Shown here piece after piece: positions 1 to 64,000 of a stretch of DNA of 64,000 nt (within the stretch, counting starts at the first letter, position 1; each line of letters opens with the position of its first letter). The notes beneath the pieces were generated by a model. The model searched no databases and had not been told where the DNA came from. It saw only the letters and a list, made by a program, of their open reading frames with translations. The stretch is taken from contig JAFGWC010000046.1 in the NCBI GenBank assembly GCA_016937695.1, positions 62,001 to 126,000 on the forward strand, written 5' to 3'. Source of the DNA: Bacteroidales bacterium. Its GTDB lineage: Bacteria; Bacteroidota; Bacteroidia; Bacteroidales; NBLH01. The translations under genes were made by a program, and so were the position numbers.

Positions 1-1226
1 GAAATATAAACGGTTGAAAGCATTCCTTTTTCTATTCCTTTCGTTACATTAGCCCAAGCACCTAAAAATGAGCTTTTAACTACAGTATTTGTAGGATTTT
101 TATATGTTTTGGTGTAATATTCTGAAATTAATTCAATTATTATTCCTGAACCAACTCCCATAAAAGCTGCCCAAAAAACGCCAAGCGATTTATATTTTGT
201 AATTATTAATTCATCGCCAATATTTTCAGATATATTCCATTCAATAGGTAAAAAGTATTTTATTATAAAAAATGAGGATATAATAAATATAGCAGTAGAA
301 AAATATTCGCCAAATTTAAAACCTGAAAAAAAGTTATTTTCTTCGGCAGACTTAACCATAAAAGCACCCATTATTGAACTTATTATTCCAACTGCGGCTA
401 AAACCAACGGAAGTAAAACTGTTGATAATGAGTAGTTTGCGCTAAATACTTCTTGACTTACGAAAGAAGAACCAATTATCATTGCTGCAATTATAGTTGT
501 TGTATACGAATCGAAAATATTTGCGCTTGAACCTGAAACTTCACTAACATTATAAGCCAATTCCTGACCAATTTTGGCAGGATTAAGATTAGAATTTTCT
601 TTTAAGCCATTATTATCTTCATTTAATAACATATAACTTTCTTTAGCTGCATTAGCATATGTACCTCCGCCAATTTTTGAGAAAATTGCTACAGTTGAAG
701 AGCCTAGTGCAAAACCTAAAATAATGTTAAGGATATTAGTTAATCCCCAATTTATACCAATATAGCTATATGAAAAAAGAAGAGCGCTTAAACCAATTAC
801 ACTTAATGAAACCGTTGTTAGCCCATTATAAATACCTGCAGAAAAAGCAACGCTAAAAGCCTGATTTAATGAAGATTGTGCTGCTTCTACTGTTTTTTTA
901 TTAGATTTTATTGCAAACTTAAGACCCAAATAAGAAGCTAATGCAGATAAAGCCGCACCTGTTATAAATGAAAGTGCTAAATAACTGTTCGAATTTATAT
1001 CAGTTTTGGCTTTAAAAAATAATAATATCGATAATGAAGCCACAAATATTCCTAAAACTTTGTATTCTGAAATAATAAATGTTTTTGCTGCTTCAGTTAA
1101 TTTATTAACATAATTGTCTGTTTTTGTACTTCCTAATTCTTGAGTTTTCACCCAATTTTTTCTCCAAAAAGAAAATGCAAGTCCAAATATACCTGCACCG
1201 GCAATATAGTAAATTAAGTTTTCCAT
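1..1226 (-). CDS. membrane pyrophosphatase-like protein lacking catalytic residues (3' end outside window)
   Basis: About 408 codons read leftward from ATG 1226 and run off the edge. Fold landmarks of HppA-type sodium/proton-pumping pyrophosphatases are clear: EYKVLGIFV near residue 53, the KSNKKTVEAAQSSLNQAF block near 109-126, KIGGGTYANAA at 184-194, IFDSYTTTIIAAM near 237 and EYYTKTYKNPT toward the end. The block after GGGTYANAA has exactly the family length (195-241), but its metal/pyrophosphate ligands are gone. Aspartates of the DVGAD, DDPRNPA and DNVGDNVGD motifs are replaced by K195, M199, N211, S212, Q221, Y225 and E229, and the motif lysine by E203. The fold is therefore probably kept while pyrophosphate hydrolysis is lost. 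Several membrane helices are evident. It is the third gene on this strand after 1989-2480 and 1420-1956, 193 nt past the latter, with a possible TAATTTTG box at 1382-1389. The second catalytic half lies outside the window. Confidence 0.85.
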   Translation of the reverse strand, partial: MENLIYYIAGAGIFGLAFSFWRKNWVKTQELGSTKTDNYVNKLTEAAKTFIISEYKVLGIFVASLSILLFFKAKTDINSNSYLALSFITGAALSALASYLGLKFAIKSNKKTVEAAQSSLNQAFSVAFSAGIYNGLTTVSLSVIGLSALLFSYSYIGINWGLTNILNIILGFALGSSTVAIFSKIGGGTYANAAKESYMLLNEDNNGLKENSNLNPAKIGQELAYNVSEVSGSSANIFDSYTTTIIAAMIIGSSFVSQEVFSANYSLSTVLLPLVLAAVGIISSIMGAFMVKSAEENNFFSGFKFGEYFSTAIFIISSFFIIKYFLPIEWNISENIGDELIITKYKSLGVFWAAFMGVGSGIIIELISEYYTKTYKNPTNTVVKSSFLGAWANVTKGIEKGMLSTVYI

Positions 1227-1419
1227 TTATAATGAGTTTAGTTTGTTTTCAGAAAATAAAAATAAACATATTGATACTTATATCCAATTATACTTTAATA
1301 ATTATCAAATAATTGTTAATAAAAATAGAGTTGGAAAGTATAATTGTTTAATATTTAGATATTTATTATTAAATAATATTACAAAATTAAAATTAAGTTG
1401 CAATATTAAATTTGCATTT

Positions 1420-1956
1420 TTAATTAGATTTTATATTTTGTTTGTTATAAAAACCCAGAATTATACCTAAAACAACAGAAAAAATTGCTGCTAATCCAAT
1501 CTGAAATGGTTTTGGAAGCATAAAAGTTATAGTATGTGCAGGAATCCAAAACCAAAGAAGAGATAACATTCCTTTATCAATTTTTTCCCAGTTATTTTTT
1601 TTAGAAATTAAATTATCTAAAAACCGATGGAAGATAACCAAAAAAGGCCCATATTGTAAATTCATTGATGATGATATCGCAAATGATTTAGTGAAGATAT
1701 TTAGCTCTGGTAACATTTTATGCTCAATTAATATGTCTACAAAACCATGAAAACCAACAAAGGCATATTTTATTGTTACTGCAATAACTGCCCATTCTAA
1801 CATTTTTAATATTAAAGTTAAGTATGTATATGGTAAAAATATTTTTTTTTCGATAATCCATTTTGATATTATATCGCCAAAAGTTCCTAAAATAGCAAAT
1901 TGAACCATTGCTGTTAATATTGGATATGTTTTTACTAAATCAATATACCAGTTCAT
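1420..1956 (-). CDS. Mpv17/PMP22-like four-helix membrane protein
   Basis: 178 aa, mostly hydrophobic, with about four membrane segments. The landmarks match the eukaryotic Mpv17/PMP22 family in order: an N-terminal W-Y-L-P-x(14)-GD pattern (W3, P12, G27-D28), a central GP with an LD a few residues on (G103-P104, L113-D114), and a C-terminal WIPA at 137-140 leading into TFMLPKPF, as in the family's W-P-x-x-N-F-x-x-V-P signature. The usual central DQ motif is not evident. Family members are inner-membrane channel-like proteins of uncertain substrate. It lies 32 nt after the small two-helix protein and upstream of the pyrophosphatase-like gene on the same strand, so the three may be co-transcribed. 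Similarity was judged by eye, so the family call is moderate; function is unknown. Confidence 0.6.
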   Translation of the reverse strand: MNWYIDLVKTYPILTAMVQFAILGTFGDIISKWIIEKKIFLPYTYLTLILKMLEWAVIAVTIKYAFVGFHGFVDILIEHKMLPELNIFTKSFAISSSMNLQYGPFLVIFHRFLDNLISKKNNWEKIDKGMLSLLWFWIPAHTITFMLPKPFQIGLAAIFSVVLGIILGFYNKQNIKSN

Positions 1957-1988
1957 TTTTTTTATGTTTATTTGTTTAAATTGTTGAT

Positions 1989-2480
1989 TTACAGTGTTTT
2001 GTTTTCAACTTTGTTTTTTCTATCTTTAATTTTTCCAATAATTCTTCCTGTTATTAAGCCTCCAATAAATCCGAAAAGCATCGCTTGTTTTATAAAACCT
2101 GGAATTGTTAAATACGAAATTATTGCTCCAAGAGCTAATCCTGATAATACTCCAATTAATGAATAAAAGGAAATAAAATATTGTTCAGGATATATTTTGT
2201 GTGCTGATTTTAAATGGTTTGTAATTTCCAGAAGTTTTTTTTCATAAACTTTTCTCAATTTAAAATCGCCTTTTAAATAATTGTGCAAATTTTCTGCAAT
2301 TTCGTCAGAAGAAGTTTTATGTTTTTTGCAAATATCACAATCGTCAGAAAAGAAATCTGTTTTTTTTGCTGCGTTTAAAAAAGCATCAACTTGATAAAAT
2401 TTAAAATCATTTTTATAAAGTTTTTGGCTTTCTTCTTCAACTTTTATTTCTAGTTTTTTGTACCAAATGGAGTCTAGCAT
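1989..2480 (-). CDS. hypothetical two-helix membrane protein
   Basis: 163 aa, not recognised. Residues 1 to about 105 are soluble and charged and include a CDICKKH motif near residue 48, a possible metal or redox site. Two hydrophobic segments follow (about 106-127 and 131-147), both glycine-rich with GxxxG spacing, ending in a basic tail (KIKDRKNK) that suggests a cytoplasmic C-terminus. It is the first gene of the leftward cluster with the Mpv17-like and pyrophosphatase-like genes and starts 22 nt beyond the pnp terminator hairpin in the direction of transcription. Function unknown; a small regulatory or scaffold subunit of its membrane neighbours is only a guess. Confidence 0.6.
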   Translation of the reverse strand: MLDSIWYKKLEIKVEEESQKLYKNDFKFYQVDAFLNAAKKTDFFSDDCDICKKHKTSSDEIAENLHNYLKGDFKLRKVYEKKLLEITNHLKSAHKIYPEQYFISFYSLIGVLSGLALGAIISYLTIPGFIKQAMLFGFIGGLITGRIIGKIKDRKNKVENKTL

Positions 2481-2502
2481 AATAGTTTTTTTGTATAAAT
2501 TA

Positions 2503-2540
2503 TAAAAACCTGCATAAAAATTTATTTATGCAGGTTTTAT
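2503..2540 (-). terminator. terminator after pnp
   Basis: Perfect 14-bp inverted repeat (arms 2505-2518 and 2525-2538, six-base loop) with A-rich and T-rich arm ends, just beyond the pnp stop. It separates pnp from the membrane-gene cluster. Confidence 0.85.
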
Positions 2541-2560
2541 ATATGTGATTAATCAGAAAT

Positions 2561-4681
2561 TTATTGTTTTTCAGGTTTTGGAAGAAGCACTTTTCTTGAT
2601 AATTTCAGTTTTCCTGATTTTTTATCAACATCAATTAGCTTAACTTGAATCATTTGGCCTTCTTTTAAAACTTCTTCAACTTTTTCTAATCTTTTCCATT
2701 CAATTTCAGAAATATGAAGCAAACCATCTTTTCCAGGTAAAATTTCAACAAATGCACCAAAAGGCACAATCGATTTAACTTTTCCTGTATAGATATCTCC
2801 AATTTCAGGAACAGTAACAATTGCTTTAATTCTTACAATTGCAGCATCTAAATTATCTTTATTAACGCTGGAAATGAGAACATGTCCTTTATTTTCAATT
2901 TCTTCAATTGTAATAACAGTACTTGTAAGTTCTTGTATTTCCTGAATTATTTTTCCGCCAGGGCCAATAACTGCACCAATCATTTCTTTTGGAATAATTA
3001 TTTTTTCAATTCTTGGAACGTGAGGTTTATAATCTTCTCTTGGTTCACTTATTGTTTCAAGCATTTTTCCTAAAATATGAGCTCTTCCTTCTTTTGCTTG
3101 ATTTAATGCTTTTTCAAGAATTTCGTATGACATTCCGTCAACTTTAATATCCATTTGGCAAGCTGTAATACCTTCACTTGTACCAGTAACTTTAAAGTCC
3201 ATATCGCCAAGATGGTCTTCATCTCCAAGAATATCTGAAAGAACAGTATATCTATCTTCATTATCCAAAATCAAACCCATTGCAATACCTGAAACTGGTC
3301 TTTTTATTTTAACACCAGCATCCATAAGAGCCAATGTACCAGCACAAACAGTAGCCATCGATGAAGAACCGTTTGATTCTAAAATATCAGAAACTATTCT
3401 TATTACATAAGGATTTTCATTTGAACTTGGCAACATTGGTTTTAGAGCTCTAAGAGCAAGATTTCCGTGACCAACTTCTCTTCTGCTTAATCCGCGTGAT
3501 GGTCTGGCATCACCAGTTGAAAATGGTGGAAAATTATAATGCAATAAAAATTTATCTCTTCCTTGTTCAAGAACTTCGTCAATTATTTTTTCATCTAATT
3601 TTGTTCCTAATGTTACTGTTGTTAAAGATTGAGTTTCGCCTCTTGTAAAAATTGCAGAACCGTGTGCGGAAGGTAAATAATCAATTTCTGACCAAATTGG
3701 TCTGATTTCGGTTGATTTTCTTCCGTCAAGACGAATTCCTTCATCTAAAAGCAAGTTACGAACAGCTTTTTTCTCAATATCATGGAAATATTTACTGATA
3801 AAGAAAGCTAATTCTTCTTTTTGCTCATCGCTTAAAGTTTCAATAAATTCTGTTTTTATTGCTGAAAATGCGTCAGAGCGTTCGTGTTTAGATAATGCTT
3901 GTTTTGCTATATCATACAATTTTTGATAAGCAAAATCATTCATATTTTTAAATAAATCTTCTTTGACTTCTTCTCTTTCGTAGTCTCTTTTAATAATATT
4001 TAAGTCTTTAGCCATGTCAATTTGAGCTTGGCATTGAATTTTGATTGCGTCATGAGCAAATTTAATTGCTTCAAGCATATCTTTTTCCGAAACTTCTTTC
4101 ATTTCGCCTTCAACCATCATTACGTCATCAATGGTTGCAGCAACCATAATGTCTAAATCAGCTTTATTATTTTCTTCTATTGAAGGATTAATTTTAAATT
4201 TTCCATCTATTCTGGCAACTCTGACTTCTGAAATTGGACCGTTAAAAGGAACATCAGAAACAGAAAGTGCGGCAGAAGCTGCAAGTCCGGCTAAAGAGTC
4301 TGGCATTGATTCGGCTTCAGCAGAAATAAGGCTTATTGTAACAAATGTTTCAGCATGAAAATCATCTGGAAATAAAGGACGAAGTGCTCTGTCAACTAGT
4401 CTGGCAACTAAAATTGAATTATCTCCGGGTCTTCCTTCTCTTCTTAAAAATCCGCCTGGAAATCGGCCAACAGCAGAAAAATTTTCTTTGTATTCAACAG
4501 ATAGAGGCATAAAATCGGCTTCAATTTTATTTTCTCTTGCAGAAACAACTGTGGCAAGTAACATTGTTTTACCCATTTTAACAACAACAGAACCATCTGC
4601 TTGTTTTGCTAATTTTCCGGTTTCTATTGATATAGTTCTTCCATCGCCTAAATCTATATCTTTTTTGTATAAATTATACAT
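2561..4681 (-). CDS. pnp: polyribonucleotide nucleotidyltransferase (PNPase)
   Basis: 706 aa, normal length. PNPase is a trimeric phosphorolytic 3'-5' exoribonuclease of RNA turnover. Two RNase PH repeats are visible: the first with the [16 protein letters not shown] region near residue 75, the second with [14 protein letters not shown] near 380 and [16 protein letters not shown] near 485. A KH domain follows (about 558-627, GXXG loop GPGGK) and then an S1 domain (628-700, [20 protein letters not shown]). It lies downstream of rpsO on the same strand, the widespread rpsO-pnp order, with a hairpin between them. In other bacteria PNPase autoregulates through its leader; nothing here proves that. 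Confidence 0.98.
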
Positions 4682-4758
4682 ATTTTGTTTTTTTTTAATA
4701 ATAAATAAAATTCCAGTTATAAAAGTAGCTAAAAAAACTTTTTACAGGAATATTAATA

Positions 4759-4790
4759 CAAAAAAAGGCAATTATTAATTGCCCTTTTTT
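4759..4790 (-). terminator. terminator between rpsO and pnp
   Basis: GGCAATTA/TAATTGCC hairpin (4767-4783) with an A run on its left, which reads as a U run on the minus strand, and a T run on its right. It immediately follows the rpsO stop. Some readthrough into pnp is expected, as no separate strong TAnnTTTG box was seen upstream of pnp. Confidence 0.8.
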
Positions 4791-5060
4791 TTATCTTCTT
4801 AAGCTTAATGACTTAATAATTGCACGGTAACGTTCAATATCGTTATTCTTTAAATAATCAAGAAGTCTTCTTCTTTTACCAACCAATTTAAGCAAAGCTC
4901 TTTGTGTGCCAAAATCTTTTTTATTGCTTTTTAAATGACCGGTTAAATGGCTTATACGATAAGAGAAAAGTGCAATTTGACCTTCAGTCGAACCGGTATT
5001 CTTCTCAGAATTGCCATATGTTGTGAAAAACTCTGTCTTCTTCTCTGATGTTAAATACAT
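4791..5060 (-). CDS. rpsO: 30S ribosomal protein S15
   Basis: 89 aa, the usual S15 length: starts MYLTSEKK, with GSTEGQIALFSYRI near 23-36, HLKSNKKDFGTQRALLKLV and a GKRRRLLDYL helix. S15 binds 16S rRNA helices 20-22 in early assembly of the small-subunit platform. The frame is open 26 codons further upstream, but that extension is non-homologous and overlaps the promoter, so ATG 5060 is chosen. A TACTTTTG box at 5097-5104 gives a leader of about 30 nt. pnp follows on the same strand. Confidence 0.97.
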   Translation of the reverse strand: MYLTSEKKTEFFTTYGNSEKNTGSTEGQIALFSYRISHLTGHLKSNKKDFGTQRALLKLVGKRRRLLDYLKNNDIERYRAIIKSLSLRR

Positions 5061-5096
5061 ATTCTTAATTTGTTTATCATGATAATTAATAGCTCG

Positions 5097-5104
5097 CAAA
5101 AGTA
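5097..5104 (-). promoter_or_regulatory. rpsO promoter, -7 box
   Basis: TACTTTTG on the minus strand matches the Bacteroidota TAnnTTTG element and lies 36 nt upstream of the rpsO ATG. Confidence 0.6.
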
Positions 5105-5196
5105 AACATTTCTTTTTAAAAATCAATTTTTTCTTCAAGAAAAATTATTTTTTCGAAAAAAAATTAAAAAATATTTTCTATTAAAAAAAAAACAAT

Positions 5197-5204
5197 TACA
5201 TTTG
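5197..5204 (+). promoter_or_regulatory. tRNA-Phe promoter, -7 box
   Basis: TACATTTG followed by CAG, ending 16 nt before the first tRNA base. No convincing TTTG/TTG -33 element was seen in the A-rich DNA upstream. Confidence 0.65.
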
Positions 5205-5220
5205 CAGCCGCAATACAAAA

Positions 5221-5293
<73 letters not shown>

Positions 5294-5297
5294 CTAC

Positions 5298-5339
5298 AAG
5301 GATTGAAGGAGTGGATAACATTCTTTCAATCCTTTTTTA
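5298..5339 (+). terminator. terminator after tRNA-Phe
   Basis: AAGGATTGAA/TTCAATCCTT, a 10-bp perfect stem (5298-5307 with 5325-5334) and 17-nt loop, followed by TTTTA. If the downstream region is an insertion, this terminator came with it, and the ancestral one may be the orphan hairpin at 11001-11031. Confidence 0.8.
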
Positions 5340-5396
5340 TTTAGGGCGTTATACAATTGTTGGTTTAAACATTAGAATGTAAATTTGTCTCAACTA

Positions 5397-5408
5397 TCAA
5401 TTCCAGGT
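5397..5408 (+). repeat. tRNA-Phe T-arm fragment (possible integration scar)
   Basis: TCAATTCCAGGT is identical to tRNA-Phe positions 5275-5286 and lies 104 bp beyond the tRNA end. Similarity stops where the acceptor stem would begin. It may be the trace of an earlier insertion; 12 bp alone is modest evidence. Confidence 0.4.
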
Positions 5409-5452
5409 AGTGTATTTTGGATTTTTAATACAATTTAATCAAATTCTAATAT

Positions 5453-6014
5453 CTAGCTTTTGTTAAAAGTAACAATTATTTCTTTTAATTGTTCAGCTTG
5501 AGCTGATAATTGTTCTGCACTAGCTGACATTTCTTCAGCAGAGGTCGAATTCTGATTTGTTATTTTAGTTAATTGTTGAATTGAATTATTAACAAGATAC
5601 CTCCTTTTTGCTGTTCTTTGCTTGCAGAAGCTATTTCTTTCATTAATTCAGCATTACCATCATTCTCAATCAAGCTTTTCTCAAGTGCCCTTTGAGCACT
5701 TTCAGAAACAGTAGTTCCAGTTTTTGATAATTCTTCAATTTCAGCAGATGCAATTTGACTCCTTTGAGCGAGATTTTTGACTTTGTTTGCAACAACGGTA
5801 AAACCTTTACCTTTTTCCACTGCTCTAGCCGCTTCTACAGAAGCATTTAATGCTAACATATTAGTTTGATGAGCTATTTTTGCAATAATTCCAGTTTTCT
5901 TCGAAATCTCTTTAACCAATTCAATAGTTCTAATAATAACTTTACTACTTTCTTTTAAATTAGTAGAGGCTTTAAGAGGATTGAGGAATCATCTTTAACT
6001 TTGGTTAATTTCAT
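5453..6014 (-). pseudogene. methyl-accepting chemotaxis protein signalling-domain remnant
   Basis: Only the cytoplasmic tip and adjacent coiled coil of a chemoreceptor remain; sensor and membrane parts are absent. The middle (about 5620-5919) reads [20 protein letters not shown] then [20 protein letters not shown], the MCP hairpin. The frame changes near 5597-5605, after EQQKG. In the next frame [20 protein letters not shown] and SASAEQLSAQAEQLK continue the coiled coil to a TAG at 5453-5455. Upstream, a frame beginning [11 protein letters not shown] at 6014 also needs a shift near 5985 to join. Charge changes at normally conserved sites ([12 protein letters not shown] for the usual VADEVRKLAERS) fit relaxed selection. 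No other chemotaxis gene is in the window. Confidence 0.85.
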
Positions 6015-6316
6015 AGGTAATTTTTCACACAGTTAAAGATATATATTTTTGAGTTTACAAAATAAATATGATTGAAAATAATTGGCTCTTTATTAAATAA
6101 TTAATTTCTTTTTACGTATAGTATATATACAAAAAATCAAAAGACCCTAAATTAATTTTGAATGATGATTAATCAATTTTTTTTGTAAGAAACCTTCCAA
6201 TAAAGGATTTCCAGTTGATGAATTAATAGGGTAATTGCATAAATGATAATTGATGCTAATCTTTTTGATTTTTCATAAACTATAGATTCGTACCAATACT
6301 TTATAACCTTATAATA
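6015..6316. other. intergenic, no gene seen
   Basis: About 300 bp of AT-rich sequence between the chemoreceptor remnant and the first M23 gene. No open frame of note, RNA gene or exact TAnnTTTG promoter was seen. Confidence 0.6.
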
Positions 6317-6862
6317 ATGAAAACATTATATCTGTCAATCATTATCAGTTTAACCGTAAACGTAACATTACAATCTCAAAATTTAAGTGCGAAATTATTA
6401 AGATTAAAATTATTTATGTTGCCTGAAACTACTTTTAGGTTTCCATGTGGAGATTCAATTGGACATGGTTATTACGTAGCACAAGGATTTCAAAATAAAT
6501 GGGAGCATTTAGGTGTTGACATTAGCGGAATTGGATACTGCAATTCAGATTTAGGAGATACAATTTATGCAATTGCGAATGGTATAGTTGCTAATAATTG
6601 GCCTACAAGCTATGCTGCAATCTATCATAAATATGAAGGACGAATAATTAAATCAATGTACTTACATTGTGATACAATATTATGTTCTAGAGGTGAATTT
6701 ATAAAAAAGGGACAAGCTATAGCTACAATAGGTAATATTGGTACAAGGTGTGCACATTTACATTTTGAAATTGCTAAGGATACATCCATTAGTATGGGAG
6801 GATATGGAAAACCTGTTGGGTTTTATAATCCGATGCTAATTATACCTCATTATAAAAAGTAA
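6317..6862 (+). CDS. secreted M23 family metallopeptidase
   Basis: 181 aa with an N-terminal signal peptide (hydrophobic 5-19, then LQSQN). A compact M23/LytM domain fills the rest. Zinc ligands are H64 and D68 in HLGVD and H149 in HLHFE; likely catalytic histidines are H117 in YLHCD and H147. Such enzymes cut peptide bridges or stems of peptidoglycan, usually in the periplasm. It is a paralogue of the next gene, 8 nt away, with shared SDLGDTI, YxHCDT and HLHFEI blocks. Both are much smaller than MepM-type peptidases and lack LysM or coiled-coil regions. They sit in the tRNA-Phe island. Likely an active hydrolase; target unknown. Confidence 0.85.
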   Translation: MKTLYLSIIISLTVNVTLQSQNLSAKLLRLKLFMLPETTFRFPCGDSIGHGYYVAQGFQNKWEHLGVDISGIGYCNSDLGDTIYAIANGIVANNWPTSYAAIYHKYEGRIIKSMYLHCDTILCSRGEFIKKGQAIATIGNIGTRCAHLHFEIAKDTSISMGGYGKPVGFYNPMLIIPHYKK

Positions 6863-6870
6863 ATATTACT

Positions 6871-7458
6871 ATGATGAAAAATTTGAAATACATATCAATC
6901 TCAATTTTTATTCTTTTAGTAGCTTGTACAGATAATAAAACTAGTAAATCAGAAATTACATTATATGGCAAAAAGCTTAAAAGGCCACATGAAATGCTAA
7001 AAAGATTTATTCCCGTTGCTGAACATTTTGATTATCCTCTAGGATATCCTGATTTTGAATGTTATCACGATGCTAAACCTTTTGGAGTAAATGGACATCT
7101 TGGAGCTGATTTCAATGGAATTGAGGGTGGAGATTCTGACTTAGGAGATACGATTAAATCGATTGGAAATGGTGTAGTAACATATAGTGATGGTTGCTTA
7201 TTAAATATTATGCATCGAACTATTGATAAAAAACACTTTATAATTACATCCATTTATTACCATTGTGATACATTATTTGTAAGTGAAAATGAGATTGTTA
7301 AAGGAGGACAAGTTATAGCTTTGCTAGGGAAAAAAGACACACAAGTTGCACACTTACATTTTGAAATTGCCACTGATACAAATATGGTTGGGGGTTTTTA
7401 TGGCGCTGATACTACTGGTTTTATGAATCCAATGACTTTTATAAAAACTCATCGTTAA
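6871..7458 (+). CDS. M23 family metallopeptidase lipoprotein
   Basis: 195 aa. A lipobox LLVAC puts the lipidated cysteine at residue 19, so this paralogue of the preceding gene is membrane-anchored rather than free. Zinc ligands are H76 and D80 (HLGAD) and H163 (HLHFE, 161-165); H131 in YYHCD and H161 are the likely catalytic histidines. An insertion before the domain (about 30-60) has no recognised motif. It is read in the same direction as 6317-6862 and 7468-7821 with gaps of 8 and 9 nt, so these are almost certainly one transcript. Predicted peptidoglycan hydrolase. Confidence 0.85.
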   Translation: MMKNLKYISISIFILLVACTDNKTSKSEITLYGKKLKRPHEMLKRFIPVAEHFDYPLGYPDFECYHDAKPFGVNGHLGADFNGIEGGDSDLGDTIKSIGNGVVTYSDGCLLNIMHRTIDKKHFIITSIYYHCDTLFVSENEIVKGGQVIALLGKKDTQVAHLHFEIATDTNMVGGFYGADTTGFMNPMTFIKTHR

Positions 7459-7467
7459 AAAAACAAT

Positions 7468-7821
7468 ATGAAAGGGGAAAATGAAAGAAAAAAAGAGTTG
7501 GAAGAATTAGATAAAAAATTAATAGAATTAAAAAAAAATATGCCGGAAGGTATGGTTCAAATTACTGATCCAAATGAGATTGTATATCATTTTTCCGTAA
7601 AGCCTGAAATAGATAGAATTGTTAATGCAAAACATAAAAACATAAACGATATTGAAGATACTTTAATTAATATGCTGGATTTTTATGAAGAGACAGGTTT
7701 AGGCAAAGATGAAGTCTTTATTTTAATAGAGATGCTGAATGAATTTGATGAAAAACTATCAGATAAGTATATGATTCTATATGGAAAAGCTTTTGAGAAA
7801 ATAAATAATAACAATAAATAA
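7468..7821 (+). CDS. hypothetical small cytoplasmic protein
   Basis: 117 aa, charged, with no signal peptide or membrane segment. The N-terminus is a short charged helix (KKELEELDKKLIELKKNM), the rest predicted mixed helical; no family recognised. It begins 9 nt after the M23 lipoprotein, so it is probably co-translated. A role as immunity or accessory protein for the secreted peptidases is possible but unsupported by any motif. Confidence 0.65.
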   Translation: MKGENERKKELEELDKKLIELKKNMPEGMVQITDPNEIVYHFSVKPEIDRIVNAKHKNINDIEDTLINMLDFYEETGLGKDEVFILIEMLNEFDEKLSDKYMILYGKAFEKINNNNK

Positions 7822-7839
7822 CCCTTAAAATTAAATAAA

Positions 7840-8652
7840 ATGAATAGAAAAATATTATTACTTAGCTTTTTAATTTTCACATCATTAATTTATGGACAAT
7901 CAGAGAATAAGTATTATAGTTTAGGTATAGCTGAACTAAAATCGGGAAATACTGAAAAGGCAATTAAGTATTTCGACACGGTTATTAATCTTGAAGAAAG
8001 CAATGTTGATGCTTATTTGCTTAGAGGTTATTTAAAAGGACAACTCAAAGACTTTAATTCTGCAATTGAAGATTTTAACACGATTATAAAAATTGACCCG
8101 AAAAATTCAACTGCGTATGATAATAGGGGTATTTGTAATAAAAATTTAGGCGATTATCAAGCTGCTTTAAGTGATTACAATATAGCTATAAATATTAATG
8201 ACAGAAATGAAAATGCCTATCATAACAGAGCTGTTGTAAAATATTATTTTCTTGCTGATACTATAGGTGCATGTTACGATTGGCATTCATCAGCAAATTT
8301 AGGATATAAACAAGCTGACCAAATGTTTGTAAACAACTGTTATGCACGACAAGATATAAAAACAAAATATGCTAATACGGAAATAGAAATAAAAAGGCGT
8401 AAGCAAGGTGCTGAATTAGCAATGAAAGAAGAAGAATTTAGAAAACTTACTAAAGAACTTAATATCGCATTTAATATTCCTGATAATTTTATTAAAACAG
8501 ATGTTATTGCAAATTCAAACATGCCCTACTATTTTGCAATAAAGCATAAAAATGCAGATTTTGAAATACGATTTTATATCGAATCTTTTGCTAAAATACA
8601 AGAACAAATGAAGCAACTTGGTGCATCAAATGATAGTACATGGTTCAATTAG
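7840..8652 (+). CDS. secreted TPR protein, truncated by an in-frame TAG
   Basis: 270 codons to the TAG at 8650-8652. It has a signal peptide (residues 1-20, ending IYGQS) and about four tetratricopeptide repeats (about 25-160: YSLGIAELKSGNTEKAIKYF, YLLRGYLKGQLKDFNSAIEDF and further units). A charged helix follows (KRRKQGAELAMKEEEFRKL), then the start of a C-terminal domain near residue 205 beginning FNIPDNFIKT. The same frame continues past the stop for 96 codons of sensible sequence, so the complete protein would have been about 367 aa. TPRs usually mediate protein contacts, here in the periplasm. Genes around it share its direction. Confidence 0.75.
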   Translation: MNRKILLLSFLIFTSLIYGQSENKYYSLGIAELKSGNTEKAIKYFDTVINLEESNVDAYLLRGYLKGQLKDFNSAIEDFNTIIKIDPKNSTAYDNRGICNKNLGDYQAALSDYNIAININDRNENAYHNRAVVKYYFLADTIGACYDWHSSANLGYKQADQMFVNNCYARQDIKTKYANTEIEIKRRKQGAELAMKEEEFRKLTKELNIAFNIPDNFIKTDVIANSNMPYYFAIKHKNADFEIRFYIESFAKIQEQMKQLGASNDSTWFN

Positions 8653-8943
8653 ACCTCCGGGAGTGGCTTTGTTACATATCTCTCTAATATCTCGCAAGGT
8701 ATAATTCCAAAATATCAACATTATCATCCTAATGCTGTAAAGGAAGAATTTAATGCTGATGATGGTATGTATTCAGGTTTTTTCCCTGATTCAGAATATG
8801 CAAATAATTATAAATATTGTTTATTTATGATGTTGCATAAAGATAATCTTGCAAATATTTATGTTACATTTCTAGCTAATGATATTGAAAAATTTAATGA
8901 ACACATGATGGCTGGGTTTTATGCTGTAAAGTTTAAAGAATAA
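8653..8943 (+). pseudogene. C-terminal part of the TPR gene after the TAG stop
   Basis: Continues in the same frame with no frameshift: codons after the TAG read TSGSGFVTYLSNISQGIIPK and on to MMAGFYAVKFKE before TAA 8941-8943. No start codon with a ribosome site was seen near its beginning, so it is unlikely to be translated separately. Either a recent nonsense mutation, a sequencing error or stop readthrough explains it. Confidence 0.7.
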
Positions 8944-8959
8944 TACTAAAAATAAAAAT

Positions 8960-9340
8960 ATGTTACCAAAAAAAGAATTGAACATTTATCCAAAGACTAA
9001 AGAAAACCTTGAAGCATTATTTAGTTTTTATTTTGATAAATATGATTTACAAAATGGAAATGCTATAGAAAAAATGATGGAATTAAAATCCATAAAATTA
9101 AATCAGATTGAATTTATTGCCAGAAAATTATCAGAATCTTATAATGAAATTTTTAAAGATTTCTTTAAAAACAAAACAACCATTGGAAATTTGATGTGTT
9201 ATGGGATAGATGGATTAACTAAAACTGAAAATGAATGGTCATTTGGGCCTACAAGTTCAGCAAGGCCAATAATGAAGAAGTTTATTGGATTTGTAAGAAG
9301 GACTGAAATAGATTATGTTTTTTTAGAAAAAAATAATTAG
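8960..9340 (+). CDS. hypothetical protein
   Basis: 126 aa, no signal peptide or membrane segment, not recognised. The N-terminal half is helical and acidic/lysine-rich; the C-terminal half contains NEWSFGPTSSARPIMKKFIG, which looks globular. Last gene of the rightward group in the tRNA-Phe island, 16 nt after the TPR gene's final stop. Function unknown. Confidence 0.6.
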   Translation: MLPKKELNIYPKTKENLEALFSFYFDKYDLQNGNAIEKMMELKSIKLNQIEFIARKLSESYNEIFKDFFKNKTTIGNLMCYGIDGLTKTENEWSFGPTSSARPIMKKFIGFVRRTEIDYVFLEKNN

Positions 9341-9535
9341 TCCTTTTAAATTATTCGGAGGTATAGTTCTCAATAATTTCTTCTAATAAGTTATTAATTT
9401 TATTTAGTATTATCCAATCAACTTTACACAGTTTATTGGATAATACTGTAATAACATACACAGCCTTGTCAGTATTGTAAAGTATATATTAAATGAATGG
9501 TGGTTACAATACCCTAAATTCAGTATAAGAATGAG

Positions 9536-10729
9536 TTAATAAAGAAATCCAAATAGCCACAGTGGGATAATATTATCTGTACCTATCTCTATGTTGTCTT
9601 TTACAATAAAGGAGTTTTTAATATTATGAATTTGTTTTTGCTGCTTGTTTTTACCTCCAATTTCAAATGTATATTGATTGTTGACTTTAAAGTCTGATTG
9701 CTTTGATGCATTTATATTATCACTATTGCTGATTTGATTAAAAAAGAAAGTTTCGCGAATATTTCCAATGTCAGGAAGATTATCTGCCAAATTGTAAATT
9801 AAATTAGTGTTTTCAAGATAAATTTTTTCAGGTTTATTTAAACTGTTTATCCCTTTATCAGGAAAATATAATAAGGATAACAGTTTTGCGTCTGATAAGT
9901 ATTTAAGATAAGTTTTCATTGTATTTAGACTAATACCTGATCTACTACTCAAGGAATTCATATTAGGTTTAAATGGAACTGAGCGACTAATTATTTTCAG
10001 TAGCTTTTTTAAATAGATAATTCCTGAGGTTTGAATTGATTCAAATTGTGGAATATCGATTTCCAATACAGTTAAAAGTGTTTCATTTAGTTTTTGGTGA
10101 AATGATTTTTTATTTTCCAGATAAAAAGGATAGTAGCCATAGTTTAAATAATCCTCAAAATATGCCAAGGGTTTTAATTTCTGCATAACTCCAATGGCCA
10201 GTTCAATGTGATTGTTAATTATATCATCCAGACTATAAATTGGGAAGTCTCTTTCTGTTTCAAATTTTAAAAATTCTCTGAATGACAAACCTGGCATTTT
10301 GTACATTACAACCCTTCGACTAAGATCTGCTTTAGCTTTATTTAAATGTAATAATGATGAGCCGGTGAAAACAACTTTCAAATCCGGCATATCATCATAA
10401 ATATTTTTTAATTCTGTAGCCCAGTTAGCATATCGATGTACTTCATCAATTGCAAGTAATTTACCTCCTTTTTTATAGAAACTATCTGCAAGATCATATA
10501 ATCTGTTTACAGAAAAATAAAAGTTATCAAGACTTGCATATAAAACTTTATTATCAGCTTTGTAGTTTTTCTTAATATATTGCAATAAAAGTGTCGTCTT
10601 TCCCACACCTCTACTTCCTTTAATCCCAATAAAACGATTTGACCAATCAACGGTATTAATAAAATCTCGAATGGTTTTTATTTGAATAAATGTATATTTT
10701 TCGTAAAATTTTTGTCTTAAGGTTTCCAT
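9536..10729 (-). CDS. AAA ATPase with DUF4143 domain
   Basis: 397 aa. The N-terminal AAA module has Walker A GSRGVGKTT near residue 37, Walker B LLAIDEVHRY near 92 and a sensor-like VVFTGSSLLHL near 120. The C-terminal half is the DUF4143 region (RSGISLNTMKTYLKYLSDAK, a winged-helix-like stretch, then a nuclease-like fold with FEIGGKNK). These orphan ATPases are abundant in Bacteroidota genomes and vary between strains; their role is undefined. It lies alone, opposite in strand to the M23 group, near the right end of the suspected tRNA-Phe island. Confidence 0.9.
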   Translation of the reverse strand: METLRQKFYEKYTFIQIKTIRDFINTVDWSNRFIGIKGSRGVGKTTLLLQYIKKNYKADNKVLYASLDNFYFSVNRLYDLADSFYKKGGKLLAIDEVHRYANWATELKNIYDDMPDLKVVFTGSSLLHLNKAKADLSRRVVMYKMPGLSFREFLKFETERDFPIYSLDDIINNHIELAIGVMQKLKPLAYFEDYLNYGYYPFYLENKKSFHQKLNETLLTVLEIDIPQFESIQTSGIIYLKKLLKIISRSVPFKPNMNSLSSRSGISLNTMKTYLKYLSDAKLLSLLYFPDKGINSLNKPEKIYLENTNLIYNLADNLPDIGNIRETFFFNQISNSDNINASKQSDFKVNNQYTFEIGGKNKQQKQIHNIKNSFIVKDNIEIGTDNIIPLWLFGFLY

Positions 10730-11029
10730 ATTTTTGTTTTTTTTATCAATACAAAGATATAAAATAATTTAAAACATGTGAATGCATTGATGTGTTTTTA
10801 TTCAATTAGTATCAATGTTTAGTAATTATGATTGCATTTTACATAAATTATGATCTTTTATTCATAATTAATTCATAAATTGCTATCAGAAATAAATAGA
10901 TGCGCTTCACATGTGCTTCACATTAACCTTGTTTGGGAATTTATAAACTGGTGGTTATCAATTAAATAAATGATTTTACCATCTGGTAAGGTGGTACCAC
11001 AAGCCGAAAAAGAAATTTTTCGGCTTTTT
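10730..11029. other. intergenic region at the right end of the island
   Basis: 300 bp between the DUF4143 ATPase start and the LytTR gene end. It holds GCTTCACATGTGCTTCACAT at about 10904-10923 (two GCTTCACAT units around a CACATGTG palindrome), a TTACCATCTGGTAA hairpin at 10976-10989, the tRNA-Phe 3'-end copy at 10989-11000 and an orphan terminator. No gene seen. Confidence 0.6.
10989..11000 (+). repeat. copy of tRNA-Phe 3' end (candidate att site)
   Basis: AGGTGGTACCAC is identical to 5283-5294, covering the end of the T arm, the acceptor 3' strand, A73 and the next base. It lies 5.7 kb from the tRNA, directly before a plus-strand terminator that has no gene. This is the arrangement expected after integration into a tRNA 3' end. 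The core GTGGTACCAC is also a perfect palindrome, an alternative explanation. Confidence 0.5.
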
Positions 11030-11031
11030 TT
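11001..11031 (+). terminator. orphan rho-independent terminator
   Basis: AAGCCGAAAAA/TTTTTCGGCTT perfect 11-bp stem with a GAAA loop and a run of T. No plus-strand gene lies between 9340 and here, so it may be the original tRNA-Phe terminator displaced by an insertion. Confidence 0.85.
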
Positions 11032-11746
11032 ATTTACTTTCCAATTTGTTTAAAACTTCGGCTTTGTAGGTTCTGCTTATAGGGATTTCATTTTTGCCGA
11101 TTTCGATATATTCGTTTGTAAAAGAATCTATTTTTGATATTGAAACTATAAATGAACGATGTGTTCTAATGAATTCATCCTGAGGTAGTTTGGCTTCAAT
11201 ACTTGTTATGGTTTCTCTTGTTATTATCGATTTTTCGTTTAGATATATTTTGATATAGTCGCTTAAGCTTTCGATGTATTTTATGTCGGGGAAATTTATT
11301 TTTATCATTTTTCTGTCTGAACGAACAAATATAAATTCGGTTTTGTCTGATTTAAATTCTTCATTTTCATTTGTTTGTACGGCAATGTTTTCGTCTAAAA
11401 ATTTATTTACTGCTTGTAATAAACGTTCGAAAGAAATTGGTTTAAGAAGATAGTCAACTGCCTGTAAATCAAATCCATCAACGGCATATTCTCTGTATGC
11501 TGTTGTAAAAATTATTTTTATGTTTTTATTAATCGATTTTGCAAATGATAATCCTGAAATATCAGGCATATTTATATCTAGAAAAATTAAATCAACTTGC
11601 TGGTTGTTTATTATTTGAAATGCAGATAATGCATTTTTACAGCTTGCAACAATATTAAATGTACTGATTTTTTTTAGATGATTTTCTAAGATTTCGCGTG
11701 CAATTGGCTCATCATCAACTATTAAGCAATTAATTATTTTTGACAT
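11030..11746 (-). CDS. LytTR-type response regulator
   Basis: 238 aa from ATG 11746 (an in-frame TTG two codons earlier is possible). The receiver domain fills 1 to about 120, with the acidic pair VDDEP near residue 10, phosphoacceptor D in IFLDINMPD near 55 and K in LLKPISF near 103. The C-terminal LytTR DNA-binding domain has the family pattern (IKYIESLSDYIKIYL, RETITSIEAKLP, FIRTHRSFIVS). It follows its sensor kinase by 2 nt. LytTR proteins bind paired direct repeats; a matching pair lies at 12861-12891 in front of the operon, suggesting autoregulation. Confidence 0.95.
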   Translation of the reverse strand: MSKIINCLIVDDEPIAREILENHLKKISTFNIVASCKNALSAFQIINNQQVDLIFLDINMPDISGLSFAKSINKNIKIIFTTAYREYAVDGFDLQAVDYLLKPISFERLLQAVNKFLDENIAVQTNENEEFKSDKTEFIFVRSDRKMIKINFPDIKYIESLSDYIKIYLNEKSIITRETITSIEAKLPQDEFIRTHRSFIVSISKIDSFTNEYIEIGKNEIPISRTYKAEVLNKLESK

Positions 11747-11748
11747 TT

Positions 11749-12807
11749 TCAAATATTTATATCAGATATTTTTAAATTTATTGTAAACCAATTTTCTTTA
11801 TTTTGGATTTCTAAATTGTAATTGTTTTTATAAAGTAAGTCGAGTCTTTTTTTTATATTTTCTAAACCAATTCCTTTATTTTCATTTGGAATATATTCGT
11901 TTAAATTAGTGTTTTTTATTAAAAAATCCAGTTTATCATCTTTTAAATTTATTTTTATATCAATGTTTAAAAATCCATTTATTAAACTTCCGTGTTTAAA
12001 AGCATTTTCGACAAAAGGAATAAATAACATTGGCGCAATTTGCTTATTTTCAGATATTTGATTGAAAATGAAAGAAATTTTTAATGTGTCTTGAAATCTT
12101 ATTTTTTCTAATTCTATATATTCTTTAATATGGAGTATTTCTTCTTTTAAGCTTACTTTTGGCTTATTGGCCTGATATAAAATATAATCTAATAAATTTG
12201 AAAGTTTTAAAATTAGTTCGGGTGTTTTTTTCGATTGTTTTAATGCAAATCCGTAAATTGTATTAAGTGTATTAAATAGAAAATGTGGATGAATTTGTCG
12301 TTTTAAATATCCTAATTCTTGTTCTATACTTTGAAGTTGAGTTTCTAATATCTTGTTTTCCAGTTCTTTATTTTTTGAAAGTGTTTTAAAATTATTGTTA
12401 AGTAAACTAACAAAACTTATAATTATAACTACTAAATAAACTAAAATCAGAATAAAAATATAATTCCGACTCATTGGCGGCATATTGGCAATATTAGCAT
12501 TTAATAAGAAAATGAAACTTCCGAAAATAGCAACAACAATTAAATATGTAGAAAAAATTAGTGTGTAAAAGCTGTAAAGAACAAAATATCCGTATTTTTT
12601 AGTTAATAAATATTTAGGGATTAAAAAATATACCATAAAATACGAAGTAATCATTGTTACAGGCAGCAAAAAACTTGAGAACCATGTAACATATTTAGTA
12701 TCAGTTGAATTATAGCTAAAAAAATAAACATAAAAGAACCAAACTCCAATCCAAAAAAAGAAGTGGAATAATATGGATTTTGTATATTTTAAAAGTAATA
12801 TATTCAT
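11749..12807 (-). CDS. LytS-type sensor histidine kinase
   Basis: 352 aa. The first 140 residues hold about four membrane helices and no extracytoplasmic sensor domain. A coiled linker leads to the His_kinase domain, with phosphoacceptor histidine in RQIHPHFLFNTLN. The C-terminal ATPase has the N box (IPFVENAFKHG) and a G box (NKGIGLENIKKRL). It is first in the operon with the LytTR regulator, whose ATG lies 2 nt past this stop. What it senses is not evident; such pairs often respond to membrane or envelope state. Confidence 0.93.
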   Translation of the reverse strand: MNILLLKYTKSILFHFFFWIGVWFFYVYFFSYNSTDTKYVTWFSSFLLPVTMITSYFMVYFLIPKYLLTKKYGYFVLYSFYTLIFSTYLIVVAIFGSFIFLLNANIANMPPMSRNYIFILILVYLVVIIISFVSLLNNNFKTLSKNKELENKILETQLQSIEQELGYLKRQIHPHFLFNTLNTIYGFALKQSKKTPELILKLSNLLDYILYQANKPKVSLKEEILHIKEYIELEKIRFQDTLKISFIFNQISENKQIAPMLFIPFVENAFKHGSLINGFLNIDIKINLKDDKLDFLIKNTNLNEYIPNENKGIGLENIKKRLDLLYKNNYNLEIQNKENWFTINLKISDINI

Positions 12808-12860
12808 TTGTGCAAGATAAATATTTTCTTGTAATCATTATTTTTTTATCGACAAAATAC

Positions 12861-12891
12861 CAATTTAGCATCCTTTTTTGCAATTTAGCAT
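12861..12891 (-). promoter_or_regulatory. paired direct repeat, probable LytTR binding site
   Basis: CAATTTAGCAT occurs at 12861-12871 and again at 12881-12891, a 20-bp period that puts both on the same DNA face. It lies about 55-85 bp upstream of the kinase ATG, just before a degenerate TATTTTG box at 12853-12859. LytTR regulators bind two short direct repeats about two helical turns apart. Confidence 0.65.
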
Positions 12892-12975
12892 TTTATATTT
12901 CGCTTTAAAGCGATAATTTGGTTAAACAGTTCCACTATTTAGGCAGTGGTCGCAAATAAAAAAAAACAAAGGATT

Positions 12976-12998
12976 TACTGTTTACATTTGAAACAGTA
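12976..12998 (+). promoter_or_regulatory. promoter of the ExbB-like gene overlapped by a palindrome
   Basis: The -7 box TACATTTG (12983-12990) sits inside a perfect inverted repeat, TACTGTTT/AAACAGTA with a 7-nt spacer. A further half-site AAACAGT occurs at 12924-12930. This suggests a dimeric repressor or other regulator acting at the promoter of 13019-13384. Confidence 0.6.
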
Positions 12999-13018
12999 TT
13001 AACAAAAATCTATATATT

Positions 13019-13384
13019 ATGTTTTCACAAATAGTTACTAAAATTAACGAAGGCGGACCTTTTTTTATGGTTCCTATTTTACTTTTACTTATTCTTATTA
13101 TAATCTTAATTGTTAAAGGATTTTTAGAAGAAAATAAAAGAAAAACAATATCACTAATATCGTCAATAGGCTTATTTACAATTGCTTGGGGAATACTTGG
13201 ACAAACAGTTGGTTTAGTTGAAGCCTTTGATGCTGTTCAAGCTGCCGGTGATATATCTATGTCAATATTAGCCGGTGGGCTTAAAGTTTCTCTACTTACA
13301 ACAGTTTTTGGAATAATGACCTTTTTAGTTTCTCGTTTAGGAATAATTGCTCTGGTTTGGGTGCAGAAAGAAAATCAAGAGTAA
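13019..13384 (+). CDS. minimal MotA/TolQ/ExbB-type channel-like protein
   Basis: 121 aa with three membrane helices (about 15-34, 43-62, 83-106). The motif pattern is that of the ExbB/TolQ core: N-terminal GGPFFMVPILLLL, then LGQTVGLVEAFDAVQAAGDIS and LAGGLKVSLLTTVFGI, matching the GxxGTVxGL and GLxxALxTTxxGL segments. It lacks the large cytoplasmic domain of true ExbB, and no ExbD or TonB gene is next to it. Short versions occur in other Bacteroidota. It is divergent from the LytS/LytTR operon, so it may be a target of that system. Proton-channel activity is inferred from the family only. Confidence 0.8.
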   Translation: MFSQIVTKINEGGPFFMVPILLLLILIIILIVKGFLEENKRKTISLISSIGLFTIAWGILGQTVGLVEAFDAVQAAGDISMSILAGGLKVSLLTTVFGIMTFLVSRLGIIALVWVQKENQE

Positions 13385-13407
13385 GTTTTTAATTATAGAG
13401 TTTTATT

Positions 13408-13439
13408 AAGCTGATTGATATTTTCTTTCAGCTTTTTTT
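13408..13439 (+). terminator. terminator after the ExbB-like gene
   Basis: AAGCTGA/TCAGCTT stem (13408-13414 with 13428-13434) followed by a run of seven T, 24 bp past the stop codon. Confidence 0.7.
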
Positions 13440-13541
13440 AGTTTATTTTTTTCAAAAAAGCATTATCTTTATTGCTTTGTATAATTATTTTAGAATAATT
13501 ATCGTTTATATTATCAGATTTATAAAACTAAAAATAAATTT

Positions 13542-14162
13542 ATGAAATTGCTTAAATATTTTATGCTAATTGCTGTTTTTCAGATATTTACTGAGGTTGT
13601 TTTTTCTCAAAACATATTACAATTAGCAAACGGAAAAAAGATTTCTATTGGCGAATATAAAGTTTCTGAAAATAGCTTTTTATCGTATAAAAACCAGAAA
13701 GGGAAATTAAAAAGCATTGAGCTTGAGGAAGTATTTTCAATAATTGATAAATCCGGCAATGAAAATTTGTTTTATGTTGCAGATTCTTCTGATAATGAAG
13801 CTTTTAATGTTGAACAAATGCGTTTTTTTATTAATGGCGAAAGCGATGCTTTAAATAATTATAAAAGTACTTGGACTTTTATTGGTGGAATTGCAGTAGG
13901 CGCAGGCTCTGTTGTTAGTATTCCTTTGGCCGGATTAAGTTCATTGTATGCGCCGGTTTTTCCTCTTGCTTATTCTTCGTCGGTTGGTTTAATTAAAGTT
14001 AAAACAGAAAAGCTTGGAATTGAAAAGCAATATATTGATAATGAGCATTATGTATTAGGTTTTGAAAAAACAGCCAAACAAAAAAGGATTAAAAATTCTT
14101 TGCTTGGCTCCGGAATTGGAATTGCTGTTGGTTTGTCGGCAGCTTTGTTATTTTTTAATTAG
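13542..14162 (+). CDS. hypothetical exported membrane protein
   Basis: 206 aa, not recognised. An N-terminal signal peptide (1-22, FSQNI) is followed by a beta-rich segment starting LANGKKISIGEYKVSENSF, which resembles small domains of Bacteroidota exported proteins that follow the phrase 'LxNGxxI'. Two hydrophobic glycine-rich stretches follow (about 110-140, and 185-206 at the extreme C-terminus). Probably envelope-located. Convergent with the metallohydrolase gene, 16 nt apart. Confidence 0.65.
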   Translation: MKLLKYFMLIAVFQIFTEVVFSQNILQLANGKKISIGEYKVSENSFLSYKNQKGKLKSIELEEVFSIIDKSGNENLFYVADSSDNEAFNVEQMRFFINGESDALNNYKSTWTFIGGIAVGAGSVVSIPLAGLSSLYAPVFPLAYSSSVGLIKVKTEKLGIEKQYIDNEHYVLGFEKTAKQKRIKNSLLGSGIGIAVGLSAALLFFN

Positions 14163-14178
14163 ATTTTTGAGATTTTTT

Positions 14179-14814
14179 TTACAAAAAAGGATTTGAAATT
14201 CTTTCTTGTCCGATTGTTGTGTTTGGTCCGTGTCCGCAATAAACTTCCATATCGTCGCCAAGCGGAAAAAGTTTGTTTGTAATGCTGTTTAATAAAGTGT
14301 CGTAATCGCCGCCGGGCAAATCTGTTCGTCCAATGCTCTGATTAAAAAGCACATCGCCAACAATCATAAATTTTTCATTTTTGTTATAAAAAACAATGCT
14401 TCCGGGCGAATGTCCAGGCGTATGAATAATTTCTAAAACCGAATTGCCGAATTTAATTTTATCGCCTTCGGTTATATGTTTTTTTGGAAGTGGCGGAGAA
14501 TCTATCGAAATTCCAAAAGCTGCACCTTGATCTTTAGCTCTTTTTATTAAAAATTCATCGTCTTTATTCGATTCTAAATCTAAATTAAAATTTTCTATAA
14601 TAAATTGATTACCAAGTATATGGTCGATATGTGAATGTGTATTTAGTAATTTTTTTAGTGTGAGATTTTTTTCTTCTATGAAAGTGCTTAATTTATCTCT
14701 TTCTTGTTGTGAATAGCAGCCTGCATCAATTAAAACTGCTTCATTTGTTTCGTCGAAAAGTAGATATGTGTTTTCTTGAAATGTATTAAATACAAATGTT
14801 TTTATTGTTATCAT
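14179..14814 (-). CDS. metallo-beta-lactamase fold hydrolase (glyoxalase II-like)
   Basis: 211 aa, a compact MBL-fold enzyme of the YcbL/GloB-like group. Metal ligands: THSHIDH at about 59-65, HTPGHSPGS near 131, VGDVLF near 152 (bridging Asp) and CGHGPNT near 192. Expected to hydrolyse thioesters or related small substrates in the cytoplasm; the exact substrate cannot be told. It lies 12 nt after the membrane protein 14827-16428 on the same strand. Confidence 0.9.
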   Translation of the reverse strand: MITIKTFVFNTFQENTYLLFDETNEAVLIDAGCYSQQERDKLSTFIEEKNLTLKKLLNTHSHIDHILGNQFIIENFNLDLESNKDDEFLIKRAKDQGAAFGISIDSPPLPKKHITEGDKIKFGNSVLEIIHTPGHSPGSIVFYNKNEKFMIVGDVLFNQSIGRTDLPGGDYDTLLNSITNKLFPLGDDMEVYCGHGPNTTIGQERISNPFL

Positions 14815-14826
14815 AGTTTTTTATTT

Positions 14827-16428
14827 TCAAAAATATAGAAATTTTACCAATTTAAAGGTTTTATTTTTATACAAAACAGGTAATTCGGTTTTTGTTTCGC
14901 TAAAAAGAATTATATACTTAAAGTTATATTTTTTCTCTAATTTTTTGATTTTTTCAGTATTAATATTTTTGTAATTATTTTCTAAATCCGTAAGTGCTTC
15001 AAAACCTGATTTATTGGTTTTTCCGTAGCAATTATCTATTCTGTTTTTCCATTCTTTCATGGCTAAATCGCTAAAAGGAAATGCTTTAAAATCGACAATA
15101 ACAGCTCGTTGTGCAAAAATTCTTAATTTTCCGAAATTTGGCGGACTTAAAAAAATATCGTTTTTATCGGTATTTTTAATAATAAATTCAAAAATTTTAG
15201 TTTCATCATCAAAATAATCGGATAATGAGAATTTGGGATTAAAATATTTATTGTTAAAATCAGAATTAAAATCAAATTTTAATTTATAAACTATTTTTAA
15301 TGATATTAAAAACGAAATTGAAATAAAAAGTATGTAAAAAATTATTTTAAATCTGTAAAAAATTATTGAAATTGTGTTTAAAATATTAAATCTGCGGAAA
15401 AATTTAAATAAAAAGCCTGAAATAAAAATTAAACTAAGCCATTTTAAAATGTTTAAATATCTGAATGTTTGAAGAGTTATGAATAATCGGGAAGGATAAA
15501 TTTCGACAAAAACATATCCTGAAATCAGTAAAATTAATATTGAAATTGATATGATTAAAATATGTTTTAAAGGATATTTGTTTTCAATCCAAATTATTGA
15601 TAATGAAGCTAATACGAAAAAAAATGTTGCTTTAATTATATCTAAAAACGAAAAAAAATGAGAAGGAATATAGTGATGCGGATGACGAAAATTTGCAATT
15701 ATTGAAATAAATTCGACATCTGATATTTTTTGTTTGGCAGAAATAAATTCGGGAATTATGGTTAAAAGCGAAAAAATGAAAAGAATTAAAGCGCTAAAAA
15801 AAACAGGTTTTATGTAATTTCGGATATTTATTTTTTCTGAAAAATTAATAATTATATAGCTTAAAATAAAAATACTGCCATATCCTAAACCAATTAAAAC
15901 ATGGAATATAGAAGCAATTCCGGCAATAAAGCTTGCTTCAATAATTTTATTTTTGATTAAAAACAGAAAAGACAACATTATAAGCGGAAATGCTATTCTA
16001 TCAGGCAAAAGAGCGTTTGCGGACATGATTTCATCAGAGCCTAAACTAAATGTGCTTACAAACATTACTAAAATTGCGGCTAAATATGCAATTGGCTTAT
16101 AATCAACAAAGTAAACATTAGAAACAGATATTGTTATTAATGAAACTGCAATGTTTGAAATTAGAGTTAGTGAAAAAAATATAATTGGAAGCGACAAAAA
16201 TCTGCCAAAAAAAGCAATAAAAATTGTGTAATAATATCGTGGTCCGAAACCACTTGTTGAATTAACAAAAAAGTCGTTTGTTAAATAACCGGAATTTATT
16301 TTTCTTAATATTATTGGAAGTTGTTCAATATGGTCAATATCAGCATAATAATAGCTTTTTAATGTTGCAATTAAGGCTATAAAAATAGAAAAGATTATAT
16401 GGTTTGGATTTATTTTAATTGATTGCAT
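14827..16428 (-). CDS. polytopic membrane protein, GT-C-like
   Basis: 533 aa with about 11-13 membrane helices, a long second-loop region (ADIDHIEQLPIILRKINSGY, NDFFVNSTSGFGPRYYY) and a soluble C-terminal part (about 400-533) with KNTDKNDIFLSPPNFGKLR and IFAQRAVIVDFKAFPFSD. This layout resembles GT-C lipid-sugar glycosyltransferases, and the DUF6798-type C-terminus is my best guess. It lies in a cluster with a GT2 enzyme and UDP-galactopyranose mutase, so a role in polysaccharide or glycolipid synthesis is plausible but not shown. Confidence 0.65.
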   Translation of the reverse strand: MQSIKINPNHIIFSIFIALIATLKSYYYADIDHIEQLPIILRKINSGYLTNDFFVNSTSGFGPRYYYTIFIAFFGRFLSLPIIFFSLTLISNIAVSLITISVSNVYFVDYKPIAYLAAILVMFVSTFSLGSDEIMSANALLPDRIAFPLIMLSFLFLIKNKIIEASFIAGIASIFHVLIGLGYGSIFILSYIIINFSEKINIRNYIKPVFFSALILFIFSLLTIIPEFISAKQKISDVEFISIIANFRHPHHYIPSHFFSFLDIIKATFFFVLASLSIIWIENKYPLKHILIISISILILLISGYVFVEIYPSRLFITLQTFRYLNILKWLSLIFISGFLFKFFRRFNILNTISIIFYRFKIIFYILFISISFLISLKIVYKLKFDFNSDFNNKYFNPKFSLSDYFDDETKIFEFIIKNTDKNDIFLSPPNFGKLRIFAQRAVIVDFKAFPFSDLAMKEWKNRIDNCYGKTNKSGFEALTDLENNYKNINTEKIKKLEKKYNFKYIILFSETKTELPVLYKNKTFKLVKFLYF

Positions 16429-16433
16429 TTATT

Positions 16434-16448
16434 TTTTTCACGCAAAGC
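16434..16448 (+). repeat. left inverted repeat flanking the GxxExxY gene
   Basis: TTTTTCACGCAAAGC; its exact reverse complement lies at 16896-16910. Two weaker units (AACAAAGAAC, AACGCAAAGTTTT) continue to the GxxExxY stop codon, the last overlapping it. Confidence 0.7.
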
Positions 16449-16478
16449 AAACAAAGAACAAGCTAAGAACGCAAAGTT

Positions 16479-16856
16479 TTAAAGGTTATTTACTATTCTA
16501 TGAATGTTATCTTTTAATAGTTTGCTGTTAAAGTTTATTAAAAGAGCTAATTTTAAGCCTGATAGTCTTAAATAGGTTAGAGTTTGGGCAAAATGAATAG
16601 GAGCTAAAGTTTCTACTGATTTTATTTCTATAATAACTTTATTATCAACGATTAAATCAATTCTGTAACCAATATCTTGTTTTACGTTTTTATAAATAAA
16701 TGGCATCGGATATTGTTGTTTTACATCTAATCCCATTTCTTTTAAATCGTATGCCAAAGCATTTTCATATGCTGATTCGAGTATTCCTGGTCCTACCGTT
16801 TTGTGTAATTCGATAGCTGCTCCGATTACTTTATATGAAATTTCATTTTCATTCAT
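16479..16856 (-). CDS. GxxExxY protein (PD-(D/E)XK nuclease-like)
   Basis: 125 aa, the usual size of this family. The signature G24-I-L-E27-S-A-Y30 lies in the first helix. A nuclease-like core follows: D67 in YRIDLIV, E77 and K79 in IEIKS, and Q91 in FAQTLTYLR, spaced as in PD-(D/E)XK enzymes. All presumed catalytic residues are intact. The biological role of the family is not established. It is bracketed by inverted CGCAAAG repeats and separates the GT-C-like gene from the GT2 and glf genes, which suggests insertion into that cluster. Confidence 0.88.
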   Translation of the reverse strand: MNENEISYKVIGAAIELHKTVGPGILESAYENALAYDLKEMGLDVKQQYPMPFIYKNVKQDIGYRIDLIVDNKVIIEIKSVETLAPIHFAQTLTYLRLSGLKLALLINFNSKLLKDNIHRIVNNL

Positions 16857-16895
16857 TTTTAATATTCTTTGTTATCTTTGCGAAACTTTTTGCGG

Positions 16896-16910
16896 GCTTT
16901 GCGTGAAAAA
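16896..16910 (+). repeat. right inverted repeat flanking the GxxExxY gene
   Basis: GCTTTGCGTGAAAAA, exact reverse complement of 16434-16448. Read on the minus strand, this flank holds further units CCGCAAAAAG, TTCGCAAAGAT and AACAAAGAAT ahead of the ATG. Confidence 0.7.
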
Positions 16911-16948
16911 CATTTATTTTTTTTCGAAACTTAAATATACAATTTATT

Positions 16949-17653
16949 TCAATTAAATCTAAATCTAATTGTTTGATAGAAAGATAATAATGCTGCTTTC
17001 AGTAATTTAAGTTTTTTTAAAGAAACTGTTCCTTCTTTTCGATTTGTGTGATTTACTTCTGTTTCAAAAATTCTGAGCTTTTTAACACAAGTTATTCCTG
17101 AAATAATTAGGTTTGGAGCAAATGTATTATCCGGAATTTTATTGAAAATTTCAGCAAAACTTTCGGTTCTCATAAGTCTGAAAGGCGAATTTACATCGTA
17201 AACCTTATTTCCATAAAAAATATTTACAGTAATTCTTGATAATGAGCTAATTAGCTTTCTTGAAAATGACTGTTTTTTATTTATTCTTTTTCCGATTAAA
17301 AAATCAAAATTTTCTCTTTTTTCCCATAAATATTTAAAATTTTCGGCATTTATTTCGTTATCAGAATCGGTTTGAAAAATCCACTTACAATTTATGCTGT
17401 TTTTGTATGCGTTTAAAATTGTAGAACCATGTCCGGAATTATTTTTATTATGAATAAATAATTGATTGTCAGTATTTTGCAGTTCGTCTAATATGTCTTT
17501 TGTTTTATCAGTTGACCCGTCGTTATAAATATGAAATTCGTATTTTATGTTTAATTTATTAAGCTCATTTATCCAACTTTCAACAGATTTGGGAATTAAT
17601 TTTTCTTCATTATAAACTGGCATTACAATAATGAGTTCAATTTTATTATTCAT
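16949..17653 (-). CDS. family 2 glycosyltransferase
   Basis: 234 aa from ATG 17653 (ten further upstream codons are open but cover a repeat array). A GT-A fold of the DPM1-like kind: IVMPVYNEEKLI at the start, YNDGSTDKT near 45, DSDNE (the DxD site) near 98 and the acceptor-side motif SPFRLMRTESF near 155. No C-terminal membrane anchor is obvious. It transfers a sugar from a nucleotide donor, often to a lipid carrier. Downstream of glf on the same strand, so a role in galactofuranose-containing glycan assembly is likely but unproven. Confidence 0.88.
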   Translation of the reverse strand: MNNKIELIIVMPVYNEEKLIPKSVESWINELNKLNIKYEFHIYNDGSTDKTKDILDELQNTDNQLFIHNKNNSGHGSTILNAYKNSINCKWIFQTDSDNEINAENFKYLWEKRENFDFLIGKRINKKQSFSRKLISSLSRITVNIFYGNKVYDVNSPFRLMRTESFAEIFNKIPDNTFAPNLIISGITCVKKLRIFETEVNHTNRKEGTVSLKKLKLLKAALLSFYQTIRFRFN

Positions 17654-17670
17654 TATTTTATTTTTTTTAA

Positions 17671-17720
17671 CCATATAAGGCATATAAGTTCATATAAGTT
17701 TTCTTATATTTTCTTATGTT
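17671..17720. repeat. 10-bp-period CATATAAG repeat array
   Basis: Three consecutive 10-bp units (CCATATAAGG, CATATAAGTT, CATATAAGTT) are followed by two inverted units (TTCTTATATT, TTCTTATGTT). It fills the gap between glf and the GT2 gene and could fold as an AT-rich hairpin. Probably an interspersed repeat. Confidence 0.65.
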
Positions 17721-17740
17721 TATTATGTGATTTAATTATT

Positions 17741-18874
17741 TTATAATTTCTTAATTTGTTCAAAAACATTTAAGGCACTTTCAATAGTTTGGTGCATATC
17801 GTAATAGCTGTAATGGCCTAATCTTCCGCCAATTATCAAATTTTTTTCTTTTTTTGCTTCTTCTTTATATTTTGCAGCTAATTGTTTATTTTTTTCATCG
17901 TTAACCGGATAATAAGGCTCATTTCCATCGTCGGGTTTTGAATATTCTTCAAAAACAATTGTTTTTTCTTTTGTGTAATTTTTTTCAGGATGCAGATGTT
18001 TTGGTTCATGAATTCTGGTATAAGGAATTTCTTCTTCGGCAAAATTCATAACTGCAGTTCCTTGATTATCATCTACTTGCATAGTTTTTTTTACAAAATC
18101 TAAAGTGCGCCATTCAAGTTTTCCGAATTTATAATCGAAATATTTATCTAATTGTCCGCTATAAATTACAATTGTTTCTTTTGTGATTTTATCTTTAATA
18201 TCAAAAAAATCAAGCTCAAGTTTTTGTTCTATATTCTTGTTATTCAGCAATTTATTAAATATTTCTGTATATCCGTTAAGCGGAATTCCTTGCCATTTGC
18301 TAAAATAATAGCTATCGTTATAATTTTTTCTGAAAGGAAGCCTTTTTAAAATTGATTTTGGAAGATTTTTCGGCTCTTTTTGCCATTGTTTTTTTGTATA
18401 GCCTTTTATAAAAGCTTCGTATAATGGTCTGCCAATCAGTAATATAGCACTTTCTTCAAAGTTTTTTGGTTCAGATATTTTTTCTTTAGATATTTCAGAT
18501 TTTAAAAAATCATTAACTTCAAATGGTTTTAGGTTTAAATTATAAAACGAATTAATGGTTTTAAGATTTATTGGCATTTGATAAACTTTGTTTTTATATG
18601 TACTTAAAACCTGATGTCTGTACGAATTAAATTCGGTAAATTGGTTTATATAATCCCAAACTTTTTGATTTGAAGTATGAAAAATATGAGTTCCGTATTT
18701 ATGATAATGAATTCCTGTGTCCGAATCGTTTTCGGAATAGCAATTTCCGCCAATATGGTTTCTTTTATCAATAATTAAAACTTTTCTATTAAGCTCATTA
18801 GCAATACGTTCGGCAATTACAGAACCAAAAAAACCTGCGCCAACAATTAAATATTTTAAATCGTTTAAATTCAT
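17741..18874 (-). CDS. glf: UDP-galactopyranose mutase
   Basis: 377 aa from ATG 18874. The N-terminal FAD-binding Rossmann motif is YLIVGAGFFGSVIAER, followed by IDKRNHIGGNCY. Family landmarks continue: HKYGTHIFHTSN, the GYTKKQWQ segment, FSKWQGIPLNGYTEIF, LEWRTL and a C-terminal GGRLGHYSYYDM that closes the FAD site. The enzyme interconverts UDP-galactopyranose and UDP-galactofuranose in the cytoplasm using reduced FAD. With the neighbouring GT2 and GT-C-like genes it suggests a galactofuranose-containing surface glycan. Confidence 0.97.
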   Translation of the reverse strand: MNLNDLKYLIVGAGFFGSVIAERIANELNRKVLIIDKRNHIGGNCYSENDSDTGIHYHKYGTHIFHTSNQKVWDYINQFTEFNSYRHQVLSTYKNKVYQMPINLKTINSFYNLNLKPFEVNDFLKSEISKEKISEPKNFEESAILLIGRPLYEAFIKGYTKKQWQKEPKNLPKSILKRLPFRKNYNDSYYFSKWQGIPLNGYTEIFNKLLNNKNIEQKLELDFFDIKDKITKETIVIYSGQLDKYFDYKFGKLEWRTLDFVKKTMQVDDNQGTAVMNFAEEEIPYTRIHEPKHLHPEKNYTKEKTIVFEEYSKPDDGNEPYYPVNDEKNKQLAAKYKEEAKKEKNLIIGGRLGHYSYYDMHQTIESALNVFEQIKKL

Positions 18875-18967
18875 AATTAGCAAAACTGCAATTAAAAATT
18901 AAAAATTTGAACCAAAATCACATCAATATTCATTAATTGTTTGATATTTAATGTTTTGCATCGAAAT

Positions 18968-19612
18968 TTATTTCTGCTTTCCTTTTAGCATTGGCACAAA
19001 TAAAAAATTTCCAAATTCTGTTTCTTTAAATTCTGTTTCAGAAATTCTTACAATCGAAAACATTTTTTGTTCATTATTATCGCCAATTGGAATAACCATA
19101 ATTCCGCCTATTTTTAGTTGGCTTTTTAATTCTTCGGGAATATAAGGTGCGCCTGCTGTTACAATTATTTTATCAAACGGTCCGTATGTTGGTTTTCCTT
19201 TGTAGCCGTCGCCATAAAAAAATTGTGCTTCGTATCCCATTTCAGGCAAAACAGATTGAGTTTTTATAAATAATTCTTTCTGGCGTTCGATAGTATAAAC
19301 AATTGCGCCCATTTCAATTAAAACTGCTGTTTGATATCCTGAGCCTGTTCCTACTTCTAAAACCTTGTCATTTGCCTTAATATCAAGTAATTGTGTTTGA
19401 AATGCAACTGTAAATGGTTGCGAAATTGTTTGGCCGGCGCCAATAGGAAAAGCTTTATTTTTATATGCAAGACCGTCAAAACTGATGTCCATAAAAAAAT
19501 GACGAGGTATTTTTAACATTGCATTTAAAACATCTTTATTTTCAATGCCTTGTTTGCTTAATTCTTCAATTAGTTTTTTTCTTTGTCCTTTGTGTTTATA
19601 GGTATCTTGCAT
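18968..19612 (-). CDS. pcm: protein-L-isoaspartate O-methyltransferase
   Basis: 214 aa. SAM-binding motif I is VLEVGTGSGYQTAVL, with YTIERQKEL (post I), FDKIIVTAGAPYIPEEL (motif II) and GGIMVIPIG (motif III). The family's substrate strand AFPIGAGQTISQPFTVAFQT precedes it. It methylates isoaspartyl residues in aged proteins as the first step of repair. Located between leuS and glf on the same strand, 93 nt before glf and 131 nt after leuS; co-transcription is possible. Confidence 0.95.
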   Translation of the reverse strand: MQDTYKHKGQRKKLIEELSKQGIENKDVLNAMLKIPRHFFMDISFDGLAYKNKAFPIGAGQTISQPFTVAFQTQLLDIKANDKVLEVGTGSGYQTAVLIEMGAIVYTIERQKELFIKTQSVLPEMGYEAQFFYGDGYKGKPTYGPFDKIIVTAGAPYIPEELKSQLKIGGIMVIPIGDNNEQKMFSIVRISETEFKETEFGNFLFVPMLKGKQK

Positions 19613-19743
19613 TAAGTTTTATTAATTTCGAATTGTAAATTAAAAGTTTTATTTACTTATATTTTTCAATTTTGTTATTTTGCTGATAATAATAATCTTT
19701 TTGTCGCTAATTATTTAATTATCAGTAAAATAATATCAATATA

Positions 19744-22506
19744 TTAAACAACAACATTTACCATTCTTTTAGGAACTATAATGATTTTCTTTGGCGATTT
19801 TCCTTCAAGCCATTTTGCAGAATTTTCGTTTTCAAGAACAAGTTTTTCAATTTCCTGATTGCTTGCTTCTGCCGATATTTTAATTTCAAAGCGTTTTTTT
19901 CCGTTAAAAGAAACAGGATAAAGTATAGAATCTTCCTTTAAATATTTTTCGTTTAATTTTGGAAATGTTTGTTTTGTAACTGTTTGATTATGACCCATTA
20001 ACATCCAAATTTCCTCAGCAATATGTGGTGCAAATGGCGATAAAAGAATTGTTAATGGTTCTAAAATTTCTCTTTTATCACATTTTAAGCCATTTAGTTC
20101 GTTTACACAAATCATAAAAGCACTTATTGAAGTATTAAACGAAAAACGTTCAATATCTTCTTGCACTTTTTTTATTGTTTTATGTAAAACCTTTAATTCT
20201 TCATCGCTTGCTTTATCATCACTAATTTCAATATTATTTTCATTATTATGATATAATTTCCAGAATTTTCTCAGAAATTTATGAACGCCTTCAATTCCGT
20301 TTGTATCCCAAGGTTTAGCTTGTTCAATCGGACCTAAAAACATTTCGTACAAGCGCAAAGTATCAGCGCCGTATTGTTCAATTATACTATCCGGATTAAC
20401 TACATTATACATCGATTTTGACATTTTTTCAACAGCATAACCGCATTTGTATTTGCCGTCTTCCAACTCAAATTCTGCATTTTTATAGTCAGGATTCCAT
20501 TTTTTAAATGCTTCAATATCTAAAATATCATTATGTACAATATTTACATCTACATGAATATCAGTTACTTCGTATTTTTCTTTTAAAGCTAAAGAAACAA
20601 ATTTGTTTGTGTTTTTTATTCTGTAAACAAAATTAGAACGACCTTGAATCATTCCTTGATTTATTAGCTTTTTAAATGGCTCATCTTTAACTATATAGCC
20701 TAAATCGAATAAAAATTTATTCCAAAATCTCGAATAAATTAAATGTCCAACTGCGTGTTCTGTTCCGCCAACATATAAATCAACATCTTGCCAATATTCA
20801 TTTGCTTCTTTTGAAACTAAAGCTTCATTATTTTTTGGATCCATATACCTTAAATTATATGCCGATGAACCTGCAAAACCAGGCATTGTGCTAAGTTCAA
20901 AAGGATAACCTTCGCTCGAAACCCAATTTTCTGCTCTGCCCAAAGGAGGATCTCCATCTTCGGTTGGTTTATATATATCAATTTCAGGTAATGCTAATGG
21001 TAATTCGTTAATATTCAATGCATAAGGAATATCATCTTTATAATAAAAAGGAAATGGTTCGCCCCAATATCTTTGTCTGCTAAAAATAGCATCACGCAAT
21101 CTGTAATTTATTTTACTTTCGCCTAAATTTCGTTGGTTAATTATTTCTAATATTTTCTTTTGTGCATCAACAACATCTAAGCCGTTAATTAGCTCAGAAT
21201 TAACTAGTTTGCCGCTTTTTGCATCGTATGATTCTTTTAAAATATCGCCACCAGAAACTACTTCAACAATTGGTAAAATAAAGTGTTTAGCAAAAGCATA
21301 ATCTCTGCTATCGTGAGCAGGAACAGCCATTATCACGCCTGTTCCATATCCGGCAAGTACATAATCAGCAATCCAAACAGGAATTTCTTGATTTGTAAAC
21401 GGATTTATTGCGTAAGAGCCTGTAAAACAACCGGTAACATTTTTAACTTCGCTTATTCTTTCTCTTTCTGTTCTTTTTGCTGATATTTCAATATACTCTT
21501 GAATTTTTTCTTTTTGCTCTTTTGTGGTAAGTTCTGTAACAAGTTCACTTTCAGGCGCTAAAACCATAAAAGTAGCTCCGTAAATCGTATCTGGGCGTGT
21601 TGTAAAAACTTCAAGTTTGATATCAGAATCTTTAACATCAAAGAAAACTTTTGCACCTTCTGATTTTCCAATCCAGTTTCTTTGCATTTCTTTTAAAGAA
21701 TCTGTCCAGTTTAAAGTATCAAGGCCGTTTAAAAGTCTTTCTGCATAAGCAGTTATTCTTAAAAGCCATTGAAGCATATTCTTTTGTATAACAGTATAAC
21801 CGCCTCTTACAGAAACGCCGTCTTTTACTTCGTCGTTTGCCAGTACTGTTCCAAGTTCCGGACACCAGTTTACTGTTGTATTTGCTCTGTATGCCAATCT
21901 GTAGTTTAATAATATTGTTTGCTGTTCTTTTTCAGTCATGCCTTTCCATTGTTCGGCAGTAAAAATTTCTTCCTGATTTCCGGCAGCATCAATATTTTTA
22001 TTTCCGTTCTTTTCAAATTCAGAAATTAGAGCTTCTATTGGTTCAGCTTTTTGATTTTTATTGTTAAACCAATGATTAAACATCTGAATAATAGCCCATT
22101 GTGTCCATTTGTAATAATCTGGGTTAGATGTTCTGAATTCTCTAGACCAATCGTAAGAAAAACCAATTTTATCTAATTGTTCTCTATATCTTTTAATATT
22201 ATTTTCGGTTGTAATTGCCGGATGTTGCCCTGTTTGAATTGCATATTGTTCTGCCGGTAATCCAAAAGCATCGTATCCCATCGGATGCAACACATTAAAT
22301 CCTGTTAAAGTTTTAAATCGACTATAAATATCTGAAGCAATGTATCCTAAAGGATGACCAACATGCAATCCGGCACCAGATGGATAAGGAAACATATCAA
22401 GCACATAAAATTTAGGTTTTGATTTATCAATATTTACATGATATGTTTTATTTTCTTGCCAATATTTTTGCCATCTAGTTTCTATTTCACTAAAATTATA
22501 GTCCAT
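19744..22506 (-). CDS. leuS: leucyl-tRNA synthetase
   Basis: 920 aa class I synthetase. The HIGH-type motif is [16 protein letters not shown] (about 42-57). The CP1 editing domain has [18 protein letters not shown] and the [15 protein letters not shown] segment. The KMSKS-type loop is EKMSKSMYN, and an anticodon-binding helical domain and C-terminal extension ([15 protein letters not shown]) close the protein. It charges tRNA-Leu. A TATTTTTG promoter box lies at 22532-22539, giving a short leader. Divergent from tRNA-Arg. Confidence 0.98.
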
Positions 22507-22531
22507 CTTTATATTTTTTTAATTCAATCGG

Positions 22532-22539
22532 CAAAAATA
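22532..22539 (-). promoter_or_regulatory. leuS promoter, -7 box
   Basis: TATTTTTG on the minus strand, 25 nt before the leuS ATG, fits TAnnTTTG. Confidence 0.55.
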
Positions 22540-22608
22540 GAAAACTTATGTTAAAGAGCTTATAAAAACACAGTGATTTTTTTTATTTTGCTGAAAATAA
22601 ATCAAGTA

Positions 22609-22639
22609 TTGTAAGCCATTTAGTTTTTTATTACTTTTG
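22609..22639 (+). promoter_or_regulatory. tRNA-Arg promoter
   Basis: TTG (22609-22611), a 20-nt spacer, then TACTTTTG (22632-22639) followed by CAG, ending 20 nt before the tRNA. Both elements and their spacing fit the Bacteroidota sigma-A consensus. Confidence 0.7.
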
Positions 22640-22659
22640 CAGATTGAAAGTTATTATAT

Positions 22660-22733
22660 GGTCCCGTAGTTCAACTGGATAGAATATCAGATTTCGGCTC
22701 TGAGGGTTGGGGGTTCGAATCCTCCCGGGATCG
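22660..22733 (+). tRNA. tRNA-Arg (TCG)
   Basis: 74 nt. Acceptor GGTCCCG/CGGGATC contains one G-T pair, with discriminator G22733. The anticodon stem TCAGA/TCTGA encloses loop TTTCGGC with anticodon TCG at 22694-22696. The T stem GGGGG/CCTCC has one G-T pair and loop TTCGAAT. CCA is not fully encoded. It reads CGA and, by wobble, probably other CGN codons. Confidence 0.95.
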
Positions 22734-22747
22734 CCGGTTTGACAAGT

Positions 22748-22778
22748 AATCCGCTGCAAATAAGGTTTGCAGCGGATT
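22748..22778 (+). terminator. strong hairpin after tRNA-Arg
   Basis: Perfect 13-bp inverted repeat AATCCGCTGCAAA/TTTGCAGCGGATT with loop TAAGG. No run of T follows immediately (GCCTTCATTTTA), so it may act as an imperfect terminator or a 3'-end processing/stability structure. It lies between convergent genes. Confidence 0.6.
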
Positions 22779-22787
22779 GCCTTCATT

Positions 22788-23234
22788 TTAGCTTGTATAA
22801 GAATGCATTTCGTTTTCGGCTTTTCTATATTGCTCTATTACGGTGTCTTTTGATAAAATAATTATAGCAAATATTCCAAGTGTTGTTCCTAAAGGAAAAG
22901 AAAGCATTGCAACAATTCCCATTACCATGCTAAAAACTCTGTTTTGCTTATTTCGCATTTTTATTCCTGCTATTATTATTAAAATGCCATATGCTAAAAT
23001 CAAAACAAAAAGCCCAATTAAAACTCCGCTTATAATACCTAATGGAAATTCAGATAAATCGTTTGCTGTTTGTAAATTTTTATTATTAAGAAAAAAAGAA
23101 AGTATTCCGGCATAAACAAGTAGTATAAGTGAGCCGAAAATTGTTAATCCGCCAAAAATAAAATAAAATATCGATAATAAATTTAAATGTTCATCATTTG
23201 CAATTTCCTGCGGTGTTTTGTCTATTGTTTCCAT
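22788..23234 (-). CDS. hypothetical membrane protein
   Basis: 148 aa with four membrane segments (about 20-50, 65-92, 100-118, 115-130) and a short soluble N-terminus starting METIDKTPQEIANDEHLNLL. A GIKMRNKQNRVFSMVMGI loop lies between helices two and three. Similar four-helix proteins of unknown function are common in Bacteroidota. No motif suggests transport or catalysis. Same strand as the thioredoxin-like lipoprotein, 61 nt downstream of it. Confidence 0.7.
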   Translation of the reverse strand: METIDKTPQEIANDEHLNLLSIFYFIFGGLTIFGSLILLVYAGILSFFLNNKNLQTANDLSEFPLGIISGVLIGLFVLILAYGILIIIAGIKMRNKQNRVFSMVMGIVAMLSFPLGTTLGIFAIIILSKDTVIEQYRKAENEMHSYTS

Positions 23235-23295
23235 ATTTTTTTATTTAGACTATAAATTTAACACTAAAAATAATTAAACAGAATTATTTACTTCT

Positions 23296-23847
23296 TTAAT
23301 TTTTGTAATCTAATTCGTTTTTAAGAATATCAATAATTTCAGTCAATCCGTCTTTTTCATTATATCCAACTTTTGTAAATATTATTTTGCCGGTTTTATC
23401 AATAATAATATTTCTTGGAACAAATTTTTCGGCAAATAAAGAGTAAATATATCTATTTGTATCTGCAGCCATTGGAAACGAAAATTGTTTTTTCAAATAT
23501 AAATCAATCAGTTCATTATCAAAATGTTCCCGACCTATTGATAAAATTACAATATCCTTTCTGTTTTTATATTTTTGCCACATTTCTTTTTCAATTTTCG
23601 GAAGTTCTTTCATACACATTGGACATGAAAGCGTAAAGAAATTTAAAAATATTGTTTTTCCTTTTAAACTATCAATATTTATATTTTTCCCTTTTAAACT
23701 TGAAATATTAAATGAAGGAACATTTTGACCAACATTTAATAATGTGGCTGATTTATATTCTTCTGTATTATCCTCATTTTCAGTTAAATTGCTATTGCAA
23801 GATATTATTAAAACGGATAAAAGTACTAGATAAAAAAACTTTGTCAT
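23296..23847 (-). CDS. thioredoxin-like (TlpA/ResA-type) lipoprotein
   Basis: 183 aa. Lipobox VLIISC gives an N-terminal lipidated cysteine at about residue 17. The AhpC/TSA-TlpA fold begins with VPSFNISSLKGK and carries the redox motif SCPMC (CPMC) near 75, then KFVPRNIIIDKTGKI with the conserved cis-proline region. Such proteins reduce disulfides or assist cytochrome c maturation on the periplasmic side. CPMC is an unusual dipeptide choice compared with CPxC in most TlpA proteins. Downstream of the TPR gene by 22 nt, probably one transcript. Confidence 0.88.
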   Translation of the reverse strand: MTKFFYLVLLSVLIISCNSNLTENEDNTEEYKSATLLNVGQNVPSFNISSLKGKNINIDSLKGKTIFLNFFTLSCPMCMKELPKIEKEMWQKYKNRKDIVILSIGREHFDNELIDLYLKKQFSFPMAADTNRYIYSLFAEKFVPRNIIIDKTGKIIFTKVGYNEKDGLTEIIDILKNELDYKN

Positions 23848-23869
23848 ATTTACATTTATTAATTATTAT

Positions 23870-25678
23870 TTATTTGTCGCCTCTCAGTATTCTAAATCTA
23901 TTTCTCGATTCTACAACATATATACTTCCCTGAAAATCGAACATTATTCTTTTATAGTATTTTTGAGCTTTTTCTTTGTCATTTAGTTGAAAATCATATA
24001 TTTGCGCAAGCTTATAAATAGCATCGTCACCTAATAAATCAGATGCATATTTTTCAGATATTTTTTCAAGCATTTTTATTTGGAGCTCTGTTTTTTCTTC
24101 TTTTTCAAAAATAGACGCTTTTAAAAACAAAACTTCATCAATTAATGAATGAGTATTGTAATTGTTTTCTAATGTATCTAATAAAATTAGTGCTTCATTT
24201 GTTTTATTTTGTTGCAACATCATTTCTGATTTAGCAAAATATTTTAAAGCAGTTTCGTTAGAATCTAAACCGATATTGTCTTTAATAAGCATAGAAAGTT
24301 GAAAAGCATCATTTGCAATTAATTGAGAAGTGCTAGCTTTTAGTACATCTAATTGAGCCTGAGCCCATTCAAAATTTCCGGTATAAAAAGCAAGCTTTGC
24401 TCTTTTAAATTTTGCATCATGTCCAATTTCATTGTTCTCATTCATTTTTTCGGCTTGTGCGTATTCTAAAATTGCTTCGTCTGTTTCGCCTTTTAAAACT
24501 AAAATATCAGCATATTCTATTTTTAAACTTCCTTTTAAAAGAGGTTTTAAAGTGCTGATATTTAATGTTTTGTTTAATAATTCAATCGCATCATCACTTT
24601 TGTTCATGTAAAATGCTTGCAAGTGAGCTAAATCTTTAACCAAACCAATTGTATTTGCATTTATTCCAAATTCATTTATGCTTTGTTTAAATTCATTTTC
24701 AATTTCGCTAATTTCTTTACTATTTGTGATTTTTTTTAATGTAACTTGCTGATATTTAGTGTTTAATAATCCTAATTTCGCATTTTCATAAAAAGGCATT
24801 TTATTCCCTTTTTTTATTACATAATAATAAGCTTCAGCAGCTTCGCTAAACATTTTATTCGATAAAGCAATTTCGCCTAACTCTATTAATCTGGCGCCTT
24901 CTTCATTTAATCTTTTATCTATCGCTTTTGCCTGAATTATTGCATTTTCAAAATCTTTTTCCTGAATGAATAACCAAATTAAAAGCTCGTTGTAAATATA
25001 TGTTTTCGAATCTTTTTGTATACGTTTCAAAAGTGAATTTTTCAAAATAGGTTTTAAATCTTCATCAAAATTATTGTTAATTCTGGTTTGTAAGTCATTC
25101 ATTACGGTTTGTTTGTAATCTTTTTCTTCTTTTATCAAATCCAGATATTCGTCAATCATTTGCTGATGTTTTCTCTGATAAGCAAATAAATAAGCCATTT
25201 CAAGATGAAAATTGTACGGAATCAATTTTCTTCCTTTTAAATAAGTTTGTTCAGAATAATCAAAATTTTTATTCGATAAAAAATCATTTGCGATTCTTAT
25301 TATCATGTTTTTATCGGCAGGTAATTTTTTTAATACGTATTCAAATTCTTTTTCGGCTTCAGTATTTTTATTTTGCACGTAATAAATATTTCCTAACTCA
25401 ATGTAATTCAATAAGTTATTCTTTTCTTTTCGGATTTGTTTATCAATAAGTTTTTCTGCTTTCGAAAAATCCTTTAAAGCAATTAAGCATTTAATAGTAT
25501 AATTAAAATAGATTTGAGATTTAGTTTTTTTATAAAGACTTTCAAAAAGAACTACCGCTTTTTCGAATTCTTTTGCTTGATAATATTGATAAGCAAGCTG
25601 AATAGTTGATTGATCATTTGTTTGTGCAATTGAACTGTTAACAAACAATATAAGTAAAGTTATAATAATGATTCTCAT
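23870..25678 (-). CDS. exported TPR-repeat protein
   Basis: 602 aa. A signal peptide (1-18, SSIAQ) is followed by a long alpha-solenoid of tetratricopeptide repeats over most of the length, for example YQYYQAKEFEKAVVLFESLY near the start and ALKYFAKSEMMLQQNKTNEA near 475. No enzymatic motif. Probably a periplasmic scaffold or assembly factor; similar proteins accompany thioredoxin-like lipoproteins in this phylum. First of a leftward group with 23296-23847 and perhaps 22788-23234. Confidence 0.85.
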   Translation of the reverse strand: MRIIIITLLILFVNSSIAQTNDQSTIQLAYQYYQAKEFEKAVVLFESLYKKTKSQIYFNYTIKCLIALKDFSKAEKLIDKQIRKEKNNLLNYIELGNIYYVQNKNTEAEKEFEYVLKKLPADKNMIIRIANDFLSNKNFDYSEQTYLKGRKLIPYNFHLEMAYLFAYQRKHQQMIDEYLDLIKEEKDYKQTVMNDLQTRINNNFDEDLKPILKNSLLKRIQKDSKTYIYNELLIWLFIQEKDFENAIIQAKAIDKRLNEEGARLIELGEIALSNKMFSEAAEAYYYVIKKGNKMPFYENAKLGLLNTKYQQVTLKKITNSKEISEIENEFKQSINEFGINANTIGLVKDLAHLQAFYMNKSDDAIELLNKTLNISTLKPLLKGSLKIEYADILVLKGETDEAILEYAQAEKMNENNEIGHDAKFKRAKLAFYTGNFEWAQAQLDVLKASTSQLIANDAFQLSMLIKDNIGLDSNETALKYFAKSEMMLQQNKTNEALILLDTLENNYNTHSLIDEVLFLKASIFEKEEKTELQIKMLEKISEKYASDLLGDDAIYKLAQIYDFQLNDKEKAQKYYKRIMFDFQGSIYVVESRNRFRILRGDK

Positions 25679-25877
25679 ATATTTTATTTTTATAGAGCAA
25701 CTTTCTGGTAATTATTTTTTTTGTATATTTAACTTCTATTATTCATATAATTTTTTATTAAGGGTATTAACTAATCAGTAATAATTCACAAATCGAGCTT
25801 TTGTGAGCTCAACAAAGTTAATTATTCGGGTTAACAAATGAAATTTAAAATTAATTTCAATTTCAAATATTTAAGCT

Positions 25878-26753
25878 ATGAAAACAAAATTTATTTTTAT
25901 TTTACCTGTTATTTTTATTTTGATTTCTTGTTCAAGCAAACAGGATAATGTTTCATACGAGCCTGCAGCTGAAGAAATGAGCGTTGGTTTTGCCGATGAT
26001 GAAACAATAATAAATGAATCAAAAAGTGCAATATCAACAACAGCTCCATCAATTGCGCCAGAATCTTCAAATCAAAATATAAATGATGAAAAGATAGAGA
26101 AAAAGATTATTAAAACTGCAAATGTAAGTATTGAAGTTGAAAATTTTAAAGAAAGTAGAAAATCATTAGCCGAATTATTAAAAAAATACGATGCTTATAT
26201 TGCAAATGAAGAAGAATATAATCGTGATTATCAGGTAAATACAAATTTAATTATTAGAATTTCTTCCGAAAATTTTGATTCGCTTTTAAATGAGATTTGT
26301 GGTTTAGCAACTCATATTGATTCTAAAATTATTAATTCCAGAGATGTAACCGAAGAATTTATTGATATTACTGCCAGATTAAAAAATAAAAAGCAAGTTG
26401 AACAACAATATTTAGAAATCTTAAAAAAAGCTTATACAATTACTGATATTTTAAATGTAAACGAACATTTAAGAGTTATAAGAGAAGAAATTGAAGCAAA
26501 AGAAGGACGATTAAAATATCTAAGTAACCAAGTGAGTTTCAGTACAATAAATCTAAATCTTTACGAAACTATTGAACAAGCATATGTCGGATTTTTTAGC
26601 CAATTGCTCGATGGATTTGAAGGTGGCTGGAAAGGAATTTTAATGTTTATTATTGGATTAACATATTTATGGCCATTTATTTTAATTCTATTTTTCTCAA
26701 TTTGGCTAATTATTCGTTACCGAAAAAAAAAGAAACTAAATAAAAATAATTAA
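25878..26753 (+). CDS. DUF4349 lipoprotein
   Basis: 291 aa. Lipobox LISCSS gives a lipidated cysteine near residue 17. A low-complexity linker follows, then the DUF4349 domain (about 78-245): IIKTANVSIEVENFKESRKS, VTEEFIDITARLKNKKQVEQ and a coiled coil over LNVNEHLRVIREEIEAKEGR. A C-terminal membrane helix (about 258-282) ends in a basic tail. Anchored at both ends, it is probably an envelope protein; function of the family is unknown. Transcribed divergently from the TPR gene. Confidence 0.88.
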   Translation: MKTKFIFILPVIFILISCSSKQDNVSYEPAAEEMSVGFADDETIINESKSAISTTAPSIAPESSNQNINDEKIEKKIIKTANVSIEVENFKESRKSLAELLKKYDAYIANEEEYNRDYQVNTNLIIRISSENFDSLLNEICGLATHIDSKIINSRDVTEEFIDITARLKNKKQVEQQYLEILKKAYTITDILNVNEHLRVIREEIEAKEGRLKYLSNQVSFSTINLNLYETIEQAYVGFFSQLLDGFEGGWKGILMFIIGLTYLWPFILILFFSIWLIIRYRKKKKLNKNN

Positions 26754-26767
26754 ACTTGTTTTTTTGA

Positions 26768-26775
26768 TACATTTG
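26768..26775 (+). promoter_or_regulatory. acyltransferase promoter, -7 box
   Basis: TACATTTG followed by CA, 85 nt before the ATG at 26861, leaving a leader of about 80 nt. Confidence 0.55.
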
Positions 26776-26860
26776 CATTTTATATAAATAAGATGATAAA
26801 TATCTTTGACCAATTGACAAAATTGTATGAGATTTTTATTAACTAAAAAATATTATTAAT

Positions 26861-28018
26861 ATGCTAAATGCAGATAAATATAAAACAATAAGACCATATA
26901 ATGATGACGAAGTTGAAGGAATTATTGAGCAATTATTAAAAGAGACACAATTTACAACAATACTATCCTTTGTTTATCCTCAAAAAAAACAGGAGGAGGT
27001 AATAAGTAATTTAAAGAAAATTAAAACAGTAAAAGATTTTCAAAGAGACGTTGTTTATTATTATTTAAATTTAGTTGTTCAAAAAACCATCAGTAAATTA
27101 ACTTATTCTGGAATTGAGAGATTAAACCCTTCAAAAAATTATATCTTTATGTCTAATCATAGGGATATAGTTTTAGATCCGGCATTAATAAATATTATAT
27201 TATTTGATCATTGGGCACAAACAAGTGAAATTGCTATCGGAAGCAATTTATTAATTCTTCCATGGATTGAAATGCTTGTAAAACTTAATAAAACTTTTGT
27301 CGTTCAACGAAATTTACCTGCTAGAGAAATGCTTTTAGCATCTCAAGAATTATCTTCCTATATAAAAGATACAATCGATAATAATAGTTCTATTTGGATT
27401 GCTCAAAAAGAAGGCAGAACAAAAGATGGAAATGATAAAACTCATCCTGCATTATTGAAAATGTTAAGCATGAGTTCAGAAAAATCATTAATAAAATCAT
27501 TTAGAGATTTAAGAATTGTTCCTGTTTCAATTTCTTATGAATATGAACCTTGCGATAAATCTAAAATTAATGAATTATACTCAAGATTTAAAGATGGGGA
27601 TTATAAAAAAAATCCTCAAGATGATTTAAATAGTATGAGTCGCGGTTTAAATAATTTTAAAGGAAGAGTACATATTAGTTTTGGAAGACCACTAAGAAGA
27701 AAACTAAATATTATTAAAAAAATTGAAAACAAACATTTGCAATTTGATAAAATAGCTCAATTAATTGATAGTCAGATATATAGAGGTTGTGTTTTGTTCA
27801 CAAATAATTTTATTGCTTATGATTTATTATTTAAAACAGATACTTTTAGATATAAATATACACAAGCTGAAGTAGATGAATTTACAAATTATTTAAAAAA
27901 ACAAACAAATGAAATAGAGGGAGAAAAAAAGATAATTGATAAAATGTTTCTTGCTTTATATGCAAATCCGGTTATTAACAAACATAAATTAAGGCAATTA
28001 CCAGTTTCGTTTTTATAA
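26861..28018 (+). CDS. PlsC-like acyltransferase
   Basis: 385 aa, longer than a typical PlsC. The catalytic motif is NHRDIVLDPALIN (H-x4-D type) near residue 99, then VVQRN (substrate arginine region), IWIAQKEGRTKDGND (the EGR motif) near 180 and VPVSISYEYEP. These identify the glycerophosphate/lysophosphatidate acyltransferase superfamily. Extra segments at both ends are characteristic of a Bacteroidota group. It probably acylates a phospholipid precursor at the cytoplasmic membrane face; the exact substrate is unclear. Its end overlaps the rnhA end by 6 bp (convergent). Confidence 0.88.
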   Translation: MLNADKYKTIRPYNDDEVEGIIEQLLKETQFTTILSFVYPQKKQEEVISNLKKIKTVKDFQRDVVYYYLNLVVQKTISKLTYSGIERLNPSKNYIFMSNHRDIVLDPALINIILFDHWAQTSEIAIGSNLLILPWIEMLVKLNKTFVVQRNLPAREMLLASQELSSYIKDTIDNNSSIWIAQKEGRTKDGNDKTHPALLKMLSMSSEKSLIKSFRDLRIVPVSISYEYEPCDKSKINELYSRFKDGDYKKNPQDDLNSMSRGLNNFKGRVHISFGRPLRRKLNIIKKIENKHLQFDKIAQLIDSQIYRGCVLFTNNFIAYDLLFKTDTFRYKYTQAEVDEFTNYLKKQTNEIEGEKKIIDKMFLALYANPVINKHKLRQLPVSFL

Positions 28019-28480
28019 ATCTTTATTTTCAATATATCCGAAATCTTCTTTTAGCGATGATTTAAAAGATGCTTCAACTGCCAGTTGATCACATCTTTCA
28101 TTTTCTTTAATATTAGCGTGTCCTTTAATCCAAACAAATTTAATATTATGTTTTTTGTAAATTTTTAAAAAGCGTTTCCATAAATCCGGATTTTTTTTGT
28201 CTTTAAATGATTTTTTTTCCCAATTAAAAACCCAATTCTTCTCAACAGAATCAACCACATATTTCGAATCGGAATAAATTGTAACATTACTGCCTTCTTT
28301 TTTTAATGCTTCTAATCCAGCAATAACAGCCAAAAGCTCCATACGGTTATTAGTAGTTAAGTTAAAACCATCCGAAAGTTCTTTTCTGTGTTTTCCTGAA
28401 ATTAGCACTGTTCCGTAACCGCCTGGTCCCGGATTTCCGCGTGCTGCACCATCTGTATAAATTATGATGTTTTCATTCAT
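28013..28480 (-). CDS. rnhA: ribonuclease HI
   Basis: 155 aa, the normal length. The four catalytic acids are in place: D in YTDGAARGNPGPGGYG, E in NRMELLAVIAGLEAL, D in YSDSKYVVDSVEK, and the last D in NERCDQLAVEA. It degrades RNA in RNA-DNA hybrids. Its stop is 6 bp inside the convergent acyltransferase gene. It is followed by no gene on its own strand; marC lies 6 nt upstream, so the two may share a transcript. Confidence 0.97.
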   Translation of the reverse strand: MNENIIIYTDGAARGNPGPGGYGTVLISGKHRKELSDGFNLTTNNRMELLAVIAGLEALKKEGSNVTIYSDSKYVVDSVEKNWVFNWEKKSFKDKKNPDLWKRFLKIYKKHNIKFVWIKGHANIKENERCDQLAVEASFKSSLKEDFGYIENKDL

Positions 28481-28486
28481 TAATGC

Positions 28487-29089
28487 CTAATTTATTAATC
28501 CGGGAAAAAACTTACTTATCGAAAGTGCAACATTTGACATAAAAAGTTTTATAGCAATAGCTAATAAGATGATACCGAATATTTTACGTAAAATTAATAT
28601 TCCGCTTTGGCCTAATATTCTTTCAAATACATGAGTCATTTTTAAAACAATATAAACTAAAATAACGTTTAAAACAAGAGCTATAATTATTTCAACAAGT
28701 TGATATTCAGCTCTTAGCGAAAGAAGTGTTGTCATTGAACCTGCACCTGCAATTAATGGAAATGCAAGCGGAACTATAGATGTTGTGTTTCCGTGTCCGC
28801 TGTCTTTAAAAAGATCTATACCAAGAACCATTTCAAGTGCCAAAAAGAATAAAATAAATGCACCTGCAATTGCAAATGATGAAATATCAACACCAAAAAG
28901 ATGAAGTATTTTTTCGCCAGCAAGTAAAAAAATCAGCATTATAAAAAACGAAATTATTGATGCTTTTGCTGATTGAATTTCGCCTGCTTTTTTCTTTAAA
29001 TCAATTATTATTGGTATTGATCCTGTTATGTCGATTACAGCAAATAATACCATAAAAGAAGATAATATATTAACAAATTTTATATCCAT
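28487..29089 (-). CDS. MarC family integral membrane protein
   Basis: 200 aa, six membrane helices with the MarC signature spread over FAVIDITGSIPIIIDL near the start, the AGAFILFFLALEMVLGI helix and VPLAFPLIAGAGSMTTLLSL near 108. The family was once linked to multiple antibiotic resistance, but its transport role is not established. It lies 23 nt after the M64 peptidase gene and 6 nt before rnhA, all on the same strand. Confidence 0.92.
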   Translation of the reverse strand: MDIKFVNILSSFMVLFAVIDITGSIPIIIDLKKKAGEIQSAKASIISFFIMLIFLLAGEKILHLFGVDISSFAIAGAFILFFLALEMVLGIDLFKDSGHGNTTSIVPLAFPLIAGAGSMTTLLSLRAEYQLVEIIIALVLNVILVYIVLKMTHVFERILGQSGILILRKIFGIILLAIAIKLFMSNVALSISKFFPGLIN

Positions 29090-29112
29090 AAATTTAAATT
29101 TAAAATAGATTT

Positions 29113-30384
29113 TTATTCAGAATAGAAATTGAGCATTTCTAAAACAGTTTTATAACAAACAGGACAAAACTCATTTGTATTATTAGATTTCATTTTACAG
29201 TCATGTGTTGGACGAAATACTTTTTTTGTAACATATCCGGCACCTTCAAATGCGCCAACTTTATCTTTAAATTCTTCAGTATCAGGAGTTGGAATAGGCG
29301 TTTTTTTGTCTACCATATTTTTCCATTTACTTTCAAAATCGACTAAAGTTGATATGTTCGCTTGCCAAGGCTCAACCGATAAATCGTAGAGTTCTTCAGC
29401 ATTATCAAAACCATAAGTATATTCATCTGCAAGAGCAGCAAATGCATGCCCAAATTCATGTGTAAATACTTTTGTTGACAACTCATTATCGCTACTGCAA
29501 AGATTATAGTAATTGTAAATTCCACCGCCGCCGTATTTTTTAGTGTTTACAAGTATATATATCTGATCATAAGGAACATACGATGCTAAATCTCTAATTT
29601 TTTTTACATCTCTGGTTGTTAAATATCTTTCGCTGTTAAAAGTATAAAAATGTGTGTTTAAAATGGTTTTTTTCCAAACTCCTGTTCCCGGAATATCTGT
29701 TCCTGATTCTTCTGATTCTGCATTTACAAGCCAAAAATTTACCTTATCTTTATTCTCTTTAAATGGAGAAACTTCAAAAAATGCTTTAATAAATCTGTTT
29801 GCGTCAGTTTTAAGTTTTCCGATTTCTTCTTTTGTATATCCATCAGGAAGAATAGCAATATCTAGTTTTTTATTGTAATTGCCTGAATAATAGATTTTTT
29901 CGGTGCTGTATTTGTCGTATGTTTCTTTAACTATAAAATAGCTTTTGGGGTCAATTTTATATTCAAAAACTGTGTGGAATATATTTTTTCTATCTCTGTT
30001 TTGTATTTTTACTATTATTTTTTCTTTAGGAAAAGGCATTACTACAGATTCATAATAACTTCTTGATGTTTCTGTAGCCTCTTCTGTATCAATCCATTCT
30101 TTAAAAAGTGATGAATATCCTCTTGAATAAAGTAAATTTTGACCTGTTGAATCGTAAACTATCAACATATAATCGCCAAAATTGAATTTATCTATTAAAT
30201 TAATTTTTGAACCTCCCCAAAATGGTTCTTCTTTTAATTGTTCAAAAAAAACATAAGAAGTGTCAGAGTTTCCGGCTCTTGTGTAATCAAATCTTAAAGT
30301 TTTATTTAAAAAATAATCATCAAAGTTTATTTGCGCAAAAACTGTATTTGAGATTAAGATTATGAATAATAAATACTTTTTCAT
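29113..30384 (-). CDS. secreted M64 family (IgA peptidase-like) metallopeptidase
   Basis: 423 aa with a signal peptide (1-17, VFAQI). The N-terminal region (about 20-160) is a beta-rich M64-associated domain. The peptidase domain carries KLDIAILPDGYTKEEIGKLK near 175 and the zinc site HEFGHAFAALADEY near 312 (HExGHxxxxxxDE). A C-terminal segment holds three cysteines (CKM, CPVC). M64 includes the Clostridium ramosum IgA protease; most members have no known substrate. Likely exported; no T9SS tail is visible. Confidence 0.92.
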   Translation of the reverse strand: MKKYLLFIILISNTVFAQINFDDYFLNKTLRFDYTRAGNSDTSYVFFEQLKEEPFWGGSKINLIDKFNFGDYMLIVYDSTGQNLLYSRGYSSLFKEWIDTEEATETSRSYYESVVMPFPKEKIIVKIQNRDRKNIFHTVFEYKIDPKSYFIVKETYDKYSTEKIYYSGNYNKKLDIAILPDGYTKEEIGKLKTDANRFIKAFFEVSPFKENKDKVNFWLVNAESEESGTDIPGTGVWKKTILNTHFYTFNSERYLTTRDVKKIRDLASYVPYDQIYILVNTKKYGGGGIYNYYNLCSSDNELSTKVFTHEFGHAFAALADEYTYGFDNAEELYDLSVEPWQANISTLVDFESKWKNMVDKKTPIPTPDTEEFKDKVGAFEGAGYVTKKVFRPTHDCKMKSNNTNEFCPVCYKTVLEMLNFYSE

Positions 30385-30490
30385 GATGTAACAATTTGAA
30401 TATTAGGAAATAAGAGTAGATTCAATTTTAATTATTGTATTTGTTTACTAAAGTAATCATACAATTATTAAAATCAAAATTAGTAAATTT

Positions 30491-30542
30491 AAAAAATAAA
30501 AAAACCTCTAACAAAATACTATTTTAATATTAGTTAAAGGTT
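30491..30542 (-). terminator. terminator after serS
   Basis: AACCTCTAAC/GTTAAAGGTT stem (30503-30512 with 30533-30542, one mismatch), 20-nt loop. The A-rich run at 30491-30502 becomes the U tract on the minus strand, just past the serS stop. Confidence 0.75.
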
Positions 30543-30557
30543 ATTTTTATTTAAAAA

Positions 30558-31835
30558 CTAATTTATATATTCAAATCCAGTGTATGGAACTAATATTTTT
30601 GGTATTTTAATTCCGTCGGGTGTTTGATTGTTTTCAAGCAAGGCAGCAACAATTCTTGGTAGCGCCAAGGCACTTCCGTTTAATGTGTGAGCTAGTTTTG
30701 TTTTTTTATCGCCTTTTTCTTTAAATCTTAGTTTAAGTCTGTTTGCTTGAAATTCTTCAAAATTAGATACTGAGCTAACTTCAAGCCATTTTTTTTGTGC
30801 TGCAGAAAAAACTTCAAAATCATAAGTTAAGGCAGATGTAAAACTCATATCTCCACCGCATAATCTAAGAATTCTGTATGGTAGTTCAAGCTCTTTTACT
30901 AGATTTTCTACATGATTAACCATCTCATCTAAAGCTTTATACGACACTTCTGGATGACTTATATGAACAATTTCTACTTTATCAAATTGATGCAATCGGT
31001 TTAAACCTCTAACATCTTTTCCGTAAGAGCCTGCTTCTCTTCTAAAGCAAGGTGTATATGCAGTTTTTTTAATTGGAAAATCTTCTGCTTGAACAATTTC
31101 GTCTCTAAAAATATTTGTAACAGGAACTTCTGCTGTTGGTATTAAATAAAAGTTATCAATGCCTGCGTGATACATTTGTCCCTCTTTATCAGGAAGTTGC
31201 CCTGTTCCAAATCCAGAAGCTTCATTAACCAATAAAGGTGGCATTACTTCATCATATCCATTTTCAATTGCTCTGTCAAGGAAATAACTAATTAATGCTC
31301 TTTGCAATTTTGCACCTTTTCCTTTATAAACCGGAAAACCTGCACCTGTTATTTTATTTCCAAGTTCAAAATCAATTATATCATATTTTTTTGCTAAATC
31401 CCAGTGTGGCAATGAGTTACTCTCTAATAATTCAGGAATTTTTCCTCCAGTTTTTATTATTTCATTATCTTCGGCACCTTTTCCAATAGGAACAAGTTCG
31501 TTAGGTAAATTTGGTAATTGAACTATTAAATTATTTAAATCAGAATCTAATTTGTTAAGCTCAGAGTTTAAATCTTTAGTTTCGTTTTTTAATTCTACAG
31601 TTTTTTCCTTTGCTTTATTAGCTTCTTCAACTTTTCCATCTTTAAAAAGTATTCCAACTTGTTTCGAAATATTATTTAATTCTGATAAGGATTGTTCTAA
31701 TTTATTTTGAACTGTCCTTTTTGCTTCATCTATTTCAATAATTTTATTTATAATAGTCTCAGCATCAAAATTTTTTATTTTTAATTTTTGAATTACTCTT
31801 TCCTTGTCTTCTCTTAAAAGCTTAATTGTCAGCAT
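30558..31835 (-). CDS. serS: seryl-tRNA synthetase
   Basis: 425 aa from ATG 31835, where the usual MLTIKLLRE opens; 11 further upstream codons are open but non-homologous. An N-terminal antiparallel coiled coil (about 30-105) binds the long variable arm of tRNA-Ser. The class II core follows: motif 2 TPCFRREAGSYGKD near 258 and motif 3 LNGSALALPRIVAALLEN near 385. Its TACTTTTG box (31880-31887) lies within the hairpin loop of the preceding rpmA terminator. Confidence 0.97.
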   Translation of the reverse strand: MLTIKLLREDKERVIQKLKIKNFDAETIINKIIEIDEAKRTVQNKLEQSLSELNNISKQVGILFKDGKVEEANKAKEKTVELKNETKDLNSELNKLDSDLNNLIVQLPNLPNELVPIGKGAEDNEIIKTGGKIPELLESNSLPHWDLAKKYDIIDFELGNKITGAGFPVYKGKGAKLQRALISYFLDRAIENGYDEVMPPLLVNEASGFGTGQLPDKEGQMYHAGIDNFYLIPTAEVPVTNIFRDEIVQAEDFPIKKTAYTPCFRREAGSYGKDVRGLNRLHQFDKVEIVHISHPEVSYKALDEMVNHVENLVKELELPYRILRLCGGDMSFTSALTYDFEVFSAAQKKWLEVSSVSNFEEFQANRLKLRFKEKGDKKTKLAHTLNGSALALPRIVAALLENNQTPDGIKIPKILVPYTGFEYIN

Positions 31836-31854
31836 GTTATGTGTAATTTTAAAT

Positions 31855-31905
31855 AAAAAAATCTCCAATTATTATATTACAAAAGTAATAAATAAAGGAG
31901 ATTTT
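31855..31905 (-). terminator. terminator after rpmA
   Basis: AAATCTCC/GGAGATTT stem (31859-31866 with 31897-31904) with a 30-nt loop; the A run 31855-31860 gives the U tract on the minus strand. The loop contains the serS -7 box. Confidence 0.7.
31880..31887 (-). promoter_or_regulatory. serS promoter, -7 box
   Basis: TACTTTTG on the minus strand, 45 nt before the serS ATG, inside the loop of the rplU-rpmA terminator. Confidence 0.6.
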
Positions 31906-31929
31906 ATTATATGTTAAGAATAATTTATT

Positions 31930-32193
31930 TTAATTTACTTCCAATGGAATTATAGAAACGTATGATTTATTGTTTCTTTTCTTTTTAAATTCAACAAAAC
32001 CATCAACTAAAGCAAATAAAGTATGGTCTTTCCCAAGTCCCATATTTTTATCAGGATGATGTTTTGTTCCTCTTTGTCTAACAATAATATTACCAGCCTT
32101 AGCGAATTGTCCGCCGAAAATTTTAACGCCTAATCGTTTACTTTCCGATTCTCTTCCGTTTCTCGAACTACCGGCTCCTTTTTTATGTGCCAT
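31930..32193 (-). CDS. rpmA: 50S ribosomal protein L27
   Basis: 87 aa, starting [20 protein letters not shown], the canonical L27 N-terminus that reaches the peptidyl-transferase centre, followed by [20 protein letters not shown] and [13 protein letters not shown]. No N-terminal cleavage extension of the Firmicutes type. It follows rplU by 41 nt on the same strand, the standard L21-L27 order. Confidence 0.98.
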
Positions 32194-32234
32194 ATCTTAA
32201 ATTTTATTTAATTCTTAATTAAAACTTTGTTTTT

Positions 32235-32549
32235 TTATAATGAAATTGATTCAATTTCTATTTCGCTAAAATTTTGACGATGACCACTTTCTTTTTGGTA
32301 TCCTTTACGTCTTTTCTTTTTAAATATTTTTACTTTATCACCTCTAACGCTATCTTTAGTTACTTTTGCAGATACTTTTGCACCTTTAATTGTAGGCAAA
32401 CCAATTTTAATATCTCCATCATTATCAACTAAATAAACTTGATCAAACTCAACTTTTTCACCTTCTTTTTGAGCTAATCTATGAACAAAGATTTTTTTTC
32501 CTTCTTCAACTTTAAATTGCTGTCCAGCTATTTCTACTATTGCATACAT
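32235..32549 (-). CDS. rplU: 50S ribosomal protein L21
   Basis: 104 aa: MYAIVEIAGQQFKVEEGKKI at the start and KVKIFKKKRRKGYQKESGHR near the end, both diagnostic of L21, which binds 23S rRNA. First gene of the rplU-rpmA operon, driven by the TACTTTTG box at 32640-32647 with a leader of about 85 nt. Confidence 0.98.
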   Translation of the reverse strand: MYAIVEIAGQQFKVEEGKKIFVHRLAQKEGEKVEFDQVYLVDNDGDIKIGLPTIKGAKVSAKVTKDSVRGDKVKIFKKKRRKGYQKESGHRQNFSEIEIESISL

Positions 32550-32911
32550 AAGTTATAATTTTTTATTTCACAGGTGGTAAATTACTAATTATTAGTAAAA
32601 TATCACTTTCATTAACCTAATGAAAATCATTTCGGACTGCAAAAGTATAAAATATTATCAGCCTCACAAAAGTTTCTCTTTATTTTTTTATATTTCTGAT
32701 GTTTTTTTCATTTATAACTCTATTTGTTGGTTTTAAATTTTTAATTATTTTTTTTTAATTAATAAATACTTATAGTGTATTATGATTTAAATCATGTTTA
32801 ACAATATCATTAGTGTTTTTTTTAATTTTTGTATCAATTATAAGTAATCTTATTTATAATTTTACAATTTGTAATTATATAAACATTAATTAATAAAATA
32901 TATAAAAAACG
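32550..32911. other. divergent intergenic region rplU/gcvP
   Basis: 362 bp. It holds the rplU promoter and leader on the minus strand, a long AT-rich stretch, and a TTACAATTTGTAA palindrome (32862-32874) 37 bp before gcvP that could be an operator. No glycine riboswitch sequence and no small gene were seen. Confidence 0.6.
32640..32647 (-). promoter_or_regulatory. rplU-rpmA promoter, -7 box
   Basis: TACTTTTG on the minus strand. The box and the next nine bases (TACTTTTGCAGTCCGAA, 32647-32631) are identical to the sequence before rpmH at 43154-43138. Confidence 0.7.
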
Positions 32912-35809
32912 ATGGCAACAGAGAAATATATTTATCGCCACAATGGACCAAGAGATGAAGAAATTCCTTTAATGCTCAAAAAAATTGGAGTTAATTCAAT
33001 TGAGGAGTTAATTAATCAAACAATTCCTGCATCTATTAGATTAAATAAGCCTTTGGAATTATCAAAAGCTTTAACTGAACGTCAGTATTTTAGAAGAATT
33101 AAGGAAATTTCATCTAAAAATAAAGTTTTTGAAACATATATTGGTTTAGGATATTATGATACAATAACGCCTGCAGTAATTCAAAGAAATATTCTTGAAA
33201 ATCCTTCTTGGTACACTTCTTATACTCCATATCAAGCAGAAATTTCGCAAGGTAGATTAGAAGCATTGTTAAATTTCCAAACTATGGTAATGGAACTTAC
33301 CGGGATGGAACTTGCAAATGCTTCTCTTTTAGATGAAGGAACCGCTGCTGCTGAAGCTATGATTATGATGTATAATTTAAGATCAAGAGCTGATGCAAAA
33401 GCAGGTAAAAATGTTTTGTTTATCGATGAAAATATCTTTCCGCAAACTAAGGATGTTTTAATTACCAGAGCTAATCCTTTAGGTATTGAAATTCAATCTG
33501 GTAATTTTAATGAATGTAAATTGGATGATAAAATATTTGGCTGTATTATTCAATATCCTGCCGCTGATGGTAAAATTGAGGATTACAAAAGTTTTGTTGA
33601 ATGTGCTCATGAAAAAGGAAGCCTAGTTAGTGTTGCTGCCGATATTATGAGTCTTGCATTATTAACACCTCCTAGAGAGTGGAATGCTGATATTGTTTTT
33701 GGTTCTTCTCAACGTTTTGGAGTTCCTATGGGATATGGTGGACCTCATGCTGCTTTTTTTGCAACAAAAGATAGTTATAAAAGATCGATGCCGGGAAGAA
33801 TTATCGGTATCACTAAAGATAAGCATGATAATTTAGCTCTTAGAATGGCTTTGCAAACTCGCGAACAGCACATTAAACGTGAAAAAGCTACTTCTAATAT
33901 TTGTACAGCTCAGGCTTTATTGGCAACTATGGCCGGAATGTACGTTGTTTATCACGGTGGCGAAGGAATAAAAAGAATTGCACTTAATATTCATTCTACT
34001 GTTGGGATTTTATCTGAAGGATTAGTTAAACTTGGTTATAAACAAGAAAATCAAAATTTCTTTGATACAATAAAAGTTATTATTCCTGAAAATGTAGATA
34101 TCAAGCAAATTGAAAAACTTGCATTAGATAACGGAATTAATTTTAGATATATTTCTGATAAAGAAATTGGAATTACTGTTGACGAAACTACTCATATTCA
34201 GAATATTAATGATATTTTAAATGTATTTGCCAAAGCTAGTGGAAAATCAGTAACTGAAATATTAGAAATTGAAGATAAAATATACTTTGATAAAAAATTT
34301 GAGAGAACCAGCGAGTTTTTAAACTTAGACGTTTTTAAAAAATATCGTTCTGAAACAGAAATGATGCGTTACATAAAAAAATTGGACCGTAAAGATATTT
34401 CTTTAACACATTCAATGATTCCTTTAGGTTCTTGTACAATGAAATTAAATTCTGCAACTTCAATGCTTCCTTTAAGCTGGATTGAATTTAGTGGAATACA
34501 TCCATTTGTGCCTGAAAATCAAGCAGAAGGATATCATGAGCTATTTAAAGAATTGGAACACGATCTTTCTGTAATTACAGGATTTGATGATGTTTCATTA
34601 CAACCAAATTCTGGCGCAGCAGGTGAATATGCAGGCTTAATGGTTATTCGACAGTTTCATATAAATAATGGACAAGGGCACAGAGATGTTGTTTTAATTC
34701 CTTCATCTGCACACGGAACAAATCCGGCAAGTGGTGTAATGGCCGGAATGAAAGTTATAGTTGTTGAATGTGATGAAAATGGTAATATAAATGTTGATGA
34801 TTTAAGAAAAAAAGCAGAAGAGCATAAACAAAATTTATCTGCTTTTATGGTTACATACCCTTCAACTCATGGTGTTTTTGAAGAATCAATAATTGAAATG
34901 TGCGAGATTATTCATAAATGCGGTGGTCAGGTTTATATGGACGGTGCAAATATGAACGCACAAGTTGGCTTAACCAATCCTGGTTTGATAGGTGCTGATG
35001 TTTGTCATCTTAATTTGCATAAAACATTTGGAATACCACATGGTGGAGGCGGGCCGGGAGTTGGACCAATTGGAGTTGCCAAGCATCTTGTTGATTATTT
35101 ACCTTCGCATAGTGTTGTGAAAACAGGAGGTAAAAAAGGTATTTCGGCTGTTTCTTCTGCTCCATGGGGCAGTGCAAGTGTTTTAACAATTACTCATGCA
35201 TATATTAAAATGCTGGGAGTTAATGGATTAACAAATGTTACGAAAGCAGCAATATTAAATGCAAATTATTTGGCTAGTGCTTTAAAGGAATATTATAAAA
35301 TTCTTTATACAGGTAAAAATGGTCGAGTTGCACATGAAATGATAATGGAAGCTAGAAATTTTAAATCAGAAGCTGATATTACAGAAACTGATATTTCAAA
35401 AAGACTTATGGATTTTGGTTTTCACGCGCCAACTCTTTCTTTTCCTGTTCACGGAACGCTTATGGTTGAACCAACTGAAAGTGAATCTTTGCAAGAATTA
35501 AATAGATTTGTGGAAGCAATGGTTACAATTTATAATGAAATTCAGGAAATTAGAGAAGGTAAGGCTGATAAAGTTGATAATGTGCTCAAAAATGCACCTC
35601 ATACATCATCTCATATTTGTTCTGATACTTGGGAGCATTCTTATTCAAGATCAAAAGCTGCTTTTCCTTTAAGATGGGTTGAAGAAAATAAGTTTTGGCC
35701 AGGTTGTGCCAGAGTTGATGATGCTTATGGAGACAGAAATCTTTGTTGTACTTGTGCGCCAATTGATGAATACAGAAAAAATTTGTTTGATTTTAATGAG
35801 TTGAAATAG
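32912..35809 (+). CDS. gcvP: glycine dehydrogenase (decarboxylating), P-protein
   Basis: 965 aa, the fused single-chain form. The N-terminal half carries YTPYQAEISQGRLEALLNFQ near 109 and LLDEGTAAAEAM near 148. The C-terminal half has MIPLGSCTMKLN near 507, SAHGTNPASGVMAGM near 600 and the PLP lysine in LHKTFGIPHGGGGPG near 711. It decarboxylates glycine and passes the aminomethyl group to lipoyl-GcvH. gcvH and gcvT are not in the window, so it is transcribed alone, with a terminator 31 bp past its stop. Confidence 0.98.
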   Translation: MATEKYIYRHNGPRDEEIPLMLKKIGVNSIEELINQTIPASIRLNKPLELSKALTERQYFRRIKEISSKNKVFETYIGLGYYDTITPAVIQRNILENPSWYTSYTPYQAEISQGRLEALLNFQTMVMELTGMELANASLLDEGTAAAEAMIMMYNLRSRADAKAGKNVLFIDENIFPQTKDVLITRANPLGIEIQSGNFNECKLDDKIFGCIIQYPAADGKIEDYKSFVECAHEKGSLVSVAADIMSLALLTPPREWNADIVFGSSQRFGVPMGYGGPHAAFFATKDSYKRSMPGRIIGITKDKHDNLALRMALQTREQHIKREKATSNICTAQALLATMAGMYVVYHGGEGIKRIALNIHSTVGILSEGLVKLGYKQENQNFFDTIKVIIPENVDIKQIEKLALDNGINFRYISDKEIGITVDETTHIQNINDILNVFAKASGKSVTEILEIEDKIYFDKKFERTSEFLNLDVFKKYRSETEMMRYIKKLDRKDISLTHSMIPLGSCTMKLNSATSMLPLSWIEFSGIHPFVPENQAEGYHELFKELEHDLSVITGFDDVSLQPNSGAAGEYAGLMVIRQFHINNGQGHRDVVLIPSSAHGTNPASGVMAGMKVIVVECDENGNINVDDLRKKAEEHKQNLSAFMVTYPSTHGVFEESIIEMCEIIHKCGGQVYMDGANMNAQVGLTNPGLIGADVCHLNLHKTFGIPHGGGGPGVGPIGVAKHLVDYLPSHSVVKTGGKKGISAVSSAPWGSASVLTITHAYIKMLGVNGLTNVTKAAILNANYLASALKEYYKILYTGKNGRVAHEMIMEARNFKSEADITETDISKRLMDFGFHAPTLSFPVHGTLMVEPTESESLQELNRFVEAMVTIYNEIQEIREGKADKVDNVLKNAPHTSSHICSDTWEHSYSRSKAAFPLRWVEENKFWPGCARVDDAYGDRNLCCTCAPIDEYRKNLFDFNELK

Positions 35810-35839
35810 AAAAGTAATATTTAATTAACTTAACAGGAT

Positions 35840-35872
35840 AAAGTCGGAGATTTTTAAGTCTCCGACTTTTTT
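35840..35872 (+). terminator. terminator after gcvP
   Basis: AAAGTCGGAGA/TCTCCGACTTT, a perfect 11-bp stem with an 8-nt loop followed by a T run. It lies between the convergent gcvP and NlpC genes. Confidence 0.9.
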
Positions 35873-35877
35873 AATAT

Positions 35878-36384
35878 TTACATCTTAACTTTTCCTGATT
35901 TATAATAGGCTTTTTTATAATATTCCTGATCTAAATCATTTATTACTACGCCTTTAGATGCTGCATGAATAAATTTATTATCAGCAATATAAATTCCTAC
36001 ATGAGAAACCTTTTTTCCAGATGTTTTAAAAAAAATCAAATCGCCGGTTTTTAAGTTTTTTTTGCTGATTTTTTTTACATCTTTAAGCATGTCAAGTGAA
36101 TTTCTGTGTAGATTTTTATTATATACTTCTTTGTAAATTGAACTTACAAATCCGGAGCAATCTGTTCCTTTTCTTGATGTTCCGCCATATCTGTAAGGTG
36201 TTCCTTTCCAATCAGATATTGCTTTTATAAATTTTTTATCTTCATTGCCATTCAGTTGAACACCAAGCTTTTGCGAGTAAATAGCATAAAAGTTTTTAGT
36301 GTTATTATTAGTTACTCCGCATGAATTTAATATCAGTAATATTGAAATAAAAACGGTTGATAATTTTGATTCAGAATTTTTCAT
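35878..36384 (-). CDS. NlpC/P60 family lipoprotein
   Basis: 168 aa. A lipobox (LILNSCG) places the lipidated cysteine near residue 22. The NlpC/P60 cysteine peptidase domain has catalytic Cys in GTDCSGFVSSIY near 80, His in HVGIYIADNKF near 132 and the polar residue in FIHAASKGV near 144. Members cleave D-Glu-diaminopimelate bonds in peptidoglycan. It is last of the leftward group PASTA-T9SS protein-rluD-ddl, fitting a cell-wall theme, but has its own TATTTTTG box at 36421-36428. Confidence 0.93.
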   Translation of the reverse strand: MKNSESKLSTVFISILLILNSCGVTNNNTKNFYAIYSQKLGVQLNGNEDKKFIKAISDWKGTPYRYGGTSRKGTDCSGFVSSIYKEVYNKNLHRNSLDMLKDVKKISKKNLKTGDLIFFKTSGKKVSHVGIYIADNKFIHAASKGVVINDLDQEYYKKAYYKSGKVKM

Positions 36385-36420
36385 AATTTATATTTTTATA
36401 ATAAAATTTTACTTTTATTA

Positions 36421-36428
36421 CAAAAATA
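36421..36428 (-). promoter_or_regulatory. NlpC lipoprotein promoter, -7 box
   Basis: TATTTTTG on the minus strand, 37 nt before the ATG, in the gap after ddl. Confidence 0.5.
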
Positions 36429-36459
36429 TAAACTTTAATTTTTAAAAGCAAATAAAACT

Positions 36460-37449
36460 TTACAAATTGTATGTATTGATGGAATTTTCTATTATATCTG
36501 TAAGTAAATCTTTCATCTCTACTCCATATTCTTTAATTTGTTTTGGAACAAGGCTTGCGGCTGTCATTCCCGGAATTGTATTAATTTCAAGAAAATAAAA
36601 AGTATCATTTTTTAAAATGAAATCAACTCTTACAATACCTGAACAATTCAAATAATCATATATTTGAGATGAAAGTTCTTGCGATTTTTTAGTTAATTCA
36701 GCACTAATTCTGGCCGGAATAATTTCCTGAGTTTTTTTATCGTTATATTTAGCTTCGTAATCGAAAAATTCGTTTGCGCTAACTATTTCTATTGGTGTAA
36801 AAATGTAATCTTTATTTTTAGTTTTAACCAATCCAACTGTAATTTCAGTTCCTTCAATAAATTGCTCAATTATTACCTGATTAGATTCTTTAAATGCAAT
36901 TTCGATAGCAGAAATTAAATCTTCTTGTTTTTTTACTTTTGATATTCCAAAACTTGAGCCGCCTTCGTTTGGTTTAACAAAGCAAGGCAAGCCTGTTTTT
37001 GATATAATGCTTTCATTATCAATATTTTGACCTTTAATTAAAAGTACTGAATTTGCAATATTAATATTTGATTGCCTTAAAACAGTATTGCAATAATATT
37101 TGTTAAAAGTTAAGGCCGAGCATAATACATTGCAAGATGTATAAGGCAATTTTATCATATCAAAATATGATTGGAGTTTACCGTCTTCTCCCGGTGTTCC
37201 GTGGATAGCAATATATGCACAATCAAACTTAACTTTTTTACCATTATCGTTAAAGCTAAAATCGTTTTTGTTGATTATTAAACCGCAATATAAATCGCTT
37301 GTTAATTCCCAGTCGCTTCCTTTTATTGTAACAACATAAACGTTAAACTTTTCTTTGTCAATTTCATTGGCAATTTTTTCACCGCTCTGCAATGAGATAA
37401 AATATTCGGACGAATTTCCACCAACAACAACAGCAATGTTTTTTTTCAT
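36460..37449 (-). CDS. ddl: D-alanine-D-alanine ligase
   Basis: 329 aa ATP-grasp enzyme: AVVVGGNSSEYFISLQSGEK at the start, AIHGTPGEDGKLQSYFDMIK near 85, LPCFVKPNEGGSSFGISKV near 153, EQFIEGTEITVGLV near 200 and the metal-binding end LEINTIPGMTAASLVPKQ. It makes the D-Ala-D-Ala dipeptide for peptidoglycan stem peptides. Follows rluD by 46 nt on the same strand. Confidence 0.97.
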   Translation of the reverse strand: MKKNIAVVVGGNSSEYFISLQSGEKIANEIDKEKFNVYVVTIKGSDWELTSDLYCGLIINKNDFSFNDNGKKVKFDCAYIAIHGTPGEDGKLQSYFDMIKLPYTSCNVLCSALTFNKYYCNTVLRQSNINIANSVLLIKGQNIDNESIISKTGLPCFVKPNEGGSSFGISKVKKQEDLISAIEIAFKESNQVIIEQFIEGTEITVGLVKTKNKDYIFTPIEIVSANEFFDYEAKYNDKKTQEIIPARISAELTKKSQELSSQIYDYLNCSGIVRVDFILKNDTFYFLEINTIPGMTAASLVPKQIKEYGVEMKDLLTDIIENSINTYNL

Positions 37450-37495
37450 CTTTCTATAATTTATATTTTACTGATTTATAATGATTTATAAAAAA

Positions 37496-38521
37496 TTAAT
37501 CTTCAAGTTTATGTATTGCATAATTTTGCCATTTTTCAATTGCTTGAGCCATATCTTCAGGTATTTCAGAATCAAAAAACATTTCTTCGCCTGTTTTTGG
37601 ATGTGTAAAGCCTAATGATTTTGCATGTAAAGCTTGTCGAGGCAATATATTAAAGCAGTTTTGTACAAATTGTTTGTATTTTGTAAAAGTAGTTCCTTTT
37701 AAAATTTTTTCGCCGCCATATTCGTCATCATTAAATAACGGATGTCCAATATATTTCATATGCGCTCTTATTTGGTGAGTGCGTCCGGTTTCCAGTTTAC
37801 ATTCAATTAAACTCACATATCCAAATCTTTCTAAAACTTTATAATGAGTTACAGCATGTTTTCCATATTCGCCGTCAGGAAATACCTGCATTACTTTTCT
37901 GTTTTTTAAATTTCGGCCGATATTTCCGGTAATTGTACCTTCATCGTCATCAAAATTTCCCCAAACCAATGCTATATATTTTCTGTTTGTTGTTCTATCG
38001 AAAAATTGTTTTGATAATTTTGTTTTTGCCTCTTCTGTTTTTGCAATTAATAAAATACCTGATGTGTTTTTATCAATTCTGTGAACTAATCCAGGACGTG
38101 GATCATCACTTTCAAATAAAGGTAAATTTTTTAAGTGATATGCTAAAGCATTAACTAAAGTACCTGAATAATGACCATAACTTGGGTGAACAACCATTCC
38201 AGGCCTTTTGTTAACTAAAAGTATTTCATCATCTTCATAAATAATATCTATTGGAATATCTTCAGCTATTATTTCTATTTCTCTTGGTGGATATTCAAAA
38301 ACTATAGTAATTTCATCTGATGGCCTAACTTTATAGTTTGCTTTTACCGAATTTCCATTTACTAATATGTTTCCGCCTGAAGCAGCTTCTTGAATTCTGT
38401 TTCTTGAAATATTTTCTATTTTATTAAATAAATATTTATCTATTCTTAAAGGCGATTGACCTTTATCTACAATATATTTGAAATGTTCAAATAATTCATT
38501 ATCATCTTCTTGTTCAAGCAT
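37496..38521 (-). CDS. rluD: RluA-family 23S rRNA pseudouridine synthase (RluD-type)
   Basis: 341 aa. An N-terminal S4 RNA-binding domain (about 20-80: LRIDKYLFNKIENISRNRIQ, GNILVNGNSVKANYKVRPSD) precedes the catalytic domain with PGMVVHPSYGHYSGTLVNAL and the catalytic aspartate in RPGLVHRIDKNTSGILLIAK near 148. It modifies uridines in 23S rRNA (RluD: positions 1911, 1915, 1917 in E. coli). Between the T9SS-sorted protein and ddl, same strand. Confidence 0.93.
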   Translation of the reverse strand: MLEQEDDNELFEHFKYIVDKGQSPLRIDKYLFNKIENISRNRIQEAASGGNILVNGNSVKANYKVRPSDEITIVFEYPPREIEIIAEDIPIDIIYEDDEILLVNKRPGMVVHPSYGHYSGTLVNALAYHLKNLPLFESDDPRPGLVHRIDKNTSGILLIAKTEEAKTKLSKQFFDRTTNRKYIALVWGNFDDDEGTITGNIGRNLKNRKVMQVFPDGEYGKHAVTHYKVLERFGYVSLIECKLETGRTHQIRAHMKYIGHPLFNDDEYGGEKILKGTTFTKYKQFVQNCFNILPRQALHAKSLGFTHPKTGEEMFFDSEIPEDMAQAIEKWQNYAIHKLED

Positions 38522-38670
38522 TTGGAAAAATTATATGTGTTTTTTGCACTAAACTTTTTTTTTGGTTTGTTGATTTTAAGTTATTGATTATAAGCGTAGT
38601 AGTTAATATAAACTATGCTTTTTTAATTAATGATTAATAACTCAGATTTGTATTCAGATATGAAATATAA

Positions 38671-40575
38671 TTATAATTTTATTAGTTTTTTTGTAACTAT
38701 TAATTGCTGTTTTTCATTAATAATTTTAATTATATATATTCCTTTCTCTAAATTTCTAATGTTTATTGAAGTATTATTTTCTATAATATCTTGTTGCATT
38801 AATTTTCCGTTAAGGCTGTATATATTAATTGTATTTTTTTCAAAGTAATTTTGATTTTTAATATTTATAAATAATATTTCGTTTGCCGGATTTGGATAAA
38901 TATTTACATCAGCTGTAATAGCTTTAATCTTTTCAATTCCGGTGCTCAGTTTGTGTCCCAGAACTGGTCTAATCATTAAAGAGCCTGGAAATAATGACTC
39001 TTTCCAAGTTCCTGAAATATTATAAAATGTATTTTCATTATGGAATCTATTAATATCAAATCCAATATTTAACATGTCAGTTGTTGTTTGTGTCCAGCCA
39101 ACATAAATATCTCCTTCAACAATTAATGTAGTATCTGTAATATGGAAAGTATGAAATTTATTCAGTTCATCCTCATATTCAGGACGATAGCCTTCTTTTT
39201 GATAAATAATTTCACCAGGCTCACCGTTGCCGTTATCTTTCCAAACTGTTAAGTAAAAATATTTTTGACTGTTGTCGAAAAGAGTTCTGTTAAAATACAT
39301 ATCAACTGCAACAAGAGTATCTCTTTTTCTTATATTAAAACGGCTGGCTAATTTGGCATTTTCTGTTCCTTCGCCTGTAATTCCGTAACCCATTTCTGCG
39401 GTTCCATCGTCATATGAATAGTAGTTATAGAATTTTTGATAAAATGTAATTTCATTATTGTTTTTATAGTCAAATCCGTCTGTTACAAGTACACTTTTTA
39501 TTTTAAATCTTGCAGAATCTGTGCTTGAACTCGAAAATACATAGTTTGGAGGTGCATAAAAGTGTTTTAATTCGGATGCTGATAAATTATAAGATCCTGC
39601 AAAAAGAGGATCATTGTCTTTAGTAGCCATTTCATCAGTAAAAACAAAGTATAAGCTGTCGATTAAACGAGTTACATTATCATTATTTTTATAGTAAATG
39701 TTAATATTTGAGCTAATTTCGTTTGCCGGATTTACAAGATAATGACTCCATGGCATTTGTTCGTAATCTTTTAAAAATGAGCTCATTGGTTCAGTAAAAG
39801 CAACATCATGATGTACTAAATCTGATGAGTTTCTGCCTCTGTTTAAATATACATAGTCTATATGCCAGTGGTCAACATTTCCAACTTTACTTGGAATACT
39901 ATTTGTTGATAAACTTACCTTGTTTTTAAATCTAAATTTAAAATTATATTTTAGGTATTTTTCATCACTTATGTGGATTATAACTTGCTTAAAATCAGAG
40001 TTTTCAGAGCCTTTCATCTGCCAAATAGTATTCCAAGTAGCTTCATCAGGCGCATAAAATTCTAGATATAATGAATCTTTTTCTTCAGGTTCATCGCCAA
40101 AGCCTTGTGGTTGGTAATAAAAACTTAAATAAATAGTATTGTCGCCAGGATAATCGAGATTAATTGTTTGAGAGCTCAAATAATCAGCAATAAAAGAATT
40201 TCCGTAGTTTGCTGCTTCATAAAATTCACCTGTATTAGAAATTGCATCAAAAGTTGCAACACCAATTGATGGTGGTTGGTATGGATAAGAACTATTTATA
40301 AATGCAAAGCTATCTGTCCATAAATCTGTATTCGGATATAAATCTGAAGTTGAAAAATCATCAAAAAAAGGTAGTTCAACAATAATTGCATCTTTATTCT
40401 GTTTTTCGCTTGTTTTATTTATATTGTTGATTATTAAAGGATTAACTTCTAAACCAACAAGCTGTTCTTGGGCAAAAGAAATACTGTTGTTTATAAAAAA
40501 TAGAATATAAACGAATAAAAACTTAATTATTCTCTTTTTTTTTAATATATTTTTAATGTTAGTTGTTTTAAGCAT
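38671..40575 (-). CDS. secreted protein with T9SS type A sorting domain
   Basis: 634 aa. A signal peptide (about 10-35, SISFAQE) is followed by a large beta-rich region with no recognised enzyme motif; it contains aromatic-rich segments such as FDDFSTSDLYPNTDLWTDSF typical of Bacteroidota surface proteins. The last 75 residues form the sorting domain: ADVNIYPNPANEILFINI, then TINIYSLNGKLMQQ and NLEKGIYIIKIINEKQQLIV. The protein is therefore exported and cell-surface attached or released by type 9 secretion. It starts 1 nt after the PASTA gene ends, so the two are co-transcribed. Confidence 0.92.
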   Translation of the reverse strand: MLKTTNIKNILKKKRIIKFLFVYILFFINNSISFAQEQLVGLEVNPLIINNINKTSEKQNKDAIIVELPFFDDFSTSDLYPNTDLWTDSFAFINSSYPYQPPSIGVATFDAISNTGEFYEAANYGNSFIADYLSSQTINLDYPGDNTIYLSFYYQPQGFGDEPEEKDSLYLEFYAPDEATWNTIWQMKGSENSDFKQVIIHISDEKYLKYNFKFRFKNKVSLSTNSIPSKVGNVDHWHIDYVYLNRGRNSSDLVHHDVAFTEPMSSFLKDYEQMPWSHYLVNPANEISSNINIYYKNNDNVTRLIDSLYFVFTDEMATKDNDPLFAGSYNLSASELKHFYAPPNYVFSSSSTDSARFKIKSVLVTDGFDYKNNNEITFYQKFYNYYSYDDGTAEMGYGITGEGTENAKLASRFNIRKRDTLVAVDMYFNRTLFDNSQKYFYLTVWKDNGNGEPGEIIYQKEGYRPEYEDELNKFHTFHITDTTLIVEGDIYVGWTQTTTDMLNIGFDINRFHNENTFYNISGTWKESLFPGSLMIRPVLGHKLSTGIEKIKAITADVNIYPNPANEILFINIKNQNYFEKNTINIYSLNGKLMQQDIIENNTSINIRNLEKGIYIIKIINEKQQLIVTKKLIKL

Positions 40576-40576
40576 T

Positions 40577-41389
40577 TTATTTGTTTAATTCTAATGAAAG
40601 CCAAACATCAATAGAAGAACCGATTGTGGTTTGTGTGTTTGGAATAGGTGTTTGTTTCCATATAACAGCATTAAGGCTGTCTTCTGTAGAAATTACAGAA
40701 TTATCAAAAACTAAAGCCCCAATATTAAGCGATAAATCAGTTGCTTTTTGGAAAGCTTCATCTTTTGTTAGGTTTAATAAATCAGGAACAATTGTAATTT
40801 TATCTGATTTTCCCATTCCAAGAATTAAATCAATAACTGAGTTTTTTTCAATAGGTGTTCCAGGCTTAATAGCTCTTCCATTATAAATTTGTTCAAGAAC
40901 ATTGTTTGTTGCAATATCCGGAACATATTTTAAATTCCCGATTCTTAAACCATAAGTTTCAATATCAGCTTTAGCTTGAATTAGAGAAACATTTGTAAAA
41001 TCTGGCATTAATATTCTTTGCGGATTAAATGTTTTTATTGTAAGTAAAATTGTTCTTCCTTCTTTAACTTTAAATCCAGCTGGTGGAACTTGTGCTATAA
41101 CAGTTCCTTTTTTTCCCGGAGCATTATAAACGGAATCAATAATTTTAAAATTTAAATCTTTTTCATCAGCAATTTTGTTAACTTGTTTCATTTCTAATCC
41201 TGTAAAGTCAGGCACAGAAAGACCTTCGCCATGATGAGTTATTATTTTTAATGATAAAAAAGAAGCGTATATAAAGATAATTAATAGTACAAATGCAATT
41301 AAAATTTGTCTTAAAATTATATTTGAAGCAATTAATAGCTTCACGCTAGTTAAAAAATTTAAGAATTTATTTTTAATGTCAATATTCAT
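40577..41389 (-). CDS. membrane-anchored PASTA-repeat protein
   Basis: 270 aa. A short cytoplasmic tail and one membrane helix (about 25-48, RQILIAFVLLIIFIYASFLS) precede three PASTA repeats (about 55-120, 125-193, 198-268: SVPDFTGLEMKQVNKIADEK, MPDFTNVSLIQAKADIETYG, VPDLLNLTKDEAFQKATDLS). PASTA domains bind peptidoglycan-like ligands. There is no kinase or penicillin-binding domain, so this is a stand-alone form common in Bacteroidota beside rluD and ddl. First gene of its operon, with a TATCTTTG box at 41441-41448. Confidence 0.93.
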   Translation of the reverse strand: MNIDIKNKFLNFLTSVKLLIASNIILRQILIAFVLLIIFIYASFLSLKIITHHGEGLSVPDFTGLEMKQVNKIADEKDLNFKIIDSVYNAPGKKGTVIAQVPPAGFKVKEGRTILLTIKTFNPQRILMPDFTNVSLIQAKADIETYGLRIGNLKYVPDIATNNVLEQIYNGRAIKPGTPIEKNSVIDLILGMGKSDKITIVPDLLNLTKDEAFQKATDLSLNIGALVFDNSVISTEDSLNAVIWKQTPIPNTQTTIGSSIDVWLSLELNK

Positions 41390-41440
41390 TTTCCAGAGCT
41401 TTTAAAAAAAAGATAATTTTGTTTCGATTTAACGTTTTAG

Positions 41441-41448
41441 CAAAGATA
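41441..41448 (-). promoter_or_regulatory. PASTA operon promoter, -7 box
   Basis: TATCTTTG on the minus strand, 52 nt before the PASTA-protein ATG. Confidence 0.55.
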
Positions 41449-41546
41449 AAATTATATGTTTAATATTTAAAGTGTTGAAAAAATATTTTATGAACTAACA
41501 AAAACAAATAATGGCTAAAAATAATTCGCAATTTCTATTTGTTTAT

Positions 41547-42674
41547 TTATGAAAAATCATTAACAACATTATACAAAGTGTCTCTTTCAATAGGAATTCG
41601 ATTTACTTCTTTTATTAAATTAACTAATTCTTGTGATGTCATAGTTGGAGTTTTATCTTCAACTCCTGCCATTGAATAAATTTTTGTTGTATCATCAATA
41701 GTTCCGTCAATATCATCAACACCAAAAGAAAGTGCAATTTGAGCAGTTTCTTTTCCAATCATTGGCCAATATGCTTTTATGTGGTCAAAATTATCTAAGA
41801 AAATACGTGATACAGCATAATTTTTCAAATCTTCAATAGTTGAAACTTCACCAATGTATGATAAATTATTATTGGCTTTTCTGAATTTTAGTGGAATATA
41901 TGTGTTAAATCCGTTTGTTTCGTCTTGTAAGTCTCTTAATTTATTCATATGGTCAATTCTATCTGCATACGATTCAATATGTCCGTATAAAATTGTTGCA
42001 TTAGAAGGAATACCAACTTGATGTGCTGTTTTGTGAATATTAAGCCACATTTCTGTGGATGATTTTTCATCACAAACTTGTTTTCTGATTTCCGGATTAA
42101 ATATCTCAGCTCCTCCACCCGGTATTGAGTCTAATCCATATTCTTTAAGCTTTATTAAACCGTCTTTGATAGACATTTTGGCTTTTTTTATCATAAAATC
42201 AAGCTCAACTGCAGTAAATGCTTTTACATGAATATCAGGTAAAACTTTTTTAATTTCCTGAATCATATTTCCATAATAATGTAAATCTCTTTTTGGATGA
42301 ACTCCGCCAACAATATGAACTTCTGTAACTGCTTGTTCTTTATATTTTTTAGCGATATCAATTATTTGTTCCAATGAATATTCCCAAGCATCTACATCAC
42401 CAATTTTTCTAACATATGAGCAAAATTTACAATTATAAATGCAAATATTTGTTGGCTCAATATGAAAATTCCGATTGAAATAAGTATTATGTCCGTGTTT
42501 TCGCTCTCTAACAATATTTGCTAAAGTTCCTAAAAAACCAAGTTCGCCTTTTTCGTATAAAATAATTCCTTCTTCAACAGTTATTCTATCATTATTTATT
42601 ACTTTTTTAGCAATATCTTTTAATTCGGCTTTAATTTCAGTTAGTAAAATGGATTCTATATTATTATTTGACAT
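41547..42674 (-). CDS. mqnE: aminofutalosine synthase
   Basis: 375 aa radical SAM enzyme. The iron-sulfur cysteines are in CIYNCKFCSYVRK near 83, preceded by HIEPTNI. The MqnE-type motif VHIVGGVHPKRDLHYYG lies near 121 and PGGGAEIFNPEIRKQVC near 190. MqnE joins 3-[(1-carboxyvinyl)oxy]benzoate and SAM to form 6-amino-6-deoxyfutalosine in menaquinone synthesis. MqnC is close in sequence; the GGVHP and overall pattern favour MqnE. No other mqn genes are in the window. A TAAATTTG box lies at 42706-42713. Confidence 0.9.
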   Translation of the reverse strand: MSNNNIESILLTEIKAELKDIAKKVINNDRITVEEGIILYEKGELGFLGTLANIVRERKHGHNTYFNRNFHIEPTNICIYNCKFCSYVRKIGDVDAWEYSLEQIIDIAKKYKEQAVTEVHIVGGVHPKRDLHYYGNMIQEIKKVLPDIHVKAFTAVELDFMIKKAKMSIKDGLIKLKEYGLDSIPGGGAEIFNPEIRKQVCDEKSSTEMWLNIHKTAHQVGIPSNATILYGHIESYADRIDHMNKLRDLQDETNGFNTYIPLKFRKANNNLSYIGEVSTIEDLKNYAVSRIFLDNFDHIKAYWPMIGKETAQIALSFGVDDIDGTIDDTTKIYSMAGVEDKTPTMTSQELVNLIKEVNRIPIERDTLYNVVNDFS

Positions 42675-42705
42675 TTTATTTGTTTTGATTATTAAAATTT
42701 AAAAG

Positions 42706-42713
42706 CAAATTTA
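42706..42713 (-). promoter_or_regulatory. mqnE promoter, -7 box
   Basis: TAAATTTG on the minus strand, 32 nt before the mqnE ATG. Confidence 0.5.
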
Positions 42714-42764
42714 CAAAAAAAACAGCCTTATTATTATTATTTTAAATACATATATTTATAAAAT

Positions 42765-42793
42765 TAAAAAACCCTTCTTGTTTAAAGAAGGGC
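42765..42793 (-). terminator. terminator after rpmH
   Basis: CCCTTCTT/AAGAAGGG stem (42773-42780 with 42786-42793), loop GTTTA. The A run on its left gives the U tract on the minus strand. Confidence 0.85.
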
Positions 42794-42869
42794 TGAAATT
42801 ATAATTTGAATTATATTATTTAAAAATAAATAAACAATTTATTTGAAATATTTTTATATAAAGCTAAAA

Positions 42870-43028
42870 TTAACGTTTATGACTTGGTTCATCAGAAACG
42901 GAAAGTTTTTTTCTTCCTTTTGCTCTTCTGGCTGCTAATACTTTTCTGCCGCTTGCAGAGGCCATTCTTTCTCTAAAACCGTGCTTGTTTTTTCTTTTTC
43001 TATTTGATGGTTGAAACGTTCTTTTCAT
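42870..43028 (-). CDS. rpmH: 50S ribosomal protein L34
   Basis: 52 aa. It begins [20 protein letters not shown], continues [20 protein letters not shown] and ends in a [12 protein letters not shown] tail that is slightly longer than the E. coli protein. L34 sits in 23S rRNA domain III. It is not followed by rnpA or yidC as in many bacteria. Transcribed from a TACTTTTG box at 43147-43154 with a leader of about 115 nt and ended by the hairpin at 42773-42793. Confidence 0.97.
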
Positions 43029-43146
43029 GACTTTAAATTTTTTATAAGTATTTGTCTATCAGTTTATTGCAAATTTGGCTTACTAATAGTTCAAAAATCT
43101 TTAATTCTACCTTATATTTTTTGTTTAAATCTTTAAATTCGGACTG

Positions 43147-43154
43147 CAAAAGTA
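43147..43154 (-). promoter_or_regulatory. rpmH promoter, -7 box
   Basis: TACTTTTG on the minus strand followed by CAGTCCGAA, identical over 17 nt to the rplU promoter region. Confidence 0.7.
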
Positions 43155-43340
43155 ATATAATTTTCTTTTTTTCAAAAACTTTACACAAATATTTAGTGAT
43201 TTTTGTAAAGTAAATTTCAACTTGTTTAAAAATATTGTTGCTTGTATTTATTTTTTTTAATATATGCTGCTGATAATAAATGCATTAATCAAATTTTTTA
43301 CTTCTATTTTATTAATGATATATATTAACAAACTAATTTT

Positions 43341-43348
43341 TATATTTG
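43341..43348 (+). promoter_or_regulatory. possible ispE -7 box, near-leaderless
   Basis: TATATTTG ends only 4 nt before the ispE ATG, so a transcript from it would have almost no leader. It could also be chance in AT-rich DNA. Confidence 0.35.
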
Positions 43349-43352
43349 TTTT

Positions 43353-44174
43353 ATGATAAGTTTTCCAAATGCAAAAATAAATATTGGGTTAAATGTTGTT
43401 TCTAAAAGAGATGATGGTTTCCATAATATTGAAACAATATTTTATCCTGTTAAACTTTATGATATTCTTGAGTTTGTTGAAATTGATAAATCAATTAGCA
43501 CAAAATCAAAATTTCTGCAAACAGGAATTGAGCTTGGAATAGAAAATGATATAAACATTTGCTTTAAAGCTTATAGTTTAATTGCTAATGATTTTTCATT
43601 GCCTTTATTAAATATTCATTTACATAAAATTATTCCGTTTGGTGCAGGTTTGGGAGGCGGTTCTTCTGATGCTGCTTTTATGCTTAAAGAAATTAATAAT
43701 TTCTTTAATTTAAATTTAAGTAGCTATGAATTAATAAATTACACTTCAAAATTAGGCAGCGATTGTGCATTTTTCATTAACAATAAACCTGTTTTCGCTT
43801 TTGAAAAAGGTGATAAATTTAAAAGTATTGAGTTAAATTTAGAAGGATATTATATTTTATTAATAAAGCCTGATATTTTTGTAAGTACGGCTGATGCATA
43901 TTCTGGAATTAAAGCTAAAAATTCAGAAAATGAGTTAATTGAATTAATTAAAAAACCTATTGCTGATTGGAAGAATTATATTTTTAATGATTTTGAAATT
44001 CCTGTTTTTAAAAAATTCCCCGAATTGAAAGCAATTAAAGATGATTTATATAAAAGTGGGGCAATATATGCATCAATGTCAGGAAGTGGTTCTTCAATTT
44101 TTGGAATTTTTGACAAAAAACCTGAAATTCCTGAAAAATATCAAGAATATTTTGTTTATACAGATGAATTTTAG
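43353..44174 (+). CDS. ispE: 4-diphosphocytidyl-2-C-methyl-D-erythritol kinase
   Basis: 273 aa GHMP kinase. It starts MISFPNAKINIGLNVVSKRD, which fixes the start codon by family similarity. The ATP loop is PFGAGLGGGSSDAAFML near 89, and SMSGSGSSIFGIF near 239 is the third GHMP motif. It phosphorylates CDP-methylerythritol in the MEP route to isoprenoids. Convergent with lptG, 3 bp apart. Confidence 0.97.
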   Translation: MISFPNAKINIGLNVVSKRDDGFHNIETIFYPVKLYDILEFVEIDKSISTKSKFLQTGIELGIENDINICFKAYSLIANDFSLPLLNIHLHKIIPFGAGLGGGSSDAAFMLKEINNFFNLNLSSYELINYTSKLGSDCAFFINNKPVFAFEKGDKFKSIELNLEGYYILLIKPDIFVSTADAYSGIKAKNSENELIELIKKPIADWKNYIFNDFEIPVFKKFPELKAIKDDLYKSGAIYASMSGSGSSIFGIFDKKPEIPEKYQEYFVYTDEF

Positions 44175-44177
44175 CAA

Positions 44178-45269
44178 TTATTTAGGTGCAATAATATATA
44201 AAAATATGCCTATTATAAAGAAAATAATATTTGGCATCCAAACACCTAATAATGAAGGGATTGAGTTTGCTTTTGCAAGTTCACCAAAAACTTGCATAAA
44301 TAGTATATAAATAAAACTTAAAGCAAGTCCAAGTCCAATATTAACGCCGGTTCCGCCTCTTCTTTTTTTTGTAGATAAGCTTACGCCGATTAAGGTTAAA
44401 ATAAAAGTAGAAAAAGGAAAAGCAACTCTTCGATATTTTTCAACTATATATGATTCCAAATTATCATCACCTTTTAGCGTTAATTCTTTTATAACTACAC
44501 TTAGCTCTGTACTTGTTAATTTTTCAATAGATTTTAATCTGATTTGAAAATCTTTAGGATATAAATTTAATGAAGTGTCTATTGATTTTCCGGCTTCAAG
44601 CTCTCTATTTATTTTAGAATAGTTTCTTATGTAATAATCTTTTAAGCTCCATTTTTGTGTAATCGAATCCCAAGAAACTCTATTTGCAACTAGTTTTGAA
44701 ATCAATTCTTTATCTTCAAATTTTTCAATAGTAAAGTCGGAACCGGCATTTCTGTTATTATCATATGATTTTATATATACAAATGTGCCCGGTAATATTT
44801 GCCTGTGAATATTTGTTGAAGTAAATCTAAATTCGCTGTCAATATATTTATATTCAAAATCAATTCTTTTTTTGTTTGCTTCAGGAATTATATATCCTGT
44901 TAGGAAAAAAGAAAGTATTCCCAAAAAAAGTGCAGACAAAAAATATGGAAACATTAAGCGATGATAACTTATTCCATTACTTAAAATTGCAATAATCTCA
45001 GAATTGCTAGTAAGTTTTGATGTGAAAAATATTACTGATATAAAAATAAATAATGGTGAAAAGAAGTTTGCAAAATATGGCAAAAAGTTAAAGTAATAAA
45101 CAAAAACAATTTCGCTTAAAGGAACATTTTGCTCTAAAAAATCATCAATTTTTTCGGCTAAATCAAAAACAATTACAATGCTCATTATCAAAGCGATAGA
45201 GAAAAAAAATGTTCCTAAAAATTTTTTTATTATGTAAAGATCTAATTTCTTTAATCCAAATTTATCCAT
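44178..45269 (-). CDS. lptG: LptF/LptG family permease
   Basis: 363 aa YjgP/YjgQ-family protein. Two N-terminal helices in KLDLYIIKKFLGTFFFSIAL, a third and fourth around FANFFSPLFIFISVIFF and LMFPYFLSALFLGILSFFL, a periplasmic beta-jellyroll region (about 125-265) and two C-terminal helices. LptF and LptG form the inner-membrane part of the lipopolysaccharide exporter with LptB. Whether it is F or G cannot be settled by eye; the gene next to tgt in Bacteroidota is usually named LptF/G. It follows tgt by 43 nt on the same strand. Confidence 0.9.
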   Translation of the reverse strand: MDKFGLKKLDLYIIKKFLGTFFFSIALIMSIVIVFDLAEKIDDFLEQNVPLSEIVFVYYFNFLPYFANFFSPLFIFISVIFFTSKLTSNSEIIAILSNGISYHRLMFPYFLSALFLGILSFFLTGYIIPEANKKRIDFEYKYIDSEFRFTSTNIHRQILPGTFVYIKSYDNNRNAGSDFTIEKFEDKELISKLVANRVSWDSITQKWSLKDYYIRNYSKINRELEAGKSIDTSLNLYPKDFQIRLKSIEKLTSTELSVVIKELTLKGDDNLESYIVEKYRRVAFPFSTFILTLIGVSLSTKKRRGGTGVNIGLGLALSFIYILFMQVFGELAKANSIPSLLGVWMPNIIFFIIGIFLYIIAPK

Positions 45270-45312
45270 ATTCTTATTTTCAAATTCAGAATTACTATAG
45301 ATATTTTGTTAA

Positions 45313-46443
45313 TTATAATTTAGTGGATAATTTTTTTACCATATTATCTTTCCAATTAGAAAACTCACCGTTTTCAATTTTATTTCGTGCCTCACCAACT
45401 AGCCATAAATAAAACGCTAAGTTATGAATACTTGCAATTTGAGCTCCAAGCCTTTCATTTGAAGCAATTAAATGCCTTAAATAAGCTTTTGTATAAAAAG
45501 TATCCACAAATGAAGCTCCATCTATTTCGATAGGCGAAAAATCTTGTTTCCATTTAACATTTTTAATGTTAATTGTACCTTCTTTTGTAAAAAGCATTCC
45601 ATTTCTTCCATTTCTAGTTGGCATTACGCAATCAAACATATCAATTCCCAGTGCAATTCCTTCAAGAATATTTGCGGGAGTTCCTACGCCCATTAAATAT
45701 CTTGGTTTATCTTTTGGTAAAATGTCTGTTACAATATCGCACATTTCATACATATCTGCAACAGGTTCGCCTACCGATAAACCACCAATTGCATTTCCTT
45801 CAGCTTCATACGATGATATTACTTCTGCTGATTTTATTCTTAAATCTTTATAAACACTGCCTTGAACAATTGGAAAAAATGATTGTGAATGGCCGTATTT
45901 AGGCTCTGTTGCTCTAAAGTGTTTAATGCCTCTATCCAACCAATTATGCGTTAATTCTAATGAATTTTTAGCATAATTATAATCGCATGGATATGGCGTG
46001 CATTCGTCAAAAGCCATCATTATATCAGAACCGATAATTCTTTGAATATCAACCACATACTCAGGAGTAAAAGTATGTCGTGAACCATCAATGTGGGATT
46101 GAAAAACAGCACCATTTTCAGATAATTTTCTATTTGCTGCCAAAGAAAAAACTTGAAAACCACCACTATCTGTTAAAATTGGTTTTTCCCAATTCATAAA
46201 TTTATGTAAACCACCAGCTTTTTCAATGGTTTCCATTCCCGGACGCAAATATAAATGATAAGTATTGCCTAAAATTATTTGTGCTTTTATATCTTCTGAA
46301 AGCTCGTTTTGATGAATACCTTTAACAGAGCCAACTGTTCCAACAGGCATAAAAATTGGAGTTTTTATTTGACCATGATCTGTTGTAATTCTTCCTGTTC
46401 TAGCTTTGCTTTTATTGTCTGTTTTTGAAATTTCAAATTTCAT
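45313..46443 (-). CDS. tgt: tRNA-guanine transglycosylase
   Basis: 376 aa. The catalytic barrel is clear: FMPVGTVGSVKGI at the start, ILTDSGGFQVFSL near 88 (general base Asp), GGLSVGEP near 215, LMGVGTPANILEGIALGIDMFDCVMPTRNG in two adjacent blocks near 250-280 (nucleophile Asp). It exchanges guanine-34 for preQ1 in queuosine synthesis. The usual C-terminal zinc motif CxCxxC is absent: the stretch before TKAYLRHL reads IEIDGASFVDTFY. I recall the same replacement in other Bacteroidota enzymes. First of a two-gene operon with lptG; TACTTTTG box at 46467-46474. Confidence 0.96.
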   Translation of the reverse strand: MKFEISKTDNKSKARTGRITTDHGQIKTPIFMPVGTVGSVKGIHQNELSEDIKAQIILGNTYHLYLRPGMETIEKAGGLHKFMNWEKPILTDSGGFQVFSLAANRKLSENGAVFQSHIDGSRHTFTPEYVVDIQRIIGSDIMMAFDECTPYPCDYNYAKNSLELTHNWLDRGIKHFRATEPKYGHSQSFFPIVQGSVYKDLRIKSAEVISSYEAEGNAIGGLSVGEPVADMYEMCDIVTDILPKDKPRYLMGVGTPANILEGIALGIDMFDCVMPTRNGRNGMLFTKEGTINIKNVKWKQDFSPIEIDGASFVDTFYTKAYLRHLIASNERLGAQIASIHNLAFYLWLVGEARNKIENGEFSNWKDNMVKKLSTKL

Positions 46444-46466
46444 TTATATAGAATCTAATTTTTTGG

Positions 46467-46474
46467 CAAAAGTA
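46467..46474 (-). promoter_or_regulatory. tgt-lptG promoter, -7 box
   Basis: TACTTTTG on the minus strand, 24 nt before the tgt ATG. Confidence 0.6.
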
Positions 46475-46544
46475 GGTAAATTATTTTAAATAGTTGAATA
46501 CTAAAATATAATGTAAAGAATATTTATACATATCAATTTTTAAT

Positions 46545-46552
46545 TACATTTG
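46545..46552 (+). promoter_or_regulatory. GT2-sigma-rsmG promoter, -7 box
   Basis: TACATTTG followed by CA, 33 nt before the ATG at 46586. It argues against an upstream TTG start at 46550, which would fall inside the box. Confidence 0.6.
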
Positions 46553-46585
46553 CAAAAAATATTGATTAAAAAAAAATACCCACAA

Positions 46586-47713
46586 ATGGATTGTTTTTCA
46601 AACTTTAGTGCATTAGAAATTAGCTTGTTAGCAGTAATTATAGTTTCTTTAATAATACAGCTTTTTTATTATTTCTTTTTTTATTTAAGAATTGAATTTT
46701 ATAAAAGAAAAACAGAAAAAAATACACAGTTTCCTGTTTCGATTGTAATTTGTGCAAAAGACGAAGCTGAAAATTTAAAAAATTTCTTACCTCTGGTTTT
46801 AAACCAAAAATATCCCGAATTTGAAGTTATTGTTGTAAATGATGGATCTGAAGACGAAACAGCTGATATTCTAAAATTGTTGAAAAATGATTATGGAAAT
46901 TTATATGTAACTACTATTCCTTCAGATACAAAGTTTAAACATGGGAAAAAACTTGCTGTTTCAATTGGTCTTAAAGCTGCCAAAAATGATTGGGTTTTAC
47001 TTACTGATGCAGATTGTAAACCCGAATCTGAAAATTGGTTATCATACATGCAAGAGAATTTTGTTGATAAAACAGAAATTGTAATATCATATGGCGCTTA
47101 TGAGCCAAGTAAGGGCTTTTTAAACAAGTTAATCAGATTTGATACAATGTTTATTGCACTTCAGTATTTTACTTTTGCAATGGCTCGTATTCCTTATATG
47201 GGTGTTGGAAGAAATTTAGCATACAAAAAATCTCTTTTTTTTGAAAACAGAGGCTTCTCTAATCATTTACATCTTGAATCTGGCGATGATGATTTGTTTG
47301 TTAATGAAAATGCAAATAATGAAAATGTTAAAATTGAACTAAGGCCTGAAACTTTTACTCAAAGTAAAGCTGAAAAAAAATTTAAAGACTGGTATTATCA
47401 GAAAAAAAGACATCTAACAACAGGAAAATACTATAAATTTAAACATAAAGTACTATTAGGGTTAGAAGTTTTTAGCAGGGAGCTATTCTATATATCTTTT
47501 ATTTTTGCATTAATTTATTGTGATCATAAATTATTCTTAATTCCTTTATTTTTAATAAGAATGATTACTCAATTAACGGTTTTATATTTCGCATCAAAAA
47601 AATTAAATGAAAAAAATATATTTTATCTCGGTATAATATTTGATTTTATAATTCCAATAATTAACTTTATAGTAATATTCTCAAATACCATAAAGCGTAA
47701 ACGAAAAAAATGA
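46586..47713 (+). CDS. membrane family 2 glycosyltransferase
   Basis: 375 aa from ATG 46586. One N-terminal helix (about 12-35) precedes a GT-A domain: VSIVICAKDEAENLKNFLP near 52, VVNDGSEDETADIL near 85, LLTDADCKPESENW near 140 (DxD site) and YYQKKRHLTTGKYY near 275, equivalent to the Q/RxxRW region of processive enzymes. Three or four C-terminal helices follow. Probably builds a polysaccharide or glycolipid at the inner membrane. It overlaps the sigma factor gene by 4 bp. Confidence 0.9.
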   Translation: MDCFSNFSALEISLLAVIIVSLIIQLFYYFFFYLRIEFYKRKTEKNTQFPVSIVICAKDEAENLKNFLPLVLNQKYPEFEVIVVNDGSEDETADILKLLKNDYGNLYVTTIPSDTKFKHGKKLAVSIGLKAAKNDWVLLTDADCKPESENWLSYMQENFVDKTEIVISYGAYEPSKGFLNKLIRFDTMFIALQYFTFAMARIPYMGVGRNLAYKKSLFFENRGFSNHLHLESGDDDLFVNENANNENVKIELRPETFTQSKAEKKFKDWYYQKKRHLTTGKYYKFKHKVLLGLEVFSRELFYISFIFALIYCDHKLFLIPLFLIRMITQLTVLYFASKKLNEKNIFYLGIIFDFIIPIINFIVIFSNTIKRKRKK

Positions 47714-48315
47714 AGCCTGAAACTGATTTTTCAGAAAAAGCTAAAAGAGATTTAGAGTTAGTCGAAAAAGCTAAGCAAGGCGATCAAAAAGCTTATGCCA
47801 AATTATTGGGATATTATAGAGACACACTGTTTTTTATGATGAAAAAGATGGTGACTAACGTCGATGATGCCGAAGATTTAACAATTGAAGCTTTAGGAAA
47901 AGCTTTTAAAATGCTTGATAATTACACTCCAAAATATGCTTTTAGTACTTGGCTATTCAAAATTGCCACAAATCATTGTATCGATTTTTTAAGAAAACAG
48001 AATAGACACAATATGCTATCTATTGATGATAACTTTGATGAAGAAAAGGCAAATTCAAGAGAACTAATCCATTCTGAAAGTCTTGATCCTGAAGAAAAAA
48101 TGATTGAAGGACAAAAAGGAATACTTTTAAACGATATAATCAATAAATTAAACCCTGATTATCAAGAGATTATAAAATTAAAATACTATGAAGGACTTTC
48201 TTATATCGAAATTTCTGAAACTTTAAATATTCCTATTGGAACTGTAAAAGCAAGGCTTTTTAGATCAAAAGAATTATTGCTGAGCACTCTTAATAGTAAA
48301 GATATTTGTTTGTAA
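47710..48315 (+). CDS. ECF-type RNA polymerase sigma factor
   Basis: 201 aa. Region 2 (about 20-105) contains GDQKAYAKLLGYYRDTLFFM, DAEDLTIEALGKAFKML and FSTWLFKIATNHCIDFLRKQ; region 4 (about 140-195) contains INKLNPDYQEIIKLKYYEGL and the helix-turn-helix IPIGTVKARLFRSKELL. No anti-sigma gene is next to it; it lies between a glycosyltransferase (ATGA overlap) and rsmG, an arrangement seen in other Bacteroidota. Regulon unknown. Confidence 0.93.
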   Translation: MKPETDFSEKAKRDLELVEKAKQGDQKAYAKLLGYYRDTLFFMMKKMVTNVDDAEDLTIEALGKAFKMLDNYTPKYAFSTWLFKIATNHCIDFLRKQNRHNMLSIDDNFDEEKANSRELIHSESLDPEEKMIEGQKGILLNDIINKLNPDYQEIIKLKYYEGLSYIEISETLNIPIGTVKARLFRSKELLLSTLNSKDICL

Positions 48316-48331
48316 TTAAATACTTAAAAAA

Positions 48332-48952
48332 TTGGACATTATTCTAAAATACTTTCCCGATTTAAATTCTATTCAGATTGAAAATTTAAAAAAGTTAGAA
48401 TTATTATATAAAGATTGGAACGATAAAATCAATATTATTTCAAGAAAAGATATTGATAAATTGTGTGAAAGACATGTTTTACATTCTTTATCAATCGCTA
48501 AATATATAGATTTTCAGAAAAATACATCCATACTAGATATTGGAACTGGAGGTGGTTTTCCCGGAATACCTTTAGCAATTTTATTTCCAGATGTAAAATT
48601 TCACCTTGTAGATTCTATTGGTAAAAAAATAAAAGTAGTTAATGAAATTGTTGATGAACTTAATTTGAAAAATGTAATTGCAGAGCATAATCATAGTAGT
48701 CAGTTAAAAGGTAATTATGACTTTATTGTAAGTCGTGCTGTAACTGCATTTCCTGCATTTGTTGAACTAGTAAAAGATAGAATTAAAACAAATGGAAATA
48801 ATAAACTTATTAATGGAATTATTTATTTAAAAGGTGGAAATTTAGATGAAGAATTAAAAAAATTCAAAAAAAAAGTAATTATTACTCCTATTAAAGATTA
48901 TTTTGAAGAAGATTTCTTCGAATCAAAATACATTGTATACTTGCCGTTTTAA
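48332..48952 (+). CDS. rsmG: 16S rRNA (guanine527-N7)-methyltransferase
   Basis: 206 aa beginning at a TTG codon (48332); the family N-terminus DIILKYFPDL starts right after it and no in-frame ATG is near, so TTG is the likely start. SAM site: ILDIGTGGGFPGIPLAILFP near 70; also LHSLSIAKY and FIVSRAVTAFPAFVEL near 131. It methylates G527 of 16S rRNA. Third gene of the operon with GT2 and the sigma factor. Confidence 0.94.
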   Translation: MDIILKYFPDLNSIQIENLKKLELLYKDWNDKINIISRKDIDKLCERHVLHSLSIAKYIDFQKNTSILDIGTGGGFPGIPLAILFPDVKFHLVDSIGKKIKVVNEIVDELNLKNVIAEHNHSSQLKGNYDFIVSRAVTAFPAFVELVKDRIKTNGNNKLINGIIYLKGGNLDEELKKFKKKVIITPIKDYFEEDFFESKYIVYLPF

Positions 48953-49381
48953 CAATAATTATCAATTTTTAGATAGACGATTAAAAATAGATATTTTACA
49001 AATTTAAATTTTGATTTGATTTTTAAATAAAATAAAATCAAAATTATACAGCTAATTATCTTATTTATAAACTATTACAATAAAAAAACATCTCAGTAAA
49101 TATTTTTTATAGATATATTAAAGATAAATAAAACTTATTTTGTGCAAACAACTTATTAACGATATTATAATTTGTTTAATAAGTGAACAACTTGTTAATA
49201 AACATTAGTTGAATAATCAACAATTTTATTATTTTTGCTTATTTCATCTAAATTTGATTAATACAATTTAGCCAAAAATAAAATCTATTGAAAAGTAAAT
49301 TTAATTTGCTGTTGTATAAAAAAAGTACATCAATAATAATTAAAGGAAGTTTACCAATAACTAATTATAAATTATTAAAGT
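48953..49381. other. 429-bp AT-rich intergenic region with iterated repeats
   Basis: No gene seen. It holds three related repeats: AACAACTTATTAA (49147-49159), its inverted partner TTAATAAGT (49176-49184), and AACAACTTGTTAA (49186-49198). A GTTGAATAATCAAC palindrome follows at 49209-49222, then the promoter of the bifunctional-nuclease gene. Possible operator cluster; an origin role is not supported by other evidence. Confidence 0.5.
49209..49237 (+). promoter_or_regulatory. promoter of bifunctional-nuclease gene
   Basis: TTG (49209-49211), 18-nt spacer, TATTTTTG (49230-49237), with a leader of about 140 nt. The palindrome GTTGAATAATCAAC covers the -33 element. Confidence 0.55.
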
Positions 49382-49960
49382 ATGAATAAACTTAGATTAA
49401 GTATTGAAAGTCTGGTTTATAGTCAAACTCAGTCGGGAGCTTATGTATTAGTTATGGTTGAGGAGGGAACTAATAGAAAATTGCCGATTGTGATTGGAAC
49501 AGCTGAAGCTCAGGCAATTGCAATTGCCCTTGAAGATATGAATCCGCCTAGACCTTTAACTCACGATCTTTTCGTAAATTTTGCCGCAGCTTTTAATATA
49601 AATATACTCGAAGTTATTATTACAAAATTGCATGAAGGTATTTTTTATTCTGAACTAGTTTGTGAAAATTTTGCTAATAAAATTGTCATTGACTCCAGAA
49701 CATCTGATGCTATTGCTTTAGCGGTTAGATTTAAATGCCCGATATATGCATACCAAGAAGTTTTTGATAAAGCCGGAGTTGATCCAGATACTTTACAAAA
49801 CTCCAAATTTCAGGAAGATATTGATTCTGACTATGAACCAGATACGCTTGAGCTTAAACATAAAACCAAAGAAGAGCTTAAACAAATGTTAAATGATGCT
49901 ATTAAAAAAGAAGATTATGAATTGGCATCAAAAATTCGTGATGAATTAAAAAAGAAATAA
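49382..49960 (+). CDS. bifunctional nuclease (DUF151) domain protein with UVR motif
   Basis: 192 aa. The BFN/DUF151 domain occupies about 1-130: RKLPIVIGTAEAQAIAIALE near 30, RPLTHDLFVNFAAAFN near 57 and IDSRTSDAIALAVRFKCPIY near 100. A C-terminal UvrB/UvrC-type motif (EELKQMLNDAIKKEDYELAS, about 160-190) probably mediates protein contact. Plant relatives were reported to have DNase and RNase activity; bacterial function is uncertain. First gene of a rightward run; nupC follows after 45 nt. Confidence 0.93.
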   Translation: MNKLRLSIESLVYSQTQSGAYVLVMVEEGTNRKLPIVIGTAEAQAIAIALEDMNPPRPLTHDLFVNFAAAFNINILEVIITKLHEGIFYSELVCENFANKIVIDSRTSDAIALAVRFKCPIYAYQEVFDKAGVDPDTLQNSKFQEDIDSDYEPDTLELKHKTKEELKQMLNDAIKKEDYELASKIRDELKKK

Positions 49961-50005
49961 TAATTACTTTAAATAACATTCCTATTTATTAAACTTATAT
50001 TTATT

Positions 50006-51841
50006 ATGAAAAATCTATTTAAAAGCTTATTGCTACTAAGCTTATTTTTATCTATTAATTACTTAAATGCTCAAAATCAGAAAGATACTGTAAATTTATT
50101 AAACGGAAAATGGATTCCATTTTCTATTACAAATACAGAAGGACAAAATATTAAAAATATTGATTCTGCAGATTTTTTAAATATTAATACAGACAAAAAT
50201 TTTGATTATGAATTAAAAAAAGAAAATATTAAAGCTTCTGGTACATGGTGTTTTAAAAACAACAATATTATTTTTTCTTACATTCCAAAACCGTTCAGCT
50301 CTGATGTCGATTCAATAGTTTTTTCTACAGATGGAAGTCAAAATAATATTTCATATTACAATGATGAAAAAGAAATAGGGAGTTTTGAAAACAACGAACT
50401 TAAAGCTTCAAAATATTCTAGAAATTATGAAATTATTAAATGCAACAATGATACTTTAATTTTTACAGAAAACAATGTATATTACTCTTATATTAAAGAT
50501 ATTACTTTAAGTAAAGAAGTAGTTTCATTTAATTCAAAAGGTTTCAGTGTAACCAGCCTTTTTCGAGGAATGCTTGGGATGTTAGTACTTATTTTTATTG
50601 CTTATCTTTTTAGTATGAATAGAAAAGCAATTTCTTGGAGTGTGGTAATAAAAGGACTTGTTCTTCAATTAATTTTGGCTATTGGTGTTCTGCAAGTACC
50701 TGCTATTCAATCGTTTTTTGAAATTGTTGGTAAACTTTTTGTCAAAGTTCTCGATTTTACAATGGCAGGAACCGAATTCTTATTTAAATCATTTATTAGC
50801 GGACAAATTGAATCTCCGCTTATTAATTTTGCCATTACAATACTTCCAACAATTATTTTCTTTTCAGCATTAACAAGCGTTCTTTTTTATTTTGGAATTA
50901 TTCAAAAAGTCGTATATGCACTTGCTTGGGTGATGACAAAAATAATGAAACTATCAGGTGCCGAAAGTCTTTCAGTAGCCGGAAATATTTTTTTGGGACA
51001 AACCGAATCACCATTAATGATTAAAGCATATCTCGAAAAAATGAATAAATCTGAAATTCTGCTTGTAATGGCTGGCGGAATGGCAACGTTGGCTGGTGGA
51101 GTTTTAGCAGTTTATATCGGTGTGCTTGGAGGCACAGATCCTGTTCAAAGACTAATATTTGCAAAACACCTTTTAGCGGCTTCTGTTATGGCGGCGCCCG
51201 GGGTTGTTGTTATTTCTAAAATTCTTGTACCTCAGACAGAAGAAATTAGCAACGATGTTAGTATTACAAGCGAAAAAATTGGTAAAAATGTTCTCGATGC
51301 TATTTCTAACGGCACAAGCGAAGGCTTAAGACTTGCAGTTAATGTTGCAGCTATGTTACTGGTTTTCATAGCTTTTATAGCTCTTTTTAACTATGTTTTT
51401 ATTAAAATTGGTTATTGGACATCTTTAAATTCTGTAATAGCAGATTTTACTAATGGACAATTTAAAGAACTTTCATTACAATTTATTTTGGGATATACTT
51501 TTGCACCATTAATGTGGCTAATAGGTGTAGCTTCTGAGGATATTACGCTTGTTGGAAGAGTGCTTGGCGAAAAAATTATTATGACTGAATTTATCGGCTA
51601 TGTTAGTCTTGGCGATTTAAAATCAGCTGGTTCATTTGCTGAACAGAAATCAATAATTATGGCTACATATATGCTTTGCGGATTTGCTAATTTTGCTTCA
51701 ATTGGTATTCAAATTGGCGGAATTGGTTCTTTAGCGCCCGGAAAAAGAATACTTTTATCTCAATTTGGTTTAAGAGCTTTACTTGCTGGAACTTTAGCTT
51801 CTTTAATGTCTGCTACAATTGTTGGTATGATTTTGGGATAG
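50006..51841 (+). CDS. nupC: NupC-type nucleoside transporter with N-terminal extracytoplasmic domain
   Basis: 611 aa, about 200 longer than a classical NupC. A signal peptide (1-22, LNAQN) precedes a soluble beta-rich domain (about 23-180) with GKWIPFSI at its start and GTWCFKNN, resembling lipocalin-like folds. The concentrative nucleoside transporter part starts near 187: VLQLILAIGVLQVPAIQSFF, GQTESPLMIKAYLEKMNKSE near 330, GGMATLAGGVLAVYIGVL and a GYVSLGDLKSAGSF end region. It imports nucleosides with sodium or protons. The fused N-terminal domain must lie in the periplasm. Confidence 0.92.
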   Translation: MKNLFKSLLLLSLFLSINYLNAQNQKDTVNLLNGKWIPFSITNTEGQNIKNIDSADFLNINTDKNFDYELKKENIKASGTWCFKNNNIIFSYIPKPFSSDVDSIVFSTDGSQNNISYYNDEKEIGSFENNELKASKYSRNYEIIKCNNDTLIFTENNVYYSYIKDITLSKEVVSFNSKGFSVTSLFRGMLGMLVLIFIAYLFSMNRKAISWSVVIKGLVLQLILAIGVLQVPAIQSFFEIVGKLFVKVLDFTMAGTEFLFKSFISGQIESPLINFAITILPTIIFFSALTSVLFYFGIIQKVVYALAWVMTKIMKLSGAESLSVAGNIFLGQTESPLMIKAYLEKMNKSEILLVMAGGMATLAGGVLAVYIGVLGGTDPVQRLIFAKHLLAASVMAAPGVVVISKILVPQTEEISNDVSITSEKIGKNVLDAISNGTSEGLRLAVNVAAMLLVFIAFIALFNYVFIKIGYWTSLNSVIADFTNGQFKELSLQFILGYTFAPLMWLIGVASEDITLVGRVLGEKIIMTEFIGYVSLGDLKSAGSFAEQKSIIMATYMLCGFANFASIGIQIGGIGSLAPGKRILLSQFGLRALLAGTLASLMSATIVGMILG

Positions 51842-51995
51842 AATAAGCAATTGGTTTATTTAGTAATTAGTAATTTGGGCATTTATATTTAATTACCAGG
51901 TACTAATTTCTAATTATTTATTATTTATAAAAAACAGTAAACTAAAGGATTACATTTTTTTTTAACTAAAACTTTACAATAAATAAAACTGACTA

Positions 51996-53270
51996 ATGAA
52001 GAAAGATCTATTAATTTCAATTACTTTTTCAATTTTTTTATTACCTTTTATCGACTCTTTTATACATAATCCAGTAAAAAATGATTTTATAAATGAAATA
52101 AAACAAGAAAGTAAAAAAGAATATGGAATTGAAATAAACAAATTTATTATTGATGAAGGAAGAATTAAACCAAATTCAAGTTTATCTAGTTTATTAGGCA
52201 ATTTAAATATTACTAAAATTAATATTCAAGAAATAATTGAAAAAGCATCTGAAGTATTTGATTTAAAGAAGATTAGAACAGGAAATAAATATAAGGTTTT
52301 TTATTCTCAAGATAGCTTAAATGATATTAAATATCTGGTTTATGAACAATCATTTACAGATTATGTATTATTTGATTTTACTGATTCTATTGAAATATTC
52401 CAAAAGCAAAAAAAAGTTATTATTGAAAAAAAATCGATAGTAGGAATTATTGAATCGTCTTTATGGAATTCGATAATTGAATCAGGAGGAAATCCTATTT
52501 TAGCTATGGAACTTTCTGATATATATGCTTGGACAATAGACTTTTTTGGACTTCAAAAACAAGATAAGTTTAAAATATTTTATGATGAAGAATTTGTTGA
52601 TGGAAAAAGCATTGGAATTGGTAAAATTAATGCTGCTTGGTTTGAACATGCTGATAATGAGTATTATGCAATTCCATTTTATCAAGATAGCACATTAAGT
52701 TTTTTTGACTTAGAAGGAAATAGCTTAAAAAAAGCATTTTTAAAAGCGCCTTTAAAATATAGTCGAATTAGTTCGGGATTTTCAAACAGCCGACTGCACC
52801 CGATATTAAAAATATATAGAGCTCACCATGGAGTAGATTATTCTGCCCCAATTGGTACGCCTGTTTCTTCTATAGGAGATGGGGTGGTAATAAAAGCAAA
52901 TTTCAGCGGAGGCGCAGGTAACTACGTGAAAATCAAACATAACAGTATTTATACAACAGGTTATATGCACCTTTCAAAATACGGGAAAGGAATTTCTATT
53001 GGCAAGCATGTTAAACAAGGCGATATTATCGGTTATGTTGGTAGTACAGGATTATCAACTGGCGCACATCTCGATTTTAGAGTCTGGAAAAATGGACAAA
53101 ATGTTAATCCATTAAAATTAGAAGCTCCACCATCTGAGCCTGTTAAAGAAGAGAATAAAGAGGCTTTTAATAAAATGAAAACAGAATGGTTTAATAAATT
53201 TAATAATTTGAAATTATTTGATACAAATAATAAAATGCTTATATCTGAAAATTTAAAGAATGGAAAATGA
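51996..53270 (+). CDS. M23 family metallopeptidase, MepM/ShyA-like
   Basis: 424 aa. An N-terminal hydrophobic segment (about 7-22) is followed by a LysM/OapA-like regulatory region (about 55-230) and the M23 domain: ISSGFSNSRLHPILKIYRAH leads to zinc ligands in HHGVDYSAP near 288, then YMHLSKYGKG near 327 and TGAHLDFRVWKNG near 361. The final motif is HLDF rather than HLHF, a known variant in this subgroup. Probably a periplasmic cross-link hydrolase for cell-wall growth. It overlaps the next gene by 11 bp. Confidence 0.92.
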   Translation: MKKDLLISITFSIFLLPFIDSFIHNPVKNDFINEIKQESKKEYGIEINKFIIDEGRIKPNSSLSSLLGNLNITKINIQEIIEKASEVFDLKKIRTGNKYKVFYSQDSLNDIKYLVYEQSFTDYVLFDFTDSIEIFQKQKKVIIEKKSIVGIIESSLWNSIIESGGNPILAMELSDIYAWTIDFFGLQKQDKFKIFYDEEFVDGKSIGIGKINAAWFEHADNEYYAIPFYQDSTLSFFDLEGNSLKKAFLKAPLKYSRISSGFSNSRLHPILKIYRAHHGVDYSAPIGTPVSSIGDGVVIKANFSGGAGNYVKIKHNSIYTTGYMHLSKYGKGISIGKHVKQGDIIGYVGSTGLSTGAHLDFRVWKNGQNVNPLKLEAPPSEPVKEENKEAFNKMKTEWFNKFNNLKLFDTNNKMLISENLKNGK

Positions 53271-54393
53271 AAAAAAAGTAGGTTTTGTTTTTTTTGAACA
53301 AATTCAGCACATACATCATTTTTTAGGTGTTGCGTATGAATTATCGAAATTTCCCAATGTTGTTGTTGATATTTTAACATATAAAAATGAACACTTTTAT
53401 TTAAAATCGCTTTTAAAGCTTATAAATGCAAATAGAATTAATTTAATCCAACTAAATACTCGAGTAGATAGAAGAATTATTGAAAAAATAAAAAAGAGAA
53501 TAATCCCAAGTGCTTTATTTTTACATAAAAAGAATAAAAGAAGGCTATTAGAATATGATGCATTAGTATTTACGGATTATAACGCGGATTATTTAATGAA
53601 AAAACGAGCACATAGAAAAAGGCCAAAATTTATTCATCGATTTCATGGCTCAGGAGGTCATAGAGGACATTCTTTACAAGAAAAAGCTAATATGTTTGAT
53701 CTTTTACTTATTAGTGGTCAAAAATTTTATGGCAGATTAAAAGAGAATAATTTTTTAAAAAACAACCAAGGTAAAATAGTTGGATTAGCAAAATTTGATA
53801 TAACTGGAATCGAATCAAAAGATAAGCAGCTTTTTAATAATAAAAACACCACTTTTATATACAATCCTCATTTTAGTAAAGATGAAACTTCTTGGTATAT
53901 AGATGGCCAGAAAGTATTAGAGTTTTTTTATAATCATGAAGAATATAATTTAATCTTTGCGCCTCACATCAATCTTTTTACAGTAAAAAGAACAAAAAAT
54001 ACTTTAGATATAAATGAAAAATACCATAATACAGATAATATCATTATAGACACTGATAGTGTAAATCTTGTGAATATGACATATACATTAAACGCTGATG
54101 CTTATATTGGAGATGTTTCAGGTCAGCTTAATGAATTTTTAATAAAACCTAGACCATGCATTTTTATTAATAGCCACCAAGTTGATTGGAAGAATAATGA
54201 GAATTATAACCAGTGGAGAGCTGGTCAAGTAATTGAAAATACTAATAATTTTGAGGAAGTTCTAAAAAAAGCATTTGAACTACAACCTGAATTTGAGGAT
54301 ATTCAAAAAGAAATATTTGCGGATAATTATTACATACAGGAAGATAAAACAGCATCATTAAGATCAGCTGAAGCTATAATTGAGCTTTTGTAA
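53260..54393 (+). CDS. CDP-glycerol glycerophosphotransferase-like protein
   Basis: 377 aa, GT-B-like. The C-terminal half has IYNPHFSKDETSWYIDG near 202, LIFAPHINLF near 230 and the signature NADAYIGDVSGQLNEFLIKP near 288, as in TagB/TagF and related enzymes that move glycerol- or ribitol-phosphate. The N-terminal half contains the RFHGSGGHRGH motif near 130. No membrane segment. In a Gram-negative this may decorate a surface glycan rather than teichoic acid. Its start lies within the M23 gene (11-bp overlap), so translation is coupled. Confidence 0.8.
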   Translation: MENEKKVGFVFFEQIQHIHHFLGVAYELSKFPNVVVDILTYKNEHFYLKSLLKLINANRINLIQLNTRVDRRIIEKIKKRIIPSALFLHKKNKRRLLEYDALVFTDYNADYLMKKRAHRKRPKFIHRFHGSGGHRGHSLQEKANMFDLLLISGQKFYGRLKENNFLKNNQGKIVGLAKFDITGIESKDKQLFNNKNTTFIYNPHFSKDETSWYIDGQKVLEFFYNHEEYNLIFAPHINLFTVKRTKNTLDINEKYHNTDNIIIDTDSVNLVNMTYTLNADAYIGDVSGQLNEFLIKPRPCIFINSHQVDWKNNENYNQWRAGQVIENTNNFEEVLKKAFELQPEFEDIQKEIFADNYYIQEDKTASLRSAEAIIELL

Positions 54394-54446
54394 AGTGATT
54401 AAATATAAAGTTTAAATATTTGAAAAGTGAAAAATAAAATTTAATT

Positions 54447-55817
54447 ATGAGCAAGTTTAAAAATTATATTGAAAGTAATAAAGAAAGATTTTTAGAAGAA
54501 TTATTCGATTTAATAAGAATACCTTCAATTAGTTCGGAAAAAGAACATAAAAAAGATATGTACAAAGCAGCCGAATATTGGAAAAAATCAATTTTGGAAG
54601 CTGGAGCTGATAGGGCAGAAGTTATGGAAACAGATGGTAATCCGGTTTGTTATGGCGAAAAATTGATTGACCCAAAACTACCAACTGTTCTTGTATACGG
54701 ACATATGGATGTCATGCCAGTTGACCCAATAGAGCTTTGGAAATCAAAACCATTTGAACCTGAAATTAGAGACGGAAAAATTTATGCTCGTGGTGCCGAT
54801 GATGATAAAGGCCAATCATTTATGCATGCTAAAGCTTTTGAAACAATGATTCAAACAAATAGCCTAACTTGTAATGTTAAATTTATGATTGAAGGCGAGG
54901 AAGAAATAGGCTCGCCAAATTTAGGCAAATTCTGTGACCAAAATAAAGAACTCTTAAAAGCTGATATTATACTTGTTTCTGATACCGGAATTATTGCAAA
55001 AGATATTCCTTCAATTACAACCGGATTAAGAGGTTTAAGCTTTATGGAAATTGAAGTAACTGGTCCAAATAAAGATTTGCATTCAGGAATTTTTGGAGGA
55101 GCAGTTGCCAATCCGGCAAATGTTTTATCAAAAATAATAGCTTCTTTAACTGATGAAAATGGAAAAATTACAATTCCGAGATTTTATGATGATGTAGTTG
55201 AAATCAGTAAAGAAGAAAGAGCAGAAATGGCAAAAGCACCTTTTAATATTGATGAATACAAAAAATCTCTTTATATACAGGAAGTTGATGGTGAAAAAGG
55301 TTTTTCTACAAACGAAAGAACCGGTATCAGACCATCTCTTGATGTTAATGGCATTTGGTCTGGATATACAGGTGAAGGAGCTAAAACTGTTTTGCCTTCA
55401 AAAGCTCATGCAAAAGTTTCTATGAGATTAGTCCCAAATCAGGACAATAAAAAAATAAGTGAGCTTTTTGAAAAGCATATTTTAAATATTGCACCAAAAA
55501 CTGTAAACGTAACGGTAAAAGCTCTGCATGGCGGACAAGGATATGTTTCTCCAATTGATATGCCTGCATACAAAGCTACAGAAATGGCTTACGAACAAGT
55601 TTACGGTAAAAAACCAATTCCTGTTAGAAGCGGAGGAAGTATTCCTATTATTTCTACTTTTGAACAAGTTTTAGGTGTAAAATCAATTTTAATGGGTTTT
55701 GGACTTGAAGAAGATGCTATTCATTCGCCGAATGAGAGTTATCCTTTAGAAAATTTTTATAAAGGAATTGAAACAATAATAGCATTTTATCAACATTTCC
55801 CTAACGTTTTTAAATAA
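54447..55817 (+). CDS. M20 family dipeptidase
   Basis: 456 aa. Metal ligands are all visible: H and D in VYGHMDVMPVD near 89, D in GADDDKGQS near 121, E-E in EGEEEIGSPN near 154, D in VSDTGII near 183 and the last H in DAIHSPNESY near 434. The dimerisation (lid) domain lies between about 195 and 355. Cleaves dipeptides or N-terminal residues in the cytoplasm. Starts 54 nt after the glycerophosphotransferase-like gene and ends before a terminator. Confidence 0.95.
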   Translation: MSKFKNYIESNKERFLEELFDLIRIPSISSEKEHKKDMYKAAEYWKKSILEAGADRAEVMETDGNPVCYGEKLIDPKLPTVLVYGHMDVMPVDPIELWKSKPFEPEIRDGKIYARGADDDKGQSFMHAKAFETMIQTNSLTCNVKFMIEGEEEIGSPNLGKFCDQNKELLKADIILVSDTGIIAKDIPSITTGLRGLSFMEIEVTGPNKDLHSGIFGGAVANPANVLSKIIASLTDENGKITIPRFYDDVVEISKEERAEMAKAPFNIDEYKKSLYIQEVDGEKGFSTNERTGIRPSLDVNGIWSGYTGEGAKTVLPSKAHAKVSMRLVPNQDNKKISELFEKHILNIAPKTVNVTVKALHGGQGYVSPIDMPAYKATEMAYEQVYGKKPIPVRSGGSIPIISTFEQVLGVKSILMGFGLEEDAIHSPNESYPLENFYKGIETIIAFYQHFPNVFK

Positions 55818-55871
55818 AAAACACTTTATATTATTTCTTTTGATAATTAAAGATATGTTTTATTAATTTTT

Positions 55872-55901
55872 AACCCTAATTTTGTGTTAGGGGTTTTTTA
55901 T
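55872..55901 (+). terminator. terminator after the M20 gene
   Basis: AACCCTAA/TTAGGGGTT stem (one bulged G) followed by a T run, 55 bp past the M20 stop. Confidence 0.75.
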
Positions 55902-55918
55902 ATTTTAAATAGCAAAAA

Positions 55919-56605
55919 ATGAAAACTTTATCTAAAAATCAAATTGTGATTAAAATTTATTTGATATTAATATTTTTATTTTTTAGTGTTTCTCTTTTTT
56001 CGCAAAAAGATAATGTTCCGATTAACTATTACCAAATAAAGACAGATGTATATTATTTAAATTCTCAGTATTACTATCCTAAACTATTTGTTAAGTATGA
56101 AAATAACGATACTACTTTAACTATACAAGATTATAGGCATTTATATTACGGATATATTTTTCAAGCAAATTATTCACCTAATCCAGGTTCTGTTTATCAG
56201 CAAAATCTTCTTGTTTATTTAAAAAAGGCTAAATTATCCGAATCAGATTTGAAACAAATGATTAAATATTCAAATTTAATATTAAAAGAACTTCCTTTTG
56301 ATTTAAAAACATTACATATTTTAGCATACTGCTATAATGAATTAGGAGATTTAGAAAATAACCATTTGATTGATTATAAGAGAATTATGATTATTGAAGC
56401 TATTTTTTCATCAGGTGATGGATTAAGTGAAAAAACTGCATGGCATGTGATATCAAATGCTCATGAATATGATATTATTAACGAGCTTGGTTATAGATAT
56501 GGAGGACAGCAAACTATTGGATTATGCGATTATGTTCTGGTTGCTCAAAACTCTGATAAGATTGAAGGATTTTATTTTAGAATGAGTAACTTTATCGGAG
56601 ATTAA
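55919..56605 (+). CDS. DUF4919 exported protein
   Basis: 228 aa. A signal peptide (about 10-30, LFSQKD) precedes a helical domain of the DUF4919 type: the DYRHLYYGYIFQANYSP motif near 72, then LPFDLKTLHILAYCYNELGD near 125 and a C-terminal GGQQTIGLCDYVLV. Function of the family is unknown. Its stop overlaps the convergent IPExxxVDY gene end by 4 bp. Confidence 0.85.
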   Translation: MKTLSKNQIVIKIYLILIFLFFSVSLFSQKDNVPINYYQIKTDVYYLNSQYYYPKLFVKYENNDTTLTIQDYRHLYYGYIFQANYSPNPGSVYQQNLLVYLKKAKLSESDLKQMIKYSNLILKELPFDLKTLHILAYCYNELGDLENNHLIDYKRIMIIEAIFSSGDGLSEKTAWHVISNAHEYDIINELGYRYGGQQTIGLCDYVLVAQNSDKIEGFYFRMSNFIGD

Positions 56606-57018
56606 AAAACTTCTAAATCTTTTAATTTTAAATTATCAGTATTAATTTCTAAAACGGTTATTATATTTTCAATTTTCTTTAAATCATTTAATAATTTATT
56701 AATCTGATATTCAGATATATAAGGTTCTATTTTCAAAAAAAAGTCTATGTTTTTCAAGCTTTTTAATAAAACTCCATCCTCTGTCTTATTTGAAATTAAA
56801 TTATATATAACTTCATCATCATCTTCGAAAACATAGCAAGAGAAATAAAGTTTTTTATTGTTTTTTCTATTTTCAAAAATTATATCATCTGATTGAGTAA
56901 ATTTAAAGGAAATATTTGAATTGATAAGCCAACTAAGTTTGTAACTACTTAAATTAGAGTTAATTCCAATTAATTGAAATTGTCGGTTAATTGATAATTT
57001 TATAATTTTTTTCTTCAA
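56602..57018 (-). CDS. IPExxxVDY-type family protein
   Basis: 138 aa starting at TTG 57018; no in-frame ATG lies nearby. Small alpha/beta protein with SYKLSWLINSNISFKFTQSD near 25 and LLKSLKNIDFFLKIEPYIS near 84, the latter a degenerate form of the family's IPExxxVDY signature. Function unknown. It is downstream of rnc on the same strand, an order common in Bacteroidota. Confidence is limited because the signature is not exact. Confidence 0.65.
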   Translation of the reverse strand: MKKKIIKLSINRQFQLIGINSNLSSYKLSWLINSNISFKFTQSDDIIFENRKNNKKLYFSCYVFEDDDEVIYNLISNKTEDGVLLKSLKNIDFFLKIEPYISEYQINKLLNDLKKIENIITVLEINTDNLKLKDLEVF

Positions 57019-57099
57019 GATATTTTTTGTTACTCCAACTCAAAATTAATAATTTAATTTATTAAATCAAATTAACTAAACTTAAAGTAAAGTTTCTTT

Positions 57100-57810
57100 T
57101 TAACTTAGTAATTTAAGAGCTTTTTGAGCAGCTTTTTGTTCTGCTTCTTTCTTTGAAGGGCCTTTGGCTGTACTTATAATTTCTTCATCAACAATAATTT
57201 CTGCTATAAATTGTTTGTAGTGTTCAGGGTCTTCGAACGAACCAAATTTTAACTCTCTTTTGAATTTTTGTGCCCATTCTATAAGCTGACTTTTATAGTT
57301 GAGATTTACTTTTTCAAGTGATTCGAGATCAATATGTTTTTTAATTATATTATTTATTACGAAATTATAGGTTGTTTTATATCCTTTATCAAGATAAATG
57401 GCGCCAATAAAAGCTTCAAATGCATCTTCAAAAACACGTGTTTTCCCTTTTGGACTAACATTATTCAAAATAATAAAGCTATCAAGATGTATTAATGTTG
57501 CAAGTTCTTGTAGTTTATCTCCATTTACAATTTTTGAACGCATTTCGGTTAAAAAACCTTCTTTTTCGAATGGATATTTTTCATATAAATAATCGCTGAT
57601 AATAGCGTCTAGAATTGAATCACCTAAAAATTCAAGTCTTTCGTTATTAACTTTTTCGCCATTTATACTAAAGGAAGCCGATTTATGAGTGAATGCTATA
57701 CTATATAAGGATAGTTTTGTCGGATAAAAACCTAAAACTCTCCTTAAAGAAGTTATAATACTTCTATTTCGTACAAATAATATTTTAAATGCCGGAAATA
57801 ACCGAAGCAC
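57100..57810 (-). CDS. rnc: ribonuclease III
   Basis: 236 aa, from a GTG codon 4 nt after the fabF stop. The catalytic signature is NERLEFLGDSILDAIISDYL near 56; the second acidic pair is in FEDAFEAFIGAIYLDKG near 128. The C-terminal double-stranded RNA-binding domain (about 165-236) has NYKSQLIEWAQKFK and STAKGPSKKEAEQKAAQKAL. Processes rRNA precursors and structured mRNA. The acpP-fabF-rnc order is widespread in bacteria. Confidence 0.96.
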   Translation of the reverse strand: MLRLFPAFKILFVRNRSIITSLRRVLGFYPTKLSLYSIAFTHKSASFSINGEKVNNERLEFLGDSILDAIISDYLYEKYPFEKEGFLTEMRSKIVNGDKLQELATLIHLDSFIILNNVSPKGKTRVFEDAFEAFIGAIYLDKGYKTTYNFVINNIIKKHIDLESLEKVNLNYKSQLIEWAQKFKRELKFGSFEDPEHYKQFIAEIIVDEEIISTAKGPSKKEAEQKAAQKALKLLS

Positions 57811-57813
57811 AAA

Positions 57814-59067
57814 TTAATTATTAAGTTTTCTAAATATAACAGAAGCATTATGTCCGCCAAAACCAAAAGTATTACTTAAGGCTACTTTAATATCGAGTTT
57901 TTTAGCTTTATTAAAAGTAAAATCTAATTTAGAATCAACTAGTGGGTCTAAATTAAAATGGTTGATTGTGGGAGGAATAATGCCATTTACTATAGCTAAA
58001 ATTGCGGCAATAGATTCTGCTGCTCCAGCTGCACCTAACATATGGCCGGTCATTGATTTTGTTGAGCTTATACTTAATTTATATGCATGCTCACCAAAAA
58101 CTTTTTTAATAGCTATTGGTTCAGAAATATCGCCTAAAGGAGTTGAAGTTCCATGAACGTTTATATAATCAATATCTTCAGGTTTGATTTCTGCATCTTC
58201 AATTGCATTTCTCATAACAAGCTGAGCACCTTCACCTTCTGGATGTGGTGCCGTTAAATGGTATGCATCAGCAGATAAACCTGCGCCGATTAACTCGGCA
58301 TATATTTTTGCTCCACGCTTTTTTGCGTGTTCATATTCTTCAAGTATTAATGCACCACCACCATCTGCCATTACAAATCCGTCTCTATCAACATCAAAAG
58401 GTCTTGATGCTGTTTTTGGATCGTCATTTCTTGTAGAAATGGCTCGCATTGCATTAAATCCTGCAACACCTGCTTCGTTTACAGAGGCTTCTGAACCTCC
58501 TGTTACAAAAATATCTGCTTTTCCTAATCTAATATATGTATAAGCATCAATTATTGCATTAGTAGATGAAGCACATGCAGAAACTGTTGTAAAATTCGGA
58601 CCTCTAAATCCGTATTTCATTGATATGTGGCCAGCAGCAATATCAGAAATCATTTTTGGAATAAAAAATGGATTAAATCTAGGTATTTCACCATTTTTCA
58701 CATATTCTTTAACTTCTTGGGTTAAAGTATCAATACCGCCAATTCCTGAACCCCAAATCACACCAGCTTTATTAAGGTCTATTTTTGAAATGTCAATATT
58801 TGAGTCTTTTAGTGCTTCTTCGGCAACTATTAATGCAAATTGAGCATAAAGATCAAGTTTTCTTGCTTCTTTTCTATCAAAATAGTTATCAGAATTATAG
58901 TCTTTAATTTCACATGCAAACTTTGTTTTAAAGTTTGTAGCATCAAAGCGCGTAATAGGTCCGGCACCACTTATGCCCCGCTCAAGACCATCCCAATATT
59001 CTGTAATATTTTTACCAATTGGTGTAAGTGCTCCTAATCCGGTAACAACGACACGTTTCAATTCCAT
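57814..59067 (-). CDS. fabF: beta-ketoacyl-ACP synthase II
   Basis: 417 aa. Nucleophile cysteine in TVSACASSTNAIIDAY near 164; catalytic histidines in YINVHGTSTPLGD near 302 and STKSMTGHMLGAAGA near 340. N-terminal VVTGLGALTPIGKN is standard. It elongates acyl-ACP with malonyl-ACP. It lies 82 nt after acpP with a terminator-like hairpin between them and directly before rnc. Confidence 0.98.
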   Translation of the reverse strand: MELKRVVVTGLGALTPIGKNITEYWDGLERGISGAGPITRFDATNFKTKFACEIKDYNSDNYFDRKEARKLDLYAQFALIVAEEALKDSNIDISKIDLNKAGVIWGSGIGGIDTLTQEVKEYVKNGEIPRFNPFFIPKMISDIAAGHISMKYGFRGPNFTTVSACASSTNAIIDAYTYIRLGKADIFVTGGSEASVNEAGVAGFNAMRAISTRNDDPKTASRPFDVDRDGFVMADGGGALILEEYEHAKKRGAKIYAELIGAGLSADAYHLTAPHPEGEGAQLVMRNAIEDAEIKPEDIDYINVHGTSTPLGDISEPIAIKKVFGEHAYKLSISSTKSMTGHMLGAAGAAESIAAILAIVNGIIPPTINHFNLDPLVDSKLDFTFNKAKKLDIKVALSNTFGFGGHNASVIFRKLNN

Positions 59068-59092
59068 ATAACTACAATTTTAGTTTTGCAGA

Positions 59093-59130
59093 AAAAAATA
59101 AAAAAAGGGAGCAAGCAAAACTGCTGCTCC
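59093..59130 (-). terminator. terminator-like hairpin between acpP and fabF
   Basis: GGAGCA/TGCTCC outer stem (59108-59113 with 59125-59130) plus two inner pairs; the A run at 59095-59106 gives a U tract on the minus strand. Probably attenuates readthrough so that acpP is made in excess of fabF. Confidence 0.65.
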
Positions 59131-59149
59131 TGTGTTTTAAAAAAACGAT

Positions 59150-59386
59150 TTACTTAACGTTAGTTTCAATATACTTTATAGCGTCTCCAACTGTTGCAAT
59201 AGTTTCTGCTTGATCATCAGGAATTGCTATGTTAAATTCTTTTTCAAATTCCATAATCAATTCTACAGTGTCAAGAGAGTCTGCACCTAAATCATTAGTG
59301 AAGCTTGCTTGTTCTGTTACTTCGTTTTCGTCAACGCCAAGCTTATCTACAATAATCGCTTTTACTCTTGATGCAATGTCTGACAT
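59150..59386 (-). CDS. acpP: acyl carrier protein
   Basis: 78 aa, acidic. The phosphopantetheine serine is in [20 protein letters not shown] near residue 37, followed by IPDDQAETI. It carries acyl chains for fatty-acid and lipid A synthesis. First of the acpP-fabF-rnc group on this strand. The start is well defined ([18 protein letters not shown]). No exact TAnnTTTG box was found upstream. Confidence 0.98.
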
Positions 59387-59579
59387 AATCTTCTAAATTT
59401 AGTTAATAAAATAAATGATAATTTGTGTTTCGATTTGCAAAGAAAAATAAATTAGCTGAAAAAAAAAATTAAAAAAAGATTAAATGTGTTTTTTTCATCA
59501 AATTTTTTCTTTTTCAAACTTTAATCTAATTTCGGAATTTATTTAATTTAGTAGGTTTTTAACAATAAAATTCAAAAAA

Positions 59580-60146
59580 ATGCCGAAAATTGCAATTTTT
59601 GCTTCAGGAAATGGCTCAAATGCCGAAAATATTATTCAATACTTTAAGTATAAAAAAAATATTATTATTGATATTATTTTGACCAATAGAAAAGATGCTT
59701 TTGTTATTGAAAGAGCTAAAAAGTACAGTATTGATGTCAAAATTTTCGATAAAAATGAGTTTTATGATAGTGATGATATAATAAATCTTTTAATAAAACG
59801 AAAAATCAGTAATATTGTTCTTGCAGGATTTTTATGGTTAATACCGAATAATTTAATTATGGCTTTTCCTGATAGAATTTTGAATATACATCCTGCTCTT
59901 TTGCCTAAATATGGCGGAAAAGGAATGTATGGAATGAATGTACACAAAGCTGTTATCGAAAATAAAGAAAAAGAAAGTGGAATTAGCATTCATTTAGTGA
60001 ATGAAAAATATGATGAGGGGAAAATTATTTTTCAGGCAAAATGTAAAATTAATGAAAATGATAGCTCAGAATCATTAGCCGAAAAAGTGCATAAGCTTGA
60101 ATATGAGTATTTTCCAAAGGTAATTGATGATTGGCTTGGGAAGTAG
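59580..60146 (+). CDS. purN: phosphoribosylglycinamide formyltransferase
   Basis: 188 aa. The phosphate loop is FASGNGSNAENIIQYF near the start. The catalytic Asn-His pair is in NIHPALLPKYGGKGMYG near 101 and the Asp is in EKYDEGKIIF near 142. It transfers the formyl group from 10-formyl-THF to GAR in purine synthesis. Monocistronic; divergent from acpP. No clear promoter box was found in the 193-bp gap. Confidence 0.95.
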   Translation: MPKIAIFASGNGSNAENIIQYFKYKKNIIIDIILTNRKDAFVIERAKKYSIDVKIFDKNEFYDSDDIINLLIKRKISNIVLAGFLWLIPNNLIMAFPDRILNIHPALLPKYGGKGMYGMNVHKAVIENKEKESGISIHLVNEKYDEGKIIFQAKCKINENDSSESLAEKVHKLEYEYFPKVIDDWLGK

Positions 60147-60150
60147 AAAT

Positions 60151-60780
60151 TTAGACCTTTCTTAAAATCATTATTCCATCTCTAATTGGAAGAATTACGT
60201 TTTCAACTCTTGGGTCTTCGTGAACGAATTTGTTAAATTCTAAAATGCCTTTTGTGTATAAATCGTTATTTTCAAGTTTTTGAATTACTTTATTTCCCCA
60301 TAAAACATTATCGGCAAGAATAAATCCTCCTTTTTTTACTTTTTCGATAACTACCTTATAATAAGCCAGATAATTACGTTTGTCGGCATCAATAAAAACA
60401 AGATCTATATCGTTTTTTAAGTTTGGAATTATCTTTATAGCATCGCCAATATGAAAATTAATTTTTTCTGCAAATTCTGAGTTTTCAAAAAACGGTCGTG
60501 TAAATCTTTCTAATTCGTCGTTTATTTCGATTGTGTGTAGTTGCCCTTTTTCTGATAATCCTTGTGCAAGACATAATGCTGAGTATCCGGTATATGTTCC
60601 TATTTCAATAATATAATCGGGGTTTATCATTTTGCTTATCATTTCAAGAATTTTTCCTTGAACATGACCTGATAACATTCTGGGCATTAGTATTTTAGCG
60701 TGAGTTTCTCGGTTTAATTTTTGCAAAAGTTCACTTTCTGCTTGTGTATGCGCAGAAATGTATTTTTCAATACTATTCAT
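60151..60780 (-). CDS. class I SAM O-methyltransferase (COMT-like)
   Basis: 209 aa. The family pattern is complete: ISKMINPDYIIEIGTYTGYS (motif I) near 50, IEINDELE near 84, DLVFIDADKRNYLAYYKVVI near 125 with metal-binding DADK, and LADNVLWGNKV near 155. Cation-dependent O-methyltransferases of this type act on catechol-like or other small hydroxylated substrates. Its first bases overlap the end of the M16 gene by 8 bp, so the two are co-translated. Confidence 0.92.
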   Translation of the reverse strand: MNSIEKYISAHTQAESELLQKLNRETHAKILMPRMLSGHVQGKILEMISKMINPDYIIEIGTYTGYSALCLAQGLSEKGQLHTIEINDELERFTRPFFENSEFAEKINFHIGDAIKIIPNLKNDIDLVFIDADKRNYLAYYKVVIEKVKKGGFILADNVLWGNKVIQKLENNDLYTKGILEFNKFVHEDPRVENVILPIRDGIMILRKV

Positions 60781-61993
60781 AAATTAAAATTGATAAATTA
60801 TCAGGATTTAAAATCTCGTTTGCTACTTCTAAAATATCGCTTGCGTTTATATTATTTATTTTTTGATTTATTTCTGATAAACTGTCAATTTTATCATAAA
60901 TCAACAGACTTTTTCCCATATTATAAGCTGCATTGTCTTTGTTTTCTGAACTAATAGCAATTTGACCTATTAATTGTTGCTTTGCTCTTTTTAGTTGAAG
61001 TGTTCCTAGTTTATTGTTTTTTAGTTTGTCGTATTCTTTAAAAATTAACTTTAAACTTTTATCAAGTTTATCTTTATCGGTTCCAAAATAAATATTGAAA
61101 GCTCCTGTGTCTGAGTAACTTGTGTAATTTGATTCAATATCGTAAACAAAGCCGCTTTTTTCTCTTAAAGCCATGCTTAACCTTGAGTTCATGGTATTTC
61201 CGCCAAGTAAATTATTAAGCAAACTAAAAGCTGTGCGTTTATTGTCCCAAATATTATATGCCAGATTTCCTATTATGCAATGAATTTGATGAGTTTTTTT
61301 CTTAACTGTTTTATTTACAGGAGTATATATAAGATTTTCAAATTCTCTTTTTTTTATGATTTTTTCCGGTATTTCGCCAAAATATTTTTCTGATAAATTA
61401 ACCAGTTTTTGGAATTTAATATTGCCAATTGAAAATAAAATTATTTGATCTGTTGAATAATTATTATTCATAAATCTGATAATATCATCTTTTTTATAAG
61501 ATTTTATTTTTTTTGATGTTCCTAAAATATTTCTTCCTAAAGAGCTGGTTTTGAATATCATATCTTCAAATTCGTCGAATATCAATTCTGAAGGATTGTC
61601 TTTATATGAATTAATTTCATCAATTATTACATCTTTTTCTTTTTCAATTTCTTTTTCAGGAAAAGTTGATTGAAATACTATATCTGATATTAAATCAAGT
61701 GTTCTGGCATAATGTTCTGATAAAAAAGCTGCGTGAATACATGTATCTTCTTTTGTAGTAAAAGCGTTTAAATCGCCACCTACATTTTCAAGACTATTTA
61801 AAATATGATATGCTCTTCTTTTGTGTGTTCCTTTAAAAATGGCGTGTTCAAAAAAATGTGCTAATCCGTGCTCATTTTCCTTTTCATCTCTTGAACCGGT
61901 ATTTAAAATTAGCCCACTGTATGCAATATTACTATCTGAATGGCAGTGAACAATTCTGATTCCGTTTTTTAAACTATGTGCTTGATATTCCAT
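60773..61993 (-). CDS. M16 family zinc peptidase
   Basis: 406 aa. Inverted zinc motif HFFEH near 47 with the third ligand E in DVIIDEINSYKD near 127. A second, non-catalytic M16 lobe fills the C-terminal half (RLSMALREKSGFVYDIESNY near 267). No signal peptide is visible, so it is probably cytoplasmic, like processing-peptidase-like enzymes. First of a two-gene unit with the O-methyltransferase; a TATTTTTG box at 62160-62167 gives a leader of about 160 nt. Confidence 0.94.
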   Translation of the reverse strand: MEYQAHSLKNGIRIVHCHSDSNIAYSGLILNTGSRDEKENEHGLAHFFEHAIFKGTHKRRAYHILNSLENVGGDLNAFTTKEDTCIHAAFLSEHYARTLDLISDIVFQSTFPEKEIEKEKDVIIDEINSYKDNPSELIFDEFEDMIFKTSSLGRNILGTSKKIKSYKKDDIIRFMNNNYSTDQIILFSIGNIKFQKLVNLSEKYFGEIPEKIIKKREFENLIYTPVNKTVKKKTHQIHCIIGNLAYNIWDNKRTAFSLLNNLLGGNTMNSRLSMALREKSGFVYDIESNYTSYSDTGAFNIYFGTDKDKLDKSLKLIFKEYDKLKNNKLGTLQLKRAKQQLIGQIAISSENKDNAAYNMGKSLLIYDKIDSLSEINQKINNINASDILEVANEILNPDNLSILIYE

Positions 61994-62159
61994 TAGTTAG
62001 AGCAGTTGAGCTGAAATTATAAATTTTATATTTAAATAATTAAAAATCAAAATATTGTGTTAAAAAATTAATTATTTTATAGTTAATCTATATTTTATAA
62101 GTCAAACAAAAGAGTTTGAATTTCAGTATTAAGATATTAAGTATCATTTTTTTACAGTG

Positions 62160-62167
62160 CAAAAATA
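62160..62167 (-). promoter_or_regulatory. M16 operon promoter, -7 box
   Basis: TATTTTTG on the minus strand, in the 182-bp gap after the metallo-beta-lactamase-fold gene; the leader would be long. Confidence 0.4.
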
Positions 62168-62175
62168 GATAAAAT

Positions 62176-63024
62176 TTAGTTACGTTTAAAAAAATCATTA
62201 AGAGTAAAAGTTTCTTTTGCTCTTATTCCTTTTTCTGTTTCGTGTAAAGTGCAACATTCGTTATATAAGTCGTGCTCAAAAAAGAGTATGTAATTTTCTT
62301 TTATAGCATCTTTAAAAAAGCGTTCTCTATCTTCAAGTGTAACAAGTGGTTTTGTATCGTAACTCATTATAAACGGCATTGGTAAATGTGCTGTTGATGG
62401 AAATAAATCTGCTGTATATGCAAATTTTTGTCCGTTTACATTGATAACAGGAATTACTTGTCCGTCTGTATGTCCGTTATATAGTTTAACGTAAAAGTTA
62501 GGAAAAAGTTCATGTTCAGTATCAAATAAATTTAGTTTTCCGCTTTCAATAATCGGTAAAATATTTTCTTTTAAAAATGATGCTTTTTCTCTTCTGTTTG
62601 GTTTTGTTGCCCATTCCCATTGCTGTTTGCTTGTATGAAATGTTGCATTTGTAAATGCAGGAACTAATTCATTTTTTTCGTTGTATTTAATGCTTCCGCC
62701 ACAATGATCAAAATGTAGATGCGTTAAAACTACATCAGTAATATCATCAGTTTTAAATCCTAATTTAGATAAGGATTTTTCTAAATTATCATCTCCATTT
62801 AGATAATAATTTTTTAAGAATTTTTCATCTTGTTTGTCGCCTATTCCATTGTCTATCAGTATTTTCCTGTCGTTGTCAACAACAAGCAGGCATCGCATTG
62901 CCCAGTTGCATAAATTATTTTCATCGGCAGGATAAAGTTTTTGCCACATTACTTTTGGAACAACGCCAAACATTGCACCGCCATCTAGCTTAAAATTTCC
63001 TGTTTCTACTGCAAATATTTCCAT
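62176..63024 (-). CDS. metallo-beta-lactamase fold hydrolase
   Basis: 282 aa. Metal ligands: HLHFDHCGG near 104, H in LYNGHTDGQ near 184, bridging D in FAYTADLFPS near 204 and H in LFFEHDLYNEC near 250. No signal peptide. The pattern resembles AHL-lactonase-like members, but the substrate cannot be deduced. Monocistronic, promoter box TACTTTTG at 63064-63071. Confidence 0.92.
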   Translation of the reverse strand: MEIFAVETGNFKLDGGAMFGVVPKVMWQKLYPADENNLCNWAMRCLLVVDNDRKILIDNGIGDKQDEKFLKNYYLNGDDNLEKSLSKLGFKTDDITDVVLTHLHFDHCGGSIKYNEKNELVPAFTNATFHTSKQQWEWATKPNRREKASFLKENILPIIESGKLNLFDTEHELFPNFYVKLYNGHTDGQVIPVINVNGQKFAYTADLFPSTAHLPMPFIMSYDTKPLVTLEDRERFFKDAIKENYILFFEHDLYNECCTLHETEKGIRAKETFTLNDFFKRN

Positions 63025-63063
63025 TTCTTGTATTTTTATTTTACTGTATTTTCAAAAACTTAA

Positions 63064-63071
63064 CAAAAGTA
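63064..63071 (-). promoter_or_regulatory. promoter of the MBL-fold gene, -7 box
   Basis: TACTTTTG on the minus strand, 40 nt before the ATG at 63024. Confidence 0.5.
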
Positions 63072-63134
63072 TTTAAAATTTCTTTAATAAGAATCATTCT
63101 AAATAAACTTTGTTATTAAACACAAAATAATTAC

Positions 63135-63142
63135 TAATTTTG
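63135..63142 (+). promoter_or_regulatory. gpmI promoter, -7 box
   Basis: TAATTTTG on the plus strand, 31 nt before the gpmI ATG; a TTTG at 63109-63112 lies 22 nt upstream, slightly beyond the usual spacing. Confidence 0.5.
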
Positions 63143-63173
63143 CTGAATTAAAATTTAGATTAAAAAAATTATC

Positions 63174-64000
63174 ATGCGAAATAAAAAATTTATTCTTATA
63201 ATACTTGATGGTTGGGGAAAAGGTAACTGTACAATATCTGATGCAATATGTAATGGAGAAACTCCATATCTTGATAGTTTATTAGAGAAATATCCTAATT
63301 CTGAGTTACTTACATCAGGTGAAGATGTTGGATTACCTGACGGACAAATGGGAAATTCGGAAGTCGGACATATGAATATTGGCGCCGGACGAGTTGTATA
63401 TCAGGATTTGGTGAAAATTAACAAAGCAATTAAAGATAACAGCATATCAGAAAATATAAAAATTGTTGAAGCTTTTAAATATGCTCAAGAAAACAATAAA
63501 GCTGTTCATTTTATCGGACTTTTGTCAGATGGCGGTGTTCATTCATTAGATACACATTTATACAAACTTTGTGATTTAACTAAAGATTACAATTTAGATA
63601 AAGTTTATATTCATGCAATTACTGATGGAAGAGATACTGACCCAAGAAGCGGGAAAAAATATCTTCAAAATTTAGAAAATCATTTAAAAAACTCAAATGG
63701 TGTAATAGCTTCATTAATAGGTAGATATTACACAATGGACAGAGATAAACGATGGGAGAGAGTTAAAGAAGGTTATGATTTAATGGTTAACGGAAAGGGC
63801 GAAAAAGTTACTGACATTGTTAAAGCTGTCGAAAATTCATATTCTGATGATATTACAGATGAGTTTATTAAGCCAATTATTAAGGTTGATGAGAATGGAA
63901 ATCCCATAGCTACAATCAAACCAGATGATGTTGTAATTTGCTTTAATTACAGAACAGACAGACTTAGAGAAATCACAACAGTGCTTACACAAAAAGATAT
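63174..64000 (+). CDS. gpmI: 2,3-bisphosphoglycerate-independent phosphoglycerate mutase (3' end outside window)
   Basis: 275 codons before the right edge; the complete enzyme is about 510 aa. [12 protein letters not shown] near the start carries a metal-binding Asp, and the phospho-serine is in [16 protein letters not shown] near 60. [13 protein letters not shown] near 150 and [20 protein letters not shown] near 180 belong to the substrate-binding domain; [13 protein letters not shown] near 260 is also characteristic. Catalyses 3-phosphoglycerate to 2-phosphoglycerate in glycolysis, manganese-dependent. Confidence 0.97.

Follow-up and report, generated by a model that had tools for sequence, protein, structure and literature searches.

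The window, a stretch of 64,000 nt of a Bacteroidales genome (G000:C76:62001-126000), opens within a gene for a protein of the membrane pyrophosphatase (mPPase) family. The gene lies on the minus strand at positions 1-1226, where the window holds the first 408 of its 725 codons (3-1226); the remainder lies beyond the window start at C76:62001, and the complete gene spans C76:61049-63226 on the minus strand. The full open reading frame (L002:1486-3663, minus strand) encodes 725 amino acids with no stops and no frameshifts. The protein matches Pfam family PF03030 (H_PPase) with 443 bits, where the cut-off is 29.7, and its residues 13-721 align to profile positions 1-645. It scores 562.8 bits against NCBIfam NF001955, the equivalog for sodium-translocating pyrophosphatase, which is below the cut-off of 1059. 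The AlphaFold2 model (pLDDT 88.1, pTM 0.89) predicts that the 16-helix mPPase fold is kept, and Foldseek comparison of this model yielded TM scores of 0.88 to 5GPJ and 0.85 to 5LZQ, with a maximum of 0.89. All of the best 36 PDB matches were mPPases.

Several landmarks of the family can be placed on the minus strand by translation and alignment. The fold-level motif KSNKKT (residues 107-112, positions 891-908) is kept at the end of TM3, and the TM5 packing motif is kept as GGGTY (residues 186-190, positions 657-671), the family form being GGGIY. The former hydrolytic block occupies residues 195-241 of TM5, the following loop and TM6 (positions 504-644). Within it, the ion-gate stretch NIFDS (residues 236-240, positions 507-521) places Asn at 6.50, Asp at 6.53 and Ser at 6.54. 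The upstream neighbour (1420-1956, minus strand) encodes 178 amino acids without a Pfam or NCBIfam match and is not kept beside the gene within the genus. Farther upstream is pnp, named by its translation as the gene for polynucleotide phosphorylase (2561-4681, minus strand). A short open reading frame at 5569-5919 resembles the signalling domain of methyl-accepting chemotaxis proteins and is possibly a remnant.

The substitutions extend well beyond this block. In the numbering of the mung-bean enzyme VrPPase, the N-terminal half carries the changes K250N, D253K, D257M, K261E, E263N, D269N, D279Q, D283Y, D287E and D294N, and the C-terminal half carries D507E, D691N, K694E, D723A, D727N, K730R and D731N, while E268, N273, N534, K541 and K742 are kept. 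The Mg-PPi network of a functional mPPase is accordingly not there: D253, D257, D283, D287, D507, D691, D727 and D731 have become Lys, Met, Tyr, Glu, Glu, Asn, Asn and Asn. In active enzymes the nucleophilic water is activated by two aspartates, D6.43 and D16.39 (PMC5150537), of which one is Glu and the other Asn in the window protein. Summed over 18 pocket positions the net charge is 0, whereas intact classical relatives reach -8 and the 1-1 type of mPPase described below reaches -7. Because its Mg-PPi ligands are missing, the window protein is probably unable to hydrolyse PPi or to use it at all, as judged from sequence.

The original prediction, made from the window alone, had described an HppA-family pseudo-enzyme of conserved structure, without PPi hydrolysis and with a possible role as gate, ion channel, transporter or regulator, whose residues 195-241 align without gaps to the active-site block, with the fold-level motifs GGGTY and KSNKKT surviving around it. 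The alignment agrees on each of these points, and the family fold is supported by sequence, model and Foldseek. The aspartates of the block are replaced as described: D253, D257, D269, D279, D283 and D294 are lost, and D287 is Glu, still acidic. The block is not stripped altogether, as E268 and N273 stay and the gate acid at 6.53, a Glu in relatives, remains acidic as D239. A change of the motif lysine to Glu was correctly read at K261; the block holds two motif lysines, however, and the other, K250, is Asn. The complete gene, once obtained, proved to be the intact frame of 725 amino acids. Displacement of the acids is ruled out by the gap-free alignment across the block, and an assembly error or frameshift is ruled out as the cause of the losses by the intact reading frame and by the same pattern in ten species, nine of them in addition to the source of the window.

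A normal hppA in the same genome, which had been proposed as a check, is present on contig 101. It encodes a second mPPase of 797 amino acids (600 bits) that has every catalytic acid, which rules out the window protein as the sole mPPase of its genome. A soluble pyrophosphatase is also encoded. The intact copy is of the 1-1 type (PRK00733.1-1), shares only 19% identity with the window protein, and has counterparts in most genomes that carry a pseudo-mPPase, as proteins of the window type are termed here: 9 of the 10 such Bacteroidales genomes have it, with two of the nine copies fragmentary or split (a contig-end fragment in G003 and a split gene in G004). No 1-1-type gene was found in the tenth genome, G168, which is 91% complete. 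There, the stripped mPPase (L135, on G168:C171) is the only mPPase found and has Arg at 16.50 and Glu at 6.50.

Pseudo-mPPases occur in all seven genomes of the genus, and the six other homologues are 35-43% identical to the window protein and show the same type of loss. Public records of these homologues are Bacteroidales or Bacteroidetes MAGs, such as isolate 4572_117. Screening 247 genomes from the order brought three more to light, in two other families (G062, G063 and G168). Intact mPPase relatives in neighbouring families have every catalytic acid, and a genome from the genus of G062 (G255) carries an intact classical mPPase (865 bits) and no second match. In the phylum sample and its follow-up, second copies in the re-examined genomes were only full-scoring or fragmentary among the matches listed, and rare cases may have been missed.

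That such proteins could mark a separate clade had also been anticipated, and the trees bear this out. The seven genus members form one clade (100/100) nested among intact Bacteroidales mPPases, with the intact L006 (42% identical) as its sister (97/95). All ten pseudo-mPPases fall in one clade inside the intact mPPases that carry E6.53, with support of 100/100, or 94/100 when the catalytic columns are removed. The three extra proteins (L135, L144 and L147) sit on very long branches, so long-branch attraction may affect their placing, and they may have arisen independently within Bacteroidales. Near its pseudo-mPPase gene the window genome has dnaB and a gene encoding a 419-amino-acid protein, and a similar pair lies near the intact mPPase gene of G057, which is consistent with vertical descent. 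We found no conserved neighbour of the pseudo-mPPase genes that names a pathway, and the neighbours differ among species and families.

The ten Bacteroidales proteins share much of the loss. None of the ten retains D279 or D727, and nine have lost D257. D691, D283 and D287 are altered in every protein, leaving Glu at D691 in two proteins, at D283 in two and at D287 in one. Net charge over the 18 pocket positions lies between -1 and +3, and position 12.50 is Lys or Arg throughout. The ion gate, whose residue roles we take from published work (PMC5150537), has fared differently. Residues 6.50, 6.53, 6.54, 16.46 and 16.50 are Asn, Asp, Ser, Thr and Lys in the window protein and mostly Asp, Glu, Ser, Asn and Lys in the other members. 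An acid at 6.53 and a base at 16.50 are present in all ten, and 6.50 is Asp or Glu in nine, the window protein with its Asn being the exception. The hydrolytic acids are identical in 17 of 110 cells, compared with 25 of 30 for the gate residues D6.50, E6.53 and K16.50; counted by charge class the figures are 32/110 and 29/30, for which Fisher's test gives approximately 5e-12, a value that overstates the contrast because the sequences are related and not independent.

Conservation along the helices, divided into halves by hand at the helix limits of the model, follows a similar trend. Each inner helix of the pseudo-mPPases (5, 6, 11, 12, 15 and 16) shows higher conservation in its periplasmic than in its cytoplasmic half, the values being 0.51 versus 0.38 within the genus and 0.43 versus 0.28 across all ten. 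Intact relatives show the reverse overall, with 0.92 for the cytoplasmic and 0.85 for the periplasmic half. The outer helices of the pseudo-mPPases fall in between (0.44 in the genus), and whole inner helices are no more conserved than outer ones, which counts against a role centred on the gate. The pattern suggests that the periplasmic half, with the gate and exit channel, is the part of the pseudo-mPPase that selection still sees best.

As codon-model omega was saturated, it was not used, and selection was measured in the closest species pair (G001-G005). By NG86 the pseudo-mPPase has a dN/dS of 0.141, against 0.030 for its intact paralogue, with dN values of 0.20 and 0.03. Had drift without selection led to the same protein identity, approximately 12 stops would be expected in this pair and, in the window lineage, 25-36; none was seen, and the ten stop-free frames have terminal branches of 0.2-2.9. 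The low dN/dS and the missing stops therefore indicate purifying selection on the pseudo-mPPase, approximately five times weaker than that on the intact paralogue. An mPPase gene elsewhere (G288:C1:475540-477662; L155, L162), in a single-contig genome, has three internal stops, as real decay would look.

The explanation that we favour, and to which we would give an even chance, is that the window protein is a selected pseudo-mPPase that cannot make use of PPi and owes its retention to the half with the ion gate. A vertical descendant of a Bacteroidales E6.53 (Na+-type) mPPase would have lost Mg-PPi binding and hydrolysis while retaining the fold, the basic residue at 12.50, and the half that holds the gate and exit channel. 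Without PPi to drive it, such a protein might act at the gate as a PPi-independent conduit for Na+ or H+, a leak valve or an exchanger in the inner membrane, and the cells would pump by their other mPPase. Indirect support for a gate role comes from the continued conservation of gate charges and periplasmic halves. These charges could also persist only to hold the pore shut in a protein that serves otherwise, for example by tuning the intact pump.

This last thought leads to the main rival, an unlikely one, in which the dead protein is a regulatory or heteromeric partner that pairs with or tunes the live 1-1-type pump. mPPases form dimers and show half-of-the-sites reactivity (PMC10897367), and a dead protomer could therefore hold its partner locked in one state. 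The presence of the 1-1-type copy in nine of the ten genomes fits such a role, as does the placing of the two genes in some of them: they are convergent neighbours in G002 and G006, co-directional in G062 with approximately 390 bp between them, and approximately 5 kb apart in G005. Against it, they are on separate contigs in G000, G001, G003, G004 and G063, no 1-1-type gene turned up in G168, and the window protein shares only 19% identity with its own intact copy. Moreover, pairs of mPPase genes that are not known to include a dead member adjoin in Bacteroidota genomes of other families, and adjacency thus does not need loss. These are classical genes beside 1-1-type genes, checked as intact in G219:C51:23902-28624 and recognized by score only in G291:C90, G307:C1, G365:C8 and G311:C7; such an arrangement may point to paired action of the two subtypes.

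Slow decay of a gene made redundant by the gain of the 1-1-type pump and the soluble PPase is improbable. The redundant functions are present in the genome and the pseudo-mPPase evolves faster than its paralogue in the same species pair, but neutral drift would have left internal stops in the ten species, the gate charges stay, and true decay of an mPPase gene, as in G288, looks different. Slightly more doubtful is an emptied pocket that binds another ligand, making the protein a sensor or transporter of something else. The pocket, once strongly negative, is now neutral or positive, and this change and the invariable base at 12.50 would suit such a reading, but the cytoplasmic half that holds the pocket is the least conserved in the clade, which fits no shared new ligand. 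We consider it very improbable that the proteins are unusual pyrophosphatases still working with their remaining acids. Individual members do still carry Asp or Glu at D507, D691, D723, D731 or D253, but nearly all have lost or replaced D6.43 (D287), D257, D279, D691 and D727, and the window protein has acids at only 3 of the 11 hydrolytic positions counted (E268, D287 and D507).

The closest known systems are the K+-dependent Na+-PPases of the Thermotoga maritima type (4AV3, 5LZQ) and the Bacteroidales E6.53 mPPases, for which NF001955 is the best NCBIfam match. The window protein resembles them in the fold with its 16 helices, S6.54, the acid at 6.53, K16.50 and K12.50, and differs in that the Mg-PPi network is gone save for scattered residues and A12.46, part of the K+ site, has been substituted. 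The 1-1 type (NF001950) belongs to the same superfamily and is present in the same genomes, sometimes as the adjoining gene, but keeps every catalytic acid and has K12.46. Our guess is that this type may be the divergent Na+-regulated H+-PPase of Luoto et al. (2015).

Pseudoenzymes exist in other membrane families, including the inactive rhomboids, in which the fold is likewise kept, catalysis is lost, and selection continues beside active paralogues. A literature search found no earlier description of inactive mPPases, which is weak evidence since subscription journals were thinly covered. As they score above the Pfam cut-off, pseudo-mPPases are likely annotated as active pyrophosphatases, and such annotation would mislead metabolic models. 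No other ion pump is known to be related to mPPases, and the way in which their hydrolysis is coupled to the gate is disputed (PMC9408878). With a natural series of proteins that carry the gate but lack the hydrolytic centre, the gate can be studied by itself.

A second, separate case of degenerate mPPases was met in a marine Rickettsiales-like family, reached via L110. It is conceivable, though we hold the view only tentatively, that the mPPase lineage has given rise at least twice, here and in Bacteroidales, to PPi-independent Na+/H+ channels or exchangers. Three of the four Rickettsiales-like genomes (G251, G252 and G254) carry a degenerate mPPase of approximately 270 bits, and two of these three also have an intact-scoring mPPase (839-846 bits). 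In the tree these degenerate proteins stand well apart from the Bacteroidales clade, and all three keep D6.50 and K16.50 and have Lys in place of D287. Their genes are syntenic on the minus strand (L114:4571-6652, L115:5049-7088 and L116:5752-7788), within a common order that reads, with names taken from translations, recO, pseudo-mPPase, tpiA and ppiB.

Follow-up and report, generated by a model that had tools for sequence, protein, structure and literature searches.

GxxExxY nuclease genes lie between repeats specific to their clade, in units that look like a minimal mobile element

GxxExxY proteins form a very widespread family of unexplained purpose. In the genome of a Bacteroidales bacterium, one such gene is enclosed by inverted repeats within a contig stretch of 64,000 nucleotides (hereafter the window, in whose numbering all positions below are given). 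Is this a host gene that happens to have repeats around it, or an element that moves, and if so, does its nuclease move it? A sequence-only reading of the window had favored a small selfish element encoding a nuclease, or one moved in trans. The locus has the following layout.

16434..16910, no strand assigned: whole unit, 477 bp between the outer edges of a perfect inverted repeat
16434..16448, plus strand: left terminal arm TTTTTCACGCAAAGC, 15 bp, a perfect match to the right arm
16896..16910, minus strand: right terminal arm GCTTTGCGTGAAAAA, the inverted copy of the left arm
16441..16447, plus strand: CGCAAAG unit, outer left
16470..16476, plus strand: CGCAAAG unit, inner left, directly past the GxxExxY stop codon
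16876..16882, minus strand: CGCAAAG unit (the plus strand reads CTTTGCG), inner right
16897..16903, minus strand: CGCAAAG unit (the plus strand reads CTTTGCG), outer right
16479..16856, minus strand: GxxExxY gene, 125 amino acids, stand-alone PD-(D/E)XK nuclease fold, the sole gene of the unit
16426..16433, plus strand: direct repeat CATTTATT, left copy, 8 bp, flush with the unit; the match extends to 16438
16911..16918, plus strand: direct repeat CATTTATT, right copy, 8 bp, flush with the unit; the match extends to 16923
14827..16428, minus strand: polytopic membrane protein with DUF6798, intact neighbor whose start lies at the left edge of the unit
16949..17683, minus strand: family 2 glycosyltransferase (GT2), intact neighbor

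Both structural features described earlier were confirmed: the perfect 15-bp inverted repeat bounds the 477-bp unit at 16434-16448 and 16896-16910, and CGCAAAG recurs in the flanks at 16441, 16470, 16876 and 16897, with all four copies oriented inwards. The CATTTATT direct repeat is 13 bp long in full (16426-16438 and 16911-16923), the extension being a T-run, and its left copy overlaps the start codon of the DUF6798 gene. A gene for UDP-galactopyranose mutase lies on the same side of the unit as the GT2 gene, and the DUF6798 protein is encoded on the opposite side. The unit was said to split a glycan gene cluster; the GT2 and mutase genes do lie on one side of it, but both flanking genes are intact and none is disrupted. 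Among 113 other units with an inverted-repeat score of at least 16, the median length was 521 bp (10 to 90% range, 464 to 700 bp).

According to the sequence profiles, the window protein is a full-length member of the GxxExxY/PDDEXK_3 family that passes the curated cutoffs, with E of 3.9e-42 and 143.3 bits against TIGR04256 (cutoff, 35) and E of 2.1e-39 and 135 bits against PF13366 (PDDEXK_3; cutoff, 22). Its E, D, E-x-K core is intact (E27, D67 and E77-x-K79, followed by Q91-xxx-Y95), so that the PD-(D/E)XK-like core assigned earlier to the only gene of the unit was upheld by both the profile matches and the residues. Across 240 relatives, E27 and K79 were present in 240/240 and D67 and E77 in 239/240, a conservation which indicates that the active site is under constraint. 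An AlphaFold2 model of the protein had a mean pLDDT of 96.1, and its top match among solved structures was Cas4 SSO0001 (4ic1; Z, 9.6; Foldseek E, 2.7e-3), with a lower match to the Hjc resolvase (1gef; Z, 7.1). The Q-xxx-Y motif is shared with the Cas4/lambda exonuclease/Hjc group. The window protein thus resembles this group in fold, but it differs from it as a stand-alone protein of 125 amino acids without an adjacent helicase partner in the window and without any PDB entry matching its sequence at E of 10 or below. Kinship was not accepted from fold matches at Z of 6 to 8, since many unrelated nucleases are found among them. No PADLOC defense model, a set covering known systems only, matched the protein at E of 1 or below.

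The inverted repeat of the window scored 15.5, a value equaled in 39 of 2,000 dinucleotide shuffles and reached by 1 of 412 placements of the same geometry within the window. When CRCHRAG units were counted over both 250-bp flanks of the gene, 0 of 2,000 shuffles reached the observed four. By itself, the inverted repeat is weak evidence in such an A+T-rich stretch; the family context is strong. The rest of the window genome held no second GxxExxY gene and no further CTTTGCGT...CTTTGCG pattern. A search for near-copies of the 14-mer at its end found 48, most with two mismatches, versus 33 for the reversed control, and these do not represent a second unit. With neither a further gene nor a CGCAAAG tandem of this pattern in this genome, the question was taken to relatives. 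The neighboring glycosyltransferase had no orthologue in the six other genomes of the genus.

Of the 296 class genomes sampled, 188 had GxxExxY genes. All 7/7 genomes of the genus had them too, at 25 places, one of which was below the family cutoff. Most flanks inspected in the genus hold iterated short repeats whose sequence differs from gene to gene, and inverted repeats scored 12 or higher at 9/20 loci there. Peptide patterns of the window type, scanned against named genomes, collected 80 loci, which by record title span many phyla (the structure alignment used 60 of these 80, rows with in-frame stops being excluded). With 220-bp flanks, 63/78 named loci scored 12 or higher for inverted repeats, versus 17/314 other open reading frames of the same loci; the high-scoring control frames included a second GxxExxY gene and several four-helix-bundle genes that have their own repeats. 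In 65/77 named loci versus 29/314 controls, CRCHRAG units occurred at least four times. In the class sample, which consists of top-scoring matches, 55/80 loci scored at least 12, compared with 12.9% of cross-paired flanks and 3/80 after shuffling. Direct repeats also reached this score at 36/80 class loci because some genes sit between two whole palindromes. We then pooled 254 loci, which became 240 after removal of proteins shorter than 95 amino acids, flanks shorter than 120 bp and identical proteins. An inverted or direct flank repeat scoring at least 12 was present at 197 of these 240 loci, versus 13 after shuffling. The earlier statement that GxxExxY genes occur near such repeats in many genomes is supported, at a rate far above the controls.

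The 240 loci were assigned by protein similarity alone to four clades, W (the window type; 152 loci), P (34), Q (22) and R (32), the loci of the other clades having been collected with members of those clades as queries. Flank repeats scoring at least 12 were common in each (W, 125/152; P, 30/34; Q, 14/22; R, 28/32) and rare after shuffling (8, 1, 2 and 2, respectively). Their sequences differed by clade. At least four CRCHRAG units were present at 115/152 W loci versus 0/88 loci of clades P, Q and R; repeated CGCAAAG was found at 62/152 W loci and repeated CACAGAG at 35, each at none of the others. Clade P has units such as AACACGGATGACGC, clade R has GCCACAGATTCACAGATT or GCCACGAATGCACGAAT, and clade Q has TTGTCTGAA and AATCCT types. 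Thus, the expected CGCAAAG-type repeats accompany clade W, but the three other clades carry other repeats. The CRCHRAG units adjoining W genes point inwards (84:20 and 56:4 upstream, 129:22 downstream), with spacing peaks at 8 to 11 and 20 to 22 bp. Thirty genomes hold both W and non-W loci, and in these at least four CRCHRAG units were found at 24/33 W loci versus 0/37 non-W loci; host background therefore does not explain the difference. Protein identity was also linked to shared repeats among pairs below 60% identity (r = 0.18; 0/500 permutations). Repeat type follows protein clade, and the pairing of repeat with protein holds. The simplest reading of these sequences is that each nuclease clade would recognize its own repeat.

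Do the repeats delimit something that is gained or lost as a block? Three junctions were compared in 16 Flavobacterium genomes; the flanking genes are presumably hemW, kynB, batD, batE and map, names that we assigned from the sequences. At site C, between map and a methyltransferase gene, 7 of the 16 genomes were empty or nearly so, with gaps of -4 to 30 bp, mostly as overlapping stop and start codons (G330 was counted by its TAATG junction). Three genomes had a W unit there, 2 had a unit that belongs to a different clade and has different repeats, 1 had a decayed remnant, and 3 were of another kind or unreadable. Site B (batD-batE) was identified in 14 genomes: 4 had W units, 6 had empty alleles of -4 to 5 bp, 1 had a gap of 38 bp and 3 retained short remnants of repeats. 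Of the 12 genomes in which site A (hemW-kynB) was identified, 7 had W units, 1 had an empty allele, 1 had a partial W site where the contig ends, 1 had a W-type palindrome without a gene, and 2 had a GIY-YIG gene with inverted repeats of its own; the additional contig L079 also had a W unit at this site. One class genome was left out: the Flavobacterium protein has about 60% identity with that of its genus, a different one. The units often provide the stop or start codon of a neighbor, and the flanking genes are intact. These empty, filled and remnant alleles show that units come and go whole and that different clades share junctions. Empty sites were thus found among Flavobacterium species, with about 0 bp between the flanking genes, and block presence or absence between the same genes bears out the repeats as the ends of the unit; none of the filled orthologous sites inspected was without repeats. 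The GxxExxY unit sits between genes as a discrete insertion.

Two further loci deserve mention. At one map-methyltransferase junction (L204), the right end of the unit enters the methyltransferase frame, giving a GTG start and changed first codons. In Hymenobacter daecheongensis (L077:4900-5480), the gene lies between inverted repeats that match almost perfectly over about 50 bp, possibly marking a recent insertion.

Repeats of this kind also occur without the gene. The CGCAAAGNNCGCWAAG pattern was present at least twice in 51/188 genomes with GxxExxY versus 3/108 without (Fisher's test, 1.4e-8, with kinship ignored), and at least five times in 32 versus 2 genomes; the reversed control gave 0 to 3 matches per strand. 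The repeats are therefore not equally common without the gene, the finding that would have spoken against a link. As hairpins in DNA, three gene-less palindromes had z-scores of -11.3, -12.3 and -6.1. The genome G113 has 240 pattern matches versus 2 GxxExxY matches, one of them below the cutoff. In the same genome (L138 and L447; G113:C1:255300-256217), tandem CGCAAAG triplets with a 48-bp period adjoin a GxxExxY gene with an in-frame TAG. Two genomes, G210 and G033, had 58 and 13 W-type repeat matches and no GxxExxY gene was found in them, which may reflect gene loss that left the repeats behind, or another mover.

The most informative gene-less copies were those of G031, where 21 copies of about 160 bp are scattered with a mean mutual identity of 79%. 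They match the ends of the resident W-type unit, L455, with about 88% identity across 78 columns of its right end and at 29/32 positions of its left end; their score against L455 was 52.5, whereas none of the 240 other loci scored above 26. The gene of L455 is flanked by two copies of GCAAAG, so that deletion between short repeats could yield the gene-less form; just as well, a gene-less form could have captured the gene. The gene-less copies reach outwards to a 12-bp terminal repeat, GTAACTACTCAG, which L455 is without. Just outside GTAACTACTCAG, 8 of the 17 copies that could be used had direct repeats of at least 7 bp (0.7% of cross-pairs), and 7 of the 17 had repeats of at least 8 bp (0.0% of cross-pairs). 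The members of this MITE-like family (L422-L434, L436-L438, L441, L394, L409, L414 and L419) have a W-type palindrome inside, forming a hairpin with a bulge of 16 to 17 nucleotides.

Gene-bearing units gave a different result. A general target duplication was rejected for them, as the observed frequency in 113 units equaled that of cross-pairs. Near-flush direct repeats of at least 9 bp were found at 3/168 units, with 0.35 expected, and the unit of the window is one of the three. Within 60 bp on each side, direct repeats of at least 8 bp occurred at 22/113 units versus 8.7 expected, at varying distances, and we read this excess as nested repeats. GxxExxY copies that share a genome rarely resemble one another closely, the best of 75 pairs having 85%, 70%, 70% and 64% identity, and thus no bursts of gene-bearing copies were seen. 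Searched by tblastn with the window protein, 8 of 72,556 plasmid records and 0 of 50,697 phage records held a window-type gene, and on these numbers plasmids and phages were rejected as vehicles. A copy on a Bacteroides finegoldii "plasmid" was set aside because this record carries genes of chromosomal type (radA, asparaginase).

How do these units compare with known systems? Free-standing homing endonucleases consist of one nuclease open reading frame whose insertion site is precise and also occurs as an empty allele. The GxxExxY unit is likewise a single nuclease gene with empty alleles, but its repeats lie in the unit ends, its sites are many and unrelated, and its repeat type goes with the clade. 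With MITEs, the G031 gene-less copies share terminal inverted repeats and 8-bp target duplications; they differ in that their inner ends match a PD-(D/E)XK gene unit and not a known transposase. A terminal inverted repeat flush with a direct repeat that may be a target duplication is present at the window unit, and such an arrangement is absent as a rule from gene-bearing units. The REPtron (RAYT/TnpA-REP) has a nuclease gene between cognate palindromes, gene-less hairpins and co-varying types (PMC8266576, PMC3116915). GxxExxY units share with it, in layout only, the flanking cognate palindromes and, in genomes other than that of the window, the dispersed gene-less copies, and in both systems repeat and protein types vary together. 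They differ in that the GxxExxY protein is PD-(D/E)XK by Pfam and fold whereas the REPtron enzyme is HUH, and in that GxxExxY repeats are arrays of 9- to 10-bp units, with processing by GxxExxY being putative. Because the defining HUH enzyme is absent, the GxxExxY unit is not a REP/RAYT member.

Another parallel is the intervening sequence (IVS) of the Coxiella 23S rRNA, which PMC4990558 presents as a selfish element of 428 nucleotides with an S23p open reading frame and a 28-bp terminal stem. A unit of about 430 nucleotides, a single small open reading frame, terminal inverted repeats and the term selfish (PMC4990558) are points of likeness. However, the GxxExxY protein (PF13366) is unrelated to S23p/IVP, the units lie between protein-coding genes and not in rRNA, and the iterated clade-specific repeats belong to GxxExxY units. 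By analogy, this minimal design may already be represented in the literature by the Coxiella IVS. Four-helix-bundle genes of the 23S_rRNA_IVP family (PF05635) were also seen between protein-coding genes with iterated inverted repeats of their own, such as ACTGAACACTAAAAACTGAACAC (L062:1004-1378, L080:3445-3774, L091:3255-3632, L102:3251-3622, L132:1650-1997 and others). An inverted-repeat score of at least 12 was found for 12/13 IVP/S23-like genes in the loci, versus 1 after shuffling, a count that is partly circular because the seeds were partly chosen for this trait, several having been control outliers. Similarly, a GIY-YIG gene with a single domain (PF01541) lies at the hemW-kynB junction in L209:1080-1364 and L225, where TTTCAGCATCTTT forms its inverted repeats, so that both GIY-YIG genes at site A (2/2) had such repeats. 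A description of GxxExxY genes or of their repeats as an element was not found in the open-access PMC literature searched.

Three other explanations were weighed. An 8-bp target duplication is the mark left by a conventional DDE-type transposase, and such an enzyme could move units and palindromes by their outer ends, with the GxxExxY gene and its repeats as cargo and the nuclease conferring a maintenance or homing-like advantage. The gene-less copies of G031, with outer GTAACTACTCAG repeats and 8-bp duplications, fit this explanation, and so do the flush 8-bp direct repeat at the window unit and the 3 of 168 units above expectation. However, most gene-bearing units have no duplication, the outer GTAACTACTCAG repeat was absent by eye from gene-less repeats in G180, G130, G035 and G210, and the tracking of nuclease clade by repeat type would be left unexplained. 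We consider such a transposase unlikely.

It is still less probable that the units act at the RNA level like the 23S rRNA IVS, with the protein incidental or acting on RNA. In such an element the ends of the transcript would pair and be cut by RNase III, making insertion into an operon harmless. The Coxiella IVS, whose terminal stem is cut by RNase III according to PMC4990558, is a precedent, IVP genes too have inverted-repeat units in these loci, and GxxExxY units were co-directional with both neighbors in 50/63 cases versus 93/163 control genes. On the other hand, the direct-repeat layout of the 36 class loci would form no such stem, the iterated 9- to 10-bp spacing suggests protein binding, and conservation of the catalytic core favors DNA as the substrate of cleavage. 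Strict conservation of the active site and low copy number would also suit a host gene with its own operator, its repeats serving autoregulation or a role in defense or repair, without any movement. This reading has to contend with junctions that are empty in some genomes and filled in others, with different clades at one junction, with dispersed gene-less copies and with the lack of a PADLOC match, and we regard it as quite improbable too.

A gene within its own repeats, repeats specific to the clade, and presence or absence as a block together look like an undescribed minimal mobile element. That the unit is a discrete element, mobile now or once mobile, is in our view highly probable. We lean slightly towards a minimal mobile unit of REPtron-like design, in which the nuclease of each clade recognizes its own iterated repeats. 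In this design, one PD-(D/E)XK (GxxExxY) gene would lie between inverted arrays of repeats of about 9 to 10 bp that are the cognate sites of its clade. The nuclease would bind its own arrays, probably upon palindrome extrusion or in single-stranded form, and cut there, and the unit, together with gene-less relatives having the same ends, would occasionally reach new intergenic places. Movement would be rare, and the survivors would be copies that landed between genes in the direction of transcription. For the part of the nuclease in driving mobility, our judgment is evenly balanced; GxxExxY proteins may also move the gene-less relatives in trans. The small selfish nuclease element of the sequence-only reading thus gains from the unit boundaries, the clade pairing and the gene-less relatives, and loses from gene copies that are seldom close (85% at best) and from the 8-bp duplications at the gene-less copies of G031. 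More tentatively, and with somewhat more doubt than belief, GxxExxY units could be a mobile-element class of their own across many phyla, each with a stand-alone nuclease that acts on its own iterated hairpin repeats and also moves gene-less relatives, and the IVP and GIY-YIG units, whose junctions are similar or even shared, could be parallel inventions.

With natural repeats now listed for four clades, the idea is directly testable. If it is true, many short repeats in these genomes that lack an explanation would gain an origin, and the pairing of nuclease clade with repeat would serve the study of how PD-(D/E)XK enzymes choose their DNA. GxxExxY genes would then be selfish units and not host genes.
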